Assembly: GCF_900110865.1 (NCBI RefSeq)
Contig: NZ_FOFD01000002.1
Coordinates: forward strand, 492,835-556,834
DNA: 64,000 nt
Source: Natrinema salaciae
GTDB taxonomy: Archaea > Halobacteriota > Halobacteria > Halobacteriales > Natrialbaceae
Direction: 5' to 3'
The position numbers and the translations under genes are program-made. Of this stretch, positions 1-64,000 are shown piece after piece. Positions within the stretch are counted from its first letter, which is position 1. The number at the start of each line of letters is the position of its first letter. The notes under the pieces are model-generated. The model was not told where the DNA came from, did not search any database, and saw nothing but the letters and a program-made list of their open reading frames with translations.

Positions 1-198
1 GACGACACGGTCTTCGATCACGTGAACGTGAGCGTCGAATACCTCGGTAACGGTACCGTGATCGGCGCCACCGACGACTGGACCGCCGGGGACAGATACG
101 ACGACCAGTCCGCAGCCAGTTCGGCACGAATCGTGACGGTCGAAAACGGAGGCGGCAACTGCGATCCCGCCTGCCGACTCGTCGTGAGGGTGTGGTGA
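1..198 (+). CDS. C-terminal end of a pilin-like secreted protein (5' truncated)
   Basis: An open frame enters from the left edge and ends at a TGA at 196-198, leaving 65 visible residues. The tail is hydrophilic and Asp/Gly-rich and ends CDPACRLVVRVW, with a CxxxC pair. The stop lies four bases before the next start, so this is probably the preceding member of the same operon of pilin-like proteins. The N-terminus, which would show the membrane anchor, lies outside the window, so family membership is inferred from position only. Confidence 0.6.
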   Translation, partial: DDTVFDHVNVSVEYLGNGTVIGATDDWTAGDRYDDQSAASSARIVTVENGGGNCDPACRLVVRVW

Positions 199-202
199 GA
201 CC

Positions 203-832
203 ATGTCCGGACCAGATACCACACGAACGATCGGAACCGACCGCGGACAGGCGTACACGCTCGAGGGATTCATCGGTGCGATGGTCGTCCTATTGGCCGT
301 CCTCTTTGCGCTCCAGTCGTCAGTGATCGTGCCGACGACGGGCGGGCTGGCCGACCGGTCGGTTCAGGCCCAGATCCAGCAGGAGGCACAGGACGCACTG
401 ATCGTCAGCAATCACGACGGAAACCTCTCCGAAACGGTCCGAAACTGGGACGGGGACGGTGGGTTCGAGGGTGCCGCACAACCGCCAGCGCCCGACGAAG
501 ACGCCGAGACGTACTCCACGGACCAGTTCGCGAACGAGTCCGAACTCGGCCTCGTTCTGAAAGAACGGTTCGGCGAAAACGGGTGGAACTACAACGTCGA
601 ACTCCACCCGGAGACAGGCAAGCGAACGACGCTCGTGTATCAGGGCAGCCCTCCATCCAGTGCGCTGTCGGCGAGTTACACGATCGCGCTCTACGCCAAT
701 CAGACCGTGACATCGGAGTGGTCGGACGCGGAACTCCACGAGGTCGACCCCAACCAGCGCACGATCAAGTACGCGAACAGCGGCGATACGCTGCTCTACA
801 ACGTCGTCGAAGTTAGGGTGATCCTATGGTGA
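203..832 (+). CDS. pilin-like one-pass secreted protein
   Basis: A protein of 209 residues. A short basic/polar N-terminus containing DRGQAYTLEG runs straight into one hydrophobic helix (about residues 22-43), followed by an extracellular-type polar domain rich in Asn, Thr and Trp. This is the layout of archaeal type IV pilin-like proteins, in which a prepilin peptidase cuts just before the helix; the RG|QAYTLE junction could be such a site, but it is not a textbook match. Its last bases overlap the next start by 7 bp. The following proteins have the same layout, so the group probably forms minor pilins or pseudopilins of a pilus or secretion machine whose ATPase and platform protein lie upstream of the window. 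No enzymatic domain is visible. Confidence 0.7.
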   Translation: MSGPDTTRTIGTDRGQAYTLEGFIGAMVVLLAVLFALQSSVIVPTTGGLADRSVQAQIQQEAQDALIVSNHDGNLSETVRNWDGDGGFEGAAQPPAPDEDAETYSTDQFANESELGLVLKERFGENGWNYNVELHPETGKRTTLVYQGSPPSSALSASYTIALYANQTVTSEWSDAELHEVDPNQRTIKYANSGDTLLYNVVEVRVILW

Positions 833-1284
833 GCAACGATCGGAATCGCGGGCAGGTGATCCTCATCGGTGCGATCACCCTCGCGTTCATCCTGCTGGGT
901 ATCGTCGTCGTCTTCAACGGCGTTCTCTACACGGAGACGCTCTCCTCTGGCGGGACGAGCCAGGGCGCGAGCAACGCCGACGTGGTGGAGTACGAGGTCA
1001 ACCAGAGCGTCGGCTGCCTGCTCGAGTGGGTCGAGGACGGATCGACTGCGGAGGACGGCTCCTTGGAAACGCTGGCGGAAGAGAACATCTCGGCGCTCAA
1101 TACGGCCTACCGAGAGACGACGGTTCAGTCGACGCCCGTCGCCGTGACTATCAGCGATGTCGATGCAGCCGCCGACGGCGGCAATTTGGAGAACGCTACC
1201 GTGACCATCGAATACGACTCGAATTCGCTCAATTACAGCCAAGAGCGGACGATCGAGGCGCACTGCGCCGGTGATGGGCCGTGA
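826..1284 (+). CDS. pilin-like one-pass secreted protein
   Basis: A protein of 152 residues. A short N-terminus ending NRGQVILIG leads into a hydrophobic helix (about residues 12-34), then a small polar domain with two cysteines (C64 region and near the C-terminus) that could form a disulphide outside the cell. It overlaps the preceding gene by 7 bp and the following one by 4 bp, so translation is probably coupled. Haloarchaeal families with an RGQ-hydrophobic start travel with pilus assembly genes. I infer a minor pilin or structural subunit and cannot assign a precise role. Confidence 0.7.
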   Translation: MVSNDRNRGQVILIGAITLAFILLGIVVVFNGVLYTETLSSGGTSQGASNADVVEYEVNQSVGCLLEWVEDGSTAEDGSLETLAEENISALNTAYRETTVQSTPVAVTISDVDAAADGGNLENATVTIEYDSNSLNYSQERTIEAHCAGDGP

Positions 1285-1760
1285 TCGAGCGTGGCTCCGA
1301 CCGAGATCGAGCGATCTCGATCACGGTCACACACGTCCTGACCATCGGTATCACGACGATCCTCATCGCCGTACTGGTGACGAGCGCCGGGACGATGCTC
1401 GAGACGGAGACGAACCGCAGCGGCGACGCGGCGCTCGAGACGGTCGGCGAGCGGATCGCCGACGAGGTCGGAAACGTCGACCAGATCGCTGGAGAAAACG
1501 ACGACGACGTGATGATGACGACCGACCATCCGCGGACCCTCGTGAACTCGCAGTACACCGTCGAACTACGGAAACAGTGTGACGCGCCGTTGCTCGACGG
1601 AACGACCGACTGCGTCAGACTGACGGCACGCGATACCGACGCCGTCGCCCACGTTCCGGTCAAGACCGACGCCGACATTCGGAGCAGTTCGGCGTCCGGC
1701 GGTCCCATCGAGATCGTCTACGAGAACGGCGAGATCTGGATCAGGGAGGGTGTCCAATGA
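1281..1760 (+). CDS. pilin-like one-pass secreted protein
   Basis: A protein of 159 residues starting at GTG inside the stop of the previous gene (GTGA overlap at 1281-1284). The N-terminus DRAISITVTHVL enters a hydrophobic helix (about residues 12-36), followed by a region with coiled-coil character (about 40-75) and a polar C-terminal domain with two cysteines. Like its neighbours it has one N-terminal membrane segment and no recognised enzyme fold. It belongs to the same tightly packed operon and is probably a co-assembled pilin-like subunit. Confidence 0.7.
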   Translation: MIERGSDRDRAISITVTHVLTIGITTILIAVLVTSAGTMLETETNRSGDAALETVGERIADEVGNVDQIAGENDDDVMMTTDHPRTLVNSQYTVELRKQCDAPLLDGTTDCVRLTARDTDAVAHVPVKTDADIRSSSASGGPIEIVYENGEIWIREGVQ

Positions 1761-2575
1761 GACGGACGCGACCCCGGCCAGGACCGGCGACCCAGGGACG
1801 ACGGCGTGATCGCGCGGTCTCCGACGTGCTCGCGTTCATCCTCGTATTCGCGATCATCCTGAGTTCCGTCGCCATCCTGTCGACGTTTGGCCTGCAAGCG
1901 ATGACTGACTATCAGGAGAACGAACAGTTACGGAACGCCGAACGGGCGATGGAGGCGCTTACCGTGAACTTCAACGACGTCGTGCGATCCGACGGTATCG
2001 ACCAGCGCTACGGCGAACTCGCGCTTCGGGAGGGGACGGTCAGGACCAACGATACCGGGACCCAACTCAATATCTCGATCGATGGCGTCGGTGGCGGCGA
2101 TCCGATCGGCACGACCGGCAGCGGAGAGTTCGACGGCTACGGAAACGGGACGACGGCCGATCTCGGTGAGTTCACGTACACCGCCGAGGGGAGTCAGATT
2201 GCGTACGAAGGCGGCGGTCTCGTCCGGAAAGAACAGTCGGCGTCCTGGAGCCGCGTCCTCAAACGGCCACAGCTCCGGTGCAACGACGAGACGGCGGTCG
2301 TGTCACTCGTCGTCGTCTCGTCGGACTACGGCTCGATACAGAGCAGCGACGGACTCGGCTTCACGATGTCCGTCGAAAATCGCAGTAGCGCGGTATACAC
2401 CGGCGCGGATAGCGTGTCGATAGCCGTCGTAGACTCGCCGTACGAGGAGGCCTGGCAGTCGACGCTCGAGAGCGGCGACTGGAGCTGGGACGGATCGACG
2501 GACACGGGTACGTGTGACGTCGGCAGCTCCGGACGAGTCGTCGTCACCCTCGTCGAAGTCGATATCGACTACTGA
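1757..2575 (+). CDS. type IV pilin-like protein, larger C-terminal domain
   Basis: A protein of 272 residues overlapping the previous gene by ATGA. A basic 18-residue leader ends in DRAVSDVLAF and continues as a hydrophobic helix to about residue 45. RA|VSDV is close to the archaeal prepilin cleavage site RA|VSPV, so this is the clearest pilin of the group. The mature part is Gly/Thr-rich and beta-like, with two cysteines (in LRCND and GTCDV) that may pair. It is the last gene of the run; the next gene is on the opposite strand 26 bp away. Confidence 0.72.
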   Translation: MRRTRPRPGPATQGRRRDRAVSDVLAFILVFAIILSSVAILSTFGLQAMTDYQENEQLRNAERAMEALTVNFNDVVRSDGIDQRYGELALREGTVRTNDTGTQLNISIDGVGGGDPIGTTGSGEFDGYGNGTTADLGEFTYTAEGSQIAYEGGGLVRKEQSASWSRVLKRPQLRCNDETAVVSLVVVSSDYGSIQSSDGLGFTMSVENRSSAVYTGADSVSIAVVDSPYEEAWQSTLESGDWSWDGSTDTGTCDVGSSGRVVVTLVEVDIDY

Positions 2576-2601
2576 CCGGAGCGACCCCCGCGGCCCCGCG
2601 T

Positions 2602-3933
2602 TTACTCCGTCGCGTCCCAGTCACCGGTGAGCATCGCCCGCAATCCGGCTCGAGCGGCCAGCGCCTCGACTCGATCGGCGCGGTCGTCGACGTCGCCTGT
2701 GGTACGGAGATAGAGGCCGTTCGAGAGTTGCGCAGATGCGCCCATCGGCGAGCCGTCAGCGTGTACCGGTTCGGCGTTCAGGATCGTTTCGTCGGCGTCG
2801 GTCGGGCTCCAGGGCACCTCGATTCCGGAGAGTCCCCGTTCCAGGAGGTATTCGGCCGCCTCCACGAGCGCGCCCTCGGGGGTCGAATGCCCGATCGCAC
2901 CGATCGAGCCGCGGTCGTTGAAGAACCGGACGACGTATTCGCCGTCCGCGCTGCCGCCGCGACTCCGCTCTTCGTGTTCGCGCTCGTCGTCGGCGTCACC
3001 GTCGCCGTCGGCGTCCGGCCGGTCCGATTCGTCGTTCGGCGCGGTGGGGTTCGCCGAACCGTCCGTCTCGGTCGTCTCGGTCGCAGCCGGCCTGTCAGCG
3101 CCGGTCGCATCGGGATTCGATTCCGTGTGGTCGCGGTCCGTCGACGTCTCGGCCGCGTCGGACCCGATAGCGTCGTCGCTTCGATCGTCACCGCGCGGCT
3201 CGGCCCGCGAGTCCGTATGCCCGGTACTCGTCTGCGGTCCGTCGCCGCCGATCGCCGACTCGTCGAACCGGATCGAAACGTCCCCGGTGGTGGCGGGCCG
3301 CTCGGGACCGTCCGCGGTGAACGCGACGACGAGTTTATCGATAAAGCGGTCGGTCGCGGACTCGAACTCGCCGGCGTAGACGTCACCTTGAACAGTGGCG
3401 TCCGTCAGGAGGTCGACGATCGAGTCGACGAGCCGCGGTCGTTCGACGGCGAGCTGTCTGGCGACGTGCGTTCGCGTGTGGTGTTCGAGCCGGCGTCCGA
3501 TCGACGCCCTCGCGTACTCGGTCATCGCCGATTCGGCATTGGCGAGTTCGGAGAGTCTGAACGCCTGATACTCGACGTCCGTCGTTCCCGCGAGCAGGAG
3601 ATAGTGACGGCCGTTCGTGTAGATCGCCCGGTCGACACCCGTCCAGGCCATCGCACTTCGGAGAGCGTTGGCTCGTGACTCGTCGAGCGACTCCTCGTAC
3701 CCCTCGACGGCGACGAACAGCGCCGGGACCGAATCGATCCGCGGCACGTACTCGAGGCGGGTCTCGTCGACGAGTCGATCCGTCGCACACGACTCCGCAC
3801 GGAGCTCCCAGCCGAGGGTCTCGAGGAAGGGTTCCACGAGCCAGGCGCGGGTCTCCCGACGGGTGGTCGGCGGCGAGGAGTCGACCAGCGCCGCAGCACG
3901 GGCAAGAAACGACTGGAGGTCGGGCGAAGGCAT
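2602..3933 (-). CDS. restriction-endonuclease-like protein with acidic linker (probably inactive nuclease fold)
   Basis: A protein of 443 residues. Residues 1 to about 210 resemble the N-terminal nuclease domain of type I/IV restriction proteins: a strand-turn with RIDSVPALFVAVEGYEE and then GVDRAIYTNGRHYLLL, which matches the family's 'TNG...W' strand. In active members the strand ends in E-x-K; here it reads VEGYEE, so the catalytic lysine appears to be missing. Residues about 215-335 are a low-complexity Asp/Glu/Thr linker. The last 105 residues form a separate compact domain (EYVVRFFNDRGS... to the end) like the C-terminal domain of the same proteins. A TATA-like element near 3955-3970 fits a short leader. 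No methylase or specificity subunit is nearby, so a restriction role is doubtful. Confidence 0.6.
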   Translation of the reverse strand: MPSPDLQSFLARAAALVDSSPPTTRRETRAWLVEPFLETLGWELRAESCATDRLVDETRLEYVPRIDSVPALFVAVEGYEESLDESRANALRSAMAWTGVDRAIYTNGRHYLLLAGTTDVEYQAFRLSELANAESAMTEYARASIGRRLEHHTRTHVARQLAVERPRLVDSIVDLLTDATVQGDVYAGEFESATDRFIDKLVVAFTADGPERPATTGDVSIRFDESAIGGDGPQTSTGHTDSRAEPRGDDRSDDAIGSDAAETSTDRDHTESNPDATGADRPAATETTETDGSANPTAPNDESDRPDADGDGDADDEREHEERSRGGSADGEYVVRFFNDRGSIGAIGHSTPEGALVEAAEYLLERGLSGIEVPWSPTDADETILNAEPVHADGSPMGASAQLSNGLYLRTTGDVDDRADRVEALAARAGLRAMLTGDWDATE

Positions 3934-4079
3934 TCGTGGGCAGTATTCGGCCGACCGTCATGTAACAATTGGTTGCCTTCCAGTCCGCGAACCGGAGCCG
4001 TTCGGCTCGCGGGCGAGTACAATGGTCTCGGTGTTCCGTCGGCGGAGTCGGCCGTCGGCGACGCGCTCGCGTCGGCGCG

Positions 4080-4991
4080 TTACGATTCGGGACTCGAGTT
4101 CGTCCGTCGGTCGATCGGTCCGTCCGCCGGGCCCGTGAGTTCACGCTGGTAGATTCGGAGGCGGGCCTCGCGGACGGCGAAGGCGGACTGGAGGTTCGGG
4201 GGGATCGTCTCGGCCTTTCCGATGACGAGGTAGCCGTTCGGTCGGAGCGACCGGGCGATCGTCTCGAGCATGGGCTGTTTGTACTCGTTGTCGATGTATA
4301 TGAACAGATTGCGACAGGTGACGAGGTCGAACCCCGACTTCGGCTCGTCGTTGATCAGGTCGTGGCGCTGAAAGCGAACCTTTCGCCGGATGTGATCGCT
4401 GATCCGGTAGGTGCGTCCGTCGACGTCGACGTATCGGTGGTAGTCGTCGAGAAAGGTGAGCTGGTCGTCCAGATCGATGGTGCGCGATTCCTCGTAGACG
4501 CCCGCCCGAGCGGTCTCGAGCGCCGGTTTGGAGATGTCAGTCCCGAGGACGTAGACGTTCGACTCGTCGATCTCCGGATCGGCGTGGGCCAGCATCGCCA
4601 GCGAGTACGGCTCCCGGCCGTCGGCACACGCGGCGCTCCAGACGCGAACGGTCGTGTTGGTCGCGGACAGCTTGCGAAGGACGGTTCGAATGCCGGCCCA
4701 GACGTCGGGGTTGCGAAAGAAGCCCGTGACGTTGATGCTCAGCGCCTCGAGCAGCGCCTCCTGTTCGTCCGGATCGGTCCGCAGCAGTTCGAAGTACGAG
4801 GCGTAGGTATCGTTCTGGGTACGGCGCATCCGCGAGGAGACGCGCCGGTCGAGATAGCTGTCGTTGTAGTGGCTCGTCGCGAACGCCAACTCGTCCTCGA
4901 CGAACGCGAGGAGGTCGTCGAAGGTCTCGTCGTCCCCGTCTCCGACGTCGTCGCGACCGGTCCCGGAATCACCGGTCCCGTTGCCGATCAC
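4080..4991 (-). CDS. cheR: CheR, chemoreceptor glutamate methyltransferase
   Basis: A protein of 303 residues. A Gly/Asp-rich N-terminal tail is followed by the CheR helical domain (about 22-80) and an AdoMet-dependent methyltransferase domain. The SAM motif reads VWSAACADGREPYSLAML where most CheR proteins have GCSTGEEPYS, so it is recognisable but slightly divergent. CheR methylates glutamates on chemoreceptors and opposes CheB. It is the last gene of the che operon, and its start overlaps the end of cheD by ATGA. No receptor gene lies in the window, so the receptors must be encoded elsewhere. Confidence 0.93.
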   Translation of the reverse strand: MIGNGTGDSGTGRDDVGDGDDETFDDLLAFVEDELAFATSHYNDSYLDRRVSSRMRRTQNDTYASYFELLRTDPDEQEALLEALSINVTGFFRNPDVWAGIRTVLRKLSATNTTVRVWSAACADGREPYSLAMLAHADPEIDESNVYVLGTDISKPALETARAGVYEESRTIDLDDQLTFLDDYHRYVDVDGRTYRISDHIRRKVRFQRHDLINDEPKSGFDLVTCRNLFIYIDNEYKQPMLETIARSLRPNGYLVIGKAETIPPNLQSAFAVREARLRIYQRELTGPADGPIDRRTNSSPES

Positions 4992-5503
4992 AGCTCCGTC
5001 ACTCCGTTGTCGCCGTTGGAGGTTTTCACGGTCAGCGTCCCCGTTCCGGGCGTGAACTCGACGGTTCGACCGTACTCGCCGCCGACGTCTTCGGCCTCGA
5101 GCGGAACGCCGAGTTTCTCGAGTTCCGCTTTGGCGGCCTCGATGTTGCGCTGGCCGACGCCGTCACCGAAGCTCTCGAACTCGAACATGTCGCTTCCACC
5201 GGCGATCTTCGATTCGACGGTGGTGTAGTTGGCCCCCTGTTCGACCATCCGGCGAAGGAGCGCTCGGATCGCCGTATCGGCGTACTTGCCGGGCTTGCGG
5301 TCGCTGTTGTCCGCAGCGTCGCCGTCGGGTAACATGACGTGCGCTAACCCGCCGATCCCCGTGTTCGGATCGTACAGCGCGATCGCGAGACACGAGCCGA
5401 GGCCGTAGGACTTGAGCGTATCGTCTCCCTCGGTGACGATCAGTTCGGAGATGCCGACCTGAACCGGCGTCGGTACACCTGGTTCGGTTCCGTAGGTTTT
5501 CAT
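4988..5503 (-). CDS. cheD: CheD, chemoreceptor glutamine deamidase
   Basis: A protein of 171 residues. It carries the family signature GLGSCLAIALYD with the catalytic Cys38 and GGLAHVMLP with His55, and a Thr in the expected strand (NYTTVESKIAGG). CheD deamidates receptor glutamines; in archaea and Bacillus it also binds CheC, linking receptor state to CheY-P hydrolysis. It overlaps both neighbours by 4 bp (cheR downstream, tandem cheC upstream), so translation is probably coupled. Three cheC-type domains are encoded directly upstream, which fits a CheC-CheD feedback loop. Confidence 0.95.
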   Translation of the reverse strand: MKTYGTEPGVPTPVQVGISELIVTEGDDTLKSYGLGSCLAIALYDPNTGIGGLAHVMLPDGDAADNSDRKPGKYADTAIRALLRRMVEQGANYTTVESKIAGGSDMFEFESFGDGVGQRNIEAAKAELEKLGVPLEAEDVGGEYGRTVEFTPGTGTLTVKTSNGDNGVTEL

Positions 5504-6768
5504 GCGTTATCGACTTCCTGGAACTCCGCCGTCGTCGGGGTCTCCTCGATCCGATCGACGTCGAGGTTGTTCAGCGCCCGCTCGAGGTCCGATTCGTCAG
5601 GGATCGCGTACACTTCACAGTCGAACTCGCGGCCGTCGGCGACGACGACCGTATCGAAGACGAACGCGAAGTCCTGATTCTCCCCGAGCTGGATGATGAC
5701 CGGGTCGACGGCCGCCGCGCCGATGTCGTGGATGAACTCCGGCGTCGAGTGGTCGATCGTCGTGTCGAGGACGTTCGCCCAGCCGTCGAGGAACCCGCTG
5801 GCCATGATGTTGCCGAGTTCCTTGATCGCGCTCGTTCCCATCTCGCCGAAGCCGTCCTCCTCGACCTCCATGGGTACCATCGCGTCGACGATCTCGTGGG
5901 CCGACTCCTCGTCGAAGAGAAAGAGCAGATAGCCACTCGGCATGCCGTCGAACTCGAAGGCGACCCCGACGAGTTTCTCGTTGGCTACCTGCTCGGGAAT
6001 CGCCTCGAGCGAGACGAAGTTCAGGCGACGGATCTCGACGTTGGTGTCGATCCCCGTCAACGTCGTGGCCGTCTTGGCGACCTCCTCGGCACCGCGCTCG
6101 GCCATCCGGTCGAAGCCGTCGAGCTTGTCGTACTCGATACCGTCGCTGGTGCGCAGCCGTTCGAGGAGTTTCGCCATCGACTCGCGTTTCGGAAAGAGGT
6201 AGTGGCTGAACCCGACCTCGGTGCCGACGGTCTCGATACGGCTCTGGAAGAGCAAGGCGAGGTCGTCGTCGGCCGGTGCCTCGTCGATCTCGCCGAAGAA
6301 CGGTTCGGCGGACTCGCCTTCGACGAACTCCGGCGTCGAGACGTCGATGACCGTCTCCAGGACGTCGGCCCAGCCATCGATGAAACCGCTGTTCATGATG
6401 TGGCCGACCTCCGTGGTGGCGCTTTCGGTCATCTCGTCGAAGGCGTCGATTTCGCCGACATCGGTCTCGACGTTTGCGTCGGGACCCGCCTCGGCGAGCA
6501 GGGTTTCGACGATCCGCAGCGCGTTCTCGCGGTCGAAGACGACGACCGAATACCCCTCGATTCCGCCGGTCAGCTTGACTCGGACGCCGACCTTGTCGGT
6601 CGAGTCCTCGAAATCGCGCCGGATCTCCTGACCGCGCATGAAGTTGAGTTTCGTCACACCGACCTGCGTCTCGACGCCCAGCATATGCGTGAGTCGGCCC
6701 GCCGCCAGTCCGGCGCCCTCTCGAGCCATCCGGTAGAACGTGCCGAGTGCGTTGACGTCGAGTTTCAT
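5500..6768 (-). CDS. cheC: tandem CheC, CheY-P phosphatase family (two CheC domains)
   Basis: A protein of 422 residues made of two full CheC-like domains (about 1-205 and 210-422). The phosphatase signature S-x3-E-x2-N-x22-P is intact in the second domain (SAIKELGNIM ... P). In the first domain it reads SATTEVGHIM, with His in place of the Asn that attacks phospho-CheY, while the P at x22 is kept. The second domain probably retains activity; the first may be structural or bind CheD or CheY. The gene overlaps cheD and the single-domain cheC by 4 bp each. CheC-type phosphatases remove phosphate from CheY and bind CheD. Confidence 0.9.
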   Translation of the reverse strand: MKLDVNALGTFYRMAREGAGLAAGRLTHMLGVETQVGVTKLNFMRGQEIRRDFEDSTDKVGVRVKLTGGIEGYSVVVFDRENALRIVETLLAEAGPDANVETDVGEIDAFDEMTESATTEVGHIMNSGFIDGWADVLETVIDVSTPEFVEGESAEPFFGEIDEAPADDDLALLFQSRIETVGTEVGFSHYLFPKRESMAKLLERLRTSDGIEYDKLDGFDRMAERGAEEVAKTATTLTGIDTNVEIRRLNFVSLEAIPEQVANEKLVGVAFEFDGMPSGYLLFLFDEESAHEIVDAMVPMEVEEDGFGEMGTSAIKELGNIMASGFLDGWANVLDTTIDHSTPEFIHDIGAAAVDPVIIQLGENQDFAFVFDTVVVADGREFDCEVYAIPDESDLERALNNLDVDRIEETPTTAEFQEVDNA

Positions 6769-7370
6769 GCGGGTTGGACTTCGATGCCGTTGACCATCTC
6801 CACGAACTCTTCGAGGTCGGGGAAGGCGTAGATTTCGGCTTCGATCTGGTAGCTGGGAACCGACAGGTCGGAATCGAAGAACAGCGCGAGGTCGTCGCCG
6901 CCGAGGCTGGCCGTTCGGGTAACGATGTCACCCGTGGGGGCGTAGACGAGCTGTGGGGCGGCGATATCGATCGCACGTCCGAGCACGTCGGCCCAGCCGT
7001 CGATGAAGCCGCTGGCCATCATATTGCCCATCTCCTCGACGGCACTGCGGGCCATCTTCCCGGAGACGTCGCCCATGTCGTCGACGACGTCGCGAAGCAT
7101 GATCGCCGTGATCTTCTTCGCGCTCGCCTCGGGGAAGAGGATGAGGATGTGCCCGTGCGGTGGGTCCAGGAGCCGAACCCGAACGCCGACCCGCTTCCCG
7201 CTGTCGAGCTGTGACTCGATGTCGTCGACGTCGATGAAGTTGGTCTTGGTCACCTCCATCTGGGCGTCCTCGCCGGTCAGCTTACTCATGTTGTCGGCGA
7301 CGCCGTTCGTCCCGACCTTCGCCATTTCGTTTATGAAGCTCAGCTTTCGTATATCGACCATCATCGTCAT
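6765..7370 (-). CDS. cheC: CheC, CheY-P phosphatase (single domain)
   Basis: A protein of 201 residues, the normal length for one CheC domain. The signature S-x3-E-x2-N-x22-P is complete (SAVEEMGNMM, then P after 22 residues), so phosphatase activity towards CheY-P is expected. It lies 34 bp downstream of cheA and overlaps the tandem cheC by 4 bp. With the tandem protein the operon supplies three CheC domains, two of which have an intact signature. The N-terminus has several closely spaced Met codons (MTMMVD), so the exact start could shift by a few residues. Confidence 0.92.
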   Translation of the reverse strand: MTMMVDIRKLSFINEMAKVGTNGVADNMSKLTGEDAQMEVTKTNFIDVDDIESQLDSGKRVGVRVRLLDPPHGHILILFPEASAKKITAIMLRDVVDDMGDVSGKMARSAVEEMGNMMASGFIDGWADVLGRAIDIAAPQLVYAPTGDIVTRTASLGGDDLALFFDSDLSVPSYQIEAEIYAFPDLEEFVEMVNGIEVQPA

Positions 7371-7404
7371 AGATTCCTCCGTAGGGTTGAGTGTGTTCGC
7401 TCGT

Positions 7405-10400
7405 TCATAGTGTCGTCACGTCCAGAATGTTGACTACTTCTCCTCGGCCCCGAACCGTTGCGCCGCTCAGTCCCGGAATGTCGCTCATGAAGCCCTCGAA
7501 GGGCTTGACGACGACTTCCTGCTGGCCGTGCACGTGATCGCAGTGCAGGGCCACCTCTCGGACATCGTCGCGGATTCGGACGACCATTCCGTCCCCGTTC
7601 GCACCGGGAGCCGGCGTCTCGAAGACGTCGGCCAATGGGATCACGGGGTAGTCTCGGTCCTCGCCGGGGAGGACGGACTCACCGCCGGCCGTCTGCATCG
7701 CCATGGCGGACTCGATGTCCTGGACGGCTTTGGTCGGGACGCCGAACTCCTCACCGCCGCTCTCGACGAACAGGATCTCGTCGATCGCGACCGTCACGGG
7801 GAGTTCCATCGTGACGGTCGTCCCCTCCCCGTCCGTACTGTCGATCGAGACCGTGCCGTCGAGGTCCTGAATCGTACGTTTGACGACGTCCATCCCAACG
7901 CCGCGGCCGCTGACGTCGGTCACCTCGTCGGCCGTCGAGAGGCCGGGATGGAAGATGAGGTCGTAGACCTCCTGGTCGGACATCGAATCCGCCGTCGATT
8001 CGTCGACGATATCGGCCTCGACGGCTTCGGAACGGAGCCGATCGGGATCGAGCCCATTTCCGTCGTCGTCGACCGTAATCGTCACGCGATCGCGTTCGCG
8101 CTCGGCGTGAACTTCGACGGTTCCTTCACGGGGTTTCCCGATCTCTTCACGCCGCTCGGGCGCCTCGATCCCGTGGTCGACTGCGTTTCGAACCAGATGG
8201 ATCAGCGGGTCGCCGATCCGGTCGAGGATACTCCGGTCGATCTCGACGTCCTCGCCAGTCATCTCGAACGAGACGGTCTTGTCCTGATCACGAGCGATGT
8301 CGCGAACGACCCGCGGTAAGCGGTTCGTCACCGTCTGAAGCGGCACCAGCCGGATGTCCATCACCGTCTCCTGAAGGTCCGTCGTCAGATCCGACAGCGC
8401 GTCGAGTTCCGTGTCGAGTGCGGACCCGTCCTCCGTGGAGTCGGCCGCGTGTCGCAGTCGAACCCGGCTCGTCACCAGCCCCTCGACGAGGGTCAGCAGC
8501 GAGTCGATCTGCTCGACGTCGACGCGGACCGACTGAATTTCGTCCGTTTCGGCGTCGGCGTCCGGTCGGTCGGTCGTGTCCGGAACGTCGATATCCGGAA
8601 TCTCCATCTCCGGTTCGTTAACGATCCGAACGACGTCCGAATCCGCTTCGTCGCCCGACCCAGCCGCGTCGTCACCGAACGAGCCCGCAGACGGGGCACT
8701 CGAGTCCGGGTCCGTCTCGGTGCCCGTGGCCGGCGAATCGAAGCCGGCGTCGGTGGTGTCGAACTCCTCTGTCCCGGCGAACGCCGCCGCGTCGGACTGG
8801 GTGTCCAGGGGATCGTCGAACTCGACTTCGAAATCGTCGTCCGCGTCCAGATCGGTCTCGTCCGGATCGACATCGAACTCGTCCAGCGAGTCGTCGTCCT
8901 CGAGTTCGAAGTCGTCGGCGTCGTCGAACGGATCCGTCTCGTCGGCCGGCGCGTCGAACTCGTCGTCGAACGCCGCCGCCGGCTCGAAGTCGTCGGCTTC
9001 GTCCGTCCCGAACGAGTCGCTCGCCGCACCGTCGTCGGTGTCGGTGTCGTCGTCGGCGACCGTCGTCCGATCCTCGTCCTGGAATTCGTCGGCTTCGTCC
9101 GCTTCCGCGAGCGCCGTCGCGTCGTCGGTCTCGAGTTCGGTCGTCTCGTCGGGGACGCCGGACTCCGTCGCGTCGTCCGCGGCCTCGTCGGCATCGTCGT
9201 CGGACGGGTCGGACTCGACGGGCACGGCCGCAGCCTCGTCGGCCTCGTCGAGAGACGCAGCATCGGTCGGTTCCGAATCGTCGGCTGACAGTTCGACGGC
9301 CTCCCCATCGGTCGCAGCGGGATCGGCCTCGACCGGGTCGTCAGGAACGGCATCGTCGACGGCCACATCGTCGGTCGTCGGCTCGCTATCGTCTCGGGCA
9401 ACGACGTCGTCTTCGGCGGCGATGTCGTCTTCGTCTTCGACAGCGACGACCTCGTCATCAGCCATCTCGTCACCAGCGTCCTCGTCACTAGCGTCCTCGT
9501 CGGCCACTGCCCCAACAGCGCCACTTTCGTCGGATACGTCATCCTCGAGTGCCGCCGTCTCGGCTGCCTCGCCGGTCGACGCTTCGGGCTCCGAGTCGTC
9601 GGGTTCGGCGGTCGGCTCGGCCGACGTCGGCTCCCCGGCGGGAGCGCTACCGTCGGCGTCGACAGCGCCGTCAGTTTCCGTCGTCTCGTCGGTCGGTGCC
9701 GAATCGACGAGGATGTCGTCGACGTCGCTCTCGGTCGGTTCGCTGCCGCCGAGGAACGAGTCGTCCGCCGCGTCCTCGCCGAGGAGTTCGTCCATGTCGA
9801 CTTCCTCTTCGTCGTCGAACTCGTCGAACTCGAGCTCCTCGAGTTCGTCCTGGAGCTCGTCGAAGCCGACCATCTCGACCTCCTCTTTGAGTTCGTTGAA
9901 GACCGCACCGGCGTCCTCGACGTCCTCCGCGCCGTCGTCGCTCGCCTCGTCGTCGCCCGAGTCACCCGCCTGCTCCCCTTCGTGGGAGTCGGCCGGCGGT
10001 TCGCCGGGTTCGGCGTCGAGTTCGTCGACGTCGTTCTCGTCGAGCAGGTCGTCGAACGAGCCGGCCTCGCCCATGTCCTCGAACGCCTCGAGTTCCTCGT
10101 CCTCGACGTCCTCGACCATCTCGTCCAAGTCGTCGAACTCGTCGAACTCGTCGAGCAGGTCGTCGACCTCGAGATCCATCGCCTCGTCGGCGGAAATCCC
10201 GTCACCGGGTTCGGTGTCATCCGCAGGGTCCGCTGTGGCCCGGTCCGCCTCGTCGGCGTCGAACCGATCGGTGACGTCGACGATTTCGAACTCCTCGACC
10301 TCCTCGACCGGCTCGAGACCGGAGGCGATCGCGGCTTCGCCGACTGCGGTACCGAAGACCGCGTCGAAACTGTAACCGTACGCTCCGGCTTTGATCGTCT

Positions 10401-10980
10401 CGTGGGGCGGGTCGGTCCCCATCAGATCGAAGGCGTCGATCAGGGCGTCGACGACCAGCTTCCCGTTGTTGACGCCGTCGCGTTCTGCGATCGCGAGTCG
10501 GGCGAGGTAGACGTCGTGGCCGTCGTCGGCCGGCGGCTCGAAGCGGGCGCACACGTCGTCGATCTCGTCGGACGTGGGCGTCGTAATCCCCGCGGGCTCG
10601 TCGGCCGAACTCGCCAGATGCTCTCGCAGCGCCGCGATCGTCGCCGTCGGATCGGTTTCGATTTCGCCGTCGGCGGCGACCTCGTCGATCATCGCCTCCA
10701 GCTCGTCGACGGCGTCGAAGATGACGTCCATCAACTCCGCCGACACCTCGATCTCGTCACCGCGGACGGCATCGAGCAGATCCTCGATCGCGTGTGCGAG
10801 GTCGCTCGCCGATTCCAGACCCATCGCTCCGCAGTTCCCCTTGAGCGTGTGTGCGATCCGGAAGATGTTCTCCATCGCCTCCTCGTTGCCGGGATCGCGC
10901 TCGAGGGTGAGCAAAGCGTTGTTCAGTTCCGTAATCCGTTCTTCGCTCTCCTGAACGAAGTCTGTCAGATAGTCACTCAT
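7405..10980 (-). CDS. cheA: CheA, chemotaxis histidine kinase with a giant acidic linker
   Basis: A protein of 1191 residues; haloarchaeal CheA is usually nearer 650-700. Order of domains: Hpt with the phosphorylated His44 in RIAHTLKGNC; a P2-like response-regulator docking domain (about 145-240); an Asp/Glu/Ser-rich low-complexity stretch (about 245-810); the P3 dimerisation helices; the HATPase (LIHLVRNAVDHG, DDDGNGLDPD, GRGVGMDVVK) to about 1057; and a C-terminal CheW-like P5. I chose the ATG at 10980 because the Hpt domain starts there and the stop of cheB overlaps it by 8 bp; 61 further in-frame upstream residues lie inside cheB and look non-coding. The kinase phosphorylates CheY and CheB. 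The linker is the odd feature and keeps frame over about 1.7 kb. Confidence 0.95.
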   Translation of the reverse strand: MSDYLTDFVQESEERITELNNALLTLERDPGNEEAMENIFRIAHTLKGNCGAMGLESASDLAHAIEDLLDAVRGDEIEVSAELMDVIFDAVDELEAMIDEVAADGEIETDPTATIAALREHLASSADEPAGITTPTSDEIDDVCARFEPPADDGHDVYLARLAIAERDGVNNGKLVVDALIDAFDLMGTDPPHETIKAGAYGYSFDAVFGTAVGEAAIASGLEPVEEVEEFEIVDVTDRFDADEADRATADPADDTEPGDGISADEAMDLEVDDLLDEFDEFDDLDEMVEDVEDEELEAFEDMGEAGSFDDLLDENDVDELDAEPGEPPADSHEGEQAGDSGDDEASDDGAEDVEDAGAVFNELKEEVEMVGFDELQDELEELEFDEFDDEEEVDMDELLGEDAADDSFLGGSEPTESDVDDILVDSAPTDETTETDGAVDADGSAPAGEPTSAEPTAEPDDSEPEASTGEAAETAALEDDVSDESGAVGAVADEDASDEDAGDEMADDEVVAVEDEDDIAAEDDVVARDDSEPTTDDVAVDDAVPDDPVEADPAATDGEAVELSADDSEPTDAASLDEADEAAAVPVESDPSDDDADEAADDATESGVPDETTELETDDATALAEADEADEFQDEDRTTVADDDTDTDDGAASDSFGTDEADDFEPAAAFDDEFDAPADETDPFDDADDFELEDDDSLDEFDVDPDETDLDADDDFEVEFDDPLDTQSDAAAFAGTEEFDTTDAGFDSPATGTETDPDSSAPSAGSFGDDAAGSGDEADSDVVRIVNEPEMEIPDIDVPDTTDRPDADAETDEIQSVRVDVEQIDSLLTLVEGLVTSRVRLRHAADSTEDGSALDTELDALSDLTTDLQETVMDIRLVPLQTVTNRLPRVVRDIARDQDKTVSFEMTGEDVEIDRSILDRIGDPLIHLVRNAVDHGIEAPERREEIGKPREGTVEVHAERERDRVTITVDDDGNGLDPDRLRSEAVEADIVDESTADSMSDQEVYDLIFHPGLSTADEVTDVSGRGVGMDVVKRTIQDLDGTVSIDSTDGEGTTVTMELPVTVAIDEILFVESGGEEFGVPTKAVQDIESAMAMQTAGGESVLPGEDRDYPVIPLADVFETPAPGANGDGMVVRIRDDVREVALHCDHVHGQQEVVVKPFEGFMSDIPGLSGATVRGRGEVVNILDVTTL

Positions 10981-12187
10981 CGTTCTCACCGTCCGTCGTG
11001 AAGGCGTCGACGATCGCGTCGGCGATGCCGCCGGCTGGCGCGACCGTGTCGACACAGCCCGTTTCGATTGCCTGACAGGGGATGCCAAAGACCGGACTCG
11101 TCGCCTCGTCCTGTGCGATCGTGTGACCGCCTGCTGTCCTGATCGCCTCGATCCCGGCCGCACCGTCTCGGCCCATGCCAGTCAGGACGACGCCACAGAG
11201 CCCGTCGGAGACCCGCTCGGCGGCGCTTTTCATCGTCACGTCGATCGCCGGTCGGACGCCGTGGACTCGATCGCCGTCGTCGAGTCGCAGTCGAAGGGCG
11301 TCACCGACGTTGCTCGCCACCTCGAGGTGGGCGTTCCCCGGCGCGACCGCGGCCTCGCCGGGTTTGAGCCGAGCCATATCCGTGGCTTCGCTGACGTCGT
11401 ACTGGCTCCGCGAATCGAGTCGGTCGGCGAACCGTTCGGTGAAGCCTGGCGGCATGTGCTGGACGACCAGCACCTTCGCCTCGAGATCGGACGGGAGTCG
11501 TTCGAACAGTCGTTCGACGATCTTCGGCCCGCCGGTCGACGCACCGAGCACGACCGTCGGCGCGTCCGTGCGGTCGCCGTCGACGGCGACCGGCGTCGCG
11601 TCCGCGTCGGTCTCGGAATCGGTTCCGATACCGGGGGCGACGTCCGGGCCGGCCGTCCGCTCGAAATTTACCTGCGCGTCCGCACTGCCTCCGGCGACGG
11701 CGTTTCCGGCCGTCGTCCGACGTCCCGTCCCGCTAGCGCGTCCGGATCGAGTCGCGTACGCCGTCGCGGAGGCCCGCGCGAGTGCCACCGAGGAGACGTC
11801 GGCTTCGGCGAGGTCGTCGACCTTCTCGACGACCTCGTCCGTGAGGTGTGCGATGTTTCGCGAATCGGAGCCGTCGGGCTTGTGGAGAAAATCCACAGCC
11901 CCCCGTTCCAGCGCGTCGAGCGTGGCCTCCGTGCCGCGTTCGGTGTGAACGCTGAGCATGAGAATCGGGGTCGGACTCGTCGCCATAATCCGTTCGACGG
12001 CGTCGATACCGCCCATCTCGGGCATTTCGACGTCCATCGTAACGACGTCCGGATCGAACGCAGTGACGGTTTCGACCGCTTCGGAGCCGTTCGCAGCCGT
12101 TTCGACCTCGTAGCCGGCGTTGCCGAGCGCGTTGCCGATGACTGTCCGCATGAACTTCGAGTCGTCGACAACGAGTACTCGCGTCAT
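10973..12187 (-). CDS. cheB: CheB, receptor methylesterase/deamidase response regulator
   Basis: A protein of 404 residues. The N-terminal receiver (about 1-120) has the Asp8-Asp9 pair and phospho-acceptor Asp52. An Ala/Gly/Asp linker follows (about 130-208), then the CheB esterase domain with catalytic Ser217 (LGASTGGPK), His244 (VVQHMPPGFT) and Asp341 (TGMGRDG). Phosphorylation by CheA activates demethylation of receptors and resets adaptation. It overlaps cheA by 8 bp and cheY by 4 bp (12184-12187), so the first three genes of the operon are closely coupled. Confidence 0.96.
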   Translation of the reverse strand: MTRVLVVDDSKFMRTVIGNALGNAGYEVETAANGSEAVETVTAFDPDVVTMDVEMPEMGGIDAVERIMATSPTPILMLSVHTERGTEATLDALERGAVDFLHKPDGSDSRNIAHLTDEVVEKVDDLAEADVSSVALARASATAYATRSGRASGTGRRTTAGNAVAGGSADAQVNFERTAGPDVAPGIGTDSETDADATPVAVDGDRTDAPTVVLGASTGGPKIVERLFERLPSDLEAKVLVVQHMPPGFTERFADRLDSRSQYDVSEATDMARLKPGEAAVAPGNAHLEVASNVGDALRLRLDDGDRVHGVRPAIDVTMKSAAERVSDGLCGVVLTGMGRDGAAGIEAIRTAGGHTIAQDEATSPVFGIPCQAIETGCVDTVAPAGGIADAIVDAFTTDGENDE

Positions 12188-12546
12188 GCAGCAACGACGT
12201 CTGAAAGGGCCTTTCTGACGCTGGGTTCCTCGAACGGTTTCGTGACGTAGCCGTCCGCGCCAGCTTTCACGGCGAGTTTCATTTTCTCACGCTGTCCGAC
12301 ACTCGTACACATGATGACGCGGGCGTCCGGATCGATCTTCTTGATCGCTGCGGTCGCCTTGATGCCGTTACACTTCGGCATCACGATGTCCATCATGACG
12401 ATGTCGGGATCGTGTTCTTTGTACAGTTTAACGGCTTCTGCGCCGTTGGACGCCTCTCCGAGGATGCGGTAATCCTGCTCCAGAATCTGACGCAGTAAGT
12501 TCCGCATAAAATGAGAGTCGTCCACGATGAGCACCCCTGTCGACAT
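12184..12546 (-). CDS. cheY: CheY, chemotaxis response regulator
   Basis: A protein of 120 residues, a single receiver domain. All key residues are present: the Asp9-Asp10 pair, phospho-acceptor Asp53, Thr81 and Lys103 (YVTKPFEE). CheY-P in archaea acts on the archaellum motor through CheF, which is not encoded in the window. It is the first gene of the operon cheY-cheB-cheA-cheC-cheC-cheD-cheR. The upstream gap to cheW is 139 bp and holds AT-rich promoter elements. Confidence 0.96.
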   Translation of the reverse strand: MSTGVLIVDDSHFMRNLLRQILEQDYRILGEASNGAEAVKLYKEHDPDIVMMDIVMPKCNGIKATAAIKKIDPDARVIMCTSVGQREKMKLAVKAGADGYVTKPFEEPSVRKALSDVVAA

Positions 12547-12573
12547 TCAGTAGTACACCAAACTCTCGTAGAG

Positions 12574-12592
12574 ATACAACTACCATAAATGC
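12574..12592 (-). promoter_or_regulatory. promoter elements of the che operon
   Basis: Two TATA-like stretches precede cheY on the minus strand: GCATTTATGG (12583-12592) and TTGTATC (12574-12580). The first would give a leader of about 14 bases; the second would make the transcript nearly leaderless. No Shine-Dalgarno sequence is seen before the ATG. Confidence 0.5.
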
Positions 12593-12685
12593 TGTCTCTC
12601 GATTATCAGACGTGATAAACGTCGAATACGCCCCGGAGAGACCACTCACTGAGCGAGATCCGGAATGGGCTGTTTACGGTAATTC

Positions 12686-13492
12686 TTACGACTGTCCGGA
12701 CGCCGACAATAATCTGTCGACATCGACCAGCGCCGTCGCCTCGACGACGATCTCCTGTGGCGATTCGTCGCCGTCGGTTCCGTCGTCCGGTTCGGCAGCA
12801 TCGTCGGCGTCGTCGGTCGGCTCTATCTCGAACGTGTCACCCACTGACTCGCCGAACCTACTGTCCGTGGCACCGGCCGACGAGAGCGCCGCCGAGCCGC
12901 CCGCGCCACTCGTCCCGCCGATCTCGGGTCCAGTCGACACACCGGACGCGTCGTCCGCCGTTCCGTCGGCCACCACGCTCCCGACCTCTACACGCGGTTC
13001 ACGTTCCTGCGTGACGAGCGCGACGATCAGCGGGTGTTCGAGGACGTCACCCGAGAATTCGCTGGCCTCGACGTCGTCGCCCTCGAGGACGTCGCTCTCC
13101 GGAACCGTCTCCACGCCGATCACTTCGTCGACCCGGATCGCGGCCGATTGCTGATCGCTCGGCCGGTCGAGCACGAGCAGCCGTTCCCGCCCCGGTCGTT
13201 CCTCAGTTACCGAGAAATGAACGTACGGGTTGATGACGGCGGTGATCTCGCCTCGAAGGTCCATCAGTCCATCGATGGCGGGGGGCGAACGCGGCACTCG
13301 CGTTAGCTCCGTCGGCGGATCCGTGATCGTACTGACCGCGTCGACCGGGAGTGCGAGTCGGTGTTCGCCGACACCGACGAAGACGAACTGTACGAGGTTC
13401 TCCTCTTCGCCGTCGCCACCGCCCGAATCGCGGGAACGATCCGTTTCGTCGATATCGATTCCGAGAAGCTTTTCCGAGAGGTCCGGGGCCAT
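12686..13492 (-). CDS. cheW: CheW coupling protein with acidic insertion
   Basis: A protein of 268 residues; a typical CheW has about 150. The CheW/SH3-like fold is visible from about residue 32 (LVQFVFVGVGEHRLALP) through VPRSPPAIDGLMDLRGEITAVINPY to the strand around EHPLIVALV. About 70 residues of Ser/Gly/Asp-rich sequence (around 180-250) then interrupt the domain before the final strand EATALVDVDRLL. CheW couples receptors to CheA. The low-complexity insertion parallels the acidic linker in CheA. The gene has its own promoter, a TATA element at 13521-13528 (minus strand) that gives a leader of only a few bases, and is divergent from the second cheW. Confidence 0.88.
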   Translation of the reverse strand: MAPDLSEKLLGIDIDETDRSRDSGGGDGEEENLVQFVFVGVGEHRLALPVDAVSTITDPPTELTRVPRSPPAIDGLMDLRGEITAVINPYVHFSVTEERPGRERLLVLDRPSDQQSAAIRVDEVIGVETVPESDVLEGDDVEASEFSGDVLEHPLIVALVTQEREPRVEVGSVVADGTADDASGVSTGPEIGGTSGAGGSAALSSAGATDSRFGESVGDTFEIEPTDDADDAAEPDDGTDGDESPQEIVVEATALVDVDRLLSASGQS

Positions 13493-13520
13493 TGTCCTGT
13501 TCGTGTATCAGGTTCCATCA

Positions 13521-13528
13521 ATAAAACG
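13521..13528 (-). promoter_or_regulatory. TATA element of cheW (minus strand)
   Basis: GTTTTATT on the minus strand, centred about 33 bases upstream of the ATG at 13492, fits an archaeal TATA box with a very short leader. Confidence 0.5.
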
Positions 13529-13673
13529 TTGACCCCACCGAGAAAGGATAGCTATCTGAGAGTATCGGGTCCCACGGGGACGACGTTCGGGGAGGCACCT
13601 CCCACTCTTCGGCGGGTGTGGGGCCGTCCTCGTCTCCGCATTCGAGACTCGACGACGGTTCCTCGATCCGATA

Positions 13674-13681
13674 GGTTTATT
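13674..13681 (+). promoter_or_regulatory. TATA element of the second cheW
   Basis: GGTTTATT centred about 30 bases upstream of the ATG at 13708 fits leaderless transcription. It supports that ATG over the out-of-frame ATG at 13703. Confidence 0.5.
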
Positions 13682-13707
13682 CGAACGACTTCCATCGATC
13701 AGATGGA

Positions 13708-14166
13708 ATGGAATCGGGTTCGAGCCGCGACGGGACGGGTACCGACGAGCGCGTTACCGTAGTCACGTTCGATCTCGAGGAAAAACGCTACTGCGTCAGG
13801 GCCGAATCGGTCGTCTCGGTCCTTGGTGTCGCCGGCGACGCGTCCTTCGGGGACGCGACCGACCCGTGGGACGCCGGGACGACGACCGTCGCCGGCGAGC
13901 GGGTCAGAGTCGTCGATCTGCCGCGGGCCTTCGGAACGTCGTTTCGAACGGCGACCCGGGTCGACGATCCGCGACTGCTCGTCTTTTCGGCGACCGACGA
14001 CGACGGGCGCCACTACGGCTGGCTCGTCGACGACGTCGACGTGACACGACCGGTCCGAACCGCCTCGCTCGAGCCCCTGAACGCGAACACGACGCACGTC
14101 AAGGGGCGACTCGAGATCGGTGACGAAGCAGTCGTCTGGCTCGACGAACGGGCCATCCACGGCTGA
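13708..14166 (+). CDS. cheW: CheW-like coupling protein
   Basis: A protein of 152 residues, the standard CheW length. The fold is visible from VTVVTFDLEEKRYCVRAESV through GERVRVVDLPRAFGT and YGWLVDDVDVTRPV to the last strand EAVVWLDERAI. It is shorter in the loop where the other CheW keeps the long VPRSPPAIDGLMDLRG turn, so its receptor or kinase contacts may differ. It is transcribed away from the che operon from its own leaderless promoter. Two CheW proteins could couple different receptor sets. Confidence 0.82.
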   Translation: MESGSSRDGTGTDERVTVVTFDLEEKRYCVRAESVVSVLGVAGDASFGDATDPWDAGTTTVAGERVRVVDLPRAFGTSFRTATRVDDPRLLVFSATDDDGRHYGWLVDDVDVTRPVRTASLEPLNANTTHVKGRLEIGDEAVVWLDERAIHG

Positions 14167-14213
14167 CGGACAGGTCGGTCGACGTTCGGTAGAAACGCGC
14201 CGGAGGCGGCCGG

Positions 14214-14990
14214 CTACGGGAACCCCGGCGGCCCGCCGTCCGAATCGTCGTCGATATCGACGTCGAGACCGAACTCCTCACGCTGTTCTCGCAGTCGCTT
14301 GATCTGCCGGTAGTAGTACCCGATTCCGATACCGCCGATCAGGACGACCGTTCCGATGAGACCGAGGAACAGCGGAATATCCCGCGTAAGATAGTATCGG
14401 AGGGAGATCGTGCTATCCGCGTCGAGGTCGTCCCAGTAGAGGCGTTCCCGGTCGTCGACGACCTCGCGCTCGTAGTCGCCCGGCGAGACGTCGCCGAACA
14501 GGAAGTTCGACGTCCGATGATTCTCGGGCCCTCTCACTTCGTAGGAGCCCTCGACGTAGACCGGCAGGCTGAACGTCTTGCGCCCGGCCTCGCCCGAGAA
14601 CGCGATCGTCCCGTTGCCGTCGGGGACCTGTATCGTCGTCGCCGACTGGCCCTGCTCGACCTCGAGTTCGGATCCCGTGCGCTCGGTACCGTTGGGATAC
14701 CAGTAGCGGAGGCCGTTGATCTCCAGGGGGTCATCGCTGTAAAGTGTCGACCGATGGAGCGACAACTCCTCGGTGCCGTTGAGGTCGTAGACCGCTCGGA
14801 ACTCGCCGCCGTCGATCAGGTTCCCGTCTTCGACGGCGATGGTGACGTCGGCGTCGCCGTCGCGCAGGTCGTCGTACTCCCGCTCCCGATCGAGTTGTTC
14901 GTCGGAAATCCCGCCGGAGATCGCCGAACAGCCCGCTACCGTCGTGAGCAGTGCGACCGCGATCACTGCGAGAACGAGCCGTCGATTCAT
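14214..14990 (-). CDS. membrane-anchored lipoprotein, DUF5803-like
   Basis: A protein of 258 residues from the ATG at 14990, one base after the stop of the upstream gene; this start puts the signal peptide MNRRLVLAVIAVALLTTVAGC at the N-terminus. TVAGC is a lipobox with Cys21. A beta-rich extracellular part follows, and a second membrane helix lies near residues 195-222 (IPLFLGLIGTVVLIGG), followed by a basic/acidic cytoplasmic tail. I recall the family as DUF5803, common next to the DUF2110 and tfe genes of haloarchaea. The function is unknown. It is the last gene of a three-gene unit with tfe. Confidence 0.75.
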   Translation of the reverse strand: MNRRLVLAVIAVALLTTVAGCSAISGGISDEQLDREREYDDLRDGDADVTIAVEDGNLIDGGEFRAVYDLNGTEELSLHRSTLYSDDPLEINGLRYWYPNGTERTGSELEVEQGQSATTIQVPDGNGTIAFSGEAGRKTFSLPVYVEGSYEVRGPENHRTSNFLFGDVSPGDYEREVVDDRERLYWDDLDADSTISLRYYLTRDIPLFLGLIGTVVLIGGIGIGYYYRQIKRLREQREEFGLDVDIDDDSDGGPPGFP

Positions 14991-14991
14991 G

Positions 14992-15681
14992 CTAGGGAAC
15001 GACACAGCGGAGTTCGGCCGGGAGGTACTCGCCGACGCTGGCGAGCAGTCCCGGTGGATCGGTGCTCTCGGTACAGACGACGCTCTGCTCGAGCAGGCCG
15101 AGTCGCTCGACGGTCACGTAGTCCTGTGCGTGGCCCGCGCGGTTGAGCGTCGCCCGGACTTCCGCTCGCGTCGCGCTGTTGACGTTGAGTCGGCCGTCGC
15201 CGCGGGTCCACTCGTAGAGGCGGTCCCGTTCGGCGTCGGCGAGGCGGGACGGCTCGCTCTCGCCGTCCTCGCCGTCACCGCCGTAGACGAACTGGAGCGG
15301 GACGTGCTGGACCAGCCCATACCGTTCGCGGATCTGCGTCGCCGATCCCGGCCCGAGTCCGAGTTCGTCGGTTGGAATCCGGACCGCCTGCCCGGCGTCG
15401 AGGACGAACCCGTCATCGTCCCAGGACTCGAGGGTTCCGACGTAGGTCTCGCCGGACTCGAGATCGGGGACGATCTCGCCGAACTCCTCGCGGAGGACGT
15501 TCCGAGCCACGGTGGCGTCCTCGCCCTCGATCGTCACGGACGGGAAGTCGTCGTGGCGGACGCCGAGTTCGAACGTGACGTCCAGTTCGCCGATCTCGTT
15601 GCCGACCAGCGACCGCAGCGAGTCGAGCGAGCGCTCGCGGGCGTCGCCCTCGACGTACAGTTTGGTTGCGAGTACGACCAT
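14992..15681 (-). CDS. DUF2110 family protein, tfe-linked
   Basis: A protein of 229 residues. The start at 15681 is chosen because it begins MVVLATKLYVEG and overlaps the tfe stop by one base (TGATG); 38 further upstream in-frame residues lie inside tfe. The sequence matches the archaeal DUF2110 family, including a central barrel-like part (YVGTLESWDDDGFVLDAG) and a late helix-hairpin-like region (LNVNSATRAEVRATLNRAG). Its conserved position behind tfe suggests a role around transcription or nucleic acids, but no activity is known to me. Confidence 0.82.
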   Translation of the reverse strand: MVVLATKLYVEGDARERSLDSLRSLVGNEIGELDVTFELGVRHDDFPSVTIEGEDATVARNVLREEFGEIVPDLESGETYVGTLESWDDDGFVLDAGQAVRIPTDELGLGPGSATQIRERYGLVQHVPLQFVYGGDGEDGESEPSRLADAERDRLYEWTRGDGRLNVNSATRAEVRATLNRAGHAQDYVTVERLGLLEQSVVCTESTDPPGLLASVGEYLPAELRCVVP

Positions 15682-16205
15682 CAGGCGTCCGCGTCGATGT
15701 TGAGTTCGTCCTCGAGCGAGTCGAGGCGGTCGTCCATCGCGGTGACCAGTCGGTTGTTGTCCATCGATTCCAGCGGCGAGCCACACTCGGGACACTCGAA
15801 GTTGAAGTCCATCGCCTCGCCGAACTCGAAGCGGATGGAACAGATCTCACAGAGGTAGAACTCGTGGTTGCGCTCGTACTCCCGTCGCTCTTCGAGCGCC
15901 TCGTGGAGCCGGTACATCTCCTCTTCCAGATTCTCCGGAATGTTGTCGTACTCGAAGGTCCAGAGGTAGGTCAGCCACCCCGAATCCTCGTCGCGCAGCC
16001 GCCGATACGTGGCGAGATCGTTCTCGTACAGAATGAACAGCGCGCGCCGCACGTCGTTCAACTCGAGGTCGAGTTCCTCGGCGAGCTCTTCGTCGGTCAC
16101 TTCCCCGTCCGGCGGCGCCGCCGCGACGGGCATCCCCTTGGGACCGACCAGCTCGTGCAAATATTTCTGGATTACCGGGTCCTCGAGCAGGTCCTCAAAA
16201 GCCAT
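15681..16205 (-). CDS. tfe: transcription initiation factor E, alpha subunit (TFE)
   Basis: A protein of 174 residues. The N-terminal extended winged helix (about 1-100) includes the GEVTDEELAEELDLELNDVR helices and the LTYLWTF wing. A basic/acidic helix links to a zinc ribbon with Cys119, Cys122, Cys138 and Cys141. TFE binds RNA polymerase and TBP/TFB and helps open the promoter. The TATA element AAGCTTTAAT at 16231-16240, about 30 bases upstream of the ATG, supports leaderless transcription. It heads the unit tfe-DUF2110-lipoprotein. Confidence 0.96.
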   Translation of the reverse strand: MAFEDLLEDPVIQKYLHELVGPKGMPVAAAPPDGEVTDEELAEELDLELNDVRRALFILYENDLATYRRLRDEDSGWLTYLWTFEYDNIPENLEEEMYRLHEALEERREYERNHEFYLCEICSIRFEFGEAMDFNFECPECGSPLESMDNNRLVTAMDDRLDSLEDELNIDADA

Positions 16206-16230
16206 TACCTACGTGTAACGGCATGGAGCC

Positions 16231-16240
16231 ATTAAAGCTT
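16231..16240 (-). promoter_or_regulatory. TATA element of tfe
   Basis: AAGCTTTAAT on the minus strand is centred 30 bases upstream of the tfe ATG. The sequence is nearly symmetrical, so it might also serve a plus-strand transcript. Confidence 0.5.
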
Positions 16241-16548
16241 GTCAAGTGACCCCGCCCGCGGCGCGTGATCCAGTATACTCGTTACTGAGCCCCGAGCAAG
16301 TACTGACGGGATACCCTGTCCCCCGGACCGGTCGTTCGGCGTGCGGTGGCGCGCGCTGCCGGATGGCCGAGCGAGTGAAGCAGGTGAGCGAATCGGCTGG
16401 AGAAGGTGTAGCGATTCCGTGCCGCCAGGCTGTGCAGGTTGTGCGGGCTTGCAGGCTATTCACCGCAACTGTTTGTGTCGAGGGTGCCTGTCAGCGGCCC
16501 GCTCTCGGCCGCCCGAGACGAGCGCCCCTGACGAGTCACCGTCCGAAT
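16241..16548. other. intergenic region with hairpin-forming sequence, no gene recognised
   Basis: About 308 bp between the tfe promoter and the small membrane protein gene. Frames through it are rich in Cys, Arg and Pro and do not look like haloarchaeal proteins. Several short inverted repeats occur near 16270-16330 (for example CAGTA...TACTG and GGGA...TCCC). It could encode a structured RNA or be the 3' region of the small gene. I see no tRNA, RNase P or SRP signature. Confidence 0.35.
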
Positions 16549-16722
16549 TCACGGACGTGGTTGCAGCACGTTCAAAAAGAGTATCGGAGCGACGAGTACG
16601 GCCAAAACGATACCGACGGCAAAAAGCTCCAGCGGAAGTGCCGAAAAAAGCAGTACGAAAAGGAGACTACTCAGGAGGACGATGATGATATTGAGCCGGA
16701 CGATGATCTCTTCATCAGCCAT
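16549..16722 (-). CDS. 57-residue membrane protein with two helices
   Basis: A short ATG-TGA frame of 57 residues. After MADEEIIVRL come two hydrophobic segments (about residues 10-28 and 31-52) separated by LPLE, ending QPRP. Two observations support a real gene: the hydrophobic pattern is unlike the other frames here, and the element GATTTTACTG at 16746-16755 is centred about 28 bases upstream of the ATG, as for a leaderless haloarchaeal transcript. The family is unknown to me. A small membrane subunit or anchor is likely, and no partner is obvious nearby. Confidence 0.62.
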   Translation of the reverse strand: MADEEIIVRLNIIIVLLSSLLFVLLFSALPLELFAVGIVLAVLVAPILFLNVLQPRP

Positions 16723-16891
16723 TATATCAAACCCAGCCGAACGTCAGTAAAATCTTTCCACTGGAAATCGTTCCACTGGTGACGGTCCCGCCTGCACGTA
16801 CCGTTCACCAGAAACCCGCCGCAACAGTATCGAAATCCGCCGGCGCTTTCGAGCGCGGTGCTTATGGTGCTGGCTGGGCGTTTTCGAGACA

Positions 16892-17887
16892 ATGACTCCC
16901 GACGCTTCTTGCGGTGCCGTTCGGAACGATTCCACCTGCTCGCGGATCCATCGACTCGAGTTCGACGTCCCCTGGCCCCCGAAACACGTCGCCGCCTACC
17001 TGCTCGAGGGGCCGGCACCGATCCTGATCGACGCGGGCGCACCGGGCGAGGTCGGCGAGACGGAGCTTCGAGAGGGGCTCGCCGAAACCGATCACGAGCC
17101 GAGCGATATCGACCACGTCGTCGTGACGCACATCCACAGCGATCACATCGGCCAGCTGCCCGCCCTCAGAGCGGCCGGCGCGACGGTCCACGCCCCGCGG
17201 GCCGCCATCGAGAGACTCGAGGGCGAACTGGAAACGGTCCGCTCAGCCGTCCGAGAGACCGCGATATCGGCGGGGTACCGGGGCGACGATCTCGAGGCGG
17301 TGATCGAGGAGGAACTCGAGTCGCGGCGCCGGGACCGACGGCTGGTCGACCGCGAGACCGCCCGTCCCGTCGATCCGGCCGAGCCGTTCTCCGTCGGCGG
17401 CCGCGAGTTCACGGTCTTCGAGACGCCGGGTCACGAGATCGACCACCTGTGTTTCGAGACGACGGTCGAGGGGACGGACGTGCTCTTCGCCGGCGACGCA
17501 CTCGTCGAACCGTTTCGCGCCGGTGCCTTTCAGGTCGGATTCAACGACGGCGCCTACGACGCGGTCGAGGCCTACTACGAGGCCATGGACCGGCTGCACG
17601 AGACGACCGCGAGCCGGGTCTTCCCCGGCCACGGCCCCGTCTTCGAGGACCCCCAGCGAGTCGTCGAGACGACGCGGGAACGGCTGGACACGCTGCTCGA
17701 GGAGACGCTGACGGCGCTCGAGGCGACCGAACCGGCCGCGCCGCTATCGATCGCCGAGGAGCGCGTCGGAAACGTCCGCTATCACGCGCCGGTGCTCGAT
17801 ACGCTCGGTGCACTGGGGACGCTCGAGAAGCGGGGTCGAGTGGTCCACGAGACCGAAGACGGCGTCCGCTACTACGAGACGGCGTGA
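16892..17887 (+). CDS. metallo-beta-lactamase-fold hydrolase
   Basis: A protein of 331 residues. The metal-binding signature is complete: VTHIHSDHIG (His80, His82, Asp84, His85), a further His in FETPGHEIDH, an Asp in LFAGDALVE and a His in VFPGHGPVF. A C-terminal helical extension (after about 265) ends in a wing-like stretch GRVVHETEDGVRYYET, as in MBL proteins of the LACTB2/RNase Z-like hydrolase group. It probably hydrolyses a thioester or ester; the substrate cannot be told from sequence. The TATA-like GTGCTTATGG near 16857-16866 fits leaderless transcription. Confidence 0.85.
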   Translation: MTPDASCGAVRNDSTCSRIHRLEFDVPWPPKHVAAYLLEGPAPILIDAGAPGEVGETELREGLAETDHEPSDIDHVVVTHIHSDHIGQLPALRAAGATVHAPRAAIERLEGELETVRSAVRETAISAGYRGDDLEAVIEEELESRRRDRRLVDRETARPVDPAEPFSVGGREFTVFETPGHEIDHLCFETTVEGTDVLFAGDALVEPFRAGAFQVGFNDGAYDAVEAYYEAMDRLHETTASRVFPGHGPVFEDPQRVVETTRERLDTLLEETLTALEATEPAAPLSIAEERVGNVRYHAPVLDTLGALGTLEKRGRVVHETEDGVRYYETA

Positions 17888-18408
17888 CCGACGAGCGGGC
17901 CGCGCCATCGGGAGCGGAATCGCGGAGACGACGGGGTAGTGAGAGCGTATCCGTCCGTCGCCGTCTCCTCGAGCCGCGTCCCGCTGCTGTGCGTGAGTCG
18001 GTCGGCGATACCGGGAAACCGAGGTGCGCAACCGGCATACTGCTGCCACCCCGAAGCGGCGCGCAGTGCGGCGATTCGGCCGGTCGGTGCCGGCGGTTCG
18101 GTCGTAAATGCCACTTCCAATACTTCTAAATGGGAGTGCATCCCACTTCCGCCCGGGATGGCTCGCGGCCATCGCCCGGCGTGGCGGAACCACCCTACCA
18201 CCCACCGCACCACGGAACCATCGTCGCGCCGGTCGCTTCCCACCACCCGCGAGTTCCCACCTCCCGCGAGTGTCGCCGATTATCCGAGCAGTCCGATACC
18301 CGCACTGAGCGGCGGCGATTCGATCGAATGCGGAGCGAATCGGCCGGGATCGCCGTTGGTCGGCCCGATCTCGATAGCCCGTCGTACAGCCCCCGAGTAC
18401 GTCGCCGG
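17888..18408. other. intergenic region between convergent genes, no gene recognised
   Basis: 520 bp between the 3' ends of the metallo-hydrolase and the acyl-CoA ligase. Open frames here are Arg/Pro/Ser-rich and look like chance frames in GC-rich DNA. A short hairpin TGGGA-GTGCA-TCCCA lies near 18131-18145. I see no RNA gene signature. Confidence 0.4.
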
Positions 18409-19980
18409 CTACTCGTCCTCGAGTTTGTACTTCTGGACCTTCCCGCTCGTCGTCCGCGGGAGTTCCTCGATGAATTCGATCTCGCGAGGGTGTTTGTACT
18501 CGGCGACCTCCTCGAGACAGAACGCCTCGAGTTCCTCGGCCGTCACGTCGCTGCCGGGTTCGGCGCCGTCGACCGGAACGACGAACGCCTTCGGCACCTC
18601 GTTGCGGCGTTCGTCCGGGATACCGACGACGGCCGCGTCCGCGACGGCCTCGTGCTCTACGAGGAGGTTCTCGAGTTCGCTCGGGTAGACGTTGTAGCCG
18701 GCGGTTACGATGACGTGTTTCTTCCGGTCGACGATCTCGTAGTAGTTGTTCCCGTCGCGGCGGGCGACGTCGCCGGTCCGGAAGTAGCCGTGTTCGGTGA
18801 AGGCGGCGTCCGTGGCGTCGGGCATGCCGTGGTAGCCGTTCATCACCTGCGGCCCGCGGACGAGGAGTTCACCCTCCTCGCCGGGACCGACTTCCTCGCC
18901 CGAGTCGTCGACGATCTTGCAGTCGGTCATCCGGAGCGGCTGGCCGATCGTACCGTGTTGCAGGCCGAACGTCGAGCCGCTCTGGGTGTGGGTCGCGCCG
19001 TGGGTCTCGGTGAGGCCGTACCCCTCCGAGATGTCCACACCGGCGGTCTCCTCGAACCGCTCTTGGACCGCCGTCGAGAGCTTCGCCCCGCCCTCCGAGG
19101 CCGACTCGAGGCTGCTCAGGTCGTACTCGCCGAAATCGTCGGCCTCGACCATGTCCGCGTACATCGTCGTCACGCCGACGAAGTGGGTGATCTCCTCGTC
19201 CTCGATCAGTTGCATGCACTCCCGAGCGTCCCACTCGAGCGCGCTGCGGAAGTAGAGTCGGCCGCCGCCGACCAGCGGCTGCAAGGCGGTGTGAGTGAAG
19301 CCGGTGATGTGGTACAGCGGGAGCCACGTGAGGCTCCGGACCGCTTCCGGCTCGACGTCGACGTTGGAGGCGGTCAGCGGCCACAGAAGTTGCGCCCGCG
19401 TGTTGCTGTGGGTGAGCTGGACCCCCTTCGGATCGCCGGTCGTTCCCGAGGTGTAGGGCAACAGGGCGACGTCGTCGTCGGCCCGCTCGACCAGCGTCGG
19501 CTCGCCCCGGAGTTCCTCGAACGCGTGATCGTCCGGATCTCGGGGCCAGTCCTCGCTCTGGATCGTGATCACCTCGGGATCCATACCGGCGTCCTCGGTT
19601 CCCTCGTCGACGACCTCCCGCAACGCCGGGTGGGTGACGATCGCGCCAGCGTCCGTGTCCTCGAGCTGGTAGGCCACCTCGCGGCGCTTGTACTGGGGAT
19701 TGACCGGCGAGATCACCACGCCGGCTTTGAACGCGCCGATCGCGGCGATCAGATACTGCGGGCAGTTCGGCAGAAAGAGGAGCATGCGGTCGCCGGGCTC
19801 GAGGCCGATGTCGTGCAGGCCGCCGGCGAATTCGGCGGTCCAGTCACGGACATCTTCGTGTGTCCAGCGCCGCCCGTGGTGTTCCATCGCCTGTGCGTCC
19901 CCGTGGTGGACCGCAGTCTGGTCGAACAGGGTCGCGACGTTTCCCTCTCGTGCGGAACGATCGACGGCGTCGAGGTCCAT
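18409..19980 (-). CDS. acyl-CoA synthetase (AMP-forming, fatty-acid-CoA ligase family)
   Basis: A protein of 523 residues. The ATG at 19980 is chosen because the TATA element CCTTTTATTGT (20001-20012) sits about 26 bases upstream. ANL-superfamily motifs: P-loop LPYTSGTTGDPKGVQL, EGYGLTETHGA, TGDVARRDGNNYYEIVDRKK, the hinge and GYNVYPSELEN, and the C-terminal lysine region TTSGKVQKYKL. It activates a carboxylic acid to acyl-CoA via acyl-AMP. The length and GYNVYP signature suit medium/long-chain acids rather than acetate. It stands alone, convergent with the metallo-hydrolase. Confidence 0.85.
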   Translation of the reverse strand: MDLDAVDRSAREGNVATLFDQTAVHHGDAQAMEHHGRRWTHEDVRDWTAEFAGGLHDIGLEPGDRMLLFLPNCPQYLIAAIGAFKAGVVISPVNPQYKRREVAYQLEDTDAGAIVTHPALREVVDEGTEDAGMDPEVITIQSEDWPRDPDDHAFEELRGEPTLVERADDDVALLPYTSGTTGDPKGVQLTHSNTRAQLLWPLTASNVDVEPEAVRSLTWLPLYHITGFTHTALQPLVGGGRLYFRSALEWDARECMQLIEDEEITHFVGVTTMYADMVEADDFGEYDLSSLESASEGGAKLSTAVQERFEETAGVDISEGYGLTETHGATHTQSGSTFGLQHGTIGQPLRMTDCKIVDDSGEEVGPGEEGELLVRGPQVMNGYHGMPDATDAAFTEHGYFRTGDVARRDGNNYYEIVDRKKHVIVTAGYNVYPSELENLLVEHEAVADAAVVGIPDERRNEVPKAFVVPVDGAEPGSDVTAEELEAFCLEEVAEYKHPREIEFIEELPRTTSGKVQKYKLEDE

Positions 19981-20000
19981 GTATCGTGATACCGAGAGGC

Positions 20001-20012
20001 ACAATAAAAGGT
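20001..20012 (-). promoter_or_regulatory. TATA element of the acyl-CoA ligase gene
   Basis: CCTTTTATTGT-type box on the minus strand, centred 26 bases upstream of the ATG at 19980, consistent with a leaderless mRNA. Confidence 0.5.
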
Positions 20013-20106
20013 TTTCCTCGCTTACATCTGCCGTACGAATCGGTCGGTTCCTCGAATCGAATCGCGAGCGGTACGTTTAGTATCGAGCGTGTTGTATCGC
20101 CGACAG

Positions 20107-20760
20107 ATGATCTACGAGTCGCTTGCGTGGCTTCGCGACCGAATCGATCCGTCCGATATCGTCGTTACCGTCGGTCTGGCTGTCTTCCTCTTCGTTATGG
20201 GGCTCGAGATCAACGCGATCGCGACGGTCTTCGGAATCGTAATCGCCGCGCCGCTCGGCGAGGCCGCTGTCGACAGATTCGATATCGACCCGGCGCTCGC
20301 CTGGATCGCCTTGGGCACGTTCGCCGTCGCCGGCGGCATCGTTCAGTTGCGAGAGAGCGGCACCTGGTTCGGCGGCTCGCTGGTCGCGGTCGGCTGCTGG
20401 ATCTGTCTGGATGGCCTGTACGCGTGGCGCAACGTCGATGCAACCGCTCGCGACGATGACGACATGACGAAAGACGAGGTCCGCCTTGTCAGCCAACACA
20501 ACCGGTGGTTGCTCGAGGAACTCCGCGAGGCCGATCGGCCGCTCACGAAGGCGGAGATCTGTGACCGGACCGGCCTTTTGGAGGACGACTTCGAGCGGCT
20601 GCTCGAGATCCACGGTGATTCGGGACCGATCGAGCGAGTCGGGAACGGGTACGCGATCGACGACGCGGAGATGGGTGCGGGACCGTTCGTCAGAAAGATC
20701 CTGCAAACGGTCGGTAGTCGGCTCCTTCGACCGGTTCGACTGTTTCGACCGGCAGGCTGA
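20107..20760 (+). CDS. membrane-anchored winged-helix protein, copy 1
   Basis: A protein of 217 residues from the ATG at 20107; the TATA-like CGTTTAGTAT (20074-20083) fits a leaderless start there. About four hydrophobic segments occupy residues 15-105. A cytoplasmic domain follows with winged-helix features: QHNRWLLEELREA, then a helix-turn-helix at KAEICDRTGLLEDDFERLLE and a wing GPIERVGNGYAID. It is laid out like the next gene and the two are probably diverged duplicates. A membrane-tethered DNA-binding protein is inferred; no sensor domain is recognised. Confidence 0.68.
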   Translation: MIYESLAWLRDRIDPSDIVVTVGLAVFLFVMGLEINAIATVFGIVIAAPLGEAAVDRFDIDPALAWIALGTFAVAGGIVQLRESGTWFGGSLVAVGCWICLDGLYAWRNVDATARDDDDMTKDEVRLVSQHNRWLLEELREADRPLTKAEICDRTGLLEDDFERLLEIHGDSGPIERVGNGYAIDDAEMGAGPFVRKILQTVGSRLLRPVRLFRPAG

Positions 20761-20802
20761 CCGTTCGAAGTTCCTTTGTGCTCGACTAGAGAGAGGTCCG
20801 AT

Positions 20803-21411
20803 ATGGGGCGGTCCGTCGTCCGTAGCGTGTGGTCCGAACTGGTCGACGATGGGCCGGTACTCGTCTTCTCGGCCGGTCTCGTCCTGTTGTCCGCCGTCCT
20901 CGAGATCGGCTGGCCATCGATCGCGACCGTCGGCGGTACCATGATCGCGGTACGGACGCTCGAAGCACTGCGATCGGCCGCCGGCATCCCGCCGTTCGGT
21001 TCGGGACTCGTCATCGGCGCAGGTGTCACGGGCTACAGCGCGTCGCTGCTTCGGACCGAGGTTTCGTGGGTGGCCGTCTCGTTCCTCCTCGTCGGCGCGT
21101 GGTTCGTTCTCGACGCGTGCTACGAGTGGCGTCGAGGGATCACGCCGCCGGACGGCTCGGCCGAAGAGCTGATCGCGACCACGCTTCACGAATCGTCGAT
21201 GGCGCTTCCACCCGACCGGATCGCCGATCGAACGGGACTCACGCTCGAGGTGGTCGAGCGAACGCTCGCGGAGCGAGCCGACGACGGCGTCATCGAACGG
21301 GTCGGAAACCGTTATACGATTCGCGAACGGACGGCAGCGCCGGTCGACCGTCTCTGGAACGCGCTCCCCCACCATCTCCGGCTGTTTTCGGGGCGATCCT
21401 GGCGAGAGTAG
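20803..21411 (+). CDS. membrane-anchored winged-helix protein, copy 2
   Basis: A protein of 202 residues from the ATG at 20803. Hydrophobic segments fill about residues 20-105. The C-terminal half repeats the winged-helix layout of the previous gene: ELIATTLHESSMALPPDRIA, DRTGLTLEVVERTLAERADD and the wing GVIERVGNRYTIRER. The shared GVIERVGN/GPIERVGN wing and the same order of parts support duplication. The gap is 42 bp, with a weak TATA-like stretch near 20773-20780, so the pair may be co-transcribed. Confidence 0.68.
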   Translation: MGRSVVRSVWSELVDDGPVLVFSAGLVLLSAVLEIGWPSIATVGGTMIAVRTLEALRSAAGIPPFGSGLVIGAGVTGYSASLLRTEVSWVAVSFLLVGAWFVLDACYEWRRGITPPDGSAEELIATTLHESSMALPPDRIADRTGLTLEVVERTLAERADDGVIERVGNRYTIRERTAAPVDRLWNALPHHLRLFSGRSWRE

Positions 21412-21415
21412 CTCC

Positions 21416-21991
21416 TCATTCGTCGGCGCTCCTCTCGTCCCGTTCGCCGGTATCCGCCGACTCGACCCGTTTACCAGTCTCCGTCGGGACCACCCGTCGG
21501 TCGGCGTCCGCCCACTCCCGCTCGAGCTCCCGTCCCTCGAACAGCCGATCGAGAAAGACGGCGAGCCCGGCCACTTCGGAGTGGGGCTGGTTGGTGACGC
21601 CGACGTTCCAGTCGGCTGCCTCGTAGACGTCGAACGGAACCTTCTCGGAGCCGACGACGATCAGGAGCGGGTCGCCCTCGCCCGCGTGTGCCGCTCGGAT
21701 GTCCGACTCCACGTCCTGAACGCGCTCGCCGTACATCGTGAGGTGGACGACCCGCCCTTCCCAGTTGTTGATGATTCCCTGGGGCGAATCGGTGAGTTCG
21801 GCCTCGAAGGGACCGCCGAACCGCTCGGTGATGTCCGTGACGGTCTCGAGCGACTGGCCGGCGTTGTCGGGAAAGAGGACGCGGTCGGCACCCAGCGCCC
21901 GGGCGGTCAGGCCGACGTGGGTCGTCATCCGATCGTCCCGGCCGGGGCGGTGGCCGAGCCGAAGGACGGCGACCGCGGGATCGTCGTGCAT
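21416..21991 (-). CDS. trm56: tRNA (cytidine-56-2'-O)-methyltransferase, aTrm56
   Basis: A protein of 191 residues of the SPOUT class. The N-terminal signature VLRLGHRPGRDDRMTTHVGL and the knot region VVGSEKVPFDVYEAADWNVGV are typical of archaeal aTrm56, which methylates the ribose of C56 in the T-loop of tRNA. I prefer the Met at 21991 (MHDDPAVAVLRLGH) over an upstream one four residues earlier. It is convergent with the winged-helix pair, four bases apart. Confidence 0.92.
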   Translation of the reverse strand: MHDDPAVAVLRLGHRPGRDDRMTTHVGLTARALGADRVLFPDNAGQSLETVTDITERFGGPFEAELTDSPQGIINNWEGRVVHLTMYGERVQDVESDIRAAHAGEGDPLLIVVGSEKVPFDVYEAADWNVGVTNQPHSEVAGLAVFLDRLFEGRELEREWADADRRVVPTETGKRVESADTGERDERSADE

Positions 21992-22349
21992 GCTCGAGTG
22001 CACTCTCGGGCGGGGTTAGGGGGTTTCGCTTTCCGCCCGGCGAGCGGCACGAATTCACCGACTGTCAGTTCTCCGCCCGCATCCGGCACCGGGATCTCCA
22101 GTCCCGCGGGCGGTACGGACGAGAGCTGGCCACCAGCGCCGTCCCGAAGTTGCTGCCGTCGGTTACTCTTCCATCTTGGTCGCCACGCGTCTCTTCGAGG
22201 GATCGATCGTTCACTCCGCCGCACTCACGGAACACGTGACGGCTGTGTCCGGGTGCGAACGCCGTTCAGTCCGCACAGCACTCGAGCGATCTGGCTCGGA
22301 AACGAGTGCGTGACGAAATTATAAGCGGTTACGTTCCATCGAACACGAT
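21992..22349. other. intergenic region with the cupin promoter
   Basis: 358 bp between divergently transcribed trm56 and the cupin gene. Apart from the TATA box at 22317-22325 I see nothing clear. Confidence 0.4.
22317..22325 (+). promoter_or_regulatory. TATA element of the cupin gene
   Basis: AATTATAAG, centred about 29 bases upstream of the ATG at 22350, consistent with leaderless transcription. Confidence 0.55.
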
Positions 22350-22826
22350 ATGGAAAAAGTCAACGAGTCGGCCGTCGACTGGCGGGAGTACGACCGCGAG
22401 GAAACCGCGTTCCGCCGGAAAGAGCTCTCGAACGCCGTCGACGCGTCGGCCATCGGCTGCAGCCTCTACGAGCTCCCGCCTGGAAAGCGCTCGTGGCCGT
22501 ACCACTACCACACGGCGAACGAGGAGGCGATCTACGTGCTGGCCGGCGACGGCCAGCTGCAGACGGACGACGGCCTCGAGCCCCTGACGGCCGGCGACTA
22601 CGTGACGCTGCCGGCCGACGAGCGCGGCGGTCACAGGATCGTCAACGACGGCGAGGAACCGCTCCGATATCTGGCCGTCTCGACGATGAACGAACCGGAC
22701 GTGACGGTGTACCCGGAGATGGACAAGTTCGGCGTCTTCGTCGGCTCGCCGCCGGGCGGTCGCGACGAACGGCCGCTCGAGGGTTACTACCGCATCGACG
22801 ACGAGACGGAGTACTGGGACGAGTGA
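22350..22826 (+). CDS. cupin-fold protein
   Basis: A protein of 158 residues, one cupin barrel. The first cupin motif is present as WPYHYHTANEEAIYVLAGDG (His, His, Glu metal ligands) and the second as ERGGHRIVNDGEEPLRYLAV with one His. Small haloarchaeal cupins of this form bind a metal, and many are sugar- or small-molecule-binding or isomerase-like. The substrate is not evident. It stands alone. Confidence 0.82.
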   Translation: MEKVNESAVDWREYDREETAFRRKELSNAVDASAIGCSLYELPPGKRSWPYHYHTANEEAIYVLAGDGQLQTDDGLEPLTAGDYVTLPADERGGHRIVNDGEEPLRYLAVSTMNEPDVTVYPEMDKFGVFVGSPPGGRDERPLEGYYRIDDETEYWDE

Positions 22827-23027
22827 GCCGCCAGCCTCCCGCGGCGATCGGTCTCGGCTGCGAGACGACTGCCGGTCGACCGCTCGAGTGGCGGGCCGCC
22901 GCGAGGGGGCGCGGCCGAGGCCGGAGCCGTCGCCGAGGGGACGTCGATGCGGCCGTCGATAGGCTTTTTCCGACACCCTGCGAAACGCTCGCACAATGAT
23001 CGAATTCGGGAGTCGGGTGGTCGGCCG

Positions 23028-23249
23028 ATGACGGGGGCTCGCGAGTGGCTACGGACCGCTCGCGAGGAGCGGTGGGGGATACTGACCGATCTCGCGTTCG
23101 CGGTCGTCTGGGTGACGATCGTCGAGACCGTCGACCACTTTCTCGGGACGCCGACCTGGGTGTACTACATGCTCATGCTCGCGGGGGTCGTCGCGTACTT
23201 CGGCTTCATCTGGAACTTCGAACTCGCGATCAGGCGCCAGAACCAGTAG
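23028..23249 (+). CDS. small two-helix membrane protein
   Basis: A protein of 73 residues from the ATG at 23028; the upstream in-frame residues look like non-coding GC-rich sequence. A basic/amphipathic start MTGAREWLRTAREE is followed by two membrane segments (about 18-40 and 45-65), with Glu and Asp inside the first (VETVDHF), and the short tail RRQNQ. The function is unknown, and the gene stands alone between a cupin and a stress protein gene. Confidence 0.62.
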   Translation: MTGAREWLRTAREERWGILTDLAFAVVWVTIVETVDHFLGTPTWVYYMLMLAGVVAYFGFIWNFELAIRRQNQ

Positions 23250-23389
23250 CGTCGAACGCTCGACGGCCGGTTCCGCGAAGGTCGCCGTCGACGAGCTCGT
23301 GGAATCGTCTCGCATCCCGCGCCAGCGACATCGCCGCCGCTCCGCGGGGTAGCGTCCCGAAAAAACGCCGCCTCGGTCCGCCGGTCGCC

Positions 23390-23842
23390 TCAGTCCTCGT
23401 CGATGACGAGGACCGGTGCGCGGGTCGACCGGAGCGTCCGTTCGGTGACGCTGCCGAGCAGTGCCCGTCTGACCCCCGAACGACCGTGCGATCCCATCAC
23501 GACGAGATCGATGCCGTTGTCGTCGACGTAGTTGGCGATCATCGAGTGGGGTCTGCCCGCCGAGACGTGTTCGACGGTGTCGATCCCCCGCTCGGCCGCG
23601 CGATCGGTCACGTAGCCGGTAGCGCGTTCGGCGCGCTCCCGCACTTCGTCCATCTCGCCGTACTGGCCCTGCTCGATGCGATCGAGCTGCTCGCCGCCGA
23701 GGCTGAGACTCATCGCGTTGGTATCGACCACGTACAGGGCGTGCACCTCGGCCCCGTACTGTTCGGCGAGATCGAGCGCGTGCTCGACCGCCGTCTCGGC
23801 CGTCTCGCTACCGTCAGTCGGAATCAGTATTCGTTCGTACAT
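23390..23842 (-). CDS. universal stress protein A family (acetate-operon member)
   Basis: A protein of 150 residues with the UspA fold. The nucleotide-binding signature G-x2-G-x9-G-S is intact (GSHGRSGVRRALLGS), so ATP binding is expected. It lies four bases downstream of the symporter and is probably the last gene of the acs-DUF4212-symporter-usp unit. UspA proteins often accompany solute transporters in haloarchaea and may modulate them; that role is inferred. Confidence 0.9.
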   Translation of the reverse strand: MYERILIPTDGSETAETAVEHALDLAEQYGAEVHALYVVDTNAMSLSLGGEQLDRIEQGQYGEMDEVRERAERATGYVTDRAAERGIDTVEHVSAGRPHSMIANYVDDNGIDLVVMGSHGRSGVRRALLGSVTERTLRSTRAPVLVIDED

Positions 23843-23846
23843 GGGG

Positions 23847-25535
23847 TTAGTCGTCCGCGGGTTCGCCGCCGTCGGTCACGACGTCTTCGGCGGTCTGTTG
23901 CTGGCGCATCGGTTCGGGGCTGTGACACTGCCGGACGACCCGCTTGGTCTCCATGTCCGGCTCGTCAGTCAGCAGCGACACGGTGATCGTGACGATGAAG
24001 ACGATCGGCAGGGTGATCAGCGCCGAGCCGATAGCCGGCATCCACTGTGCCAGGCCCGCCGACAGCGGGGCCTCGAGCGACGAGACGTAGTTCGGCACGA
24101 TCTGGTTGATCATCGGGATCGACCAGAGGACCAGCCCGGTGGTCATGCCGGCGAGCGCGCCCTGTCGGTTGGCGTTCTCCCACCACATCCCGATGAAGAA
24201 CATCGGGAACAGCACGGAGCCGGCGAGCGAGAACGCGTAGCCGACGAGCGCGGCGATCGACGACGCGGGGTCGAGCGCAGCCAGCGTGGTCAGCGCGCCC
24301 AGCGCGACGATCGAGAGGCGACCGACGAGGATCTGCTGGCGCTGCGTCGCGTCCTCGTTGATGATGTTGGTGTAGATGTCGTGGCTGATCGCCGAGGAGC
24401 CGGCGATGAACAGCCCGGCGACCGTCGCGATGGCCGCCGCGATACCGCCGGCGGCGACCAGTCCGACGAACCACTGCGGGAGCCCCGACAGCTGAGCCGC
24501 CAGCACGACGATGACCTCGCTGGCTGCACTGGCCATACCGGGATCACCGTACGTCGCGCGGACGTTCTGGCTGTAGAGGTCGGTCCCGAACGCCGCGAAC
24601 GCCGGTGCGCTCCAGTACAGGATGCAGATGAAGAACAGCCCCCAGACGGTCGACCAGCGGGCCGTCCGCTCGCTCTCGACCGTGTAGAACCGCACCAGCA
24701 CGTGGGGGAGCCCGCAGGTCCCGACGATCAGCGAGAACGTGGTCGCGACCCACAAGTAGTAACTCGAGGTGGCGAACGGTTCGGAGAACTCGCTGCCGAG
24801 GTCGTCGATCAGCATGCCGTACTCGAGCTGTGGCAGCACCGTCGAGTAACCGTTCACGTACCCGACGACGAACAGGCCGGCCACGAACGCCACGATGAGG
24901 ATGACGTACTGGACCGCCTGGTTCTTCGTCGCACCCAGCATTCCGGACAGCGTCAGGTAGCCGACGGTGATCGTCATCATGGCGACGACCATCACCTGAT
25001 AGCCGTCGAGGCCGGGGATGAGGCCGCCGTAGTCGCCGAAGACGTACAGCCCGACGAGCGCCATGCCTTTCGCCTGCCCGATGGCGTAGACGAACCCGAT
25101 GAGGAACGTCGTCACCGCTGCGATGGCGCGTGCGCCGTCGGAGTTGAAGCGGTCGCCGACGAAGTCCGGCGCCGTGTACTTCCCGAACCGGCGGAGCTGG
25201 GCGGCCATGAAGATGAGCAGGATGAAGTAGCCCGTCGTCCAGCCGACGACGAACACCAGCCCGTAGAAGCCGGCCAGCGCGATGGAGGCCGCCATTCCGA
25301 GGTAGGAGGCCGCGGACATCCAGTTGGCACCGATCGCCATCCCGTTCTCGAGGTTTCCGATGGAACGGCCGGCGACCCACATGTTCTCGGTGTCGGCGAC
25401 GCGGAAGACGACCCCGATGGCGAGGAACAGCCCCAGCATCCCGAGGACGAGGATGGACGGCACCAGCTTGAACGAGATATCCAGCGACTCGGGGAGGAGG
25501 CTCTCCTGCAGCGGAACGACCGGGAGCCCCGTCAT
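23847..25535 (-). CDS. VC_2705-type sodium/solute symporter, probable acetate permease
   Basis: A protein of 562 residues with about 13 membrane helices, of the sodium/solute symporter family. Signatures include the WVAGRSIGNLENGMAIGANW region, SAASYLGM in the second core helix, and GGIAAAIATVAGL. The pairing with a DUF4212 small subunit, whose end overlaps its start by 4 bp, defines the VC_2705 type. Placement directly after acetyl-CoA synthetase suggests uptake of acetate or another short carboxylate with sodium. The C-terminal tail is Gln/Asp-rich and cytoplasmic. Confidence 0.9.
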   Translation of the reverse strand: MTGLPVVPLQESLLPESLDISFKLVPSILVLGMLGLFLAIGVVFRVADTENMWVAGRSIGNLENGMAIGANWMSAASYLGMAASIALAGFYGLVFVVGWTTGYFILLIFMAAQLRRFGKYTAPDFVGDRFNSDGARAIAAVTTFLIGFVYAIGQAKGMALVGLYVFGDYGGLIPGLDGYQVMVVAMMTITVGYLTLSGMLGATKNQAVQYVILIVAFVAGLFVVGYVNGYSTVLPQLEYGMLIDDLGSEFSEPFATSSYYLWVATTFSLIVGTCGLPHVLVRFYTVESERTARWSTVWGLFFICILYWSAPAFAAFGTDLYSQNVRATYGDPGMASAASEVIVVLAAQLSGLPQWFVGLVAAGGIAAAIATVAGLFIAGSSAISHDIYTNIINEDATQRQQILVGRLSIVALGALTTLAALDPASSIAALVGYAFSLAGSVLFPMFFIGMWWENANRQGALAGMTTGLVLWSIPMINQIVPNYVSSLEAPLSAGLAQWMPAIGSALITLPIVFIVTITVSLLTDEPDMETKRVVRQCHSPEPMRQQQTAEDVVTDGGEPADD

Positions 25536-25975
25536 TCGTCGACCCCCCCGTCAGCGGCCGCGGCCTCACCGCCGTGCCCCGTCTCTCCGACGGCTGCGTG
25601 ATCGATACCGTACTTCTCGTCGAGCGCGTCGCGCTTGCGCGAGTACCAGAACGAGAGGATCAGCGCGCTGGTCGGCGCGCCGAACGCCACCAGGAAGTAG
25701 TGGAGCGGGAAGCCAAGAACCGGCATCTGGGTCGTCATCGTGTCGGTCGCCAGGTACGTCATCGTCACCGGGCCCCATACGGCGATGACCCAGATGACGA
25801 AGCCCGTCCAGACGATGCGCAGGTGATCGCGCATGAACGGGGTGCTCGGATTCAGCAGGTTCACTTCCGAGCTGAGGTAGTCGGTGTTTCGGTGGGCCTG
25901 GCCCGCCTTGCTGGCGACGCCACCGTCAGTCGCGGTCCGTTCGTCGGTCGAGTCGTGAGTGTTATTATCTGGCAT
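25532..25975 (-). CDS. DUF4212 small subunit of the sodium/solute symporter
   Basis: A protein of 147 residues from the ATG at 25975. An acidic/polar N-terminal tail of about 35 residues precedes YLSSEVNLLNPSTPFMRDH, then two membrane helices (WTGFVIWVIAVWGPVTMTYL and the FPLHYFLVAFGAPTSALI region), as in DUF4212 subunits. These proteins accompany VC_2705-type permeases and are thought to form a complex with them. It sits 55 bp downstream of acs and overlaps the permease start. Confidence 0.88.
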   Translation of the reverse strand: MPDNNTHDSTDERTATDGGVASKAGQAHRNTDYLSSEVNLLNPSTPFMRDHLRIVWTGFVIWVIAVWGPVTMTYLATDTMTTQMPVLGFPLHYFLVAFGAPTSALILSFWYSRKRDALDEKYGIDHAAVGETGHGGEAAAADGGVDE

Positions 25976-26030
25976 ATGTGTGCGTAGCGTGTGTCTCAGT
26001 CGTGTTTGTGTCGAAAACAATGGGTGTCGG

Positions 26031-28010
<1,980 letters not shown>

Positions 28011-28053
28011 GGTACACCCACTCAATCGAGTACCCACATAGTAAAGACGGCCT

Positions 28054-28095
28054 CTAGTTGTGCAAAATCGACCCGATTATCGGAGGGACAACTAG
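28054..28095. promoter_or_regulatory. nested inverted repeats upstream of acs (probable operator)
   Basis: A perfect 8-bp inverted repeat, CTAGTTGT at 28054-28061 and ACAACTAG at 28088-28095, flanks a second palindrome CCGATTATCGG at 28072-28082. The block lies immediately upstream of the acs TATA element, where archaeal activators usually bind. The neighbouring Bat-like gene is a natural candidate regulator, but that link is inferred. Confidence 0.5.
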
Positions 28096-28288
28096 CATAT
28101 ATTGACTATATTAGGACATGATAGCCGGCCGTGAGCGCCGCACCGACCGGAACGTCGAGGGTATCGATATTTATTACCACCTCAACTGCAGTGAACGGAT
28201 ATCGAACGTGTTCCGGAGGCGACCGGGACGAGCGGACTGTCTAGAGATCTAGTCTCGAGCAGGTCGGACCGAAACGATCGGCCGTGAG

Positions 28289-30508
28289 TCAGCCGTCCGG
28301 ATCGTCGAAGAACGTCCGGAGCAACTCGTGTTGGCCCTTCCGCAGGTGATTGTGCAGCGTCGGCGAGGAGACGCCCATCGCGTCGGCGACTTCCTCGGCC
28401 GTACTCTCCCGGGGCCAGTCGTAGTAGCCGCCGAAATAGGCCGCCCGGAGCGCGGCCTCCTGGCGGTCGGTCAGCCGGTCCTCGAGGCCCTCGCGGAACT
28501 CGCGGGCCGTCTGGACGTCCCGCTCGACCTCGCGTTTCCCGAGCAGTTCGGAGGCGGGAAACGCGGAACGGAGCCCGTCGAGGATCGTCCGGAGGTCGGC
28601 GTCGGCGGCGCAGTCGCCGGTGATGGTCGCTGCACCGTCCTCGAAGACCGCCTCGTGAACGGTCACCCCGTACTCGGTCAGCGTGACGATGGGACAAGCG
28701 CTCTCGATGACGAACTCGACGCGCCAGCCGTCCGCACCCGTTTCGACCAGCCGACAGTCCTCGATGCCGGACTCCGCGTCGGCGAGTTCGAAGACGTCGG
28801 CCGGCGACGCCCCTTCGAGTCGGACGTAGTAGAGCTGCGTCGACTCGTCGATCGGGACCAGCGAGTCGAGTTCGAACCGACAGTCGAGCCGACTCGAGGC
28901 GTCGACGAAGAACGACCGGTCGTCGCGACAGGCGATCTCGAGTTCGATCACGCGATCGGACAGCAGGAGGTTCCGCCGGCGGATGGCGGCGATCGCGTAC
29001 CCGACCTGTCGACCGATCGTCGCGAGCCACGCCCGTTCGTCGTCCGCGAAGGGCATCGAGCGGTCGGTCGCGACCGCGAGCGTGCCGTAGACGGTATCGC
29101 CGTACGCGAGGGGAACCTTCGCGACGGCACCCGCGAACGTCTCGTCGCCGTCAACCGTCGCCGTGACGTCGGTTGCGACTGTCACCGGGGCCGGGTCCAC
29201 GGACCGGTCGTCGGCGTCCGGATCGGCGGACTCGAGGGGGTCCACGGAATCGCCCTCGCGCCACTCGTCGGGGACGACCCGCTCGACGGTGCTGGGATCG
29301 ATTCCGCTGGACGCGCGCCACTCCTGGCGTCGATCGGAGACCGTTGCGCGGTCGATCCAGGCGAACTCGTAGGCTCGGCCGTCGGTGAGAGCGGTACACG
29401 TCGCCGTCTCGACCTCCTCGTGATCGGTCGACTCGAGCAGCGCCGCGGTCACCGCTCGATGCCGTCGGGCGACCGCGTACACACGGTCGAGTTCGTCGCG
29501 GCGTTCGCGGACGGCCTCGAGTTCCTCGTGAGCGGCCGTTCCGTCGCGGACGAAGACGGCGAAGCCGCGGTGTCGTCCCTGATCGTCCCGGAGCGGCGAG
29601 ACGACTTCGGTGGCGCGAAACTGCGAGCCGTCCTTGTGGACGCGCCACCCGTCGGTCTCGCACCCGGATTCGTCGAGGGCTCTCGAGAGCGTTCGCTCCG
29701 GAGCGCCGTCCTCGACGGCGTCGTCGGTGTAGAACGCGGAAACGTGCGTGCCGACGATCTCGCCGGCCCGATAGCCGAACATCGCGGCCGCGCTGCGGTT
29801 CCAGCGCTCGACGTAGCCGTCCGCGTCGAGTCGAACGAGCGCGTAGCGGTCGCTAGCGGCCAACAGCAGCCGAACGACGCTGTCGTCGCTCACCGCGGGG
29901 CCGGACTGCGGGTCGCCGGATCGGGGTCCGGACGGTCCCTCGACGGCGTCGAAGGCGTCGACGATCTCCGCGTCCGTCGGCTCGGGCAGATAGGACTCGA
30001 GGGCTTCGAAACTGCGCCAGCCGCCCGCGGTCTTGACGACGCGGGGGTTGACGTCGTGGTCCACGAGGGCGGTGTGGGCGAAGTACTGCCGGAGGTCGCT
30101 CGTCGAGGCGTCGGCGAGGCCGGGCTCGTCGAACAGTTCGCTCGCCCGGTCGGCGACGTCCGAGACCAGCATCTGGAGCCGACGGGCGGTAACGGAGAAG
30201 ATCCGGTCGTCCGTCGAGAGGTCGTTACTGCGGGCGTAGCGCCGGAGCTCCCGCTCGACACGGGTCGGCAGGTACGCGGTCCGACTCCCCCGTTCGTCGT
30301 CGGTCGGCACGCGAATCACGTACCGCGGCGGATCGATCCGCACCTGATCGACGTCGTCGATGGTGAGCCGGGTCAGCTCCGCCGGGCGGAGACCGACGTC
30401 CCCACAGAGGCGAAGCACCAGCGCCTCGCGGTACGTTTCGGCGGCGTCGAGCAACGACTCGTACTCCCGCCCCGTGAGTGCCGCCCCCGTCGTCCCCTCG
30501 AGACCCAT
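28289..30508 (-). CDS. Bat-like (bacterio-opsin activator family) transcription regulator
   Basis: A protein of 739 residues from the ATG at 30508. Residues 1 to about 185 look like a tyrosine-recombinase/integrase domain (GDVGLRPAELTRL with the first Arg, TAGGWRS with the Trp), but the central HxxR reads SDLRQ, so recombinase activity is unlikely. A PAS domain (about 205-320), a GAF-type domain (about 350-500), the Bat-type middle domain and a C-terminal HTH-10 (LTDRQEAALRAAYFGGYYDW ... GVSSPTLHNHLRKG) follow. This is the architecture of haloarchaeal Bat regulators, which sense redox or light signals. Lying between two acs genes, it probably controls acetate use. Confidence 0.88.
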   Translation of the reverse strand: MGLEGTTGAALTGREYESLLDAAETYREALVLRLCGDVGLRPAELTRLTIDDVDQVRIDPPRYVIRVPTDDERGSRTAYLPTRVERELRRYARSNDLSTDDRIFSVTARRLQMLVSDVADRASELFDEPGLADASTSDLRQYFAHTALVDHDVNPRVVKTAGGWRSFEALESYLPEPTDAEIVDAFDAVEGPSGPRSGDPQSGPAVSDDSVVRLLLAASDRYALVRLDADGYVERWNRSAAAMFGYRAGEIVGTHVSAFYTDDAVEDGAPERTLSRALDESGCETDGWRVHKDGSQFRATEVVSPLRDDQGRHRGFAVFVRDGTAAHEELEAVRERRDELDRVYAVARRHRAVTAALLESTDHEEVETATCTALTDGRAYEFAWIDRATVSDRRQEWRASSGIDPSTVERVVPDEWREGDSVDPLESADPDADDRSVDPAPVTVATDVTATVDGDETFAGAVAKVPLAYGDTVYGTLAVATDRSMPFADDERAWLATIGRQVGYAIAAIRRRNLLLSDRVIELEIACRDDRSFFVDASSRLDCRFELDSLVPIDESTQLYYVRLEGASPADVFELADAESGIEDCRLVETGADGWRVEFVIESACPIVTLTEYGVTVHEAVFEDGAATITGDCAADADLRTILDGLRSAFPASELLGKREVERDVQTAREFREGLEDRLTDRQEAALRAAYFGGYYDWPRESTAEEVADAMGVSSPTLHNHLRKGQHELLRTFFDDPDG

Positions 30509-30642
30509 GGCGTCTGATTCGCCCTTTCCGGGGATGCGAACATAACTGTGTCGCCTCTCGTCGTGGTTCGCCGGCAATCGACGGCCACAGCCACGGGCGC
30601 GGGCCGGAACTCCGTTTCGTGACGCTGGGAAGAGCGAAACGA

Positions 30643-32649
<2,007 letters not shown>

Positions 32650-32747
32650 TCTCGTCCGAATCGTGGACGGTCAGGGGAATAAACGTTCCTCCGAACCGCC
32701 GCGCCGTGGACGGGTTCGCGGTCCCGTCGCCCGCGGCGTCGGCTCGA

Positions 32748-33248
32748 TCAGAGATCGTCCTGGGTCGAGTCGATATCGGCGATCTCCTCGGGATCGACCT
32801 CGTGACCGGGTTCGCGAACGACGTAGACGTCGTACCGGTGGTCGTTCGCGACCGGGCTTCCCACGCTCGACTGGGGCGCGATGACCGAGCCCGCGTTCTC
32901 CGAGCCGATGAAGACGACCGAGGCCTCGATCTCGCCGGCGACGCGCCGAATCTCGCGAACGACGTTCGTCGTCGACGTCGCGGTCGGTTCGTCGGAACTG
33001 ACCCGTTCCGTTCGAACGGTCGCTTCCGGCGCTACCTCCGCCGCGCGGTCCCCGATTCCCGCCGCGATCGCCGCTGCGTCGAACGGCTCACCCTGCGTGA
33101 TCCAGCCCCGCTCCCGCGCGTAATCGGGGTCGTCCGGGATCACCGTGAGCACGACGACTTCCTCGTCGAGCAGGTCGCCGAACGACGAAGCGCGCTCGAG
33201 TGCTTGAACCGCTAGCGTGGAGCCATCGAAGGGGACGAGCAGTGACAT
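32748..33248 (-). CDS. universal stress protein family, divergent ATP site
   Basis: A protein of 166 residues with the UspA fold (MSLLVPFDGSTLAVQALERA; ASVVFIGSENAGSV). The G-x2-G-x9-G-S nucleotide loop is not intact: GSENAGSVIAPQSSVGSPV lacks the normal spacing, so it may not bind ATP. A TATA-like ACATTTACC near 33274-33282 fits leaderless transcription. It stands between acs copy 2 and another stress protein and may be regulated with acetate metabolism; that is inference. Confidence 0.82.
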   Translation of the reverse strand: MSLLVPFDGSTLAVQALERASSFGDLLDEEVVVLTVIPDDPDYARERGWITQGEPFDAAAIAAGIGDRAAEVAPEATVRTERVSSDEPTATSTTNVVREIRRVAGEIEASVVFIGSENAGSVIAPQSSVGSPVANDHRYDVYVVREPGHEVDPEEIADIDSTQDDL

Positions 33249-33257
33249 ACGGTCATG

Positions 33258-33467
33258 TCACACGACAGCAGAGGTAAATGTTCGCCTCCCGTACCTCGGG
33301 CCGCCGCCGAACTGGACCCGAACTGGTGCACCGCCGCCGGTCCGTTCGCGGGGGCTGTCGTTCAGCCGCAGTAGTTGGCCACCGTACTGCGAGGGCATCA
33401 CCGAGAGCAGTACCCCGACGAACGCGCTGACTGCGGCACACAGCCCCGTTACCGAGACGAGGCCCAA
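33258..33467 (-). CDS. possible small one-helix membrane protein (TTG start)
   Basis: A 69-residue frame with one hydrophobic segment (about 3-24, LVSVTGLCAAVSAFVGVLL) and a basic, Gly/Arg-rich tail. The start would be TTG, with no promoter element 27 bases upstream, and the C-terminal half is not typical haloarchaeal protein. It ends 10 bp before the usp start region and could be a chance frame. Kept at low confidence. Confidence 0.3.
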   Translation of the reverse strand: MGLVSVTGLCAAVSAFVGVLLSVMPSQYGGQLLRLNDSPRERTGGGAPVRVQFGGGPRYGRRTFTSAVV

Positions 33468-33512
33468 AGCCCGGCCCCTGCGGTTGTGACGACCTCGAGG
33501 GGGGCGGGCCGC

Positions 33513-33959
33513 CTACGCCGTCGATTCGGCCTCGGTGCTTCCGACGACCAACACCGGACGGGCGGCGATCCGAACCACCCGGTCCACGGTACTTCCGAGC
33601 AGTGCCCCCTTGAACGACGATCGGCCGCGGGCACCGAGTACGATCGCGCTAACGTCGCGATCGGCCGCATAGTCGAGGATCTCCTCGTGGGGAACCCCGA
33701 AGCGGACCGTCGTCTCGACGGCCACGTCGGCCTCGGTCGCCGTCGCCTCGAGGTCCGCGAGCCAGCCCGCCGCCCGCTCCTCGAGGTGTCGCCGGGCCTC
33801 CTCGGGGTCGACGATGCCGGTGTCGTACTCGGTCCGTTCGTCGACGACGGCGATCCCGTACAGCGGCGCGTCGAACTGCTCCGCGAGCGCGATCGCGTGG
33901 TCGACCGCGGTCCCTGCGGCGTCACTGCCGTCGGTCGCGACCAGAATGGAGTCGTACAT
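33513..33959 (-). CDS. universal stress protein A family
   Basis: A protein of 148 residues from the ATG at 33959, beginning MYDSILVATDGSDAAG as usual for UspA. The nucleotide loop G-x2-G-x9-G-S is intact (GARGRSSFKGALLGS), so ATP binding is expected. The frame is open further upstream, but that part is Arg-rich and has no UspA homology. It is the third usp gene in 11 kb. Confidence 0.9.
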   Translation of the reverse strand: MYDSILVATDGSDAAGTAVDHAIALAEQFDAPLYGIAVVDERTEYDTGIVDPEEARRHLEERAAGWLADLEATATEADVAVETTVRFGVPHEEILDYAADRDVSAIVLGARGRSSFKGALLGSTVDRVVRIAARPVLVVGSTEAESTA

Positions 33960-34177
33960 GCTCGGCGGTACGGGCCGCCTCGAGAAAGATCTGTGGCTCG
34001 CTTGCACGCTCGTTCTCTTGGGGCACCCGCACGCGGTGACGTCCGCCGTGTCACAGCCACCATCGGGAGACCGAGCGACGTAGGCTCGAGACGCGAGCAG
34101 GTGGCGGAGCGCGACACCTCGATCCGCCGAACTCGCCACGTCCGTCGGAAGCGGTTTCCGCCCCGACCCGCGGTCGG

Positions 34178-34891
34178 CTACTCCTCGTCCCGTTCGTCCG
34201 CCGCGACACCGCGCGCTGCCGTCGCCTTCACCGAGGCGACGATCGACCGGCCGGGCTCGAGCGACAGCGCGTCGACGCTTCGACGGGTCACCAGCGCCAC
34301 GAGTTCGGTGCCGCCGTGTTCGTCGCCGCCGTCGAGTTCGATCCCCACGCGAGCGACGGCGTCGCCGGCCTCGAGCCACGAGATCGTTCCCGAAAAGCGG
34401 TTGCGAACGCTCGTTCCTTCGGCTCGCGGCACGTCGCTCGGTGCGTGGAGGCTCACGGCGTCGGAGCGAATCGTCACGGACGCGGTCGCGGCGTCGGCCG
34501 GAACGACCGCCAGAACCGCACCGACGTCGGTGTCGACGGTCGCGAGTTCGCCGTCCCGATCGACGACCGCTCCCTCGAGTACCGTCTCGTCGACGCGGGC
34601 GACCCCCTCGTAGGCCGCGACCAGTCGGTCGAACCGCGCCAGCAAGTCCCCGGCCGTCGCCGTCAGGGAACTGCCGCCCCCGTCGGCCCCGCCACGAGTT
34701 CGGTCGACCAGCGGGCCGATCGCCGACTCGAGTTCGACGACCCGCTGCTGAAGGCGGGGATAGGACCGCTCGAGCGCGTCGGCCGCACCCGACAGCGAGC
34801 CGCAGTCGGCGATCGCGCGCAACATCTCGACGTCACTGCGGTCGACCGCGACGTCGTCGATCCGCAGGTAGGGGTCGAATCCTTTCTCCAT
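34178..34891 (-). CDS. ModE-like regulator with TOBE domains, tungstate/molybdate-responsive
   Basis: A protein of 237 residues. The N-terminal ModE/LysR-type helix-turn-helix is at about 18-80 (EMLRAIADCGSLSGAADALE, SYPRLQQRVVELE). Two TOBE-like oxyanion-binding segments follow (about 95-160 and 168-228, the latter with RNRFSGTISWLEAGDAV and SVDALSLEPGRSIVASVKA). Such proteins bind molybdate or tungstate and repress uptake genes. It is the last gene of the tupA-tupB-tupC run, 55 bp after tupC, so it probably controls its own operon. Confidence 0.87.
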   Translation of the reverse strand: MEKGFDPYLRIDDVAVDRSDVEMLRAIADCGSLSGAADALERSYPRLQQRVVELESAIGPLVDRTRGGADGGGSSLTATAGDLLARFDRLVAAYEGVARVDETVLEGAVVDRDGELATVDTDVGAVLAVVPADAATASVTIRSDAVSLHAPSDVPRAEGTSVRNRFSGTISWLEAGDAVARVGIELDGGDEHGGTELVALVTRRSVDALSLEPGRSIVASVKATAARGVAADERDEE

Positions 34892-34946
34892 GGGATATCT
34901 GTCTCTGGGTCCGGACGATCGGGTCCGCTCGAGTACGCCTACGGGA

Positions 34947-35750
34947 TCAGGCGAAAAGTTCGTTTTCATCGTACAGGAGGTCGCCGCGAACGAACCGCGC
35001 GGTCCGTTCGTCGCGCGGGGCCTCGAAGATCCGCTCCGGCGGCCCGACCTCCACCAGTTCGCCCTCGAGCAGAAACGCGACCCGATCGGAGATCCGCTCG
35101 GCCTGATGCATGTCGTGCGTCGCGAGCAACACGCCGTGATCGTGCCCTCGGGCGCGTTCGATCGCCCGCTCGAGGATGGCCGTGTTCCGCGGGTCGAGAT
35201 CCGAGGTCGGCTCGTCGAGCACCAGCAGGTCGGGCTCCGCGGCGAGCGCGCGGGCGAAGGAGACGCGCTGGGCCTCGCCGCCGGACAGCGATTTCGCGTC
35301 GCGGTTCCAGGCGTCGCGGAGACCGACCAGTTCGAGGGCCTCGAGCGTCCGCTCGTCGACCGTGAGCGACCCGTGAATCCACCGGTCGGCGAGCCGCTGG
35401 AGGAAGTCCCGAAACCGCCGGGGCCACGGCCGGCGAACCCGCTGCCCCACGTCGACGTTACGCGCCACCGACGTCTCGAACAGGCTCGCCTGCTGGAAGA
35501 CGACGCCGATCCGTCGACGGAGGTCGAGGCGCTCGTCTCGAGAGCGCGCCCACGGATCGATCCCGTCACAGCGGAGGGCTCCGTCGGTCGGCCGCTCGAA
35601 CAGCGACGCGAGTCGCAACAACGTCGTCTTCCCGGCCCCCGAGGGGCCGATGACCGTCACGACCTCGCCGGAGCCGACGGCGAGCGAGACATCGGTCAGG
35701 ATCCGCGCGTCGTCGATGCCGTACGTGACGCCGTCGAGCTCGAGGTTCAC
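34947..35750 (-). CDS. tupC: tungstate ABC transporter ATP-binding protein
   Basis: A protein of 267 residues with all ABC ATPase motifs: Walker A GPSGAGKTT, Q-loop VVFQQASLF, signature LSGGEAQRVSFARAL, Walker B LLVLDEPTSDLD and the H-loop LATHD. Its neighbours are a two-component-type permease and a TupA-like binding protein, so it powers tungstate import. A Trp/Arg-rich insertion between the Q-loop and signature (RRPWPRRFRDFLQRLADRW) is a mild oddity. It lies 67 bp after tupB. Confidence 0.9.
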   Translation of the reverse strand: MNLELDGVTYGIDDARILTDVSLAVGSGEVVTVIGPSGAGKTTLLRLASLFERPTDGALRCDGIDPWARSRDERLDLRRRIGVVFQQASLFETSVARNVDVGQRVRRPWPRRFRDFLQRLADRWIHGSLTVDERTLEALELVGLRDAWNRDAKSLSGGEAQRVSFARALAAEPDLLVLDEPTSDLDPRNTAILERAIERARGHDHGVLLATHDMHQAERISDRVAFLLEGELVEVGPPERIFEAPRDERTARFVRGDLLYDENELFA

Positions 35751-35817
35751 TGTCGGCTCACCTCCACCGCGATCGGGCGCTGCGGTGTCGGACGAGGGCG
35801 GTTCGGAACCGCCACCG

Positions 35818-36489
35818 TCACCGCCCCCCGAGTCGCATGACGACGCCGTTGACGAACAAGACGAGCACGATCAACACCGCGCCGAGCGCCAGGGCGGTTT
35901 CGAACTCGCCGCGCCGCGTCTCGAACGTGATCGCGGTCGTGATGGTCCGGGTCTTCGAAGTCCCGTCTGCGTAGGCGATGTTGCCCCCGACGATGAGGAC
36001 GGAGCCGACCTCGCTGATCGCCCGTCCGAAGCCGGCGAGGATGCCCGTTATGACCCCGTATCGCGCCTCTTTGAGCGTGACCAGGGCCACGTCGGCGCGG
36101 GTTCCGCCGACGCCGTAGGCCGCGTCTCGAACGGCGTCGTCGACGCTCTCGATCGCCGAGAGCGCGACGCCGGTGATCACCGGCGCGGCGAGCACGCACT
36201 GCGAGAGGATCATCGCCTCCGGCGTGTAGACGAGGTCCAGCGAACCGAGCGGCCCGTCGTTCGAGATGAGCATCAGGACGAGCAACCCGATGGCGACGCT
36301 CGGAAACCCCATTCCCGTGTTGATGACGGCCGTGAGAAAGCGCTTGCCGCGGAAGTCGGCGAAGCCGACGAGGAACGCGAACGGCAGGCTCAGCAGTGTG
36401 CTCAGCAGGACGGCGGTCAGGCTGACCGTCAGCGACACCCGGACGATGCTCCGGAGATAGTTCGGTTCGGCGATGAATTCGAGTGTCAT
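35818..36489 (-). CDS. tupB: tungstate ABC transporter permease
   Basis: A protein of 223 residues with about five to six membrane helices. The ABC permease EAA loop is visible as [29 protein letters not shown]. The length and form match TupB permeases that pair with TupA. It lies 35 bp after tupA and upstream of tupC. An ATG at 36489 with [19 protein letters not shown] is the natural start. Confidence 0.9.
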
Positions 36490-36524
36490 CGGTCGTGGTT
36501 CCGTTCGCGGTCACCGGCCGGCGA

Positions 36525-37460
36525 TCACTCGTCCGAGGCGTTCGACGAATCGGGTTGCCACCCCTCCGGCACGTACTGCTGGAAGTCCGGGTCCTCCGAC
36601 AGCGCCTCGGGATAGAACAGCTGCTGGCCGTTCGCCGTGTAGTCAGCGATGAGCTCCTGTCCGTCCGGGCTCGTGAAGAAACCGATGTAGGCCATCGCGA
36701 GCTGGTAGTTGACGCCCGAGTGAATCTCGGGGTTGACGGCCATGATCCCGTACGGGTTCGCGAGCAGTTCCGGGCCGCCCTCGATCGGCCCCTGGAGCAG
36801 GATCTCGAGGTCGACGGAGTCCTGCCTCGAGAGGAACGTGCCCCGATCGGCGAGCGTGTACGCTTCCGACTCGCTCGCGATCGTCAGCGTGTTGCCCATC
36901 CCGCTGCCGGTCTCCTCGTACCACTCGCCGCCGGGCTCGGCCCCGGCTTCGGACCAGATTACCAGTTCCTTGGTGTGGGTCCCCGAATCGTCCCCGCGCG
37001 ATTTGAACCCCGCCTGCGCGTCCGCGATGGCCTCGAAGGCTGCCGTCGCCTGGTCGGTGTCGCCGACGCCCGCCGGGTCGTCGCTGGGTCCGACGACGAC
37101 GAAGTCGTTGAACATCAGGTCCCGCCGGTTGACGCCGTAGCCCTCGCGCATGAACTCGTCCTCCTGGGACCGCGCGTGAACGAGAATCACGTCGGCGTTC
37201 CCGTCGCGGGCGGACCGAATCGCCTTCCCAGTCCCCTGTGCGTTGGCCGCAACGGGCGTTCCGAACCGCTCCTGAAACGCCTGGTTGAGTTCGTCGAGCA
37301 GCCCCGTGTCGTACGTGCTCGTCGTCGTCGCGAGCGCCAGCTCCTCGCCGGCGATCGATCCTTCCTCGCCATCGCCCCCATCCGATCCGAGACAGCCCGC
37401 GACGGACGCGGCGATTCCGGCCGCACTCGCCCCGAGCAGCTCTCGGCGTCGATATTCCAT
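36525..37460 (-). CDS. tupA: tungstate-binding lipoprotein of the ABC transporter
   Basis: A protein of 311 residues. The N-terminus MEYRRRELLGASAAG carries a twin-arginine signal and the lipobox SVAGC with Cys23, so it is probably a Tat-exported lipoprotein as is common in haloarchaea. TupA signatures: LATTTSTYDTGLLDELNQAF, GTGKAIRSARDGNADVILVH and FNDFVVVGPSDDPAGV. It captures tungstate (possibly also molybdate) for TupBC. The leaderless promoter CGTTTATACG is at 37486-37495. Tungsten is needed by the aldehyde ferredoxin oxidoreductases that haloarchaea contain. Confidence 0.92.
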   Translation of the reverse strand: MEYRRRELLGASAAGIAASVAGCLGSDGGDGEEGSIAGEELALATTTSTYDTGLLDELNQAFQERFGTPVAANAQGTGKAIRSARDGNADVILVHARSQEDEFMREGYGVNRRDLMFNDFVVVGPSDDPAGVGDTDQATAAFEAIADAQAGFKSRGDDSGTHTKELVIWSEAGAEPGGEWYEETGSGMGNTLTIASESEAYTLADRGTFLSRQDSVDLEILLQGPIEGGPELLANPYGIMAVNPEIHSGVNYQLAMAYIGFFTSPDGQELIADYTANGQQLFYPEALSEDPDFQQYVPEGWQPDSSNASDE

Positions 37461-37485
37461 ATGGGGAACAACGATGGAGTACAGT

Positions 37486-37495
37486 CGTATAAACG
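37486..37495 (-). promoter_or_regulatory. TATA element of the tup operon
   Basis: CGTTTATACG on the minus strand, centred 30 bases upstream of the tupA ATG. The CGTATA-AACG symmetry around it may also serve as an operator for the ModE-like regulator encoded downstream. Confidence 0.45.
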
Positions 37496-37609
37496 TATCG
37501 CTCGAGTAGCTACAAGCGGTTCACGACGCCCGTTCGAGCGCTCGTGGCCGTCGATTCGTAACCGATCCCAGTTACGTGGGGCCGGCTGGACTGGCCGGCC
37601 CGGCCGCCC

Positions 37610-38074
37610 CTACTCGGCCTCCGCTACCGCGACCACGACGTTCTGGACGTACCGCATGCTCGTCGCGATGGCCATGATCCCGTCCATCAGCGTCTGCTGG
37701 GTGGCTCCGTCGGGATAGACCCGGTACTCCACTTGCACCGTCTCGGCCTCGCGCAACTGGCACGAGGCGTCGTCCTCGTCGAGAAACGTGTAGAACCCCG
37801 GTGTCGCCGCCAGCATCGGCCCGACGTACTCGAGCAACTCGCCGCGTCGCCGGTCGTCGCGGAGCAGATTCCGGGCTCGCTCGGTGTCGAAGCCGCTACG
37901 ACCGACGATTCGAACCGGCCCGAACTCGTCTTCCTTGATGACGTGGACCGGCAGCTGTGAGAGTTCGACCTGGAAGTTGAACTCGGTGTCCTCGTCGGTG
38001 TGGGGAGTCACGTTCCTGATCGCCGTCTCGTCGAGCCAGTGGCGGACCTGGGTCTCGCTGATGTGTTTCGTCAT
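37610..38074 (-). CDS. secretion-chaperone-like protein (DUF2299/YbjN-type fold suspected)
   Basis: A protein of 154 residues. The pattern of alternating helices and long strands (TEFNFQVELSQLPVHVIKED, GPVRIVGRSGFDTER, ASCQLREAETVQVEYRVYPD, LMDGIMAIATSMRYVQNVVV) recalls the type III secretion chaperone-like/YbjN fold, which in archaea includes DUF2299. I assign this by overall form only. It has its own leaderless promoter (CTTATTCAGT, 38095-38104) and lies 118 bp downstream of the four-gene acidic cluster on the same strand. A chaperone or adaptor for those proteins would fit but is inference. Confidence 0.6.
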   Translation of the reverse strand: MTKHISETQVRHWLDETAIRNVTPHTDEDTEFNFQVELSQLPVHVIKEDEFGPVRIVGRSGFDTERARNLLRDDRRRGELLEYVGPMLAATPGFYTFLDEDDASCQLREAETVQVEYRVYPDGATQQTLMDGIMAIATSMRYVQNVVVAVAEAE

Positions 38075-38094
38075 ACACGAGCCGTCGGCGAGCG

Positions 38095-38104
38095 ACTGAA
38101 TAAG
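38095..38104 (-). promoter_or_regulatory. TATA element of the chaperone-like gene
   Basis: CTTATTCAGT on the minus strand, centred 26 bases upstream of the ATG at 38074; leaderless. Confidence 0.5.
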
Positions 38105-38192
38105 GCTTCAGCGGGCGATGGCCAGTTCGCGGTCGCCGCTCCGTTCGCCCTCGAGCTCCGCTCGGCTCGTGCTACCGCGCTCCTCCGGAACG

Positions 38193-39041
38193 CTATCCGT
38201 GCTTGTCGGGCATCGTCGAGTGGCGCACGGGCCCGCGCATGTCCGCCCGCTGGGACGGCGGTGGTGCCATCGTCGAGTGGCGACTCGGACCGCCCGGCGT
38301 GCCGCGGTTCCCCCCGTCGAGACCCGATCCGAGAAGGCCCCTGTCTCCGCCCTCGTCCTCGTCGGTCTCCGCCTCCGGCGTCTCGTCACCAGCCGAATCG
38401 TCCGCCGCACCGCTACCGGCGCTTCCGGCATGCGCCGACTCGAGTCGCGCTTTCAACTGGGAGATCTCGTCGCCGAACTCCCCGAACGAGTCGCGCATCG
38501 CCGATCGGAGTCGGTCCCCGACGTCGTCGGTCGGCTCCGACTCTGTCTCCCCGCGGTCGGCCGTCCCCGACTTGGCCGCCTCGTTCTCGGCGGCGTCCGC
38601 GTTGCCCTCGGCGGCCGCCGGTTCGCCGCCATCGTCGTCTCCGTCGGCCGCGCTCGCTGCAGTTTCGGTCGTGGACTCGGCCCGCTCGCCGATCGCCTCC
38701 CGGAGGTCGTCGACCGCCCCCTCGAGACTCGCCTCGTCCGTGCGATCGGCGAGCTTCGAGAGCCGGAGCAGTCGATGGAGGTCCTCGACGTTCTCCTGTT
38801 CGCCCCGAGCGATGGCCTCCGGGATCGACGCCGGTTCGGTCCCGTCCTCGAGCGTGTCCAACCCGACCGCCGCGAGCAACTCGTCGGAATCGGCCGACTC
38901 GAGGATACCGTTCGCCTCGGCCGCGGCCTCGACGAGGCCGGTCTCGCCGTCGGGGCCGTCCTCGGAGAGCATCGACACACTCGATTCGTCGGCTCGGTTC
39001 AGTACCTCGCGGACGCGATCCTGTAGTTGTGAGTCGGTCAT
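38193..39041 (-). CDS. acidic two-part protein of the unknown cluster
   Basis: A protein of 282 residues from the ATG at 39041. The N-terminal 110 residues form a helical domain (MTDSQLQDRVREVLNRADE; DSDELLAAVGLDTLEDG; EDLHRLLRLSKLADR). A low-complexity acidic Ala/Asp/Glu stretch follows (about 115-185), then a helix that may be coiled (DRLRSAMRDSFGEFGDEI) and a Gly/Pro tail with the motif RHSTM twice, close to the C-terminus (GPSRHSTMAPPP and GPVRHSTMPDK). The twin motif could be a docking peptide. No family recognised. Confidence 0.68.
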   Translation of the reverse strand: MTDSQLQDRVREVLNRADESSVSMLSEDGPDGETGLVEAAAEANGILESADSDELLAAVGLDTLEDGTEPASIPEAIARGEQENVEDLHRLLRLSKLADRTDEASLEGAVDDLREAIGERAESTTETAASAADGDDDGGEPAAAEGNADAAENEAAKSGTADRGETESEPTDDVGDRLRSAMRDSFGEFGDEISQLKARLESAHAGSAGSGAADDSAGDETPEAETDEDEGGDRGLLGSGLDGGNRGTPGGPSRHSTMAPPPSQRADMRGPVRHSTMPDKHG

Positions 39042-39114
39042 TGGTGGTTCACCGGTCGTACCGCGCCGTTCTCGTGCTGTTCGCCCCCGTCGAAACGGGA
39101 CCGCGATGCGGTCG

Positions 39115-40062
39115 TTACTCGGCTTCCGCCTCCGCTTCGGATTCCGAATCCGAATCGGAATCCCCATCGCCCCCTTCGTCCGTCACCGTCTCGATGATCT
39201 CCCCGGTCATCTCCTCCCGGCTGAGGTTCGCCTTCACGCCGACGTCCTTCGCCACCGACTGCAGGTCGCTGTAGGACATCACCCCGAGGAAGTCCTCGAG
39301 CGTGTCCTTCCTGAGATCCTCGAGTTCCTCCGTCGACGCCTCGTCCTCGCTCTCGCCGGACGGTTCGGCCGCTTCGGCTTCGCCGGTCGCTCCTTCGGCC
39401 GTCTCTTTGGCTTTGTCGGCAGCGTCTTCGGCCGTCTCTTTGGCTTTGCCGGCAGCGCCTTCAGCCGTCTCTTTGGCTTTGCCAGCAGCGCCTTCAGCTG
39501 TCTCTTTGGCTTTGCCAGCAGCGCCTTCAGCTGTCTCTTTGGCTTTGCCAGCAGCGTCTTCGGCCGCTTCTTTGGCGTCCGTTTCGTCGCTCTCGACGCC
39601 GTCGTCAACCTGTTCTTCCGCTTCACCCGCTGTCTCCTCCGCCTCGGATTCCGCTCGTTCCTCGCCTTCGTCGCCGCCAATCTCCTCTACAAGCCCCTCG
39701 ACGCTGGTCCCTTCGGTAACGCCTTTGGCCATCGACTCGAGCGAATCGCGGCCCTCGACTTCCGACATCGATTCCCGCAGAGCGTCCCGAATCGCCGTCG
39801 AGAGGTCGGCTCGAATCTCGCCGAGGTCGTTCCCGTCTTCGACGCCAGCGGCGATCGTCTCGTGGACCTCTCGGCCGATCGCCGCGCCGACTTCGCGCCC
39901 GAACCGTTCGCCGAACTGCCGACCGACTACGGCCCCGACCTCGCCACCGTCGATGTTGTCCTCGATACTCCCGCCACCGAGCATATCGGCGACGTCGAGC
40001 TGGTTGCTGACCTCGTTGGCCACCATTCCTTTCAGTCCGGACCCGTCACTCACGGCGACCAC
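39115..40062 (-). CDS. glycine-zipper, 11-mer-repeat protein with C-terminal SAP/Rho-N-like motif
   Basis: A protein of 315 residues. The N-terminal part has a glycine zipper with Gly every four residues (GAVVGRQFGERFGREVGAAI). The middle holds about six copies of an 11-residue repeat AAGKAKETAEG (residues about 168-235), close to LEA group 3 repeats that form amphipathic helices on drying or at membranes. The C-terminal part (LEDFLGVMSYSDLQSVAKDV ... EEMTGEIIETV) resembles a SAP/Rho-N helix-extension-helix that binds nucleic acid. The last residues are poly-Ser/Glu/Asp. The function is unknown; membrane- or DNA-associated stress protection is one guess. Confidence 0.7.
   Translation of the reverse strand: MVAVSDGSGLKGMVANEVSNQLDVADMLGGGSIEDNIDGGEVGAVVGRQFGERFGREVGAAIGREVHETIAAGVEDGNDLGEIRADLSTAIRDALRESMSEVEGRDSLESMAKGVTEGTSVEGLVEEIGGDEGEERAESEAEETAGEAEEQVDDGVESDETDAKEAAEDAAGKAKETAEGAAGKAKETAEGAAGKAKETAEGAAGKAKETAEDAADKAKETAEGATGEAEAAEPSGESEDEASTEELEDLRKDTLEDFLGVMSYSDLQSVAKDVGVKANLSREEMTGEIIETVTDEGGDGDSDSDSESEAEAEAE
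39401..39565 (-). repeat. five tandem 33-bp units encoding the 11-residue repeat
   Basis: Five head-to-tail 33-bp units start at 39401, 39434, 39467, 39500 and 39533, each opening with GTCTCTTTGGCTTTG on the plus strand. The units at 39467 and 39500 are identical, so the array expanded recently. Degenerate half-units flank it. Copy number is likely to vary between strains. Confidence 0.9.
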
Positions 40063-40106
40063 CTCGAGTCGGACCGCGGATAGGGAAAGTGTGCTGGATC
40101 ACGGTG

Positions 40107-40595
40107 TTATTCCTCGGCTTCGGTCGACTGCTCCGATTCTTCGGCCGCCGATTCCTCGCCCTCCGCGTCCGACTCGGAGTCGCTTTCCGCCTCGGTCCCG
40201 TCGTCGCCCTCGCTTTCGTCTTCTCCCGCGGCCTCCGTCCCTTCGTCCCCTTCTTCGGCGGTCTCTTCGTCCCCTTCTTCAGCGGGCTCTTCGTCAGTTT
40301 CGTCTTCTTCGGCGGTCTCTTCGTCCCCTTCTTCAGCGGGCTCCTCACTGTCTTCGGCGGGTTCTTCGTCGGGACTGAGCAGTTCGTTGACGACCATGTT
40401 CCCGATCGTCCGACCGAGCGATTCGCCGATCGCTCGCCCGAGAATCGCGCCGATCTGTCCGCCCAGCGCTTCGCCGAGCGGCTTGTCCCCGTCGATCTCG
40501 TCCTCCCACTGGGTTCCTTCGACCAGTTCGTCGACGTCGACGGTTTCGGTTATCTTCTCGGTATCGATCCGCTCGGTCAGTGAGTCGTCGCTCAT
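40107..40595 (-). CDS. glycine-zipper protein with acidic repeat tail
   Basis: A protein of 162 residues. A polar start (MSDDSLTERIDTEKITET) leads to a glycine zipper with Gly every four residues (LGGQIGAILGRAIGESLGRT), the same kind of helix as in the neighbouring gene. The C-terminal half is Glu/Asp/Ala repeats (EEPAEEGDEETAEE twice). It overlaps the upstream gene by ATGA. Glycine zippers pack helices tightly and are common in membrane-inserting or oligomerising proteins. Family unknown. Confidence 0.68.
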   Translation of the reverse strand: MSDDSLTERIDTEKITETVDVDELVEGTQWEDEIDGDKPLGEALGGQIGAILGRAIGESLGRTIGNMVVNELLSPDEEPAEDSEEPAEEGDEETAEEDETDEEPAEEGDEETAEEGDEGTEAAGEDESEGDDGTEAESDSESDAEGEESAAEESEQSTEAEE

Positions 40596-41530
40596 GATGA
40601 TGCCTCCGCCTGTGACGGCTCCGCCTGTTCGCCGGGCTCCTCCTCGCCCTTCGGCTCGAGCCGCTCGACTAGCTGTTCGATCACTTCTCTGACGATCATC
40701 GCCACGATCTCCTCGGTGGGGATGCTGGGAACGAGTCCGGACAACTTCTCCTTCAGCCAGCTGCCCGCTCTGGAGATGCGGCCGGGCGACTCGCGTTCCT
40801 CGCTCGGTTCCGCTTCGTCGGCCTCCTCGTCCGCTGGCCCCCCTTCGTCGGCGTCCGTCTCACCCTCCGCAGCACCGCCACCGAAGAGGCCGCTGAGCCA
40901 CTCTCCGGGCTTGCTCAGCAGGTTACTGAGCATCGCTTTGGGTTTGCCAAGCAGGGTGCCGAGCATCTCTTTTGGCTTACCCAGCAGCGACTTTACCGAG
41001 TCCAGCATGGCACCGGGACCGTCCAGCAACCCCGTGACTGCGGACAGCAAGTTCCCGAGCAATTTGTTCCCGCCGGGCCGCGCCGAGACGTCGAGCGTGA
41101 CCGGGTTCAGGTTCACTTCGAGGCCGAGCAGATCGAGGTACAGGCCGTCGAGATCGAGGTGGAGGACGCCGGACGCTTCGTCGTCCTGATAGACGTCTTC
41201 GGCGTCTTCGACGTGGTATTCGTCCTCGGCTTCGCTTTCGGCCGCTTCCTCGGGCTCTTCGTCCTCGGCTTCGCTTTCGGCCGTTTCTTCGGGCTCTTCG
41301 TCTGCCGCTTCGTCCTCGACTTCCGCCTCGTCCGCCGGTGCGGCGTCCTCGTCACCCTCGGGCGCGTCTTCGGCGTCGGACTCGTCCATCTCCGCTTGCC
41401 CGCCGTCGGTCATCACCCGGCGTGGCGGACCTGGCGTGCGCTCGGCGTCGTGTGAACGGCTCGAGGAGCGGTCGGCCCTCTCGGAGTCCGATCGCCCCTC
41501 GCGGCCGTCGCGTGGAAGATGCTCGGTCAT
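40592..41530 (-). CDS. protein with beta-motif LDLLGLEVNLN and GKPK repeat helix
   Basis: A protein of 312 residues from the ATG at 41530 (an internal ATG at 41413 is a possible alternative). The acidic N-terminal third has EPEE-SEAEDE repeats. A compact motif follows, LHLDLDGLYLDLLGLEVNLN ... VTLDVSARPG ... LLGNLLSAVTGLLDG, which I have seen in similar form in bacterial proteins of unknown function. Next come three 11-residue repeats (SLLGKPKEMLG, TLLGKPKAMLS, NLLSKPGEWLS) and a final helix (EIVAMIVREVIEQLVERLE). It probably heads the four-gene unit. No signal peptide is visible. Confidence 0.68.
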   Translation of the reverse strand: MTEHLPRDGREGRSDSERADRSSSRSHDAERTPGPPRRVMTDGGQAEMDESDAEDAPEGDEDAAPADEAEVEDEAADEEPEETAESEAEDEEPEEAAESEAEDEYHVEDAEDVYQDDEASGVLHLDLDGLYLDLLGLEVNLNPVTLDVSARPGGNKLLGNLLSAVTGLLDGPGAMLDSVKSLLGKPKEMLGTLLGKPKAMLSNLLSKPGEWLSGLFGGGAAEGETDADEGGPADEEADEAEPSEERESPGRISRAGSWLKEKLSGLVPSIPTEEIVAMIVREVIEQLVERLEPKGEEEPGEQAEPSQAEASS

Positions 41531-41647
41531 TATACGGACGAATAGACGCCCGTGAGCGTTGTGGGGGTTGGCCTTGCGTATGCGACTATTCGACACTATC
41601 GCGGGATCATCCCCGGGGAAAACGACCGATTGGCCGTTACTCGCGTG

Positions 41648-42955
41648 TTACTCGAACGAACCGACGCGAAGCGCGTACTCGCCGCGCGTCTCGCCGTCGT
41701 CGTGGTACGCGACCGGTTCCTCGATGGCGGCGACCGTCCCGCCCTCGACGGCAGCTGCAGTAGCGATCCCGTCGAAACGGACGACCCCGCCGGCACCGGA
41801 TTCGAGATCGAACCAGCGGAGGGCGTGGGTGTCGGGATCACGAACCCGGAAGTTCTGGGCGCACGGCGCGACCAGCCGGTCGCCGTCGGCGGCCAGTCCG
41901 TGGACGAAGCCGCGAACCGCGTCGTCCCACAGGCCGTCGCCGTCGGCGTCGAACGCGGCGACTCGATGCTCGTTCGGGTGCCGGTTCTCCGTCTCCCGAC
42001 TCCCCACTGCGTAGGTGTTGCCGGTCACGAACGCCACCCGGCCGTCGTTCGCGTAGGCGTGGTTCGGATAGGCGTACAGCCGTTCGCCGTCGACGTCGGT
42101 CCCGACCGCGAGGTCGACGCACCAGCGCTCTGCACCGCCGGGCCCCAGCAGGTAGCCGCGCTTGTCGCCGTGACTCGAGACCGCGATCGAGTCCCCGTCG
42201 AACGACGCGTCACCGACGCGGCGGTCGCCCTCGGTGCCCGGGTCCCAGGTCCACTCGAGGTTGCCCGATTCGGTCTCGAGGACGACCAGCCCGGTGTCGT
42301 GGTCGCCGAGACAGCGGTTGTAGCCGATCGCGAGTCGCTCGCCGTCGGCGTCGAGATCGAGCGCGATCGGCGAGGCGTCGGTTTCGTAGGTCCACCGGAC
42401 CGATCCGTCGGCGTCGAACGCGTAGACCGTGCTGTCCCACCGTCGGGTCTCGCCGTCGCGCTCGTAGCGCCGCGCAGCGGCGTAGAGTCGCGCGGTATCG
42501 TCGGCATCGGTGTCGGTGTCGGTGCCGGTCTCGAGTGCGACGACGTAGGGCAGGTTGAAGACCGTGTCCGTGACGGCCGTTCCGATGTCGTCGGCGGTGT
42601 CGTATCGCCAGCGCCGATCGCCCGTCGCGGCGTCGTAGGCCGCGACTGCACCACTGTCGCCGCGGCCGGCGACGACGACGGTCTCCTCGCCGTCGTCGCT
42701 CGCACCGGCCTCGAACGACGCGATTCCGACCGCGTGGTCCGGATGGTCGATCGTCCACCGTTCCTCGAGCGAGTCGGCGTCGCGTGCGGTGACGGTACCA
42801 TCCCATTCTCCCGTGACGACGAGGTCACCGTCCGCAGCGACGTGAACCGCCGAACGGGTCCACATGTGGCGGCTGCGGGCCGGCTCGATCTCACCGAGCG
42901 GGATCGACCGGCACGCGAGGGATCGACCGGGTTCGGTATCGGCAGTCTCGGCCAT
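41648..42955 (-). CDS. PQQ-like beta-propeller protein of the cobalamin operon
   Basis: A protein of 435 residues made of beta-propeller blades with the usual pattern W-[ST]-x-D and 'DADS...RW' turns (GTVTARDADSLEERWTIDHP, AAYDAATGDRRWRYDT, STVYAFDADGSVRWTYETD). There is no signal peptide, so it is probably cytoplasmic. It lies two bases after the DUF3209 gene, at the end of the long cobalamin operon. A scaffold or metal/cofactor-handling role is possible; its presence in a cobalt operon is the only functional hint. Confidence 0.8.
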   Translation of the reverse strand: MAETADTEPGRSLACRSIPLGEIEPARSRHMWTRSAVHVAADGDLVVTGEWDGTVTARDADSLEERWTIDHPDHAVGIASFEAGASDDGEETVVVAGRGDSGAVAAYDAATGDRRWRYDTADDIGTAVTDTVFNLPYVVALETGTDTDTDADDTARLYAAARRYERDGETRRWDSTVYAFDADGSVRWTYETDASPIALDLDADGERLAIGYNRCLGDHDTGLVVLETESGNLEWTWDPGTEGDRRVGDASFDGDSIAVSSHGDKRGYLLGPGGAERWCVDLAVGTDVDGERLYAYPNHAYANDGRVAFVTGNTYAVGSRETENRHPNEHRVAAFDADGDGLWDDAVRGFVHGLAADGDRLVAPCAQNFRVRDPDTHALRWFDLESGAGGVVRFDGIATAAAVEGGTVAAIEEPVAYHDDGETRGEYALRVGSFE

Positions 42956-42957
42956 GG

Positions 42958-43329
42958 TCAGTCCTCTACCGGGAAGGTCTCGTGGAGGGTGTCGTGAGCG
43001 TCGCCGAGTCCGTCGACGATGTGCTCGCCCTGCGCGCTCAGTCGTTGTACCGCTCGCTCGGCGTCGCGGACCGCCAGCAGCCGTCCGCGCGTGTAATCGT
43101 ACTCTGGGTCGTCGTCGTCCATCGCGGCGATTTCCTCCTCCAGGTCGACCAGCGCAGCGTCGAGATGGCGCTCGACGTCCGCGAGGCTGTCGGCCTCCGC
43201 GAGGCCCTTGATTGGGCCCTCGAGGTGGCCCTCGAGTTCCGTCTCCGCGTGATCGCGGGCGCTGTTGTCCCCGATGCCGAGGACGGTCATCAGTCCGAGT
43301 CGTAGTGCTTCGATTTCGTAGCAGCTCAT
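42958..43329 (-). CDS. DUF3209 family protein, CbiX-linked
   Basis: A protein of 123 residues, largely helical, beginning MSCYEIEALRLGLMTVLGIG. It matches the haloarchaeal DUF3209 family that is found beside cbiX. One Cys near the N-terminus and acidic helices (DLEEEIAAMDDDDPEYDYTR) could bind metal, and DUF3209 has been suggested to act around cobalt chelation, but this is not shown. It is 67 bp after cbiX and two bases before the beta-propeller gene. Confidence 0.82.
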   Translation of the reverse strand: MSCYEIEALRLGLMTVLGIGDNSARDHAETELEGHLEGPIKGLAEADSLADVERHLDAALVDLEEEIAAMDDDDPEYDYTRGRLLAVRDAERAVQRLSAQGEHIVDGLGDAHDTLHETFPVED

Positions 43330-43396
43330 GTGTGACTGTCGTGAAGTGTCGAATTGGTGTCTCTCGTCTCGATTCGTGGTCGTTTCGTTCGGTCCG

Positions 43397-44629
43397 CTAC
43401 AGCGTCTGATCGACGAGATCGCTGACGATCCGATCCCGATCGAGGTGGTCGCCCACGATCCGTTCGGCGTCGTCGTCTTCGACGCCGCCGTACCAGATCC
43501 CGTCCGGGTAGACCGCGATCATCGGCCCGTCACCACAGCGCCCCAGACAGGACGACCGCGTGATGCGAGCGTCGCAGTGGTCCGAGTCCCGCACTTCCTG
43601 GCGGAGGCGCTCGAGGACCGCCGGCGACCCCATCTTGGCACAGGTCTGGTTGGTACAGACGGCGACGTGCTTTGCCGGCGCGTCGTGGCTATGCGGGTCG
43701 TCGTCGACGTCCTCGCGGTCGGCGTGGGCCTCCTGATGGGCCAGCGCCCGGAGCATGGCTCGCGCCCCGCCGATGTCCTCCTCGTAGCCCTCGAGGTCGA
43801 CCTTGTACTTGCACGTGTCACAGGACATGGAGACGCTGTCGGTGCGGGCCTCCTGCCACCGGTCGGCGAAGACGTCCAGCAGCCGGGAATCCGTCCCGAG
43901 CGGATCGCCGGCCAGCGCGTCGACGTACGGGTAGTCGTCGTCGAAGTCGGCTGTCCACTCCCGAACCCGCTGGGTGAGGACGCCGTCGCCGAGCATGTAC
44001 GGCAGGACGACGACCGCGTCGGGCCGGTGCTTCGAGAGCCCGTGTAAGGTCTCCTCGAGCGTCGGCTCCGTGACGCCGACGAACGAGGCATCGACGCGGT
44101 CGAACTCGCGGCCCTCGTAGAGGAGGCGGGCCAGCTTGTACACGTCGCCGTTGGCGTCTGGGTCGCTCGAGCCGCGGCCGCAGACGACGACGGCGACGTC
44201 GTCGTCCGCGCGGTCGACGCCGAGCTCGCGCTCGACGGCGGTGGCACGGTCGTCCAGCAGGTCCAGAATCGCGGGATGGACGCCCAGATGCGCGCCGTTG
44301 TCGATCTCGAGGTCGTGTTCGGCTCGGGCCTGCTCGATGGCGAGGGGCACGTCGTTCTTGACGTGACTCGCGGCGAACAGCGAACAGTGGACCACCGTCA
44401 CCCGCGACGCGACGGGGGCGAGGTGGGCGAACGCCTCGTCGATCGCCGGCTTCGCGAGTTCGAGGAACGCGGCATCGACCGGGATCCCCAGCCGGGATTC
44501 GAGGGCCGCGGCCAGGTGGCGGACCTGTTCGTTGGACTTCTCGCGCCGGGAGCCGTGGCCGATCAGCAACACGGCCTCGTCGTCGAACCCGGCCGTCGAT
44601 GCGGGCGTGGTGTCGTCGGGTGTGCTCAT
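43397..44629 (-). CDS. cbiX: CbiX, sirohydrochlorin cobaltochelatase with C-terminal ferredoxin domain
   Basis: A protein of 410 residues. Two chelatase modules occupy about 18-135 (LLIGHGSRREKSNEQ, VTVVHCSLFAASHV) and 140-260 (VVVCGRGSSDPDANGDVYK). The C-terminal 80 residues form a thioredoxin-like 2Fe-2S ferredoxin (VCTNQTCAKMG and SSCLGRCGDGP, four Cys). It inserts cobalt into sirohydrochlorin, the entry step of the early-cobalt route. The ferredoxin tail and an HxxxD-type metal site occur in other haloarchaeal CbiX proteins. It lies after the LAGLIDADG-like gene, 12 bp apart. Confidence 0.93.
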   Translation of the reverse strand: MSTPDDTTPASTAGFDDEAVLLIGHGSRREKSNEQVRHLAAALESRLGIPVDAAFLELAKPAIDEAFAHLAPVASRVTVVHCSLFAASHVKNDVPLAIEQARAEHDLEIDNGAHLGVHPAILDLLDDRATAVERELGVDRADDDVAVVVCGRGSSDPDANGDVYKLARLLYEGREFDRVDASFVGVTEPTLEETLHGLSKHRPDAVVVLPYMLGDGVLTQRVREWTADFDDDYPYVDALAGDPLGTDSRLLDVFADRWQEARTDSVSMSCDTCKYKVDLEGYEEDIGGARAMLRALAHQEAHADREDVDDDPHSHDAPAKHVAVCTNQTCAKMGSPAVLERLRQEVRDSDHCDARITRSSCLGRCGDGPMIAVYPDGIWYGGVEDDDAERIVGDHLDRDRIVSDLVDQTL

Positions 44630-44641
44630 CGATCGTCGATC

Positions 44642-45418
44642 TTAGTCCTCGTCGCCGTCGTACGCCGCGGCCTGCTCGAGACTCCGCTCGAGTTTGCGGC
44701 GGCGACTCGGCGCGAACAGTCCGGTTTCCTCGCAGTTCTCGTAGAGCCACGTGCCGAAGACGGGCGCGGCATCGTCGTCGACGCCGAACCAGTAGCCGCC
44801 CGAGGACGTTTCCGAGCGGTCGCCGAAGGGAGCGTCGATTGGACAGTCGGCGATCAGGTCCTGCGCGAGTTCGAGCAGGTCCTCGTCGTCGTGGACGAAG
44901 GAGATGCCGACGGTGCCGCTCGAGGACTTGAAGCAGATCGTGCCACAGCCCTCGAGCAGTCCGCGGAGCAGTTCTCGGTCGTACGCCGAAAACGCGCCGA
45001 AGCGGTAGTTGCCGCGGCCGTCGACGGGGAGTCCGAGCGCGCCGCTGCGCCCGAGGAGACCGCTCCCGGCGTCGCCGTCGCCCCCGTCGCCGTCGATCGA
45101 GAGCGTGTACTCGTCTTCCGTGCGCGTGATCGAGGTGTCGTGGGCGTAGTCCCGGGTGGCCGTCTCGTGCTCGAGGTCGCCGCCGGCGATCGCGGCGAGC
45201 ACGTCCGCGGACGCCTCGTCGGTGGTCACGACCTCGATGCGCGCACGGCTTCGCCGTGCGCCATCCGCGGTTCTCACGTCGTTCCGAACCGCGCCGTCGT
45301 CTGAAACGTCGCCGCTGCCGGCGACGTGGCCCCAGAAGTACGCCGTCGCGGGGTGGCCCGCGAGCGGGTCGGCCGGAACCTCGATCTCGATCTCGGTCGC
45401 GGCGTCCGCGTCGCTCAT
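44642..45418 (-). CDS. cobalamin-operon protein with degenerate LAGLIDADG motifs
   Basis: A protein of 258 residues from the ATG at 45418. Two copies of a LAGLIDADG-type helix are seen: FWGHVAGSG (about 28-36) and LRGLLEGCG (about 151-159). The usual catalytic Asp is Ser in the first and Cys in the second, so a nuclease is not expected. Strands between them (SRARIEVVTTDEAS, SGTVGISFVHDD) fit the same fold. It overlaps the ferredoxin gene by 4 bp and precedes cbiX. A non-nuclease role in cobalt or tetrapyrrole handling is inferred. Confidence 0.72.
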   Translation of the reverse strand: MSDADAATEIEIEVPADPLAGHPATAYFWGHVAGSGDVSDDGAVRNDVRTADGARRSRARIEVVTTDEASADVLAAIAGGDLEHETATRDYAHDTSITRTEDEYTLSIDGDGGDGDAGSGLLGRSGALGLPVDGRGNYRFGAFSAYDRELLRGLLEGCGTICFKSSSGTVGISFVHDDEDLLELAQDLIADCPIDAPFGDRSETSSGGYWFGVDDDAAPVFGTWLYENCEETGLFAPSRRRKLERSLEQAAAYDGDED

Positions 45419-45681
45419 TCGCCTACCTCCCGGACGACGATCGCGTCCGTCGGGCAGGCCGCCGCGGCCTGCCGGGCCTCGTCGATGCGGTCGTCGTCGA
45501 ACGTGGCGACGACGTGCGCTGCGGTGTCGGTGACCTCGCCCTCGCAATCGTAGACCGGATCCGCACCGGGGTCGACGGTCGCGAGACCGTCGTCACCTTC
45601 GACGAACCGCGGGTCACGGGTCAGGCAGGCGAAGATGCCGTCGCAGGCGTCTTTCTCGATCGTCACTTCGTATCGTGTCAT
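45415..45681 (-). CDS. small ferredoxin of the cobalamin operon
   Basis: A protein of 88 residues, [3Fe-4S]/[4Fe-4S] type. The cysteines occur as DACDGIFACLTRD, a middle YDCEGEV and the C-terminal AAACPTDAIVV. CP near the end is typical of the last cluster ligand, while the first motif has C-x5-C rather than CxxCxxC, so a three- or four-iron single cluster is likely. It probably donates electrons in ring contraction or a redox step of the pathway, and its frame overlaps the next gene. Confidence 0.8.
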   Translation of the reverse strand: MTRYEVTIEKDACDGIFACLTRDPRFVEGDDGLATVDPGADPVYDCEGEVTDTAAHVVATFDDDRIDEARQAAAACPTDAIVVREVGE

Positions 45682-45703
45682 TGTGGATCTGTTCTGGGTG
45701 GCC

Positions 45704-46735
45704 TCAGTAGTCGTATTTCGTCTCGTAGCCCCGCGGGGTCACCATCCGGTCGTCCCAGACGTAGGTGTCCTCGGTGCCGACGACGATCGTCGTCGTCATG
45801 TCGACGATCTCGCTCTCGCCGAGGGCCTCGAGGTCGGCGAGTTCGGTGATCATCACCTGCTCGTCCTCGCGACCGGCGCCGTGGACGATGCCGACCGGCG
45901 TGTCGGGGTCGCGGTGGGTGAGGAGGATCTCGCAGGCCTTCTCGAAGTTCTCCCGGCGCTTGCGGCTCCACGGGTTGTAGATCGTGATCGTGAAGTTCTC
46001 GCTGGCCACCGAGTGGAGGCGGGACTCGATCTCGGGCATCGGGACGAGGTGGTCCGACAGCGACACCGAGACGGTGTCGTTCACCAGCGGCGCACCCAGT
46101 CGGGCCGCACAGGACTGGGCGGCCGGCACGCCCGGTACCACGTCGAAGTCGACCATCGACGCCGTCGCGCCCTTGGACTCGAGGATCTCGAGGGCCAGCC
46201 CCGCGAGGGCGTAGACGTTGGGATCGCCGCTGCCGACGATCGCCACGTCGTTGCCCGCGAGCGCGCGGTCGATCGACTCCTCGGTCCGCGAGACCTCGCC
46301 ACACATCGGCGTATCGTAGATGTCGTCGGCCGCCTCGGTGATCTCGTCGGGAATCAGTTCGATGTAGGTCGTGTAGCCGACGATGTGGTCGGCCTCGAGC
46401 AGCGCCGTCTTCGCGCGGTCGGTCATCCCCTCCGGGTGGCCGGGACCGAGGCCGACGGCGCTCAGTTTGCCGGGCTCGGCGTCGAAGTCGTCGACGGTCG
46501 AGCCGACCTCTTTCTCGTTCGAACTGTCGTCGTCGGAACTCGAGGCCCCACAGCTACTCGAAGACGAGGAACTCGAGGACGCCCCACAGTTCGAACTCGA
46601 GTCGTCGGTGCTGCTCGATGCGCCGCAGCTGCTCGAGCTCTCGGTGCTCGCCTCGCTGGCACTACTCTCCGTGCTCGATGCGCCACAGTTGGAAGTCGAT
46701 TCGGCGTCGGCGTCCGCGTTAGTATCCGTACTCAT
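45704..46735 (-). CDS. cbiH: CbiH (precorrin-3B/cobalt-factor III C17-methyltransferase) with Ser/Cys-rich N-terminus
   Basis: A protein of 343 residues. The C-terminal 255 residues are a CbiH/CobJ tetrapyrrole methylase (AVGLGPGHPEGMTDRAKTAL, VGSGDPNVYALAGLALE, VVPGVPAAQSCAARLGAPL), which methylates C17 and contracts the ring. The N-terminal 75 residues are Ser-rich and hold four CGASS units with Cys17, Cys37, Cys50 and Cys62. Such a cytosolic Cys repeat could bind a metal cluster or cobalt. It lies 18 bp after the second cbiH and upstream of the ferredoxin. Confidence 0.92.
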   Translation of the reverse strand: MSTDTNADADAESTSNCGASSTESSASEASTESSSSCGASSSTDDSSSNCGASSSSSSSSSCGASSSDDDSSNEKEVGSTVDDFDAEPGKLSAVGLGPGHPEGMTDRAKTALLEADHIVGYTTYIELIPDEITEAADDIYDTPMCGEVSRTEESIDRALAGNDVAIVGSGDPNVYALAGLALEILESKGATASMVDFDVVPGVPAAQSCAARLGAPLVNDTVSVSLSDHLVPMPEIESRLHSVASENFTITIYNPWSRKRRENFEKACEILLTHRDPDTPVGIVHGAGREDEQVMITELADLEALGESEIVDMTTTIVVGTEDTYVWDDRMVTPRGYETKYDY

Positions 46736-46753
46736 GATTGTGTGGTATCGGTT

Positions 46754-47653
46754 TCAGAAGTCGTCGACGTCACGCCCGCCGCGCGGGGTGACGAGGTACG
46801 TTCGATCGTCGTTGCTCCAGGTTTCGGTCTCGTGGTTGCCGATGATCAGCGAGGTTCCCATCCCGGAGACCTTGTCGTCGTGGTCGGCGGCCTCGCCGAG
46901 CGTCGTAATGTGTTGGCTCTCGCCGTTTCGGCCGGCGTCCGCGCGGCCCGCGTCGTTGACGATGGCCACGTAGGCGTCGTCGGTCCGCTCCTCGCGGACG
47001 ATCTCGACCGCTTTCTCGTAGTTTCGCCAGCAGTTGTAGAGGACGATCACGAAGTCGCTGATCGCCGCTGCGCGCAGCTTCTCCTCGATCTCGTCCCAGC
47101 CGCGCCACTTGTCCGACAGCGAGACCGTACAGAAGTCGTTGCACAGCGGCGCGCCGACGTTCGCCGAGCCGCCGAGCGCCGCGGTCAGGCCGGGGACGAT
47201 CTCGATCGGGATATCCGTCGCGTCGTCCTCCGCTGCCATCTTGAAGACGAGGTCGGATTTGCCGTAGACCGACGGATCGCCGCCGGAGACGTGGGCCACG
47301 TCTTTCCCCTCGCGGACGTGGTCGAACGCCGCGCGCGCGAGTTCGATCTGGCGACCCATCGTCGAGCGGACGATTTCCTGCTCGAAGCCGTCCTCTCGGT
47401 CGCCTTCGGCTCGCGCTGCGGTGTCGTCCTCCCGGACCGCGATGCCGTCCTCGTCCGTCTCCGCCTCCGACAGCAGGGTGCCGTCGTCGCGCAGGAACTC
47501 CTGATAGAGGCTCGAGGCGATGACCACGTCCGCGGTCTCGATGACCTCCTTGGCCCGCTTGGTCATGTGGTCGGGCAGGCCGGGGCCGATACCGACGACG
47601 TAGAGGGTGCCATCGGTTTCCCGGTCATCCTGGTGTGCAGCGGTTTCCGTCAC
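46754..47653 (-). CDS. cbiH: CbiH-type C17-methyltransferase (second copy)
   Basis: A protein of 299 residues of the same tetrapyrrole methylase family (VVGIGPGLPDHMTKRAKEV, VSGGDPSVYGKSDLVFKM, IVPGLTAALGGSANVGAPL). It lacks the Cys-rich N-terminus of the other copy. An insertion of about 60 acidic residues (around 70-115, EDGIAVREDDTAARAEGD) separates the first two motifs. It is the first gene of the seven-gene unit ending in the beta-propeller, and its upstream region carries the shared cobalamin element (47731-47768). The two CbiH proteins may act on different intermediates. Confidence 0.9.
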   Translation of the reverse strand: MTETAAHQDDRETDGTLYVVGIGPGLPDHMTKRAKEVIETADVVIASSLYQEFLRDDGTLLSEAETDEDGIAVREDDTAARAEGDREDGFEQEIVRSTMGRQIELARAAFDHVREGKDVAHVSGGDPSVYGKSDLVFKMAAEDDATDIPIEIVPGLTAALGGSANVGAPLCNDFCTVSLSDKWRGWDEIEEKLRAAAISDFVIVLYNCWRNYEKAVEIVREERTDDAYVAIVNDAGRADAGRNGESQHITTLGEAADHDDKVSGMGTSLIIGNHETETWSNDDRTYLVTPRGGRDVDDF

Positions 47654-47730
47654 GGTTCGAACTCCGTCCGACGGTGCCGTTTCCGGCGTCGATGGTCCAT
47701 CCGATTCATATCTCTTCGGGACGTAACGGA

Positions 47731-47768
47731 GCCTAATAACAATTTATATTGCGTTAGGACAACTACGG
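47731..47768 (-). promoter_or_regulatory. shared cobalamin promoter element, cbiH operon
   Basis: Minus strand 47768-47749 reads CCGTAGTTGTCCTAACGCAA, followed by a TATA-like AATATAAATTG and TTGTTATTAGG (47731-47741). The same layout precedes cbiT. The distance to the ATG (about 80-95 bases) implies a leader of roughly 50-65 bases. Confidence 0.55.
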
Positions 47769-47981
47769 TTTATTACCGCGTATTTTGGCGTGAGACCGAC
47801 GAGAACGATTTCTTCCGATCACCGGGTGGCGCTCATGCTTGACGGTCGCTGGCAGGGGAGAGTGCGTTCTCAGGGGGTGATCAGTGACAGAAACGAACGC
47901 GCGGCGACCCGAACGACGGAACGCCCCCCTCGAGTACCATTCTATCGTCGTTCGGAGGATCGAAACAGCAAGCGCGCGCTC

Positions 47982-50069
47982 TCACTGGGTCCGCTGTCCG
48001 TTGGGAACGGGCCGTGAGAGATCGTCGAACTCCTCAGTCCGGAACGAAAGCCGTGCCCCACCAGCCACACTCGTGTCGATCGAGACGGTCCAGCCATGTG
48101 CCTCCGCGATCTGCGAGACGATCGACAGACCAAAGCCCGTCCCCGTTTCGGCGGTCGTATATCCCGCCTCGAGGACGTCATCCCGTTGATTGTCGGGAAT
48201 CCCGGGTCCATCGTCGGCGATAAAAAACGACTTGTCGGTCGTACCGATCGTGACGGTCACGTCGGCGCCAGCGTGTTCGATCGCGTTTCGGAAACAGTTC
48301 TCGAACAACCGGAGCAACCGATCGCGATCGGCCGCGATCGTGGTATTCGAGTCAACTACCAGGGTAGCGTCGGGTGTTTCCACGTGCTTCCAGGCCTCCC
48401 TAGCAATCGACGCGAGACCGACGTGCTCGGTTTCACCGATCGATTTTTCCTGCTGAGCCAGTGTCAGCACGTCCTCGATGATCGACTCCATTCGCTCGTG
48501 GGACTGTTCTATCGCCTCGAGAGAGTCCATATCTCCAGTGTCCTTGGCGAGTTGGAGGTGTCCCTGTGCGACAGTGAGTGGATTGCGGAGATCGTGCGAG
48601 ACGATGTTCGCGAACTGTTCGAGTCGGTCGTTCGTGCGTTCGAGGTCGCGCTCCCGTTCCGTCCGTGCAGTGATGTCCCGGGCGTTGACGACGACTCCCT
48701 TGACGTAGGGGTTCTCGAGGAGGTTGCGAGCAACACCTTCCATCGTTCGCCAGGAGCCGTCGATATGGCGCAACCGATATTCGAACCGAACGGTCTCTGC
48801 TGGATTCATCACTACCTCGTCGAATCGCTCGGCTACTGATTCGATGTCTTCGGGGTGGATGTGGTCCATGGTGTTCTCACCGATGATCTCGTCCGCAGGG
48901 ACGCCAATGATCGACTTGGCCGACGGGCTCACGTACGTGAGATCACCTTCCTCGTCGAGGACGACGGTGAGGTCGGACGAGTGTTCGATCAGTGTCTGGT
49001 ATCGCTTCTGGACCCGTCGCCGATTGGTGATGTCACGGAGGATCACCAACTGTCCGAGTGGATGGTCGTGTTCGGGCCTCGTAAGGTCGGTGCGATGAGC
49101 GATGAGGAATCGAGGGTCATCGCTGGCCGTTTCGACAGTCAATTCGTGCTCGGTCCTGGTCGCGTGGTCGTCGCCATCGAGAACCCCCTCGTCGTTCGGA
49201 AACAGTGCGTCGAGGTGGTTACCGACGATGTCACTGGCAGTTCGATCGAGGAGCGCCTGACCGGCGTCATTGACGTCGACGATTCGGCCACTGGGATCGG
49301 TCACCAGATAACCGTCTCGCATGTTATCGACGACGGTATCTCGAGCGACGGGAACGATGTCGAGGAACCGAAAGCGGAACAGGGCGTATCCGAACAGGGC
49401 CCCCTTAATCGGAAAGGCGAGCGTAATCAGTGGAGGCGAGAATTCGAACAGTAGCTCGACGACGAACCACACGATCAAAGAGGTGATCAAAACGAGCATA
49501 CCACCTGCTACGGCGATAGCCTGTCGACGGTACAGTCGTTGGGAGGTGAGTGCCAGTTTCAACAAAAGCGTGCTTCCGATCAGAACCAGTACAGCCCCGT
49601 ACAGCATCGGCACGTAGAACGCTGTCGTAAATTCCCGGTACAAGAACAGCGCGCCGCCATATTCAACGACTGACGATGCACTCCACATGAGTCCGTGATA
49701 CCAGTTCGTTACCGCGAGAATGATACTCGCCACAGGAACGACCAGCAACAGTGTAACGTACCGGCGAGTGACGAACCGTTCGTGTCCGGCAAAGAGGAGT
49801 GTGAACACGATGAACAGAACCGGGGTGAGCGCTCCAACAATCCGACCGATGCCCAACACAGTTTTCAGCCATTGATCGGTAATCGAATACTCGAGTGCGA
49901 CACAGAGGACCCAAATCGTCGCAATCGCTTCCATCGTCGTGAACGCGAGGACGGGATCATTGAAGCCGTGTTTCCGACCCTGTTGGAACGCATACACTGT
50001 AATGATAGCCGAGATGATAGTTGCGAGATAATATGGGAGAGCAAATGGCGTAAATTGGACAGGTATCAT
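47982..50069 (-). CDS. histidine kinase with 7-helix sensor and two PAS domains
   Basis: A protein of 695 residues from the ATG at 50069 (a TTG two codons upstream is less likely). Seven membrane helices (about 10-230, the 7TM histidine-kinase sensor type) are followed by two PAS domains (about 240-365 and 380-500), HisKA with phospho-acceptor His492 (VSHDLRNP) and HATPase motifs: N-box FENCFRNAIEH, DDGPGIPD and GTGFGLSIV. The lower GC and less acidic codon use than the flanking cobalamin genes suggest acquisition. It interrupts the cobalamin region, and no response regulator is adjacent. The palindrome at 50113-50130 lies just upstream of its TATA. Confidence 0.9.
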   Translation of the reverse strand: MIPVQFTPFALPYYLATIISAIITVYAFQQGRKHGFNDPVLAFTTMEAIATIWVLCVALEYSITDQWLKTVLGIGRIVGALTPVLFIVFTLLFAGHERFVTRRYVTLLLVVPVASIILAVTNWYHGLMWSASSVVEYGGALFLYREFTTAFYVPMLYGAVLVLIGSTLLLKLALTSQRLYRRQAIAVAGGMLVLITSLIVWFVVELLFEFSPPLITLAFPIKGALFGYALFRFRFLDIVPVARDTVVDNMRDGYLVTDPSGRIVDVNDAGQALLDRTASDIVGNHLDALFPNDEGVLDGDDHATRTEHELTVETASDDPRFLIAHRTDLTRPEHDHPLGQLVILRDITNRRRVQKRYQTLIEHSSDLTVVLDEEGDLTYVSPSAKSIIGVPADEIIGENTMDHIHPEDIESVAERFDEVVMNPAETVRFEYRLRHIDGSWRTMEGVARNLLENPYVKGVVVNARDITARTERERDLERTNDRLEQFANIVSHDLRNPLTVAQGHLQLAKDTGDMDSLEAIEQSHERMESIIEDVLTLAQQEKSIGETEHVGLASIAREAWKHVETPDATLVVDSNTTIAADRDRLLRLFENCFRNAIEHAGADVTVTIGTTDKSFFIADDGPGIPDNQRDDVLEAGYTTAETGTGFGLSIVSQIAEAHGWTVSIDTSVAGGARLSFRTEEFDDLSRPVPNGQRTQ

Positions 50070-50112
50070 CGGCAATCGCTACGTTCTCGAGAGTACGCTC
50101 ATTTAACGATAA

Positions 50113-50130
50113 AGCTAGTGGCCACTAGCT
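50113..50130. promoter_or_regulatory. 18-bp perfect palindrome upstream of the histidine kinase
   Basis: AGCTAGTGGCCACTAGCT is its own reverse complement. It lies 44-61 bases upstream of the kinase ATG, directly against the TATA-like TTTATCGTTAAAT (50100-50112), the site expected for an operator. Confidence 0.6.
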
Positions 50131-50229
50131 ATCAAGACATCACAACTCGAGCAATCCGACGAGAGACCAGAACGAACGCGATGAATTATAAATTCCCCAT
50201 CATGTCGGAACAGCGACCCGTCCCTTCGA

Positions 50230-51228
50230 TTACCGTCCGATCGCCACCGTCACCTCGTTTTCGTAACTGATCTTCTCGAGGAGTAGTTCCTGTTCGGCAC
50301 CGCCCGCGATTGCGGAGGCTTCAGAGACCCCGGGCCAGCCGATCAGCTCCTTCGATTTGGAGGGCGTCGGCCCCTCGTGTGCGAGCAGGGTTTCCTTGTC
50401 GAACGCGACCACGCCGAGGTCGAGTTCCTGGGCGGCCGCGAGCAGTCCCTCCTCGTCTTCCTTCCGGGTCGCGGTGCCGACGAACTCCACGTCCTCGAAG
50501 TCGTACTCCGTTTGCTCGAGGGCTTCCTCCCAGGCCTCGAGGAACGCGTCCTTGCTCGCACCGGAGACGCTGCCGGTGCCGAGGACGACGCCGTCGTCCT
50601 TGTTGCGTTTGAGAACCGTCACGTCGTCGCCGACGAGGACGGCGTTCGGCCCGTCGAGTCGGGCCACGGGACCGAGGGTCTCGTCGAGGACGGCGAGGTT
50701 CGTCTTGACCGTCGAGTCGCCGTTGACGACGTGGGTGTCCATCGCCTTCGCACGGGACTCGACGCCCTGCTTGCCCGCGGCCTCGCTCGCGGTGGTCATC
50801 GCCGGCACGGCACCCATCGTCGCGAGGTCCTGTGCGACCTGGTTCGCGCCGTGGTGGCCGCCCGTGATCGGGATGGCCCAGGTGAGTTCCTCGTCGACGA
50901 CGCAGATCGCGGGGTCCTCCCACTTGTCGTCGAGCAAGTGGGCCGTCTTCCGCATCGCGATCCCCGAGGCCATCAGGCCGATGAAGCAGTCGTACTCGCC
51001 CCAGTGCTCCTCGAAGACGTCGCCATGGTACTCGATGATGTCGATCGCCTCGTAGCGATCACCGATCTCCGATTTGATCTCCTCGGCGGTGTCCATCTTC
51101 CGGCCGAAGGAGATGATCGCGATCTCCTCGGCGACTTCGCCGTCCGAATCCGGCGTAGAACAGTGTCCGCCGTCGGAATTCGATCCCGAATCGTCCGTCG
51201 TATCCGCGTTCTCAGTTCCTGAACTCAT
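50230..51228 (-). CDS. cbiG: CbiG, cobalt-precorrin-5A hydrolase
   Basis: A protein of 332 residues from the ATG at 51228, 39 bp after an upstream Met that looks non-coding. A polar Ser/Asp tail (about 1-30) is followed by the CbiG N-domain (IAIISFGRKM, DCFIGLMASGIAMRK), the central PITGGHHGANQVAQ part, and the C-terminal CbiG/CobE domain (VVLGTGSVSGASK, VAFDKETLLAH). It opens the delta-lactone of the ring after C11 methylation. It is the last gene of the cbiT-cbiL-cbiF-cbiG unit, 120 bp after cbiF. Confidence 0.92.
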   Translation of the reverse strand: MSSGTENADTTDDSGSNSDGGHCSTPDSDGEVAEEIAIISFGRKMDTAEEIKSEIGDRYEAIDIIEYHGDVFEEHWGEYDCFIGLMASGIAMRKTAHLLDDKWEDPAICVVDEELTWAIPITGGHHGANQVAQDLATMGAVPAMTTASEAAGKQGVESRAKAMDTHVVNGDSTVKTNLAVLDETLGPVARLDGPNAVLVGDDVTVLKRNKDDGVVLGTGSVSGASKDAFLEAWEEALEQTEYDFEDVEFVGTATRKEDEEGLLAAAQELDLGVVAFDKETLLAHEGPTPSKSKELIGWPGVSEASAIAGGAEQELLLEKISYENEVTVAIGR

Positions 51229-51348
51229 TGTTTGATGTCTCTCGTACCGACATTGGCCTGTCCACACTCTACGAACCCGTCCAGACCACCGACCGGTCGA
51301 GCGAGGCAGGGGCTTTCATCGCGGTTGCGGTAGTGACTCCGAGTCATC

Positions 51349-52245
51349 TCAGTCGTCACCCGCCTCCGTCTCGCTGGACTCTCCCGACGATCCTCGATTC
51401 GCCCAGTCCCCGTAGAGGAACGAGCGCTCGTAGCCCGCGCCGGTCACGGCGTCGCCGATGACGACCAGCGCCGAGGCGCGGTAGCCGGCCTCCTCGACCT
51501 TGTCCGCGATGTCGCCGATCGAGCCGACGATCACGTCCTCGTCCGGCCACGAGGCGTGGTAGATCACCGCGACCGGCGTGTCGGGGTCGTGGTCGTCCTC
51601 GAGCAGCCGATCCATCGTATCCCGGACCGCGTGGGTTCCGAGGTAGATGCAGGTCGTCACGTCGCCCATCTCCACGAAGTCGGAGATGTGGTCCTCCTCC
51701 GGCGTCAGGGTCTTGCCCTGGGGTCGGGTGAACGCGACGTGGTTCGAGACCTCGTTGAGCGTCAGTTGCGTCCGCAGCGTCGCGCTCGCCGCGAACGCCG
51801 ACGTGACGCCCGGTACGAAGTAGGTCGGCACGCCCTCGTGTTCCAGTGCGTCCATCTGCTCGATCGCGGCCCCGTAGATGGCCGGATCGCCGCTGTGGAG
51901 CCGGACCACGTCGTCGCCGTCCTCGTAGGCGTCCCGCATCAGGGGGATCAGCTCCTCGAGGTCCTTCCCGACCGAGTTGACGAGGTCCGCGTGGCCGCAG
52001 TACTCGTCGAGGAGTTCGCTGTTGACCAGCGATCCCGCGTGAACCACGAGGTCGGCCGCCTCGAGCAGTTCCGCCCCGGCGACGGTCAGCAGTCGCGGGT
52101 TGCCGGGACCGGCACCGACGAAGGGGACCCCCTCCTGCTCGTCGCCGGCGCTGTGCTCGAAGATCCGGTCGTCCAGTTCCTCGCGGCGGCGCTCGCCGCG
52201 CGAGTCGATCGCCTCCTGCGGATCGGTCGGCGTCTCGTCGCTCAT
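51349..52245 (-). CDS. cbiF: CbiF, precorrin-4/cobalt-factor IV C11-methyltransferase
   Basis: A protein of 298 residues. The tetrapyrrole methylase motifs are complete: VPFVGAGPGNPRLLTVAGAE, VRLHSGDPAIYGAAIEQMDA and VPGVTSAFAASATLRTQLTL. The CbiF group has LTLNEVSNHVAFTRPQGKT. It methylates C11 after ring contraction. The N-terminal 35 residues are an acidic, charged extension. It overlaps cbiL by 4 bp. Confidence 0.93.
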   Translation of the reverse strand: MSDETPTDPQEAIDSRGERRREELDDRIFEHSAGDEQEGVPFVGAGPGNPRLLTVAGAELLEAADLVVHAGSLVNSELLDEYCGHADLVNSVGKDLEELIPLMRDAYEDGDDVVRLHSGDPAIYGAAIEQMDALEHEGVPTYFVPGVTSAFAASATLRTQLTLNEVSNHVAFTRPQGKTLTPEEDHISDFVEMGDVTTCIYLGTHAVRDTMDRLLEDDHDPDTPVAVIYHASWPDEDVIVGSIGDIADKVEEAGYRASALVVIGDAVTGAGYERSFLYGDWANRGSSGESSETEAGDD

Positions 52246-53060
52246 CGGTGGCCTCCGCAGTCGCCGCCCTCACAGCCCTCGGCGCGCTCGGCGCGTTCGA
52301 GGCCGACCAGCGTCCCGCCGTCGGTGACCGGCTCACCGCTCGTCGCCTCGTCCTCGCTCGAGGAGTCGGCGTCGTCGGTCTCGAAGGCGGCGGTCGCTTG
52401 CTCGACCTCGAGTGTTTCTTTCTCGGCGTAGGCGAGCGTGTAGTAGTCGCGCTCGTCGATGTCCGCGGGGTCGTCGGTGACGATCGTCTCGCCCTGTTCC
52501 ATGAACAGCCGGCGGCCGTAGGTCACGTCGTAGCCGGCCTCGACGAGGCCCTCGTGGGTCGCCGGCGCGTCGGTGACCTTGAAGAGGATCATCCGGTCCG
52601 GCCCGGTCGGGCTGTGGCCCGACGCGGCCTCTCGCAGCGAGAGGCCCGCACCGGCTTCGATCTCGACGCCCATCGCCGTCGCGAACGCGGTAACGGCGCT
52701 GACGCCGGGAACGATCTCGAGGTCGACGTCGGCGTGAAAGGCGTCGATCGTCCGGCGCAAGTGACCGAAAGTCGAGTAGACGTTCGGGTCGCCCAGCGTC
52801 ACGAAGGCGACGTCGCCGTCGCGTGCGTTGGGGGCGATCTCAGCCGCGGCCTCCTTCCACGCCGCTCGCAGCTTCTGTTCGTCTCTGGTCATCGGGAAGT
52901 CGAGGTCCCCGATCTTCGACTCGTCGACGTGCTCGAGCGCGACCGTTCTGGACAGCCGGCCGGGCGAGTAGACCACGTCGGCACTCTCGAGGACCGCCTT
53001 GCCACGGACGGTCACGAGATCGGCTTCGCCGGGTCCGAGTCCGACGCCGTAGAGGGTCAC
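52242..53060 (-). CDS. cbiL: CbiL, precorrin-2/cobalt-factor II C20-methyltransferase
   Basis: A protein of 272 residues. It begins MTLYGVGLGPGEADLVTVRG, with VTLGDPNVYSTFGHLRRTID and VPGVSAVTAFATAMGVEIE. These are CbiL/CobI features; it adds the methyl group at C20. An acidic tail of about 40 residues with EGCEGGDCGGHR ends the protein and has two Cys and a terminal His that could bind metal. It overlaps cbiF and cbiT by 4 bp each. Confidence 0.93.
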   Translation of the reverse strand: MTLYGVGLGPGEADLVTVRGKAVLESADVVYSPGRLSRTVALEHVDESKIGDLDFPMTRDEQKLRAAWKEAAAEIAPNARDGDVAFVTLGDPNVYSTFGHLRRTIDAFHADVDLEIVPGVSAVTAFATAMGVEIEAGAGLSLREAASGHSPTGPDRMILFKVTDAPATHEGLVEAGYDVTYGRRLFMEQGETIVTDDPADIDERDYYTLAYAEKETLEVEQATAAFETDDADSSSEDEATSGEPVTDGGTLVGLERAERAEGCEGGDCGGHR

Positions 53061-53677
53061 CGCCGGCTCCCCCCGCTTCCGTCAGCGGCGACCTTCTCGC
53101 CGCCGTCCTCGTCTTCGTTCGCGTCCGGCGTCGCGCTCCCGACGAGCATGTAGACCGGATTGTCGGAGTCGAAGCTCGTCGCGCCGGCGAGTTCGTAGCC
53201 GTGGCTCACCTGGAACTGGACGACCTCCTCGAGGAGGTTCCGCTCGCGGAAGGCCGCCGTCGCCTCGCCCGCGACCTCGAGCCGCGAGACGTTCATCACG
53301 ATGCGGTCGATCTCGGTTTCGACGGCGTGATCGAGCACCGCCTCGAAGTTGCGGCTTCCGCCCAGAAAGAGTGCGTCGGCGTCGTCGGGTAGCCCCTCGG
53401 GCGCTTCAGCGTTGCGAAGTTCGACGTCGGCACGTACCGACCCCTCGTTCGCCGCGAGGTTCCGCTCGGTCGTCTCGACTCGTTCTGTCTTCCGCTCGAG
53501 AGCGGTCACCCGCCCGGCTCGCTGTGCGGCCTCGATCGTGACGGCCCCCGTACAGGAGCCGACCTCCGCGAAGTGGTCGTCCGACTCGAGCGCGAGCTTC
53601 GATCGGACGACGGCGCGGACCTCCGACTTGGTCGGCCCGGCCTTCGCGTCGTGTGGAAGCGCGATGGGTGGCATCAT
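53057..53677 (-). CDS. cbiT: CbiT, cobalt-precorrin-6B C15-methyltransferase (decarboxylating)
   Basis: A protein of 206 residues, a class I methyltransferase rather than the tetrapyrrole methylase fold. The SAM loop reads FAEVGSCTGAVTIEAAQRAG, and DADALFLGGSRNF is the CbiT GG motif. It methylates C15 and decarboxylates the acetate side chain at C12. It is the first gene of the cbiT-cbiL-cbiF-cbiG unit and carries the shared cobalamin element upstream. The C-terminal 25 residues are a low-complexity tail. Confidence 0.9.
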   Translation of the reverse strand: MMPPIALPHDAKAGPTKSEVRAVVRSKLALESDDHFAEVGSCTGAVTIEAAQRAGRVTALERKTERVETTERNLAANEGSVRADVELRNAEAPEGLPDDADALFLGGSRNFEAVLDHAVETEIDRIVMNVSRLEVAGEATAAFRERNLLEEVVQFQVSHGYELAGATSFDSDNPVYMLVGSATPDANEDEDGGEKVAADGSGGSRR

Positions 53678-53680
53678 CCG

Positions 53681-53733
53681 GTAGGACAGAGTCCGGCCCT
53701 AAAACAATTTTGTTTGTGGTAGAACAACTGCGG
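53681..53733 (-). promoter_or_regulatory. shared cobalamin promoter element, cbiT operon
   Basis: Minus strand 53733-53714 reads CCGCAGTTGTTCTACCACAA, followed by a TATA-like TTGTTTTAGG (53701-53710) about 27 bases upstream of the ATG. A second half-site TGTCCTAC lies at 53681-53688, between TATA and start. It aligns with the elements before cbiH and cbiA. Confidence 0.6.
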
Positions 53734-53904
53734 TTGCCCATATGGGGTTGGAGTAGGACAAGAAGAGTTGTCGAAGGAGAGCGAACAGTTCGCTCGGACC
53801 GGAAGTACTGGCGAAAACGACAGCCACGAGTTCGAGCACGGACTCGAGAGCGACGCCGCTCGAGCGGCCAGACCTCGATCCGAATCGACGCCGTCAGTCG
53901 ATCG

Positions 53905-54687
53905 TCACCACTCCATGCCGCCGTTGATCCCGAGCACCTGTCCGGTCATGTACTCCGCCTGGTCGCAGGCGAGAAACCGAACCATGCCGACGATGTCTTC
54001 TGTCGTCGCGAATCGGCCCAGCGGGATGTCCTCGCGGATCTTCCCCTGTACTCGTTCGGGTACCTTCTCGAGCATATCCGTCCTCGTGAACCCCGGCGCG
54101 ACGCAGTTGGCCGTCGAACCGTGGCTCGCCAGTTCAAGCGCCAGCGTCCGGGTAAAGGCGAACAGGCCACCCTTCGAGGTCGCGTAGTTCGCCTGCCCGT
54201 AGTTACCCTGCTGGCCGACGACGCTCGAGATGTTGATGACCCGCCCGTGATCGGACGCCTTGATGTCCTCGTAGAACGCGTTCGTGCAGTTGAACGTCCC
54301 GTTTAGGTTGACGTCGATGACGGTCCGCCAGTCCTCGTAGGTCATGTCCTCGAACTTGCGATCGATCGTGATCCCCGCGTTGTTGATCAGCACGTCGATC
54401 TCGCCGAGTTCGTCGCGAACCGCCGCGGCCATCTGTTCGACCTGGTCCGGGTCGGAGATGTCCGCCTGCACGGGGACGGCCGTCTCGCCGTTGGCCTCGA
54501 TCGTCTCCGTGACCTCGAGGGCGCGGTCTTCGGCGGACCGATAGTTCACCGCGACGTCGGCGCCACAGCGGGCGAGTTCGAAGGCGATCTGACGGCCGAT
54601 CCCTCTCGAGGAACCGGTGACGAGACAGGTGCGGTCGGTCAGGGGGCGACGCTCCAGCGGTTCGAGTCGGTGGACGGTTTCGGACAT
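53905..54687 (-). CDS. short-chain dehydrogenase, 3-oxoacyl-ACP/acetoacetyl-CoA reductase-like
   Basis: A protein of 260 residues. SDR motifs: the NADPH loop TGSSRGIGRQIA, NNAG, catalytic Ser (NISSVVGQQ) and Y-x3-K (NYATSKGG). The C-terminal MTGQVLGINGGMEW is typical of the FabG/PhaB group, so it may reduce acetoacetyl-CoA for polyhydroxyalkanoate. No PHA synthase is in the window. The start at 54687 is supported by the TATA-like AGTTAACACG at 54711-54720. It sits between two cobalamin units without a clear link. Confidence 0.87.
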   Translation of the reverse strand: MSETVHRLEPLERRPLTDRTCLVTGSSRGIGRQIAFELARCGADVAVNYRSAEDRALEVTETIEANGETAVPVQADISDPDQVEQMAAAVRDELGEIDVLINNAGITIDRKFEDMTYEDWRTVIDVNLNGTFNCTNAFYEDIKASDHGRVINISSVVGQQGNYGQANYATSKGGLFAFTRTLALELASHGSTANCVAPGFTRTDMLEKVPERVQGKIREDIPLGRFATTEDIVGMVRFLACDQAEYMTGQVLGINGGMEW

Positions 54688-54710
54688 ACGTTCCACGGTA
54701 CACCCCCGTT

Positions 54711-54720
54711 CGTGTTAACT
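54711..54720 (-). promoter_or_regulatory. TATA-like element of the reductase gene
   Basis: AGTTAACACG on the minus strand, centred 29 bases upstream of the ATG at 54687; leaderless. Confidence 0.4.
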
Positions 54721-54815
54721 ATTTGACTGCGTTTCAGTATCCGTGAATACCCGCCCGTGGGTCACTTCTTTCGGCGCGGATGGACGCGGACGGCGGCGAT
54801 CCTCGACGTCCGGGT

Positions 54816-56129
54816 TCAGTTCGCGATCGACTCGAGGAACCGATCGAACGCCCCGCTCTCCGGATGCACGTGGACGTACGTTCCCAGCGACTCGTACTCG
54901 GTTAGTCCATCGTGCTCGCCGTCGATGCCGTCCCCTCGAACGGTCTCGAAGGCGAACCGGGCATCGTCGTCGACGTCGGCGCTCGAGTAGTGGAACTCGT
55001 GGCCCCGGATCGTCTCGCCGGCGTCGGCGGTCAGCGTCCCCCCGCGAGCCTCGAGTTCGACGTGATCGAGCGCTTGATAGCGGTCGTGCATCGTCACGTC
55101 GGCGGGCAGGATGCCGGCCATCTCGCTGCGGTCGCCCTCGGCCGTCGTTAGCGACCGGCTCATGGCCATCAAGCCGCCGCACTCGCCGAGCACCGGGAGC
55201 CCGTCGCCGGCGAGGTCGCCGAGTGTCGAAAGGGTGCCGGCCGACTCGAGGTCGTCCGCGTGGAGTTCGGGATAGCCGCCGGGCAGATAGACCGCGTCGC
55301 AGTCCGGAACGGGATCGCCCGCGACCGGCGAGAACGCCACCAGTTCGGCCCGGTCGCGGAACCGCTCGACGGTCGCCGGATAGCGGAAGCAGAAGGCGGC
55401 GTCGCTGGCGATCGCGATCGTGGCGTCGACCGGCTCCGCGGTCGCGGCGGGCGACGGCGACTCGGGAGCGGGCGGGGCGGTCGCCACGTCGGCCAGCCGC
55501 TCGGCCTCGAGCGACTCGGCGGCCTCCCGGAGTGCGTTGCTCGGCAGGGCGGCGTCCGCGCCCATCTCGAGACCCAGATGCCGCTCGGGAATCTCGAGCT
55601 CGTCGTTCGGCGGAATTCGGCCGAAGAACTCGAGGTCGTCGGGCAGGGCGTCGCGGATGCCCTGCTCGTGGCGGCCGCCGTGAGCCCGCTGGGCGACGAC
55701 CCCGGCGACCTCGATGTCGCGACCGATCGTCTCGGCGTACGCCCGGAAGCCGAGCGCGGTCGCCGCGACGCTCTCCATGCCCGCCTTCGCGTCGACCACG
55801 AGGACGACCGGTAGCTCGAGGGCCTCGGCGACCATCGCCGTGCTCGAGCCGTCGCCGTCGTAGAGGCCCATGACGCCCTCGACGACGCAGACGTCGCCCT
55901 CGCCGCGGCGGTAGTTTCGGCGGAGACCGTCCTCGCCGCAGAGCCACAGGTCGAGCGTGCGGGAAGGCCGTCCCGCGATCGCCTCGTGGTGGCTCGGATC
56001 GATGAAGTCCGGCCCCGCCTTGGCGGGCTGAACCGCGTGCCCCGCGTCCTCGAGGGCCTGGATTATCGACAGCGTCGCGACGGTCTTCCCGACGCCGGAG
56101 CTGACGCCGCCCAGAACGAATCCGTTCAT
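54816..56129 (-). CDS. cbiA: CbiA, cobyrinate a,c-diamide synthase
   Basis: A protein of 437 residues from the ATG at 56129. P-loop GVSSGVGKTVATLSI, the PAKAGPDFIDPSHHEAIAGR substrate region, and a class I glutaminase-like domain with catalytic Cys (VLGECGGLMAMS) and His (YVHVHPESGAFD). It amidates the a and c side chains using glutamine and ATP. An Ala/Pro-rich linker (about 240-262) joins the two halves. The start overlaps the stop of a 24-residue frame by ATGA, and the shared cobalamin element lies about 77 bases upstream. Confidence 0.93.
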   Translation of the reverse strand: MNGFVLGGVSSGVGKTVATLSIIQALEDAGHAVQPAKAGPDFIDPSHHEAIAGRPSRTLDLWLCGEDGLRRNYRRGEGDVCVVEGVMGLYDGDGSSTAMVAEALELPVVLVVDAKAGMESVAATALGFRAYAETIGRDIEVAGVVAQRAHGGRHEQGIRDALPDDLEFFGRIPPNDELEIPERHLGLEMGADAALPSNALREAAESLEAERLADVATAPPAPESPSPAATAEPVDATIAIASDAAFCFRYPATVERFRDRAELVAFSPVAGDPVPDCDAVYLPGGYPELHADDLESAGTLSTLGDLAGDGLPVLGECGGLMAMSRSLTTAEGDRSEMAGILPADVTMHDRYQALDHVELEARGGTLTADAGETIRGHEFHYSSADVDDDARFAFETVRGDGIDGEHDGLTEYESLGTYVHVHPESGAFDRFLESIAN

Positions 56130-56200
56130 CGGTCGCCCTCCGAGCACCGACCGGGTCTATCGGCCCGACCGACGCCGTCGATCGTGTGGGACGTAGCCAT
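56126..56200 (-). CDS. possible 24-residue leader peptide before cbiA
   Basis: A short frame MATSHTIDGVGRADRPGRCSEG... ends in a TGA that overlaps the cbiA ATG by four bases, the arrangement used for coupled translation. The cobalamin element ends six bases before its ATG. It has one Cys and no hydrophobic part. It may be chance; it could only act if transcription starts at or before 56200. Confidence 0.3.
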   Translation of the reverse strand: MATSHTIDGVGRADRPGRCSEGDR

Positions 56201-56205
56201 TGTGG

Positions 56206-56225
56206 TTGGATTAGAACAAGTGAAC
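56206..56225 (-). promoter_or_regulatory. shared cobalamin promoter element, cbiA
   Basis: Minus strand GTTCACTTGTTCTAATCCAA shares the core CA-TTGTTCTA and trailing CAA with the elements of cbiH and cbiT. It lies about 77 bases upstream of the cbiA ATG. Confidence 0.5.
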
Positions 56226-56255
56226 TTGAATCCGTCGGTGAGCCCGAAGCCAGGG

Positions 56256-56420
56256 TCACTCGTCGGCGGGCGTGCGGGTCGCGGTGCGGAGACGGTCACA
56301 CCGGCGACACCGTTTGGAGTGCGTGTCGAAGCTCTCCCGGAACCGCTCCTCGTCGATCGCTCTCAGACGGGAGGTCGGATCGCGGGCCCCCTTCGCAGTA
56401 CTCGCAGATACGGTTTCCAT
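56256..56420 (-). CDS. possible 54-residue CxxC protein upstream of cbiA
   Basis: A frame of 54 residues beginning METVSASTAKGARDPTSRL and containing IDEERFRESFDTHSKRCRRC with one CxxC, then a basic tail ending TPADE. The composition, a helix followed by CRRC, looks more like a small zinc-finger protein than like chance, but only one Cys pair is present, so it would need a partner or dimer. No TATA box lies 27 bases upstream; AAATATG-type sequence is about 65 bases away. Low confidence. Confidence 0.35.
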   Translation of the reverse strand: METVSASTAKGARDPTSRLRAIDEERFRESFDTHSKRCRRCDRLRTATRTPADE

Positions 56421-56674
56421 GTCCAGCCCACCGCCTGAAGTAGACGGTCGGTGTCGGCTGTGTCGTTACCCGGGCGGAGACCATCCCCATATTTTTGTCA
56501 GGTTGGCCTTGTGAACAGGGGATGCAAATTCGTCGGAGAGAGACGTTTGGTATGGCGATAGGGCCTCTGTATTGGCCACTGGCAGATATCGGACCACGGA
56601 TCGGGAACTGCTTTCGACAGGAGTATCGAAGACTGTCAATTATAAAATGTATTTCGAGTGTATGAGAAACAAGA

Positions 56675-56683
56675 TTTATATAC
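56675..56683 (+). promoter_or_regulatory. TATA element of the HalOD1 gene
   Basis: TTTATATAC centred about 25 bases upstream of the ATG at 56704; leaderless. Confidence 0.55.
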
Positions 56684-56703
56684 TGTTATAGTACGTTGTA
56701 TTC

Positions 56704-56964
56704 ATGGGAGAAAGGAAGTCGTTGAGTTTTGAGGTGATAATGGAAGTTGCCGAACAGGAAGGGGTAGGTCCAACAGAAATCGATGTGCCGCTGTATTCAG
56801 TTATCGATCCTGAACTCCTTGACCGGTTGGGGTCCGAAAGCAATTCAAAAAACGATACGAATCTCAATATTCAGTTCGAATATTACGGCTACCGTGTCAC
56901 GATTCGAGGTGAAGATGATATTTCCGTTCGACCATCTCAAGGCGAACAGGATCTCCAACTGTAG
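56704..56964 (+). CDS. HalOD1 output-domain protein
   Basis: A protein of 86 residues. It matches the haloarchaeal HalOD1 output domain: FEVIMEVAEQEGVGPTEIDV, PLYSVIDPELLDRL and FEYYGYRVTIRGEDDISV. HalOD1 is usually found alone or fused to receiver domains and is thought to be an output module. The TATA-like TTTATATAC (56675-56683) gives a leaderless start. The AT-rich codons and flanks differ from the cobalamin genes, suggesting acquisition. It is convergent with the next gene. Confidence 0.85.
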   Translation: MGERKSLSFEVIMEVAEQEGVGPTEIDVPLYSVIDPELLDRLGSESNSKNDTNLNIQFEYYGYRVTIRGEDDISVRPSQGEQDLQL

Positions 56965-56994
56965 CCATTTCACGACGAAGACTGTTCACAAAGA

Positions 56995-57342
56995 TCACTT
57001 CCCGTGCGGTATCGCCTTTAATATCTCTTCAACCAAGGTATGGCCCCAATATCGAACTTCCTTCGATTCCGGCTTATAGTCTAGGATACCTATTTCTTTC
57101 AGTCTGGGCAGATGGTTGTGATGCAATCCCACTATTATTTCCTCCCTCGATCCGAACTGTGCTTCGCGTCCAAAGAACGACGCATTGATATGATTTGCAA
57201 TTTCCTCAGTTGAAAACGCCTCGCCATCGTTCATGATCAAATATCTAAGGATGTTTCTGCGTAGATAGCTCTCCATAACCTCTAACGTATCAGTCACTTC
57301 TTCTACCGTCATTGCCATTTTCTGACTTTCCCCTCCCATCAT
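56995..57342 (-). CDS. winged-helix DNA-binding protein
   Basis: A protein of 115 residues. A small winged helix is visible: VMESYLRRNILRYLIMNDGE, FSTEEIANHINA, a recognition helix region IIVGLHHNHLPRLKEIGILD, and a wing YKPESKEVRYWGHTL. This form is common in haloarchaeal ArsR/DUF-type regulators. The start is the first or second of two adjacent ATGs (57342 or 57339); the TATA-like CTAATATACG at 57362-57371 fits both. Low-GC codon use matches the HalOD1 gene, so the pair is probably one acquired island. Confidence 0.78.
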   Translation of the reverse strand: MMGGESQKMAMTVEEVTDTLEVMESYLRRNILRYLIMNDGEAFSTEEIANHINASFFGREAQFGSREEIIVGLHHNHLPRLKEIGILDYKPESKEVRYWGHTLVEEILKAIPHGK

Positions 57343-57896
57343 AGTTAACGAATGAGTGCTGTCGTATATTAGTTAGCATTCTAAAAATACTATAGAAACT
57401 AATTTGATTTATAATATATATTTGAGAGTCGTAACTTCAGCCGATCGGTTCGCTGTCCGCTAGCGATTTCAATCAGCGAGTCCTGTAAAAACAGTTGCAT
57501 TCCACAGAGCTCGCCGTGATGTGTCCGTATCGACTACTGCTCGTTCCTCGGCACCGTGGGACGGCTCGAGCCGGAGCGACCGCCCGACCGTCGGTGGGCG
57601 AGCCGAGCTGAATCGGGTCGGCGCTCCGTTCGGGCGGTCGAATCCGATTCGCGACGCTACGACCTCCCCGCCGAGGCCTCCGCGCGTTCGAACTCGAGTC
57701 CCGGCGACGCATCGCGGAACGCGGAACTCTGGAACTGTCGCACCCGGACCGACCTGAAGGACGATTCGATGTCGACCGGAAGGCGACGACGCGACGGGTG
57801 CCGAACGGCGAGCGGCGGCCCGGAACGCGCTCGAGTGACAGGGCACCCCACCGACGAACTTAACCGCTCGAGTCGGTTACGACCGCCGGACCAACC
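57343..57896. other. AT-rich, then GC-rich intergenic region
   Basis: 554 bp. The first 90 bp (57343-57430) are strongly AT-rich with the promoter of the winged-helix gene. The rest is GC-rich; its frames are Arg/Ser/Pro-rich and look random. AACTTAACC at 57865-57873 is the TATA-like element of the next gene. Confidence 0.4.
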
Positions 57897-58079
57897 ATGA
57901 ACGGGGATCGACCGAATGGGGACGACAGTCTCGAGACCGAACAGCACCTCCGGAAGGCCCTGCAGCACCTGAGCGAGGCTCGCGATGGCGACGACCTCAG
58001 GAAAACCAACGCCGTCGCGCTCGAGGAAGTCGCGAACACCGTGTCGACGGTGTTGCACGAATACGAACACGACGAGTGA
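57897..58079 (+). CDS. small helical protein, 60 residues
   Basis: A protein of 60 residues with two amphipathic helices (LETEQHLRKALQHLSEA and NAVALEEVANTVSTVLHEYE). A TATA-like AACTTAACC is centred about 28 bases upstream of the ATG, and the start MNGDRPNGDD fits, so the gene is probably real. No Cys or membrane segment. Family unknown; a helical dimer or partner-binding protein is a guess. Confidence 0.6.
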   Translation: MNGDRPNGDDSLETEQHLRKALQHLSEARDGDDLRKTNAVALEEVANTVSTVLHEYEHDE

Positions 58080-58106
58080 GGATCTCGCCAGTTCAATGGA
58101 CAGCCG

Positions 58107-58738
58107 TCACCAGAGACCTGGAACGAGTCGGTACGGCGTCTGCGTCGCGTACGCGTCGTAGGAGTCGCCCAACTGTTCCCGCGAGTCGCCCAACTGTTCC
58201 CGCAGGACGCGCTCTTCGACGCGGATGCGATACCCATACGCGACGAGTCCGGCGACAGTCACGAGGCCGAGGCTCAGCCAGTTGCCGGTGGCGACGCCGG
58301 TACCGATCAGCGTCCCCAGTCCGCCGGTGTACGACGGGTGGCGAACCCATCGGTACGGTCCCGAACTGACGACGCGATCGGACGCGTCGACGGACACCGC
58401 CACTGAGAAGTACTCGTCGAGCGTCCGAACGGCGTATTGACGGAGGAAGACGCCGCACAGCACGAGTCCGATTCCGATCCAGAACGCCGCCATCGGGCGC
58501 GGGAGGTCGGGACGGACACCACTTCGGGAAGGACCGCAGCACCCGCCGTGCCGCCGCCAATGGCCAGCCCGATCGCGCGCTTCGAACCGCGATCCTGAGC
58601 AGGGTCGGTTCGACCGCGGTGTCGAAATCCGATGCGCAGGTCCGAGGCGGCCCAGAGTCCGAGCGCCCCGAAGAAGACGTACAGATACGGTTGCTGAAGA
58701 TGTATTGATATATTTCCGCATGCGAATCGACCGCTCAT
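58107..58738 (-). pseudogene. isoprenylcysteine-methyltransferase-like membrane protein, frameshifted
   Basis: Two frames together give one membrane methyltransferase. The N-terminal part from 58738 (MSGRFACGNISIHLQQPYLY, one or two helices, ending AAVLPEV) is in one frame; the C-terminal part (GVRPDLPRPMAAFWIGIGLV, RWVRHPSYTGGLG, and YRLVPGLW) is in another. The break lies near 58515-58526 and a one-base deletion would explain it. The methyltransferase signature RHPSYTGG and the EERVLREQLG-Y-Y end are typical of the ICMT/PEMT group. A 21-bp tandem duplication near the 3' end adds a repeated REQLGDS. Either a sequencing error or a decayed gene. Confidence 0.7.
58162..58203 (-). repeat. 21-bp tandem duplication inside the frameshifted gene
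   Basis: Two identical 21-bp copies at 58162-58182 and 58183-58203 encode REQLGDS twice in frame near the C-terminus, where family members have it once. It does not change the frame. Confidence 0.85.
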
Positions 58739-58825
58739 AAGTGTTGGTGTCCCATCCACTTCGGGCGAGCCGATCCGGGAGAGAAGCGACGCGAGACGCC
58801 GCGGGCGTCGTTCGAAACGCGGCTG

Positions 58826-59626
58826 CTACGACGGTTCTCCCGCGGCGACCGGTCGTCGGACAGCGAGCACGATCAGATCCGAGAACGGCGTCTCGTCCTC
58901 GCCGCACCCGCCAGCGTGGTCCGCCAGTTCGGTCAGCGTGAACCGGTGGATCTGCTCGTCCTCGTGGGTCAGCTTCTCGAGCACCAGCGCCTCGAGCGAC
59001 GGCTCTGCACCCCGATCGAGCAAGAACCGGGCGATATCGCCGGGCATCCGGTCGTACGGCCGCGGGAGCACCAGCAGGTGACGGTCGTCGACCGCGGTGG
59101 CGAGCCGCTCCATGTCCGACTCGAGGTCGCCGCTCTTGTGGAGCGTGACGAACTCGGTATCCTCCATGGGCGTCCGGGCGCGGCTGGCGGCCAGCTGGAG
59201 CGAGGAGATGCCGGGGATCACGCGTACCGGGATATCGGGGTCCGCGCGTTCCACGGCGTCCTGCACTTTGCCGACGAACTGGTAGCCCGAGTGGTTGGGA
59301 TCGCCCATCGCGACCGCCGTCCCGCGCTCGCCGTCGGCGACGCGCTCGCCGAACGCCTCGAGCGCCTCGGCCTCGTCCTCGTAGCCGCAGGTCAGCAGGT
59401 CGGCGTCGGTCAGGTCCTCGACGAACTCCACGACCGTGGTGAAGCCGACGATCACGTCGGCTTCGCGGATCGCCCGCTCGCCGCGGGGCGTCAGATACTC
59501 GAGGTTGCCGGGCCCGACGCCGACGGCGTAGACCGGCTCGGCAGCGGCTGCGCCGATGGCGGACTCCGGCGCGGCAGCCGCGACCGTCGCCGGGTCAGGT
59601 CCCGCGTCGAGGTCGTAGTCGCTCAT
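58826..59626 (-). CDS. cbiE: CbiE, cobalt-precorrin-7 C5-methyltransferase
   Basis: A protein of 266 residues. Motifs of the tetrapyrrole methylase family: YAVGVGPGNLEYLTPRGERA, VAMGDPNHSGYQFVGKVQDA and RVIPGISSLQLAASRARTP. The third motif is the CbiE form. It methylates C5 (with CbiT acting at C15). A 30-residue Ala-rich extension precedes the domain. It overlaps cbiC by 4 bp and ends the cobN-cbiC-cbiE unit. Confidence 0.9.
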   Translation of the reverse strand: MSDYDLDAGPDPATVAAAAPESAIGAAAAEPVYAVGVGPGNLEYLTPRGERAIREADVIVGFTTVVEFVEDLTDADLLTCGYEDEAEALEAFGERVADGERGTAVAMGDPNHSGYQFVGKVQDAVERADPDIPVRVIPGISSLQLAASRARTPMEDTEFVTLHKSGDLESDMERLATAVDDRHLLVLPRPYDRMPGDIARFLLDRGAEPSLEALVLEKLTHEDEQIHRFTLTELADHAGGCGEDETPFSDLIVLAVRRPVAAGEPS

Positions 59627-60399
59627 TCGTCCTCGCGGTCCTCGCTGTCGGATTCGGTTCGAGCCGCTCGAGCCTCGGCCGTCAGCTCGAGCGCGAGTTC
59701 GTCGGTCCGGACGTCTTTCGCGACGTGAATCAGTTCGTTCGTCAGCGCCGCGGCGAGTCCGCTGCCGCCGCGGCGGCCGACGTTCGTGATCGCCGGCACG
59801 TCGTACGCCTCGCTGACCTGGCGGATGCGCTGGCGGCTCTCCTCGGCCTTGACGAAGCCGACGGGGGTCGCGACGATGGCGGCCGGCCGGGTCCCGTCTT
59901 CGATGCAGTCCGCCAGCGCGAACGCGGCCGTCGGCGCGTTCCCGATCGTCGCGATGGCGCCGTCGTAGACGCCGCGCTTGTCGAGTTCGAGCACCGAGGC
60001 CGCGGTCCGAGTCATGCCCGTCTCCTTCGCCAGTTCGGCCCCGTTGCCGATCGCCTTGCGCTTCTCGCAGTCGTGGCCGCGGCCGGTGATCCCGGCTTTG
60101 GACATCGTGATGTCGGTCACGATGGTCGCCTCGTCGAGGACGGCTCGCGCACCGGCGCGGACGGGGGCGTCCTCGTCGTCGCCGAGCGCGTCGCTGCCCG
60201 TGAACTCGATCAGGTGCTGGAACTCGATGTCGCCCATCGAGTGGACCGACTTCTGGCGGACGCGGTCCGCGAGCGTCTCGTCCGGCACGAACTGCCGGAC
60301 GATATCCATGCTCGTCTCCGCGATGTCCATCGCGTTCTGCGTCGTCGCACCGAGGTCGGCGTACTCCCTCTCGAAGTCCTGTTCGCCGCCGTCAGTCAT
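59623..60399 (-). CDS. cbiC: CbiC, precorrin-8X methylmutase
   Basis: A protein of 258 residues from the ATG at 60399. The family signature is clear: VHSMGDIEFQHLIEF with the active-site His, IVTDITMSKAGITGRGHDCEK and VATPVGFVKAEESRQ. It moves the methyl group from C11 to C12 to give cobyrinate. It overlaps cobN by 8 bp upstream and cbiE by 4 bp downstream. The C-terminal 30 residues are acidic and vary between relatives. Confidence 0.92.
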   Translation of the reverse strand: MTDGGEQDFEREYADLGATTQNAMDIAETSMDIVRQFVPDETLADRVRQKSVHSMGDIEFQHLIEFTGSDALGDDEDAPVRAGARAVLDEATIVTDITMSKAGITGRGHDCEKRKAIGNGAELAKETGMTRTAASVLELDKRGVYDGAIATIGNAPTAAFALADCIEDGTRPAAIVATPVGFVKAEESRQRIRQVSEAYDVPAITNVGRRGGSGLAAALTNELIHVAKDVRTDELALELTAEARAARTESDSEDREDE

Positions 60400-63300
60400 C
60401 GGACGACACCTCCGCATCGGCGTCCGCACCGACGCCCTCGTTGGTCGTCCGCGCCTCGAGGTCGCCCTCCACCGCGAGGTTCAGATCGCGCAGGCGGTCG
60501 ACCGTCCCGTCGTCGGCGTCCCAGCAGCCGCGCTCGACGGCCTCGAGTAAGGTATCCGTGATGGACTCGAGGGCCCACGGGTTGACGTCGCGCATCCACT
60601 CTCGACGAGCGTCGTCGAAGGCGAACTTCTCGGCGACGTCTTCCCACAGCGTGTCGCTGACGACGCCGGTCGTGGCGTCCCAGCCCAGTGTCACGTCGAC
60701 CGTCGTCGAGAGGTCGCCCGCGCCCTTGTAGCCGTGCTCCTCCATCGATTCGAGCCAGTCGGGGTTGAGCACGCGCGAGCGCATCGCCTTGCGGACCTTC
60801 TCCTCGTTCGTGTAGACGTCGACGTTGTCCGGGTCCGAGGAGTCGCCGACGTAGGAGGCGGGTTCAGCGCCCGATATCTCGGCCACCGCCGAGATGAAAC
60901 CGCCGTGGAACGCGTACCAGTCCGAGGAGTCGAACTCGTCTTGCTCCATCGTGTCCTCGAGTTTGACCGTCGCGTCGACGCTCGAGAGACGGCGCTCGAA
61001 GGCGTCGTGGGCGTCCGAGACGCGCCCTCTCGAGCCCATGGCGTAGCCGCCCCACTGGACGTACACATCGGCGAGGTCGGAACGGTCGTCCCAGTTGCCC
61101 TCGTCGACGGCCTTGTTCGTCCCGGCACCGTAGCCGCCGGGCCGGGTCGTGAAGACGCGGTGTTTGGCCGCTTTTCGCGCATCCGCTTCGTCGAGGCCCT
61201 CCTCGTCCGCGAGTTCCGCCTGCTCTTCCTCGACGTGTTTCTTCACGTAGTTCATCTCGTGCGGTTCGTCGAGGTCGACGACGGCGTCGACCGCATCGTG
61301 GATGACGCCCGCCGCCGCGGGGAAGGCGTCCCGAAAGAGACCGGAAACGCGCGTCGTCACGTCGATCCGCGGTCGATCGAGTTCCTCGAGCGGGATCGGT
61401 TCCACGTCGTCGATCCGGCCGGCGTCCGTCCACTGCGGTTCGACGCCCATCATCGCGAGGACCTGCGCGATCGTCTCGCCCCGAGTCCTGACGGTGGGGG
61501 TCCCCCACGCGACGACGCCGATCTCTTCGGGGTACTCGCCGGTTTCGTCGTGGTGGCGCTCGAGCACGCCCGCCGCGACCTCGCTCCCGACCTGCCAGGC
61601 GGCCTTCGCCGGTACCTTGCGCGGGTCGAGCGTGTAGAAGTTCCGCGCGGTCGGCAGCAGGTCGACGCCGCCGCGGGTCGGCGCGCCGGAGCCGCCTGGC
61701 GGCACGTACTCGCCCGAAAGGGCGTCGGCGGTCCGTGGAATCTCGTCTTCGGCACCCTGCACGCGCGGCTGGGCCTCTTCACAGATGTACGCCAGTGCGT
61801 TCCGGAGGTCGTCGTGTGCGCCCGATTTCGCCCGCCCGTCGCCGATCGTCTCGAGGTCGACGATCAGCAGGTTGACGTTGACCTCGTCGTCGGGCCCCGC
61901 CTCGCGCTCCGAGACTGGGATGTCGAAGTCGTGTTCGGCGAGCGTCTCGATCAGCTCGACGCTGGTCTCGTAGACCTCGTCGGCGGCTTCGGCGTAGGTC
62001 ATTCCGAGGGCCTCGTCGTACTCGCCGGGCGACTCGAGCATCGTCTCGTAGTCGACGCCGAGCGCACCGGCGACGCTCTCGCGCAGGCTCGGCGCGCCGG
62101 GGTTCTCGAGGCGTGTGAGCGCGACCAGATACTCTGTCAGGCGCTCGCCTTCCGGCGGCTCGGACATCGTGTGCAGTCCCAGCCGGATCTGGGTCGTCTT
62201 CACGTCGGTGAGGTACTCGTGGACGCGTTCGACGAGCTCGTCGACGTCGACCTCGTCGCCCTCGACGTCGCCTTCAGCGAGGGTCGAGCCGGCCTCGTCG
62301 GGACCGCGGACGTCCGCCTTCTCGTCGATCGTCCCGGCGATACCGAGTTCGACGGCGAGATCGAGTTCCTCGACTTTCTCGCGGATGAGCGTCTCGAGGT
62401 GGTCGCCGTCGTCGGCGCGGGCGTCTTCCATCCCGGCCTCGCGGTACTGATTGGCAAGCTCTTCGAGTTCCGAGAGTTCGTCGTACGTACCGGCGTTTCG
62501 CATGACCGGCGTGAGGTAGTCGACGATGGCGGCGTAGGACCGGCGCTTGGCCTGCGTTCCTTCACCGGGGTTGTTGACGATGTACGGGTAGACGTTCGGA
62601 ATATCGTCGATCAGCTGATCGGGTGCGCTCTCGCCGTTCAGTCCGACGGTCTTGCCGGGGAGCCACTCGAGGCTGCCGTGAGTACCCAGATGGACGACCG
62701 CGTCGGTCTCGAACGTATTCCGAAGCCAGCCGTAGAAGGCGTAGTAGTCGTGTGGCGGCTGCAGATCCGAATCGTGGTAGACCTTCGAGGGGTCCATCCC
62801 GAATCCGCGGGGCGGCTGCACCGTCACGAGCACGTTGCCGAACTCGACGCCGGGGATGGCGAACGGGCGGTCGGGGACCTCGCCCCACTCCTCGACGATG
62901 TTCTCCTGAAAACGCTCGTCGGCATCGGCGAACCACGCTTCGTACGTGTCCGAGGAGACCACGTCGACCGAGAGGTCGCGAACGTCCGCCGGCGCGACCC
63001 ACCGGTCCTCGAGCGTGAGCTGTGCGGTCAGTTTCTCGACGAGGGTTTGGCCGTCCTCGGGCATCTCGTCGCCCACGTCGTACCCCCGAGCGTCGAGTTC
63101 CTCGAGCAGGTTGACCGTCGACTCGGGACTGTCGAGGCCGAACGCGGTCCCGATTCCGTCGTCGCTCGGCGGGTAGTTGTGGAGGACCACGGCGACCTGT
63201 TTCTCCTCGTTCGGCGTGTGCCGAAGTTCGGCCCAGTTGACCGCAAGGCGGGTCGCGTGGTCGATCCGGTCCGCGATCGGGAAGTGGTGTTTCGGCGCGG

Positions 63301-64000
63301 AGCCGATGCCGGCCTCGTCGTCGGTTCGCTCCTTGCCGGAAATCGGGTGCGTGATCACGTTCCCGTCGAACTCCGGCAGCGCGACCGAGAGGGCGAGTTC
63401 GAAGCCCATCACGCCCGTATCGCTGGATTCGTAGCGCGAGCGCGAGCGCATCGTGGTGATCGTCTGGAGGACGGGGACGCCGAGGCGGTCGAGGAAGACG
63501 TCCTCCGCACTGTTGCCTTCGTCGCTGGCACTGCGACCGCGCTCGTCCATCGAGAGGGAGAACATGAACGAGGAGAGCACGGCATCGACGATGGACCGTC
63601 CATCGTCGTCGATCAGCCAAGTATCCGTCACCCATTCAGCGTCTTCCTGCTCGTCCGTCTCCGTCGCCGGGTTGCAGAAGATCGGCAGAGCGTTCGCACC
63701 CTGTTCCTCGAGCGCCCGGACCTGCGCGTCCACGTACCGGGTGTTCTCGTGGGTCCAGTGGGACTCGTAGAACCAGACCGCGACCGTCGGCTTGTCGGGG
63801 TCGTGCGTCTCGAGCAAGTTCTCGTACTCGATCCCCGGATGGTCGGGGTGGTAGACGCCCTCCGTGGGGAGTTCGGTGGGCTCGTCGTAGTCGACGTCGC
63901 GACCCTCGTACTCGGCGGCAAGGAAGCGACACAGGTTCGCGACGTTGATCGTCCCGCCCGTCTCGAGATAGTCGTAGACCCGGTCGCGGTGGGCCGACGA
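60392..64000 (-). CDS. cobN: CobN-type cobaltochelatase large subunit (N-terminus beyond window)
   Basis: 1202 residues are visible and the frame stays open to the right edge, so the start lies outside. The body matches the CobN/magnesium-chelatase H family: VVHLGTHGSLEWLPGKTVGL, a Asn/Gly rich PGEGTQAKRRSYA segment, RVSGLFRDAFPAA, and WGGYAMGSRGR. CobN inserts cobalt in the late-insertion route with ATPase partners CobS/CobT, which are not in the window. CbiX, the early-insertion chelatase, is also present, so both kinds of chelatase are encoded within 17 kb. It heads the cobN-cbiC-cbiE unit. Confidence 0.95.
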   Translation of the reverse strand, partial: SSAHRDRVYDYLETGGTINVANLCRFLAAEYEGRDVDYDEPTELPTEGVYHPDHPGIEYENLLETHDPDKPTVAVWFYESHWTHENTRYVDAQVRALEEQGANALPIFCNPATETDEQEDAEWVTDTWLIDDDGRSIVDAVLSSFMFSLSMDERGRSASDEGNSAEDVFLDRLGVPVLQTITTMRSRSRYESSDTGVMGFELALSVALPEFDGNVITHPISGKERTDDEAGIGSAPKHHFPIADRIDHATRLAVNWAELRHTPNEEKQVAVVLHNYPPSDDGIGTAFGLDSPESTVNLLEELDARGYDVGDEMPEDGQTLVEKLTAQLTLEDRWVAPADVRDLSVDVVSSDTYEAWFADADERFQENIVEEWGEVPDRPFAIPGVEFGNVLVTVQPPRGFGMDPSKVYHDSDLQPPHDYYAFYGWLRNTFETDAVVHLGTHGSLEWLPGKTVGLNGESAPDQLIDDIPNVYPYIVNNPGEGTQAKRRSYAAIVDYLTPVMRNAGTYDELSELEELANQYREAGMEDARADDGDHLETLIREKVEELDLAVELGIAGTIDEKADVRGPDEAGSTLAEGDVEGDEVDVDELVERVHEYLTDVKTTQIRLGLHTMSEPPEGERLTEYLVALTRLENPGAPSLRESVAGALGVDYETMLESPGEYDEALGMTYAEAADEVYETSVELIETLAEHDFDIPVSEREAGPDDEVNVNLLIVDLETIGDGRAKSGAHDDLRNALAYICEEAQPRVQGAEDEIPRTADALSGEYVPPGGSGAPTRGGVDLLPTARNFYTLDPRKVPAKAAWQVGSEVAAGVLERHHDETGEYPEEIGVVAWGTPTVRTRGETIAQVLAMMGVEPQWTDAGRIDDVEPIPLEELDRPRIDVTTRVSGLFRDAFPAAAGVIHDAVDAVVDLDEPHEMNYVKKHVEEEQAELADEEGLDEADARKAAKHRVFTTRPGGYGAGTNKAVDEGNWDDRSDLADVYVQWGGYAMGSRGRVSDAHDAFERRLSSVDATVKLEDTMEQDEFDSSDWYAFHGGFISAVAEISGAEPASYVGDSSDPDNVDVYTNEEKVRKAMRSRVLNPDWLESMEEHGYKGAGDLSTTVDVTLGWDATTGVVSDTLWEDVAEKFAFDDARREWMRDVNPWALESITDTLLEAVERGCWDADDGTVDRLRDLNLAVEGDLEARTTNEGVGADADAEVSSDD

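Follow-up and report, generated by a model that had tools for sequence, protein, structure and literature searches.

A conserved four-gene cluster of Natrinema salaciae is linked to the gas-vesicle genes of haloarchaea without GvpC

Analysis of a 64,000-nucleotide stretch of the Natrinema salaciae genome (contig NZ_FOFD01000002.1, positions 492,835 to 556,834; hereafter the window) led us to four adjacent genes, G1-G4, that form a real and conserved cluster and whose link to the gas-vesicle (gvp) genes of haloarchaea is near certain. A gas-vesicle role of some kind is very probable for them, and the protein sequence of G4 identifies it as a paralogue of the gas-vesicle protein GvpI. We consider it likely, taking the mechanism proposed below as a whole, that G1-G4 are an accessory module of haloarchaea that lack GvpC; its proteins probably stabilize or shape the vesicle shell. 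None of the papers covered by our literature searches reports the module, which would thus be an undescribed gas-vesicle accessory set.

G1-G4 are four minus-strand open reading frames spanning 38193-41530, the first two overlapping by 4 bp at 40592-40595, and a gap of ~120 bp separates G4 from an additional frame, G5. Their features, in window positions, are as follows:
40592-41530, minus strand: G1, first gene of the conserved operon; a putative gas-vesicle-associated protein without a named family
40961-41224, minus strand: G1 conserved core (HVEDAEDVY...GVLHLDLDGLFLDLLGLEVNLNPVTLDVSARPG...LLGNLLSAVTGLLDG), ~40 invariant columns in 16 orthologues
40886-40990, minus strand: G1 11-residue LLxKPxExL helix repeats, with a 33-bp tandem repeat at 40917-40987
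40652-40792, minus strand: G1 C-terminal amphipathic helix region (ESPGRIS...VPSIPTEEIVAMIVREVIEQLVERLEP), conserved in 23 sequences
40107-40595, minus strand: G2, a glycine-zipper protein whose tail is acidic; homologue of the N-terminal half of G3, with a 4-bp overlap with G1
40377-40481, minus strand: G2 glycine-zipper helix, seven Gly at four-residue spacing, the Gly columns invariant in 16 orthologues
39115-40062, minus strand: G3, GTG start; its N-terminal half holds the glycine zipper and is followed by a variable linker, a SAP/Rho-N-like C-terminal domain and an acidic tail
39838-39948, minus strand: G3 glycine-zipper helix, predicted helix 39-75, pLDDT about 76-88
39392-39576, minus strand: G3 LEA-like 11-mer repeats (AAGKAKETAEG), 33-bp period, 5.6 copies
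39169-39333, minus strand: G3 SAP/Rho-N-like C-terminal domain, 83% mean column identity, confident three-helix model
38193-39041, minus strand: G4, GvpI paralogue by profile match and tree
38205-38282, minus strand: G4 twin motif RHSTMAPPPSQRADMRGPVRHSTMP of ST(M/V)P type, near the C-terminus and common to GvpI
37610-38074, minus strand: G5, DUF2299-like; a facultative neighbor, perhaps an optional partner

An earlier note on this DNA had described packed one-strand genes of no recognized family, one pair overlapping, that make up a multi-part system, and had proposed comparing their neighborhoods across haloarchaea. For G1-G4 this description was borne out: the four genes are conserved together, stand in identical order in 22 of 22 named relatives, co-occur across the class and are under purifying selection (dN/dS 0.1-0.4). 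Searches of PHROGs, Pfam and NCBIfam with G1-G5 gave zero matches above cut-off, and PDB sequence searches with G5 and with profiles of the G1 core, the G3 C-terminal domain and the G4 core returned chance-level or designed helical proteins only. A scan covering bacterial promoters only yielded no site. The genes flanking the module differ in some relatives (L017 and L021-L023), and we therefore dropped a cobalamin or tungstate function guessed from these neighbors.

The link to gas vesicles emerged from a survey of 194 haloarchaeal genomes. The module was present in 66 of them, every one of which carries gvp genes, and in none of the 115 gvp-less genomes (Fisher p=4e-39; p=2e-11 at genus level, with common descent not fully corrected); three Natrialbaceae genomes without gvp genes were missing the module too. 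Physical proximity points the same way. In eight genomes, drawn from five genera, the distance between homologues and gvp genes is 1.5-3.1 kb, and a complete four-gene operon in one genome (L060) ends 10 bp from gvpO. Module homologues also sit within the gvp clusters of Halocatena and Haladaptatus plasmids. The neighbors were verified with Pfam, and a position inside or next to the gvp cluster is thus seen in several families. One genome (G193) shows joint decay of gvpN, G1 and G4. Within the Natrialbaceae the module is unlinked to the gvp cluster, a point against our reading; the window genome (L094) keeps GvpA and the accessory genes gvpF-M together.

Among the four proteins, G4 has a relative that is a known gas-vesicle protein, GvpI. 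Comparing its profile with that of GvpI, using G1-G3 as negative controls, aligned G4 32-280 to GvpI 52-275 over 209 columns (hhalign P=98.8%, E=7e-17). The tail carries a twin motif (RHSTM...RHSTMP) that corresponds to AHSTMP...SHSTVP in GvpI of H. salinarum (pNRC100) and is also found in the long Natrialbaceae GvpI; such twin ST(M/V)P motifs were counted in 35 of 43 G4 and 20 of 24 GvpI sequences, as opposed to 4 of 1127 other frames. The N-terminal region of the long Natrialbaceae GvpI is likewise common to G4. In Natrialbaceae, however, the G4 gene is found away from the gvp cluster, unlike that of GvpI; G4 also forms its own clade (support 100/99) and, with its orthologues, is missing the C-terminal segment (R)xRIYGxRF seen in proteins of the GvpI slot. 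Since the slot between gvpH and gvpJ in the window genome is held by a separate, true GvpI, we call G4 a paralogue and not GvpI. Pfam and NCBIfam hold no model that recognizes H. salinarum GvpI, which explains why G4 has been unnamed so far.

G2 and G3 are themselves paralogous (hhalign P=97%, E=1e-10), confirming that a glycine-zipper helix is common to two proteins of the cluster; in three genomes (L055, L059 and L065) G2-type and G3-type parts belong to one protein. The zipper glycines of G2 occupy positions 41, 45, 49, 53, 57, 61 and 65. Although this spacing resembles that of the Pfam glycine zippers PF13488 and PF05433, these models scored 13.6 and 15.0 bits against G2 and G3, below the gathering cut-offs of 25 and 24.2, and charged residues lie between the glycines, so that the helix is no plain membrane segment. 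A G2 profile search of 295 genomes of the phylum matched in Halobacteria only. The model of the G3 C-terminal domain, which has no Pfam match, aligned with several SAP and Rho entries at Z 5.0-6.6, with Foldseek E above 0.001; with the whole G3 model, Foldseek found nothing at E<=0.001, consistent SAP/Rho rows coming from this domain alone. A SAP-like domain would be unexpected on a vesicle shell and counts against placing the protein there.

The 11-residue repeats that had been noticed in G1 and G3 are real as 33-bp DNA repeats, but neither set is a fixed property of its family. The LEA-like 11-mers of G3 number 5 in this genome and 0-1 in 22 orthologues, so the motif lacks the conservation within the family that would be expected of LEA-type desiccation proteins; among G1 orthologues the copy number ranges between 0 and about 6. 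G1 comprises an acidic N-terminus, the conserved core, the amphipathic 11-mer helices and a C-terminal amphipathic helix; which codon it starts from is uncertain, and conserved sequence (TDGGQAE) begins at 41413. The core is the portion still recognizable in other families. A tblastn search of plasmids with it gave no match, and since that plasmid set does include a Halocatena homologue, single-sequence searches evidently miss distant members. The AlphaFold model of G1 was poor (pLDDT 49.5) and was left out of the fold search.

Within the surveyed genomes the module and GvpC occupy complementary sets of gvp-bearing genomes. GvpC accompanied the module in 0 of 66 cases and was found in 8 of the 13 gvp-bearing genomes without it (p=5e-8), the other five having neither. 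No PF05465 repeat was detected in G1-G4 or in any module genome, bearing in mind that the PF05465 model would miss a GvpC that has diverged strongly. The module resembles Halobacterium GvpC in its possible role, in the variable-copy alpha-helical repeats of G1 and in its long acidic stretches, yet it differs in having no PF05465 repeat and no sequence similarity that we could find, in comprising four proteins rather than one and in lying outside the gvpACNO operon. That it takes the place of GvpC on the shell is a tentative proposal, one we hold with less than even confidence; the exclusion may be a mere marker of two gvp-cluster lineages.

As for the mechanism, H. salinarum GvpI is a minor accessory protein that influences vesicle length (PMC4390858, PMC9501494): it binds GvpH, and its loss results in extremely long vesicles (PMC4390858). 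GvpH/GvpL binding and the effect on length are established for H. salinarum GvpI only (PMC4390858). By analogy, G4 may act as an adaptor: its twin ST(M/V)P peptides would hold a second Gvp protein, probably the Hsp20-like GvpH. G2 and G3 would pair via their glycine-zipper helices, displaying acidic tails and the SAP-like head, while G1 would use its core and its amphipathic 11-mer helices to dock on GvpA ribs or on this complex. Jointly, the four proteins would stabilize or shape the GvpA shell, the work of GvpC in Halobacterium.

A different division of labor, which we regard as unlikely, is that the module serves in assembly or regulation and is no part of the shell: G4 with G2/G3 would control vesicle nucleation, length or expression, perhaps with nucleic acid bound by the SAP-like domain, and GvpC would simply be dispensable in these species. 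The length effect of GvpI, the SAP/Rho-N-like domain of G3, the non-essential nature of Halobacterium GvpC and the reported lack of the regulators GvpD and GvpE in these same genomes (PMC4390858) all fit this explanation. However, Pfam and NCBIfam searches revealed no regulator domain, be it a DNA-binding helix-turn-helix or another kind, and the exclusion of GvpC exceeds what dispensability alone predicts.

Less probable again is that the gvp genes and the module build structures other than buoyancy devices, such as small nanostructures of protein, or that they are silent remnants retained for a different use. Known species of the module type being reported as vesicle-negative (PMC4390858) would agree with this, as would the unlinked position in Natrialbaceae; yet the window genome retains GvpA together with gvpF-M, purifying selection acts on the module, and conditional expression is equally possible. 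The view of the earlier note, a desiccation or salt-stress system or a membrane or nucleoid assembly without a gas-vesicle tie, drew on the LEA-like repeats, acidic stretches and SAP-like end visible in the window. It is now very improbable: the distribution tracks gvp without exception, homologues lie in gvp clusters, G4 is a GvpI paralogue, and the LEA-like repeats belong to this genome alone, leaving the desiccation hint unsupported and a LEA system rejected. PHA-granule phasins were an idea only, likewise unsupported.

Returning to the accessory module, a 2015 review lists Natrinema, Natrialba, Halopiger and others as having a gvp cluster from which gvpC and gvpDE are missing and as vesicle-negative, and states that it is not known whether these gvp genes are ever expressed (PMC4390858). 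The reason for the missing gvpC is unexplained in the literature (PMC4390858), and that several species of the module type are described as vesicle-negative counts against our reading. If G1-G4 belong to the gvpC-less system, the question of its expression becomes directly testable by adding the four genes. The field would then have its first alternative to GvpC, a protein engineered for ultrasound imaging and antigen display, and three protein families annotated only as hypothetical would gain a function. More speculatively, and somewhat against our expectation, about a third of haloarchaea could possess a second vesicle architecture, in which a four-protein coat (G1, the G2/G3 pair and G4), usually encoded off the gvp cluster, replaces GvpC and which 'vesicle-negative' species would make under conditions yet to be tried. 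Like the extra genes gvpV-Z, gvpP, Q, R, S, T and U and gvpD/E, the module would be a lineage-specific addition to the gvp core; to our knowledge none of those encodes glycine-zipper plus SAP proteins. They differ, judging by their descriptions, in being bacterial or regulators (PMC9501494).

Finally, the earlier note had counted five genes and assigned G5 a chaperone fold and a promoter of its own. For the promoter, the gap of ~120 bp is all that is visible. The fold depends on a DUF2299 match below threshold (20.4 bits against a gathering cut-off of 22.8; E=5e-4, nearly the full domain covered), and while G1-G4 are conserved jointly, most relatives either lack G5 or have a broken copy. Every strong match to G5, on the other hand, comes from a genome that bears the module, and G5 is thus at most a facultative partner.

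Five minus-strand genes are found at this site, and we refer to the first four as the module:

G1, 40592-41530, minus strand, open reading frame in the window
G2, 40107-40595, minus strand, open reading frame in the window, overlapping G1 by 4 bp
G3, 39115-40062, minus strand, open reading frame in the window
G4, 38193-39041, minus strand, open reading frame in the window
G5, 37610-38074, minus strand, open reading frame in the window, after G4

The packing of the first four on one strand with a 4-bp overlap, described in an earlier note, was evident in the window's open reading frames, and its view that the proteins belong to no recognised family was borne out, as no Pfam, NCBIfam or PHROGs model reached its cut-off for G1-G5; G5 is DUF2299-like, at a score below the cut-off. 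When G2 was used as a query against genome contigs, 22 named Natrialbaceae genomes were retrieved, and a comparison of gene neighbourhoods found the order G1-G2-G3-G4 identical in all 22; the module's flanks (a tungstate transporter and the cbiX region) were absent from some of them. The proposed five-gene system thus holds for G1-G4 and not for its fifth part: G5 is not a core member, because it was recognised in only 9 of the 22 genomes (as fragments in two of the nine), and in both N. altunense and N. pallidum it is broken. Strong G5 matches (17 among 145 genomes, eight genera) all fell in module-bearing genomes (genus-level association, p=9e-4), and G5 may therefore be an optional partner. 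Outside Natrinema and its close kin these matches lie at other loci, unlinked to the module; one weak extra match fell in a genome without gas-vesicle (gvp) genes (G021).

Orthologue alignments placed the conserved parts in the core of G1, the glycine-zipper half of each of G2 and G3, the G3 C-terminal domain and, in G4, the N-terminal half together with the extreme C-terminus. The acidic linkers show no sequence conservation. The dN/dS of the gene cores is 0.1-0.4, and the genes are therefore maintained by selection. Profile comparison found the zipper halves of G2 and G3 homologous, in keeping with the shared helix noted earlier. The 11-residue repeats are present, but the LEA-like ones of G3 are confined to the window genome, and the copy number in G1 ranges from 0 to about 6 among orthologues. 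The structure predicted for G3 comprises a glycine-zipper helix (39-75), another helix and, at the C-terminal end, a domain of three helices modelled with confidence. This domain bears a likeness to SAP domains and the Rho N-terminus, as proposed for this end, at Z 5.0-6.6, which is modest for a small helical domain. For G1, structure prediction yielded no model that could be used.

Across 194 genomes of the class, profile searches matched G1 in 65, G2 in 64 (with G028 as a marginal case), the C-terminal part of G3 in 67 and G4 in 61, in almost the same genome set and mostly at adjoining positions. In other families, the neighbours of the module homologues are gas-vesicle genes: at locus L059, Pfam names GvpO, GvpA, GvpF, GvpG, GvpH, GvpJ and GvpK around them, and the annotated pNRC100 plasmid of H. 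salinarum served as the reference that labelled the remaining gvp neighbours. A full G1-G2-G3-G4 operon ends next to gvpO and the gvp cluster in L060 (10 bp spacing) and L066; L055, L059, L065 and L070 have G1 and G2/G3-type genes on the far side of gvpO; and G1 and a zipper protein sit between gvpH and gvpI in L058, L061 and a Halocatena plasmid (L091). In 8 of 65 genomes the distance from the module to a gvp gene is within 1.5-3.1 kb. Annotated records label the homologues located within gvp clusters hypothetical proteins, and the openly accessible literature searched contained no mention of G1-G4 as gas-vesicle genes. A G2-type N-terminus is fused with the G3 C-terminal domain in one protein in L055, L059 and L065, an arrangement that points to joint action of G2 and G3.

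Several other genes were observed at such loci. In three families (L059:8779-9117, L070:5695-6030; also L055 and L065), a gene between gvpO and the G1 homologue encodes a small protein of 111-117 aa with a zinc-ribbon-like motif (CPxCES...CLDCH), and gvpO at L059:9169-9627 and similar ones (L102, L103, L100) carry an extra N-terminal DUF5763 Cys/His motif. Divergent glycine-zipper proteins with a different short C-terminal domain (L092:7049-7855, L107:8045-8554, L106:4240-5145) occur within or next to gvp clusters of Haladaptatus and others.

GvpA-type genes (PF00741) were found in 79 of the 194 genomes. All 66 module genomes carry gvp genes (65 were identified by G1; in the other, G193, G1 is broken), and the module is absent from all 115 gvp-less genomes (p=4e-39; p=2e-11 at genus level). 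Although these p-values are not fully corrected for common descent, losses within Natrialbaceae fit the link, as the module is missing from the three members that have no gvp genes (G028, G092, G046). The gvpN gene of G193 has an internal deletion, the G1 core is lost and G4 is frameshifted; gvp and module parts therefore decay together. The desiccation, salt-stress, membrane or nucleoid role first suggested gives way to this tracking of gvp, and we consider it very likely that the module serves the gas-vesicle system. Elsewhere in the window genome, on a different contig (G000:C3:789898, L095), lies a second gvpA-like gene, around which no further gvp gene was recognised.

Some distant G4 matches are the gas-vesicle protein GvpI itself. 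Profile comparison aligned G4 with GvpI (E=7e-17, 209 columns), while G1, G2 and G3 gave no match to the same profile. The H. salinarum GvpI motif AHSTMP...SHSTVP corresponds to RHSTM...RHSTMP at the G4 C-terminus, and such twin motifs occur in 20/24 GvpI and 35/43 G4, against 4/1127 other ORFs, of which two proved to be module G4s; the RIYGxRF segment of GvpI is absent from G4. In the tree, module G4 split from GvpI-slot proteins (plus a few orphan copies) at 100/99, window G4 clustering with N. thermotolerans and N. mahii, as befits DNA of a Natrinema-like haloarchaeon, and the window genome has both G4 and a true GvpI, the latter in its gvp cluster (L094). Judged by sequence, G4 is a GvpI paralogue. 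Orphan GvpI-like genes, some within the GvpI clade, also lie apart from any complete gvp cluster: L084 (G118:C3:496490), L080 (G047:C1:2186837), G000:C4:271648 and L086 (G060:C2), the last matched by Halalkalicoccus jeotgali plasmid NC_014298:197899-198675.

GvpC lies on the outside of the shell, reinforcing and shaping it (PMC9501494; PMC9372576). Strong multi-repeat GvpC matches (PF05465) occurred in eight genomes, all with gvp genes and none with the module; two more genomes without the module (G128, G157) gave single weak matches. Among gvp-bearing genomes, GvpC was thus found in 0/66 with the module vs 8/13 without it (p=5e-8), five having neither. Genus g21 includes a module genome and a GvpC genome, and GvpN accompanies both types. 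One review (PMC4390858) lists Natrinema pellirubrum, Natrialba magadii, Halopiger xanaduensis, Haladaptatus and Natronobacterium gregoryi as lacking gvpC and gvpDE and vesicle-negative, for unknown reasons. The GvpC absence in module genomes agrees with it, as it does with the paper on the Natrialba magadii genome (PMC3403918), whereas a later review (PMC9501494) enters gvpC for the same species in its Table 1. Our search supports the former, although PF05465 would miss a GvpC that has diverged strongly.

That the module stands in for GvpC on the shell is a tentative reading. G1's amphipathic 11-mer helices could lie on GvpA ribs as GvpC helices do, G2 would pair with G3 through their zippers, G4 would act as an adaptor, as GvpI does, and the acidic tails would hold the assembly soluble at molar salt. 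The mutual exclusion may instead reflect two gvp-cluster lineages and not functional replacement. The main rival is that the module supplies assembly or regulatory factors. GvpI binds GvpH and GvpL, and vesicles become extremely long without it (PMC7688916; PMC4390858). Within Natrinema, G005 carries two gvpN genes of differing type (C1:2333594 and C1:2910493), the first scoring nearer those of GvpC-type clusters, which suggests an acquired second gvp cluster without a recognised GvpC.
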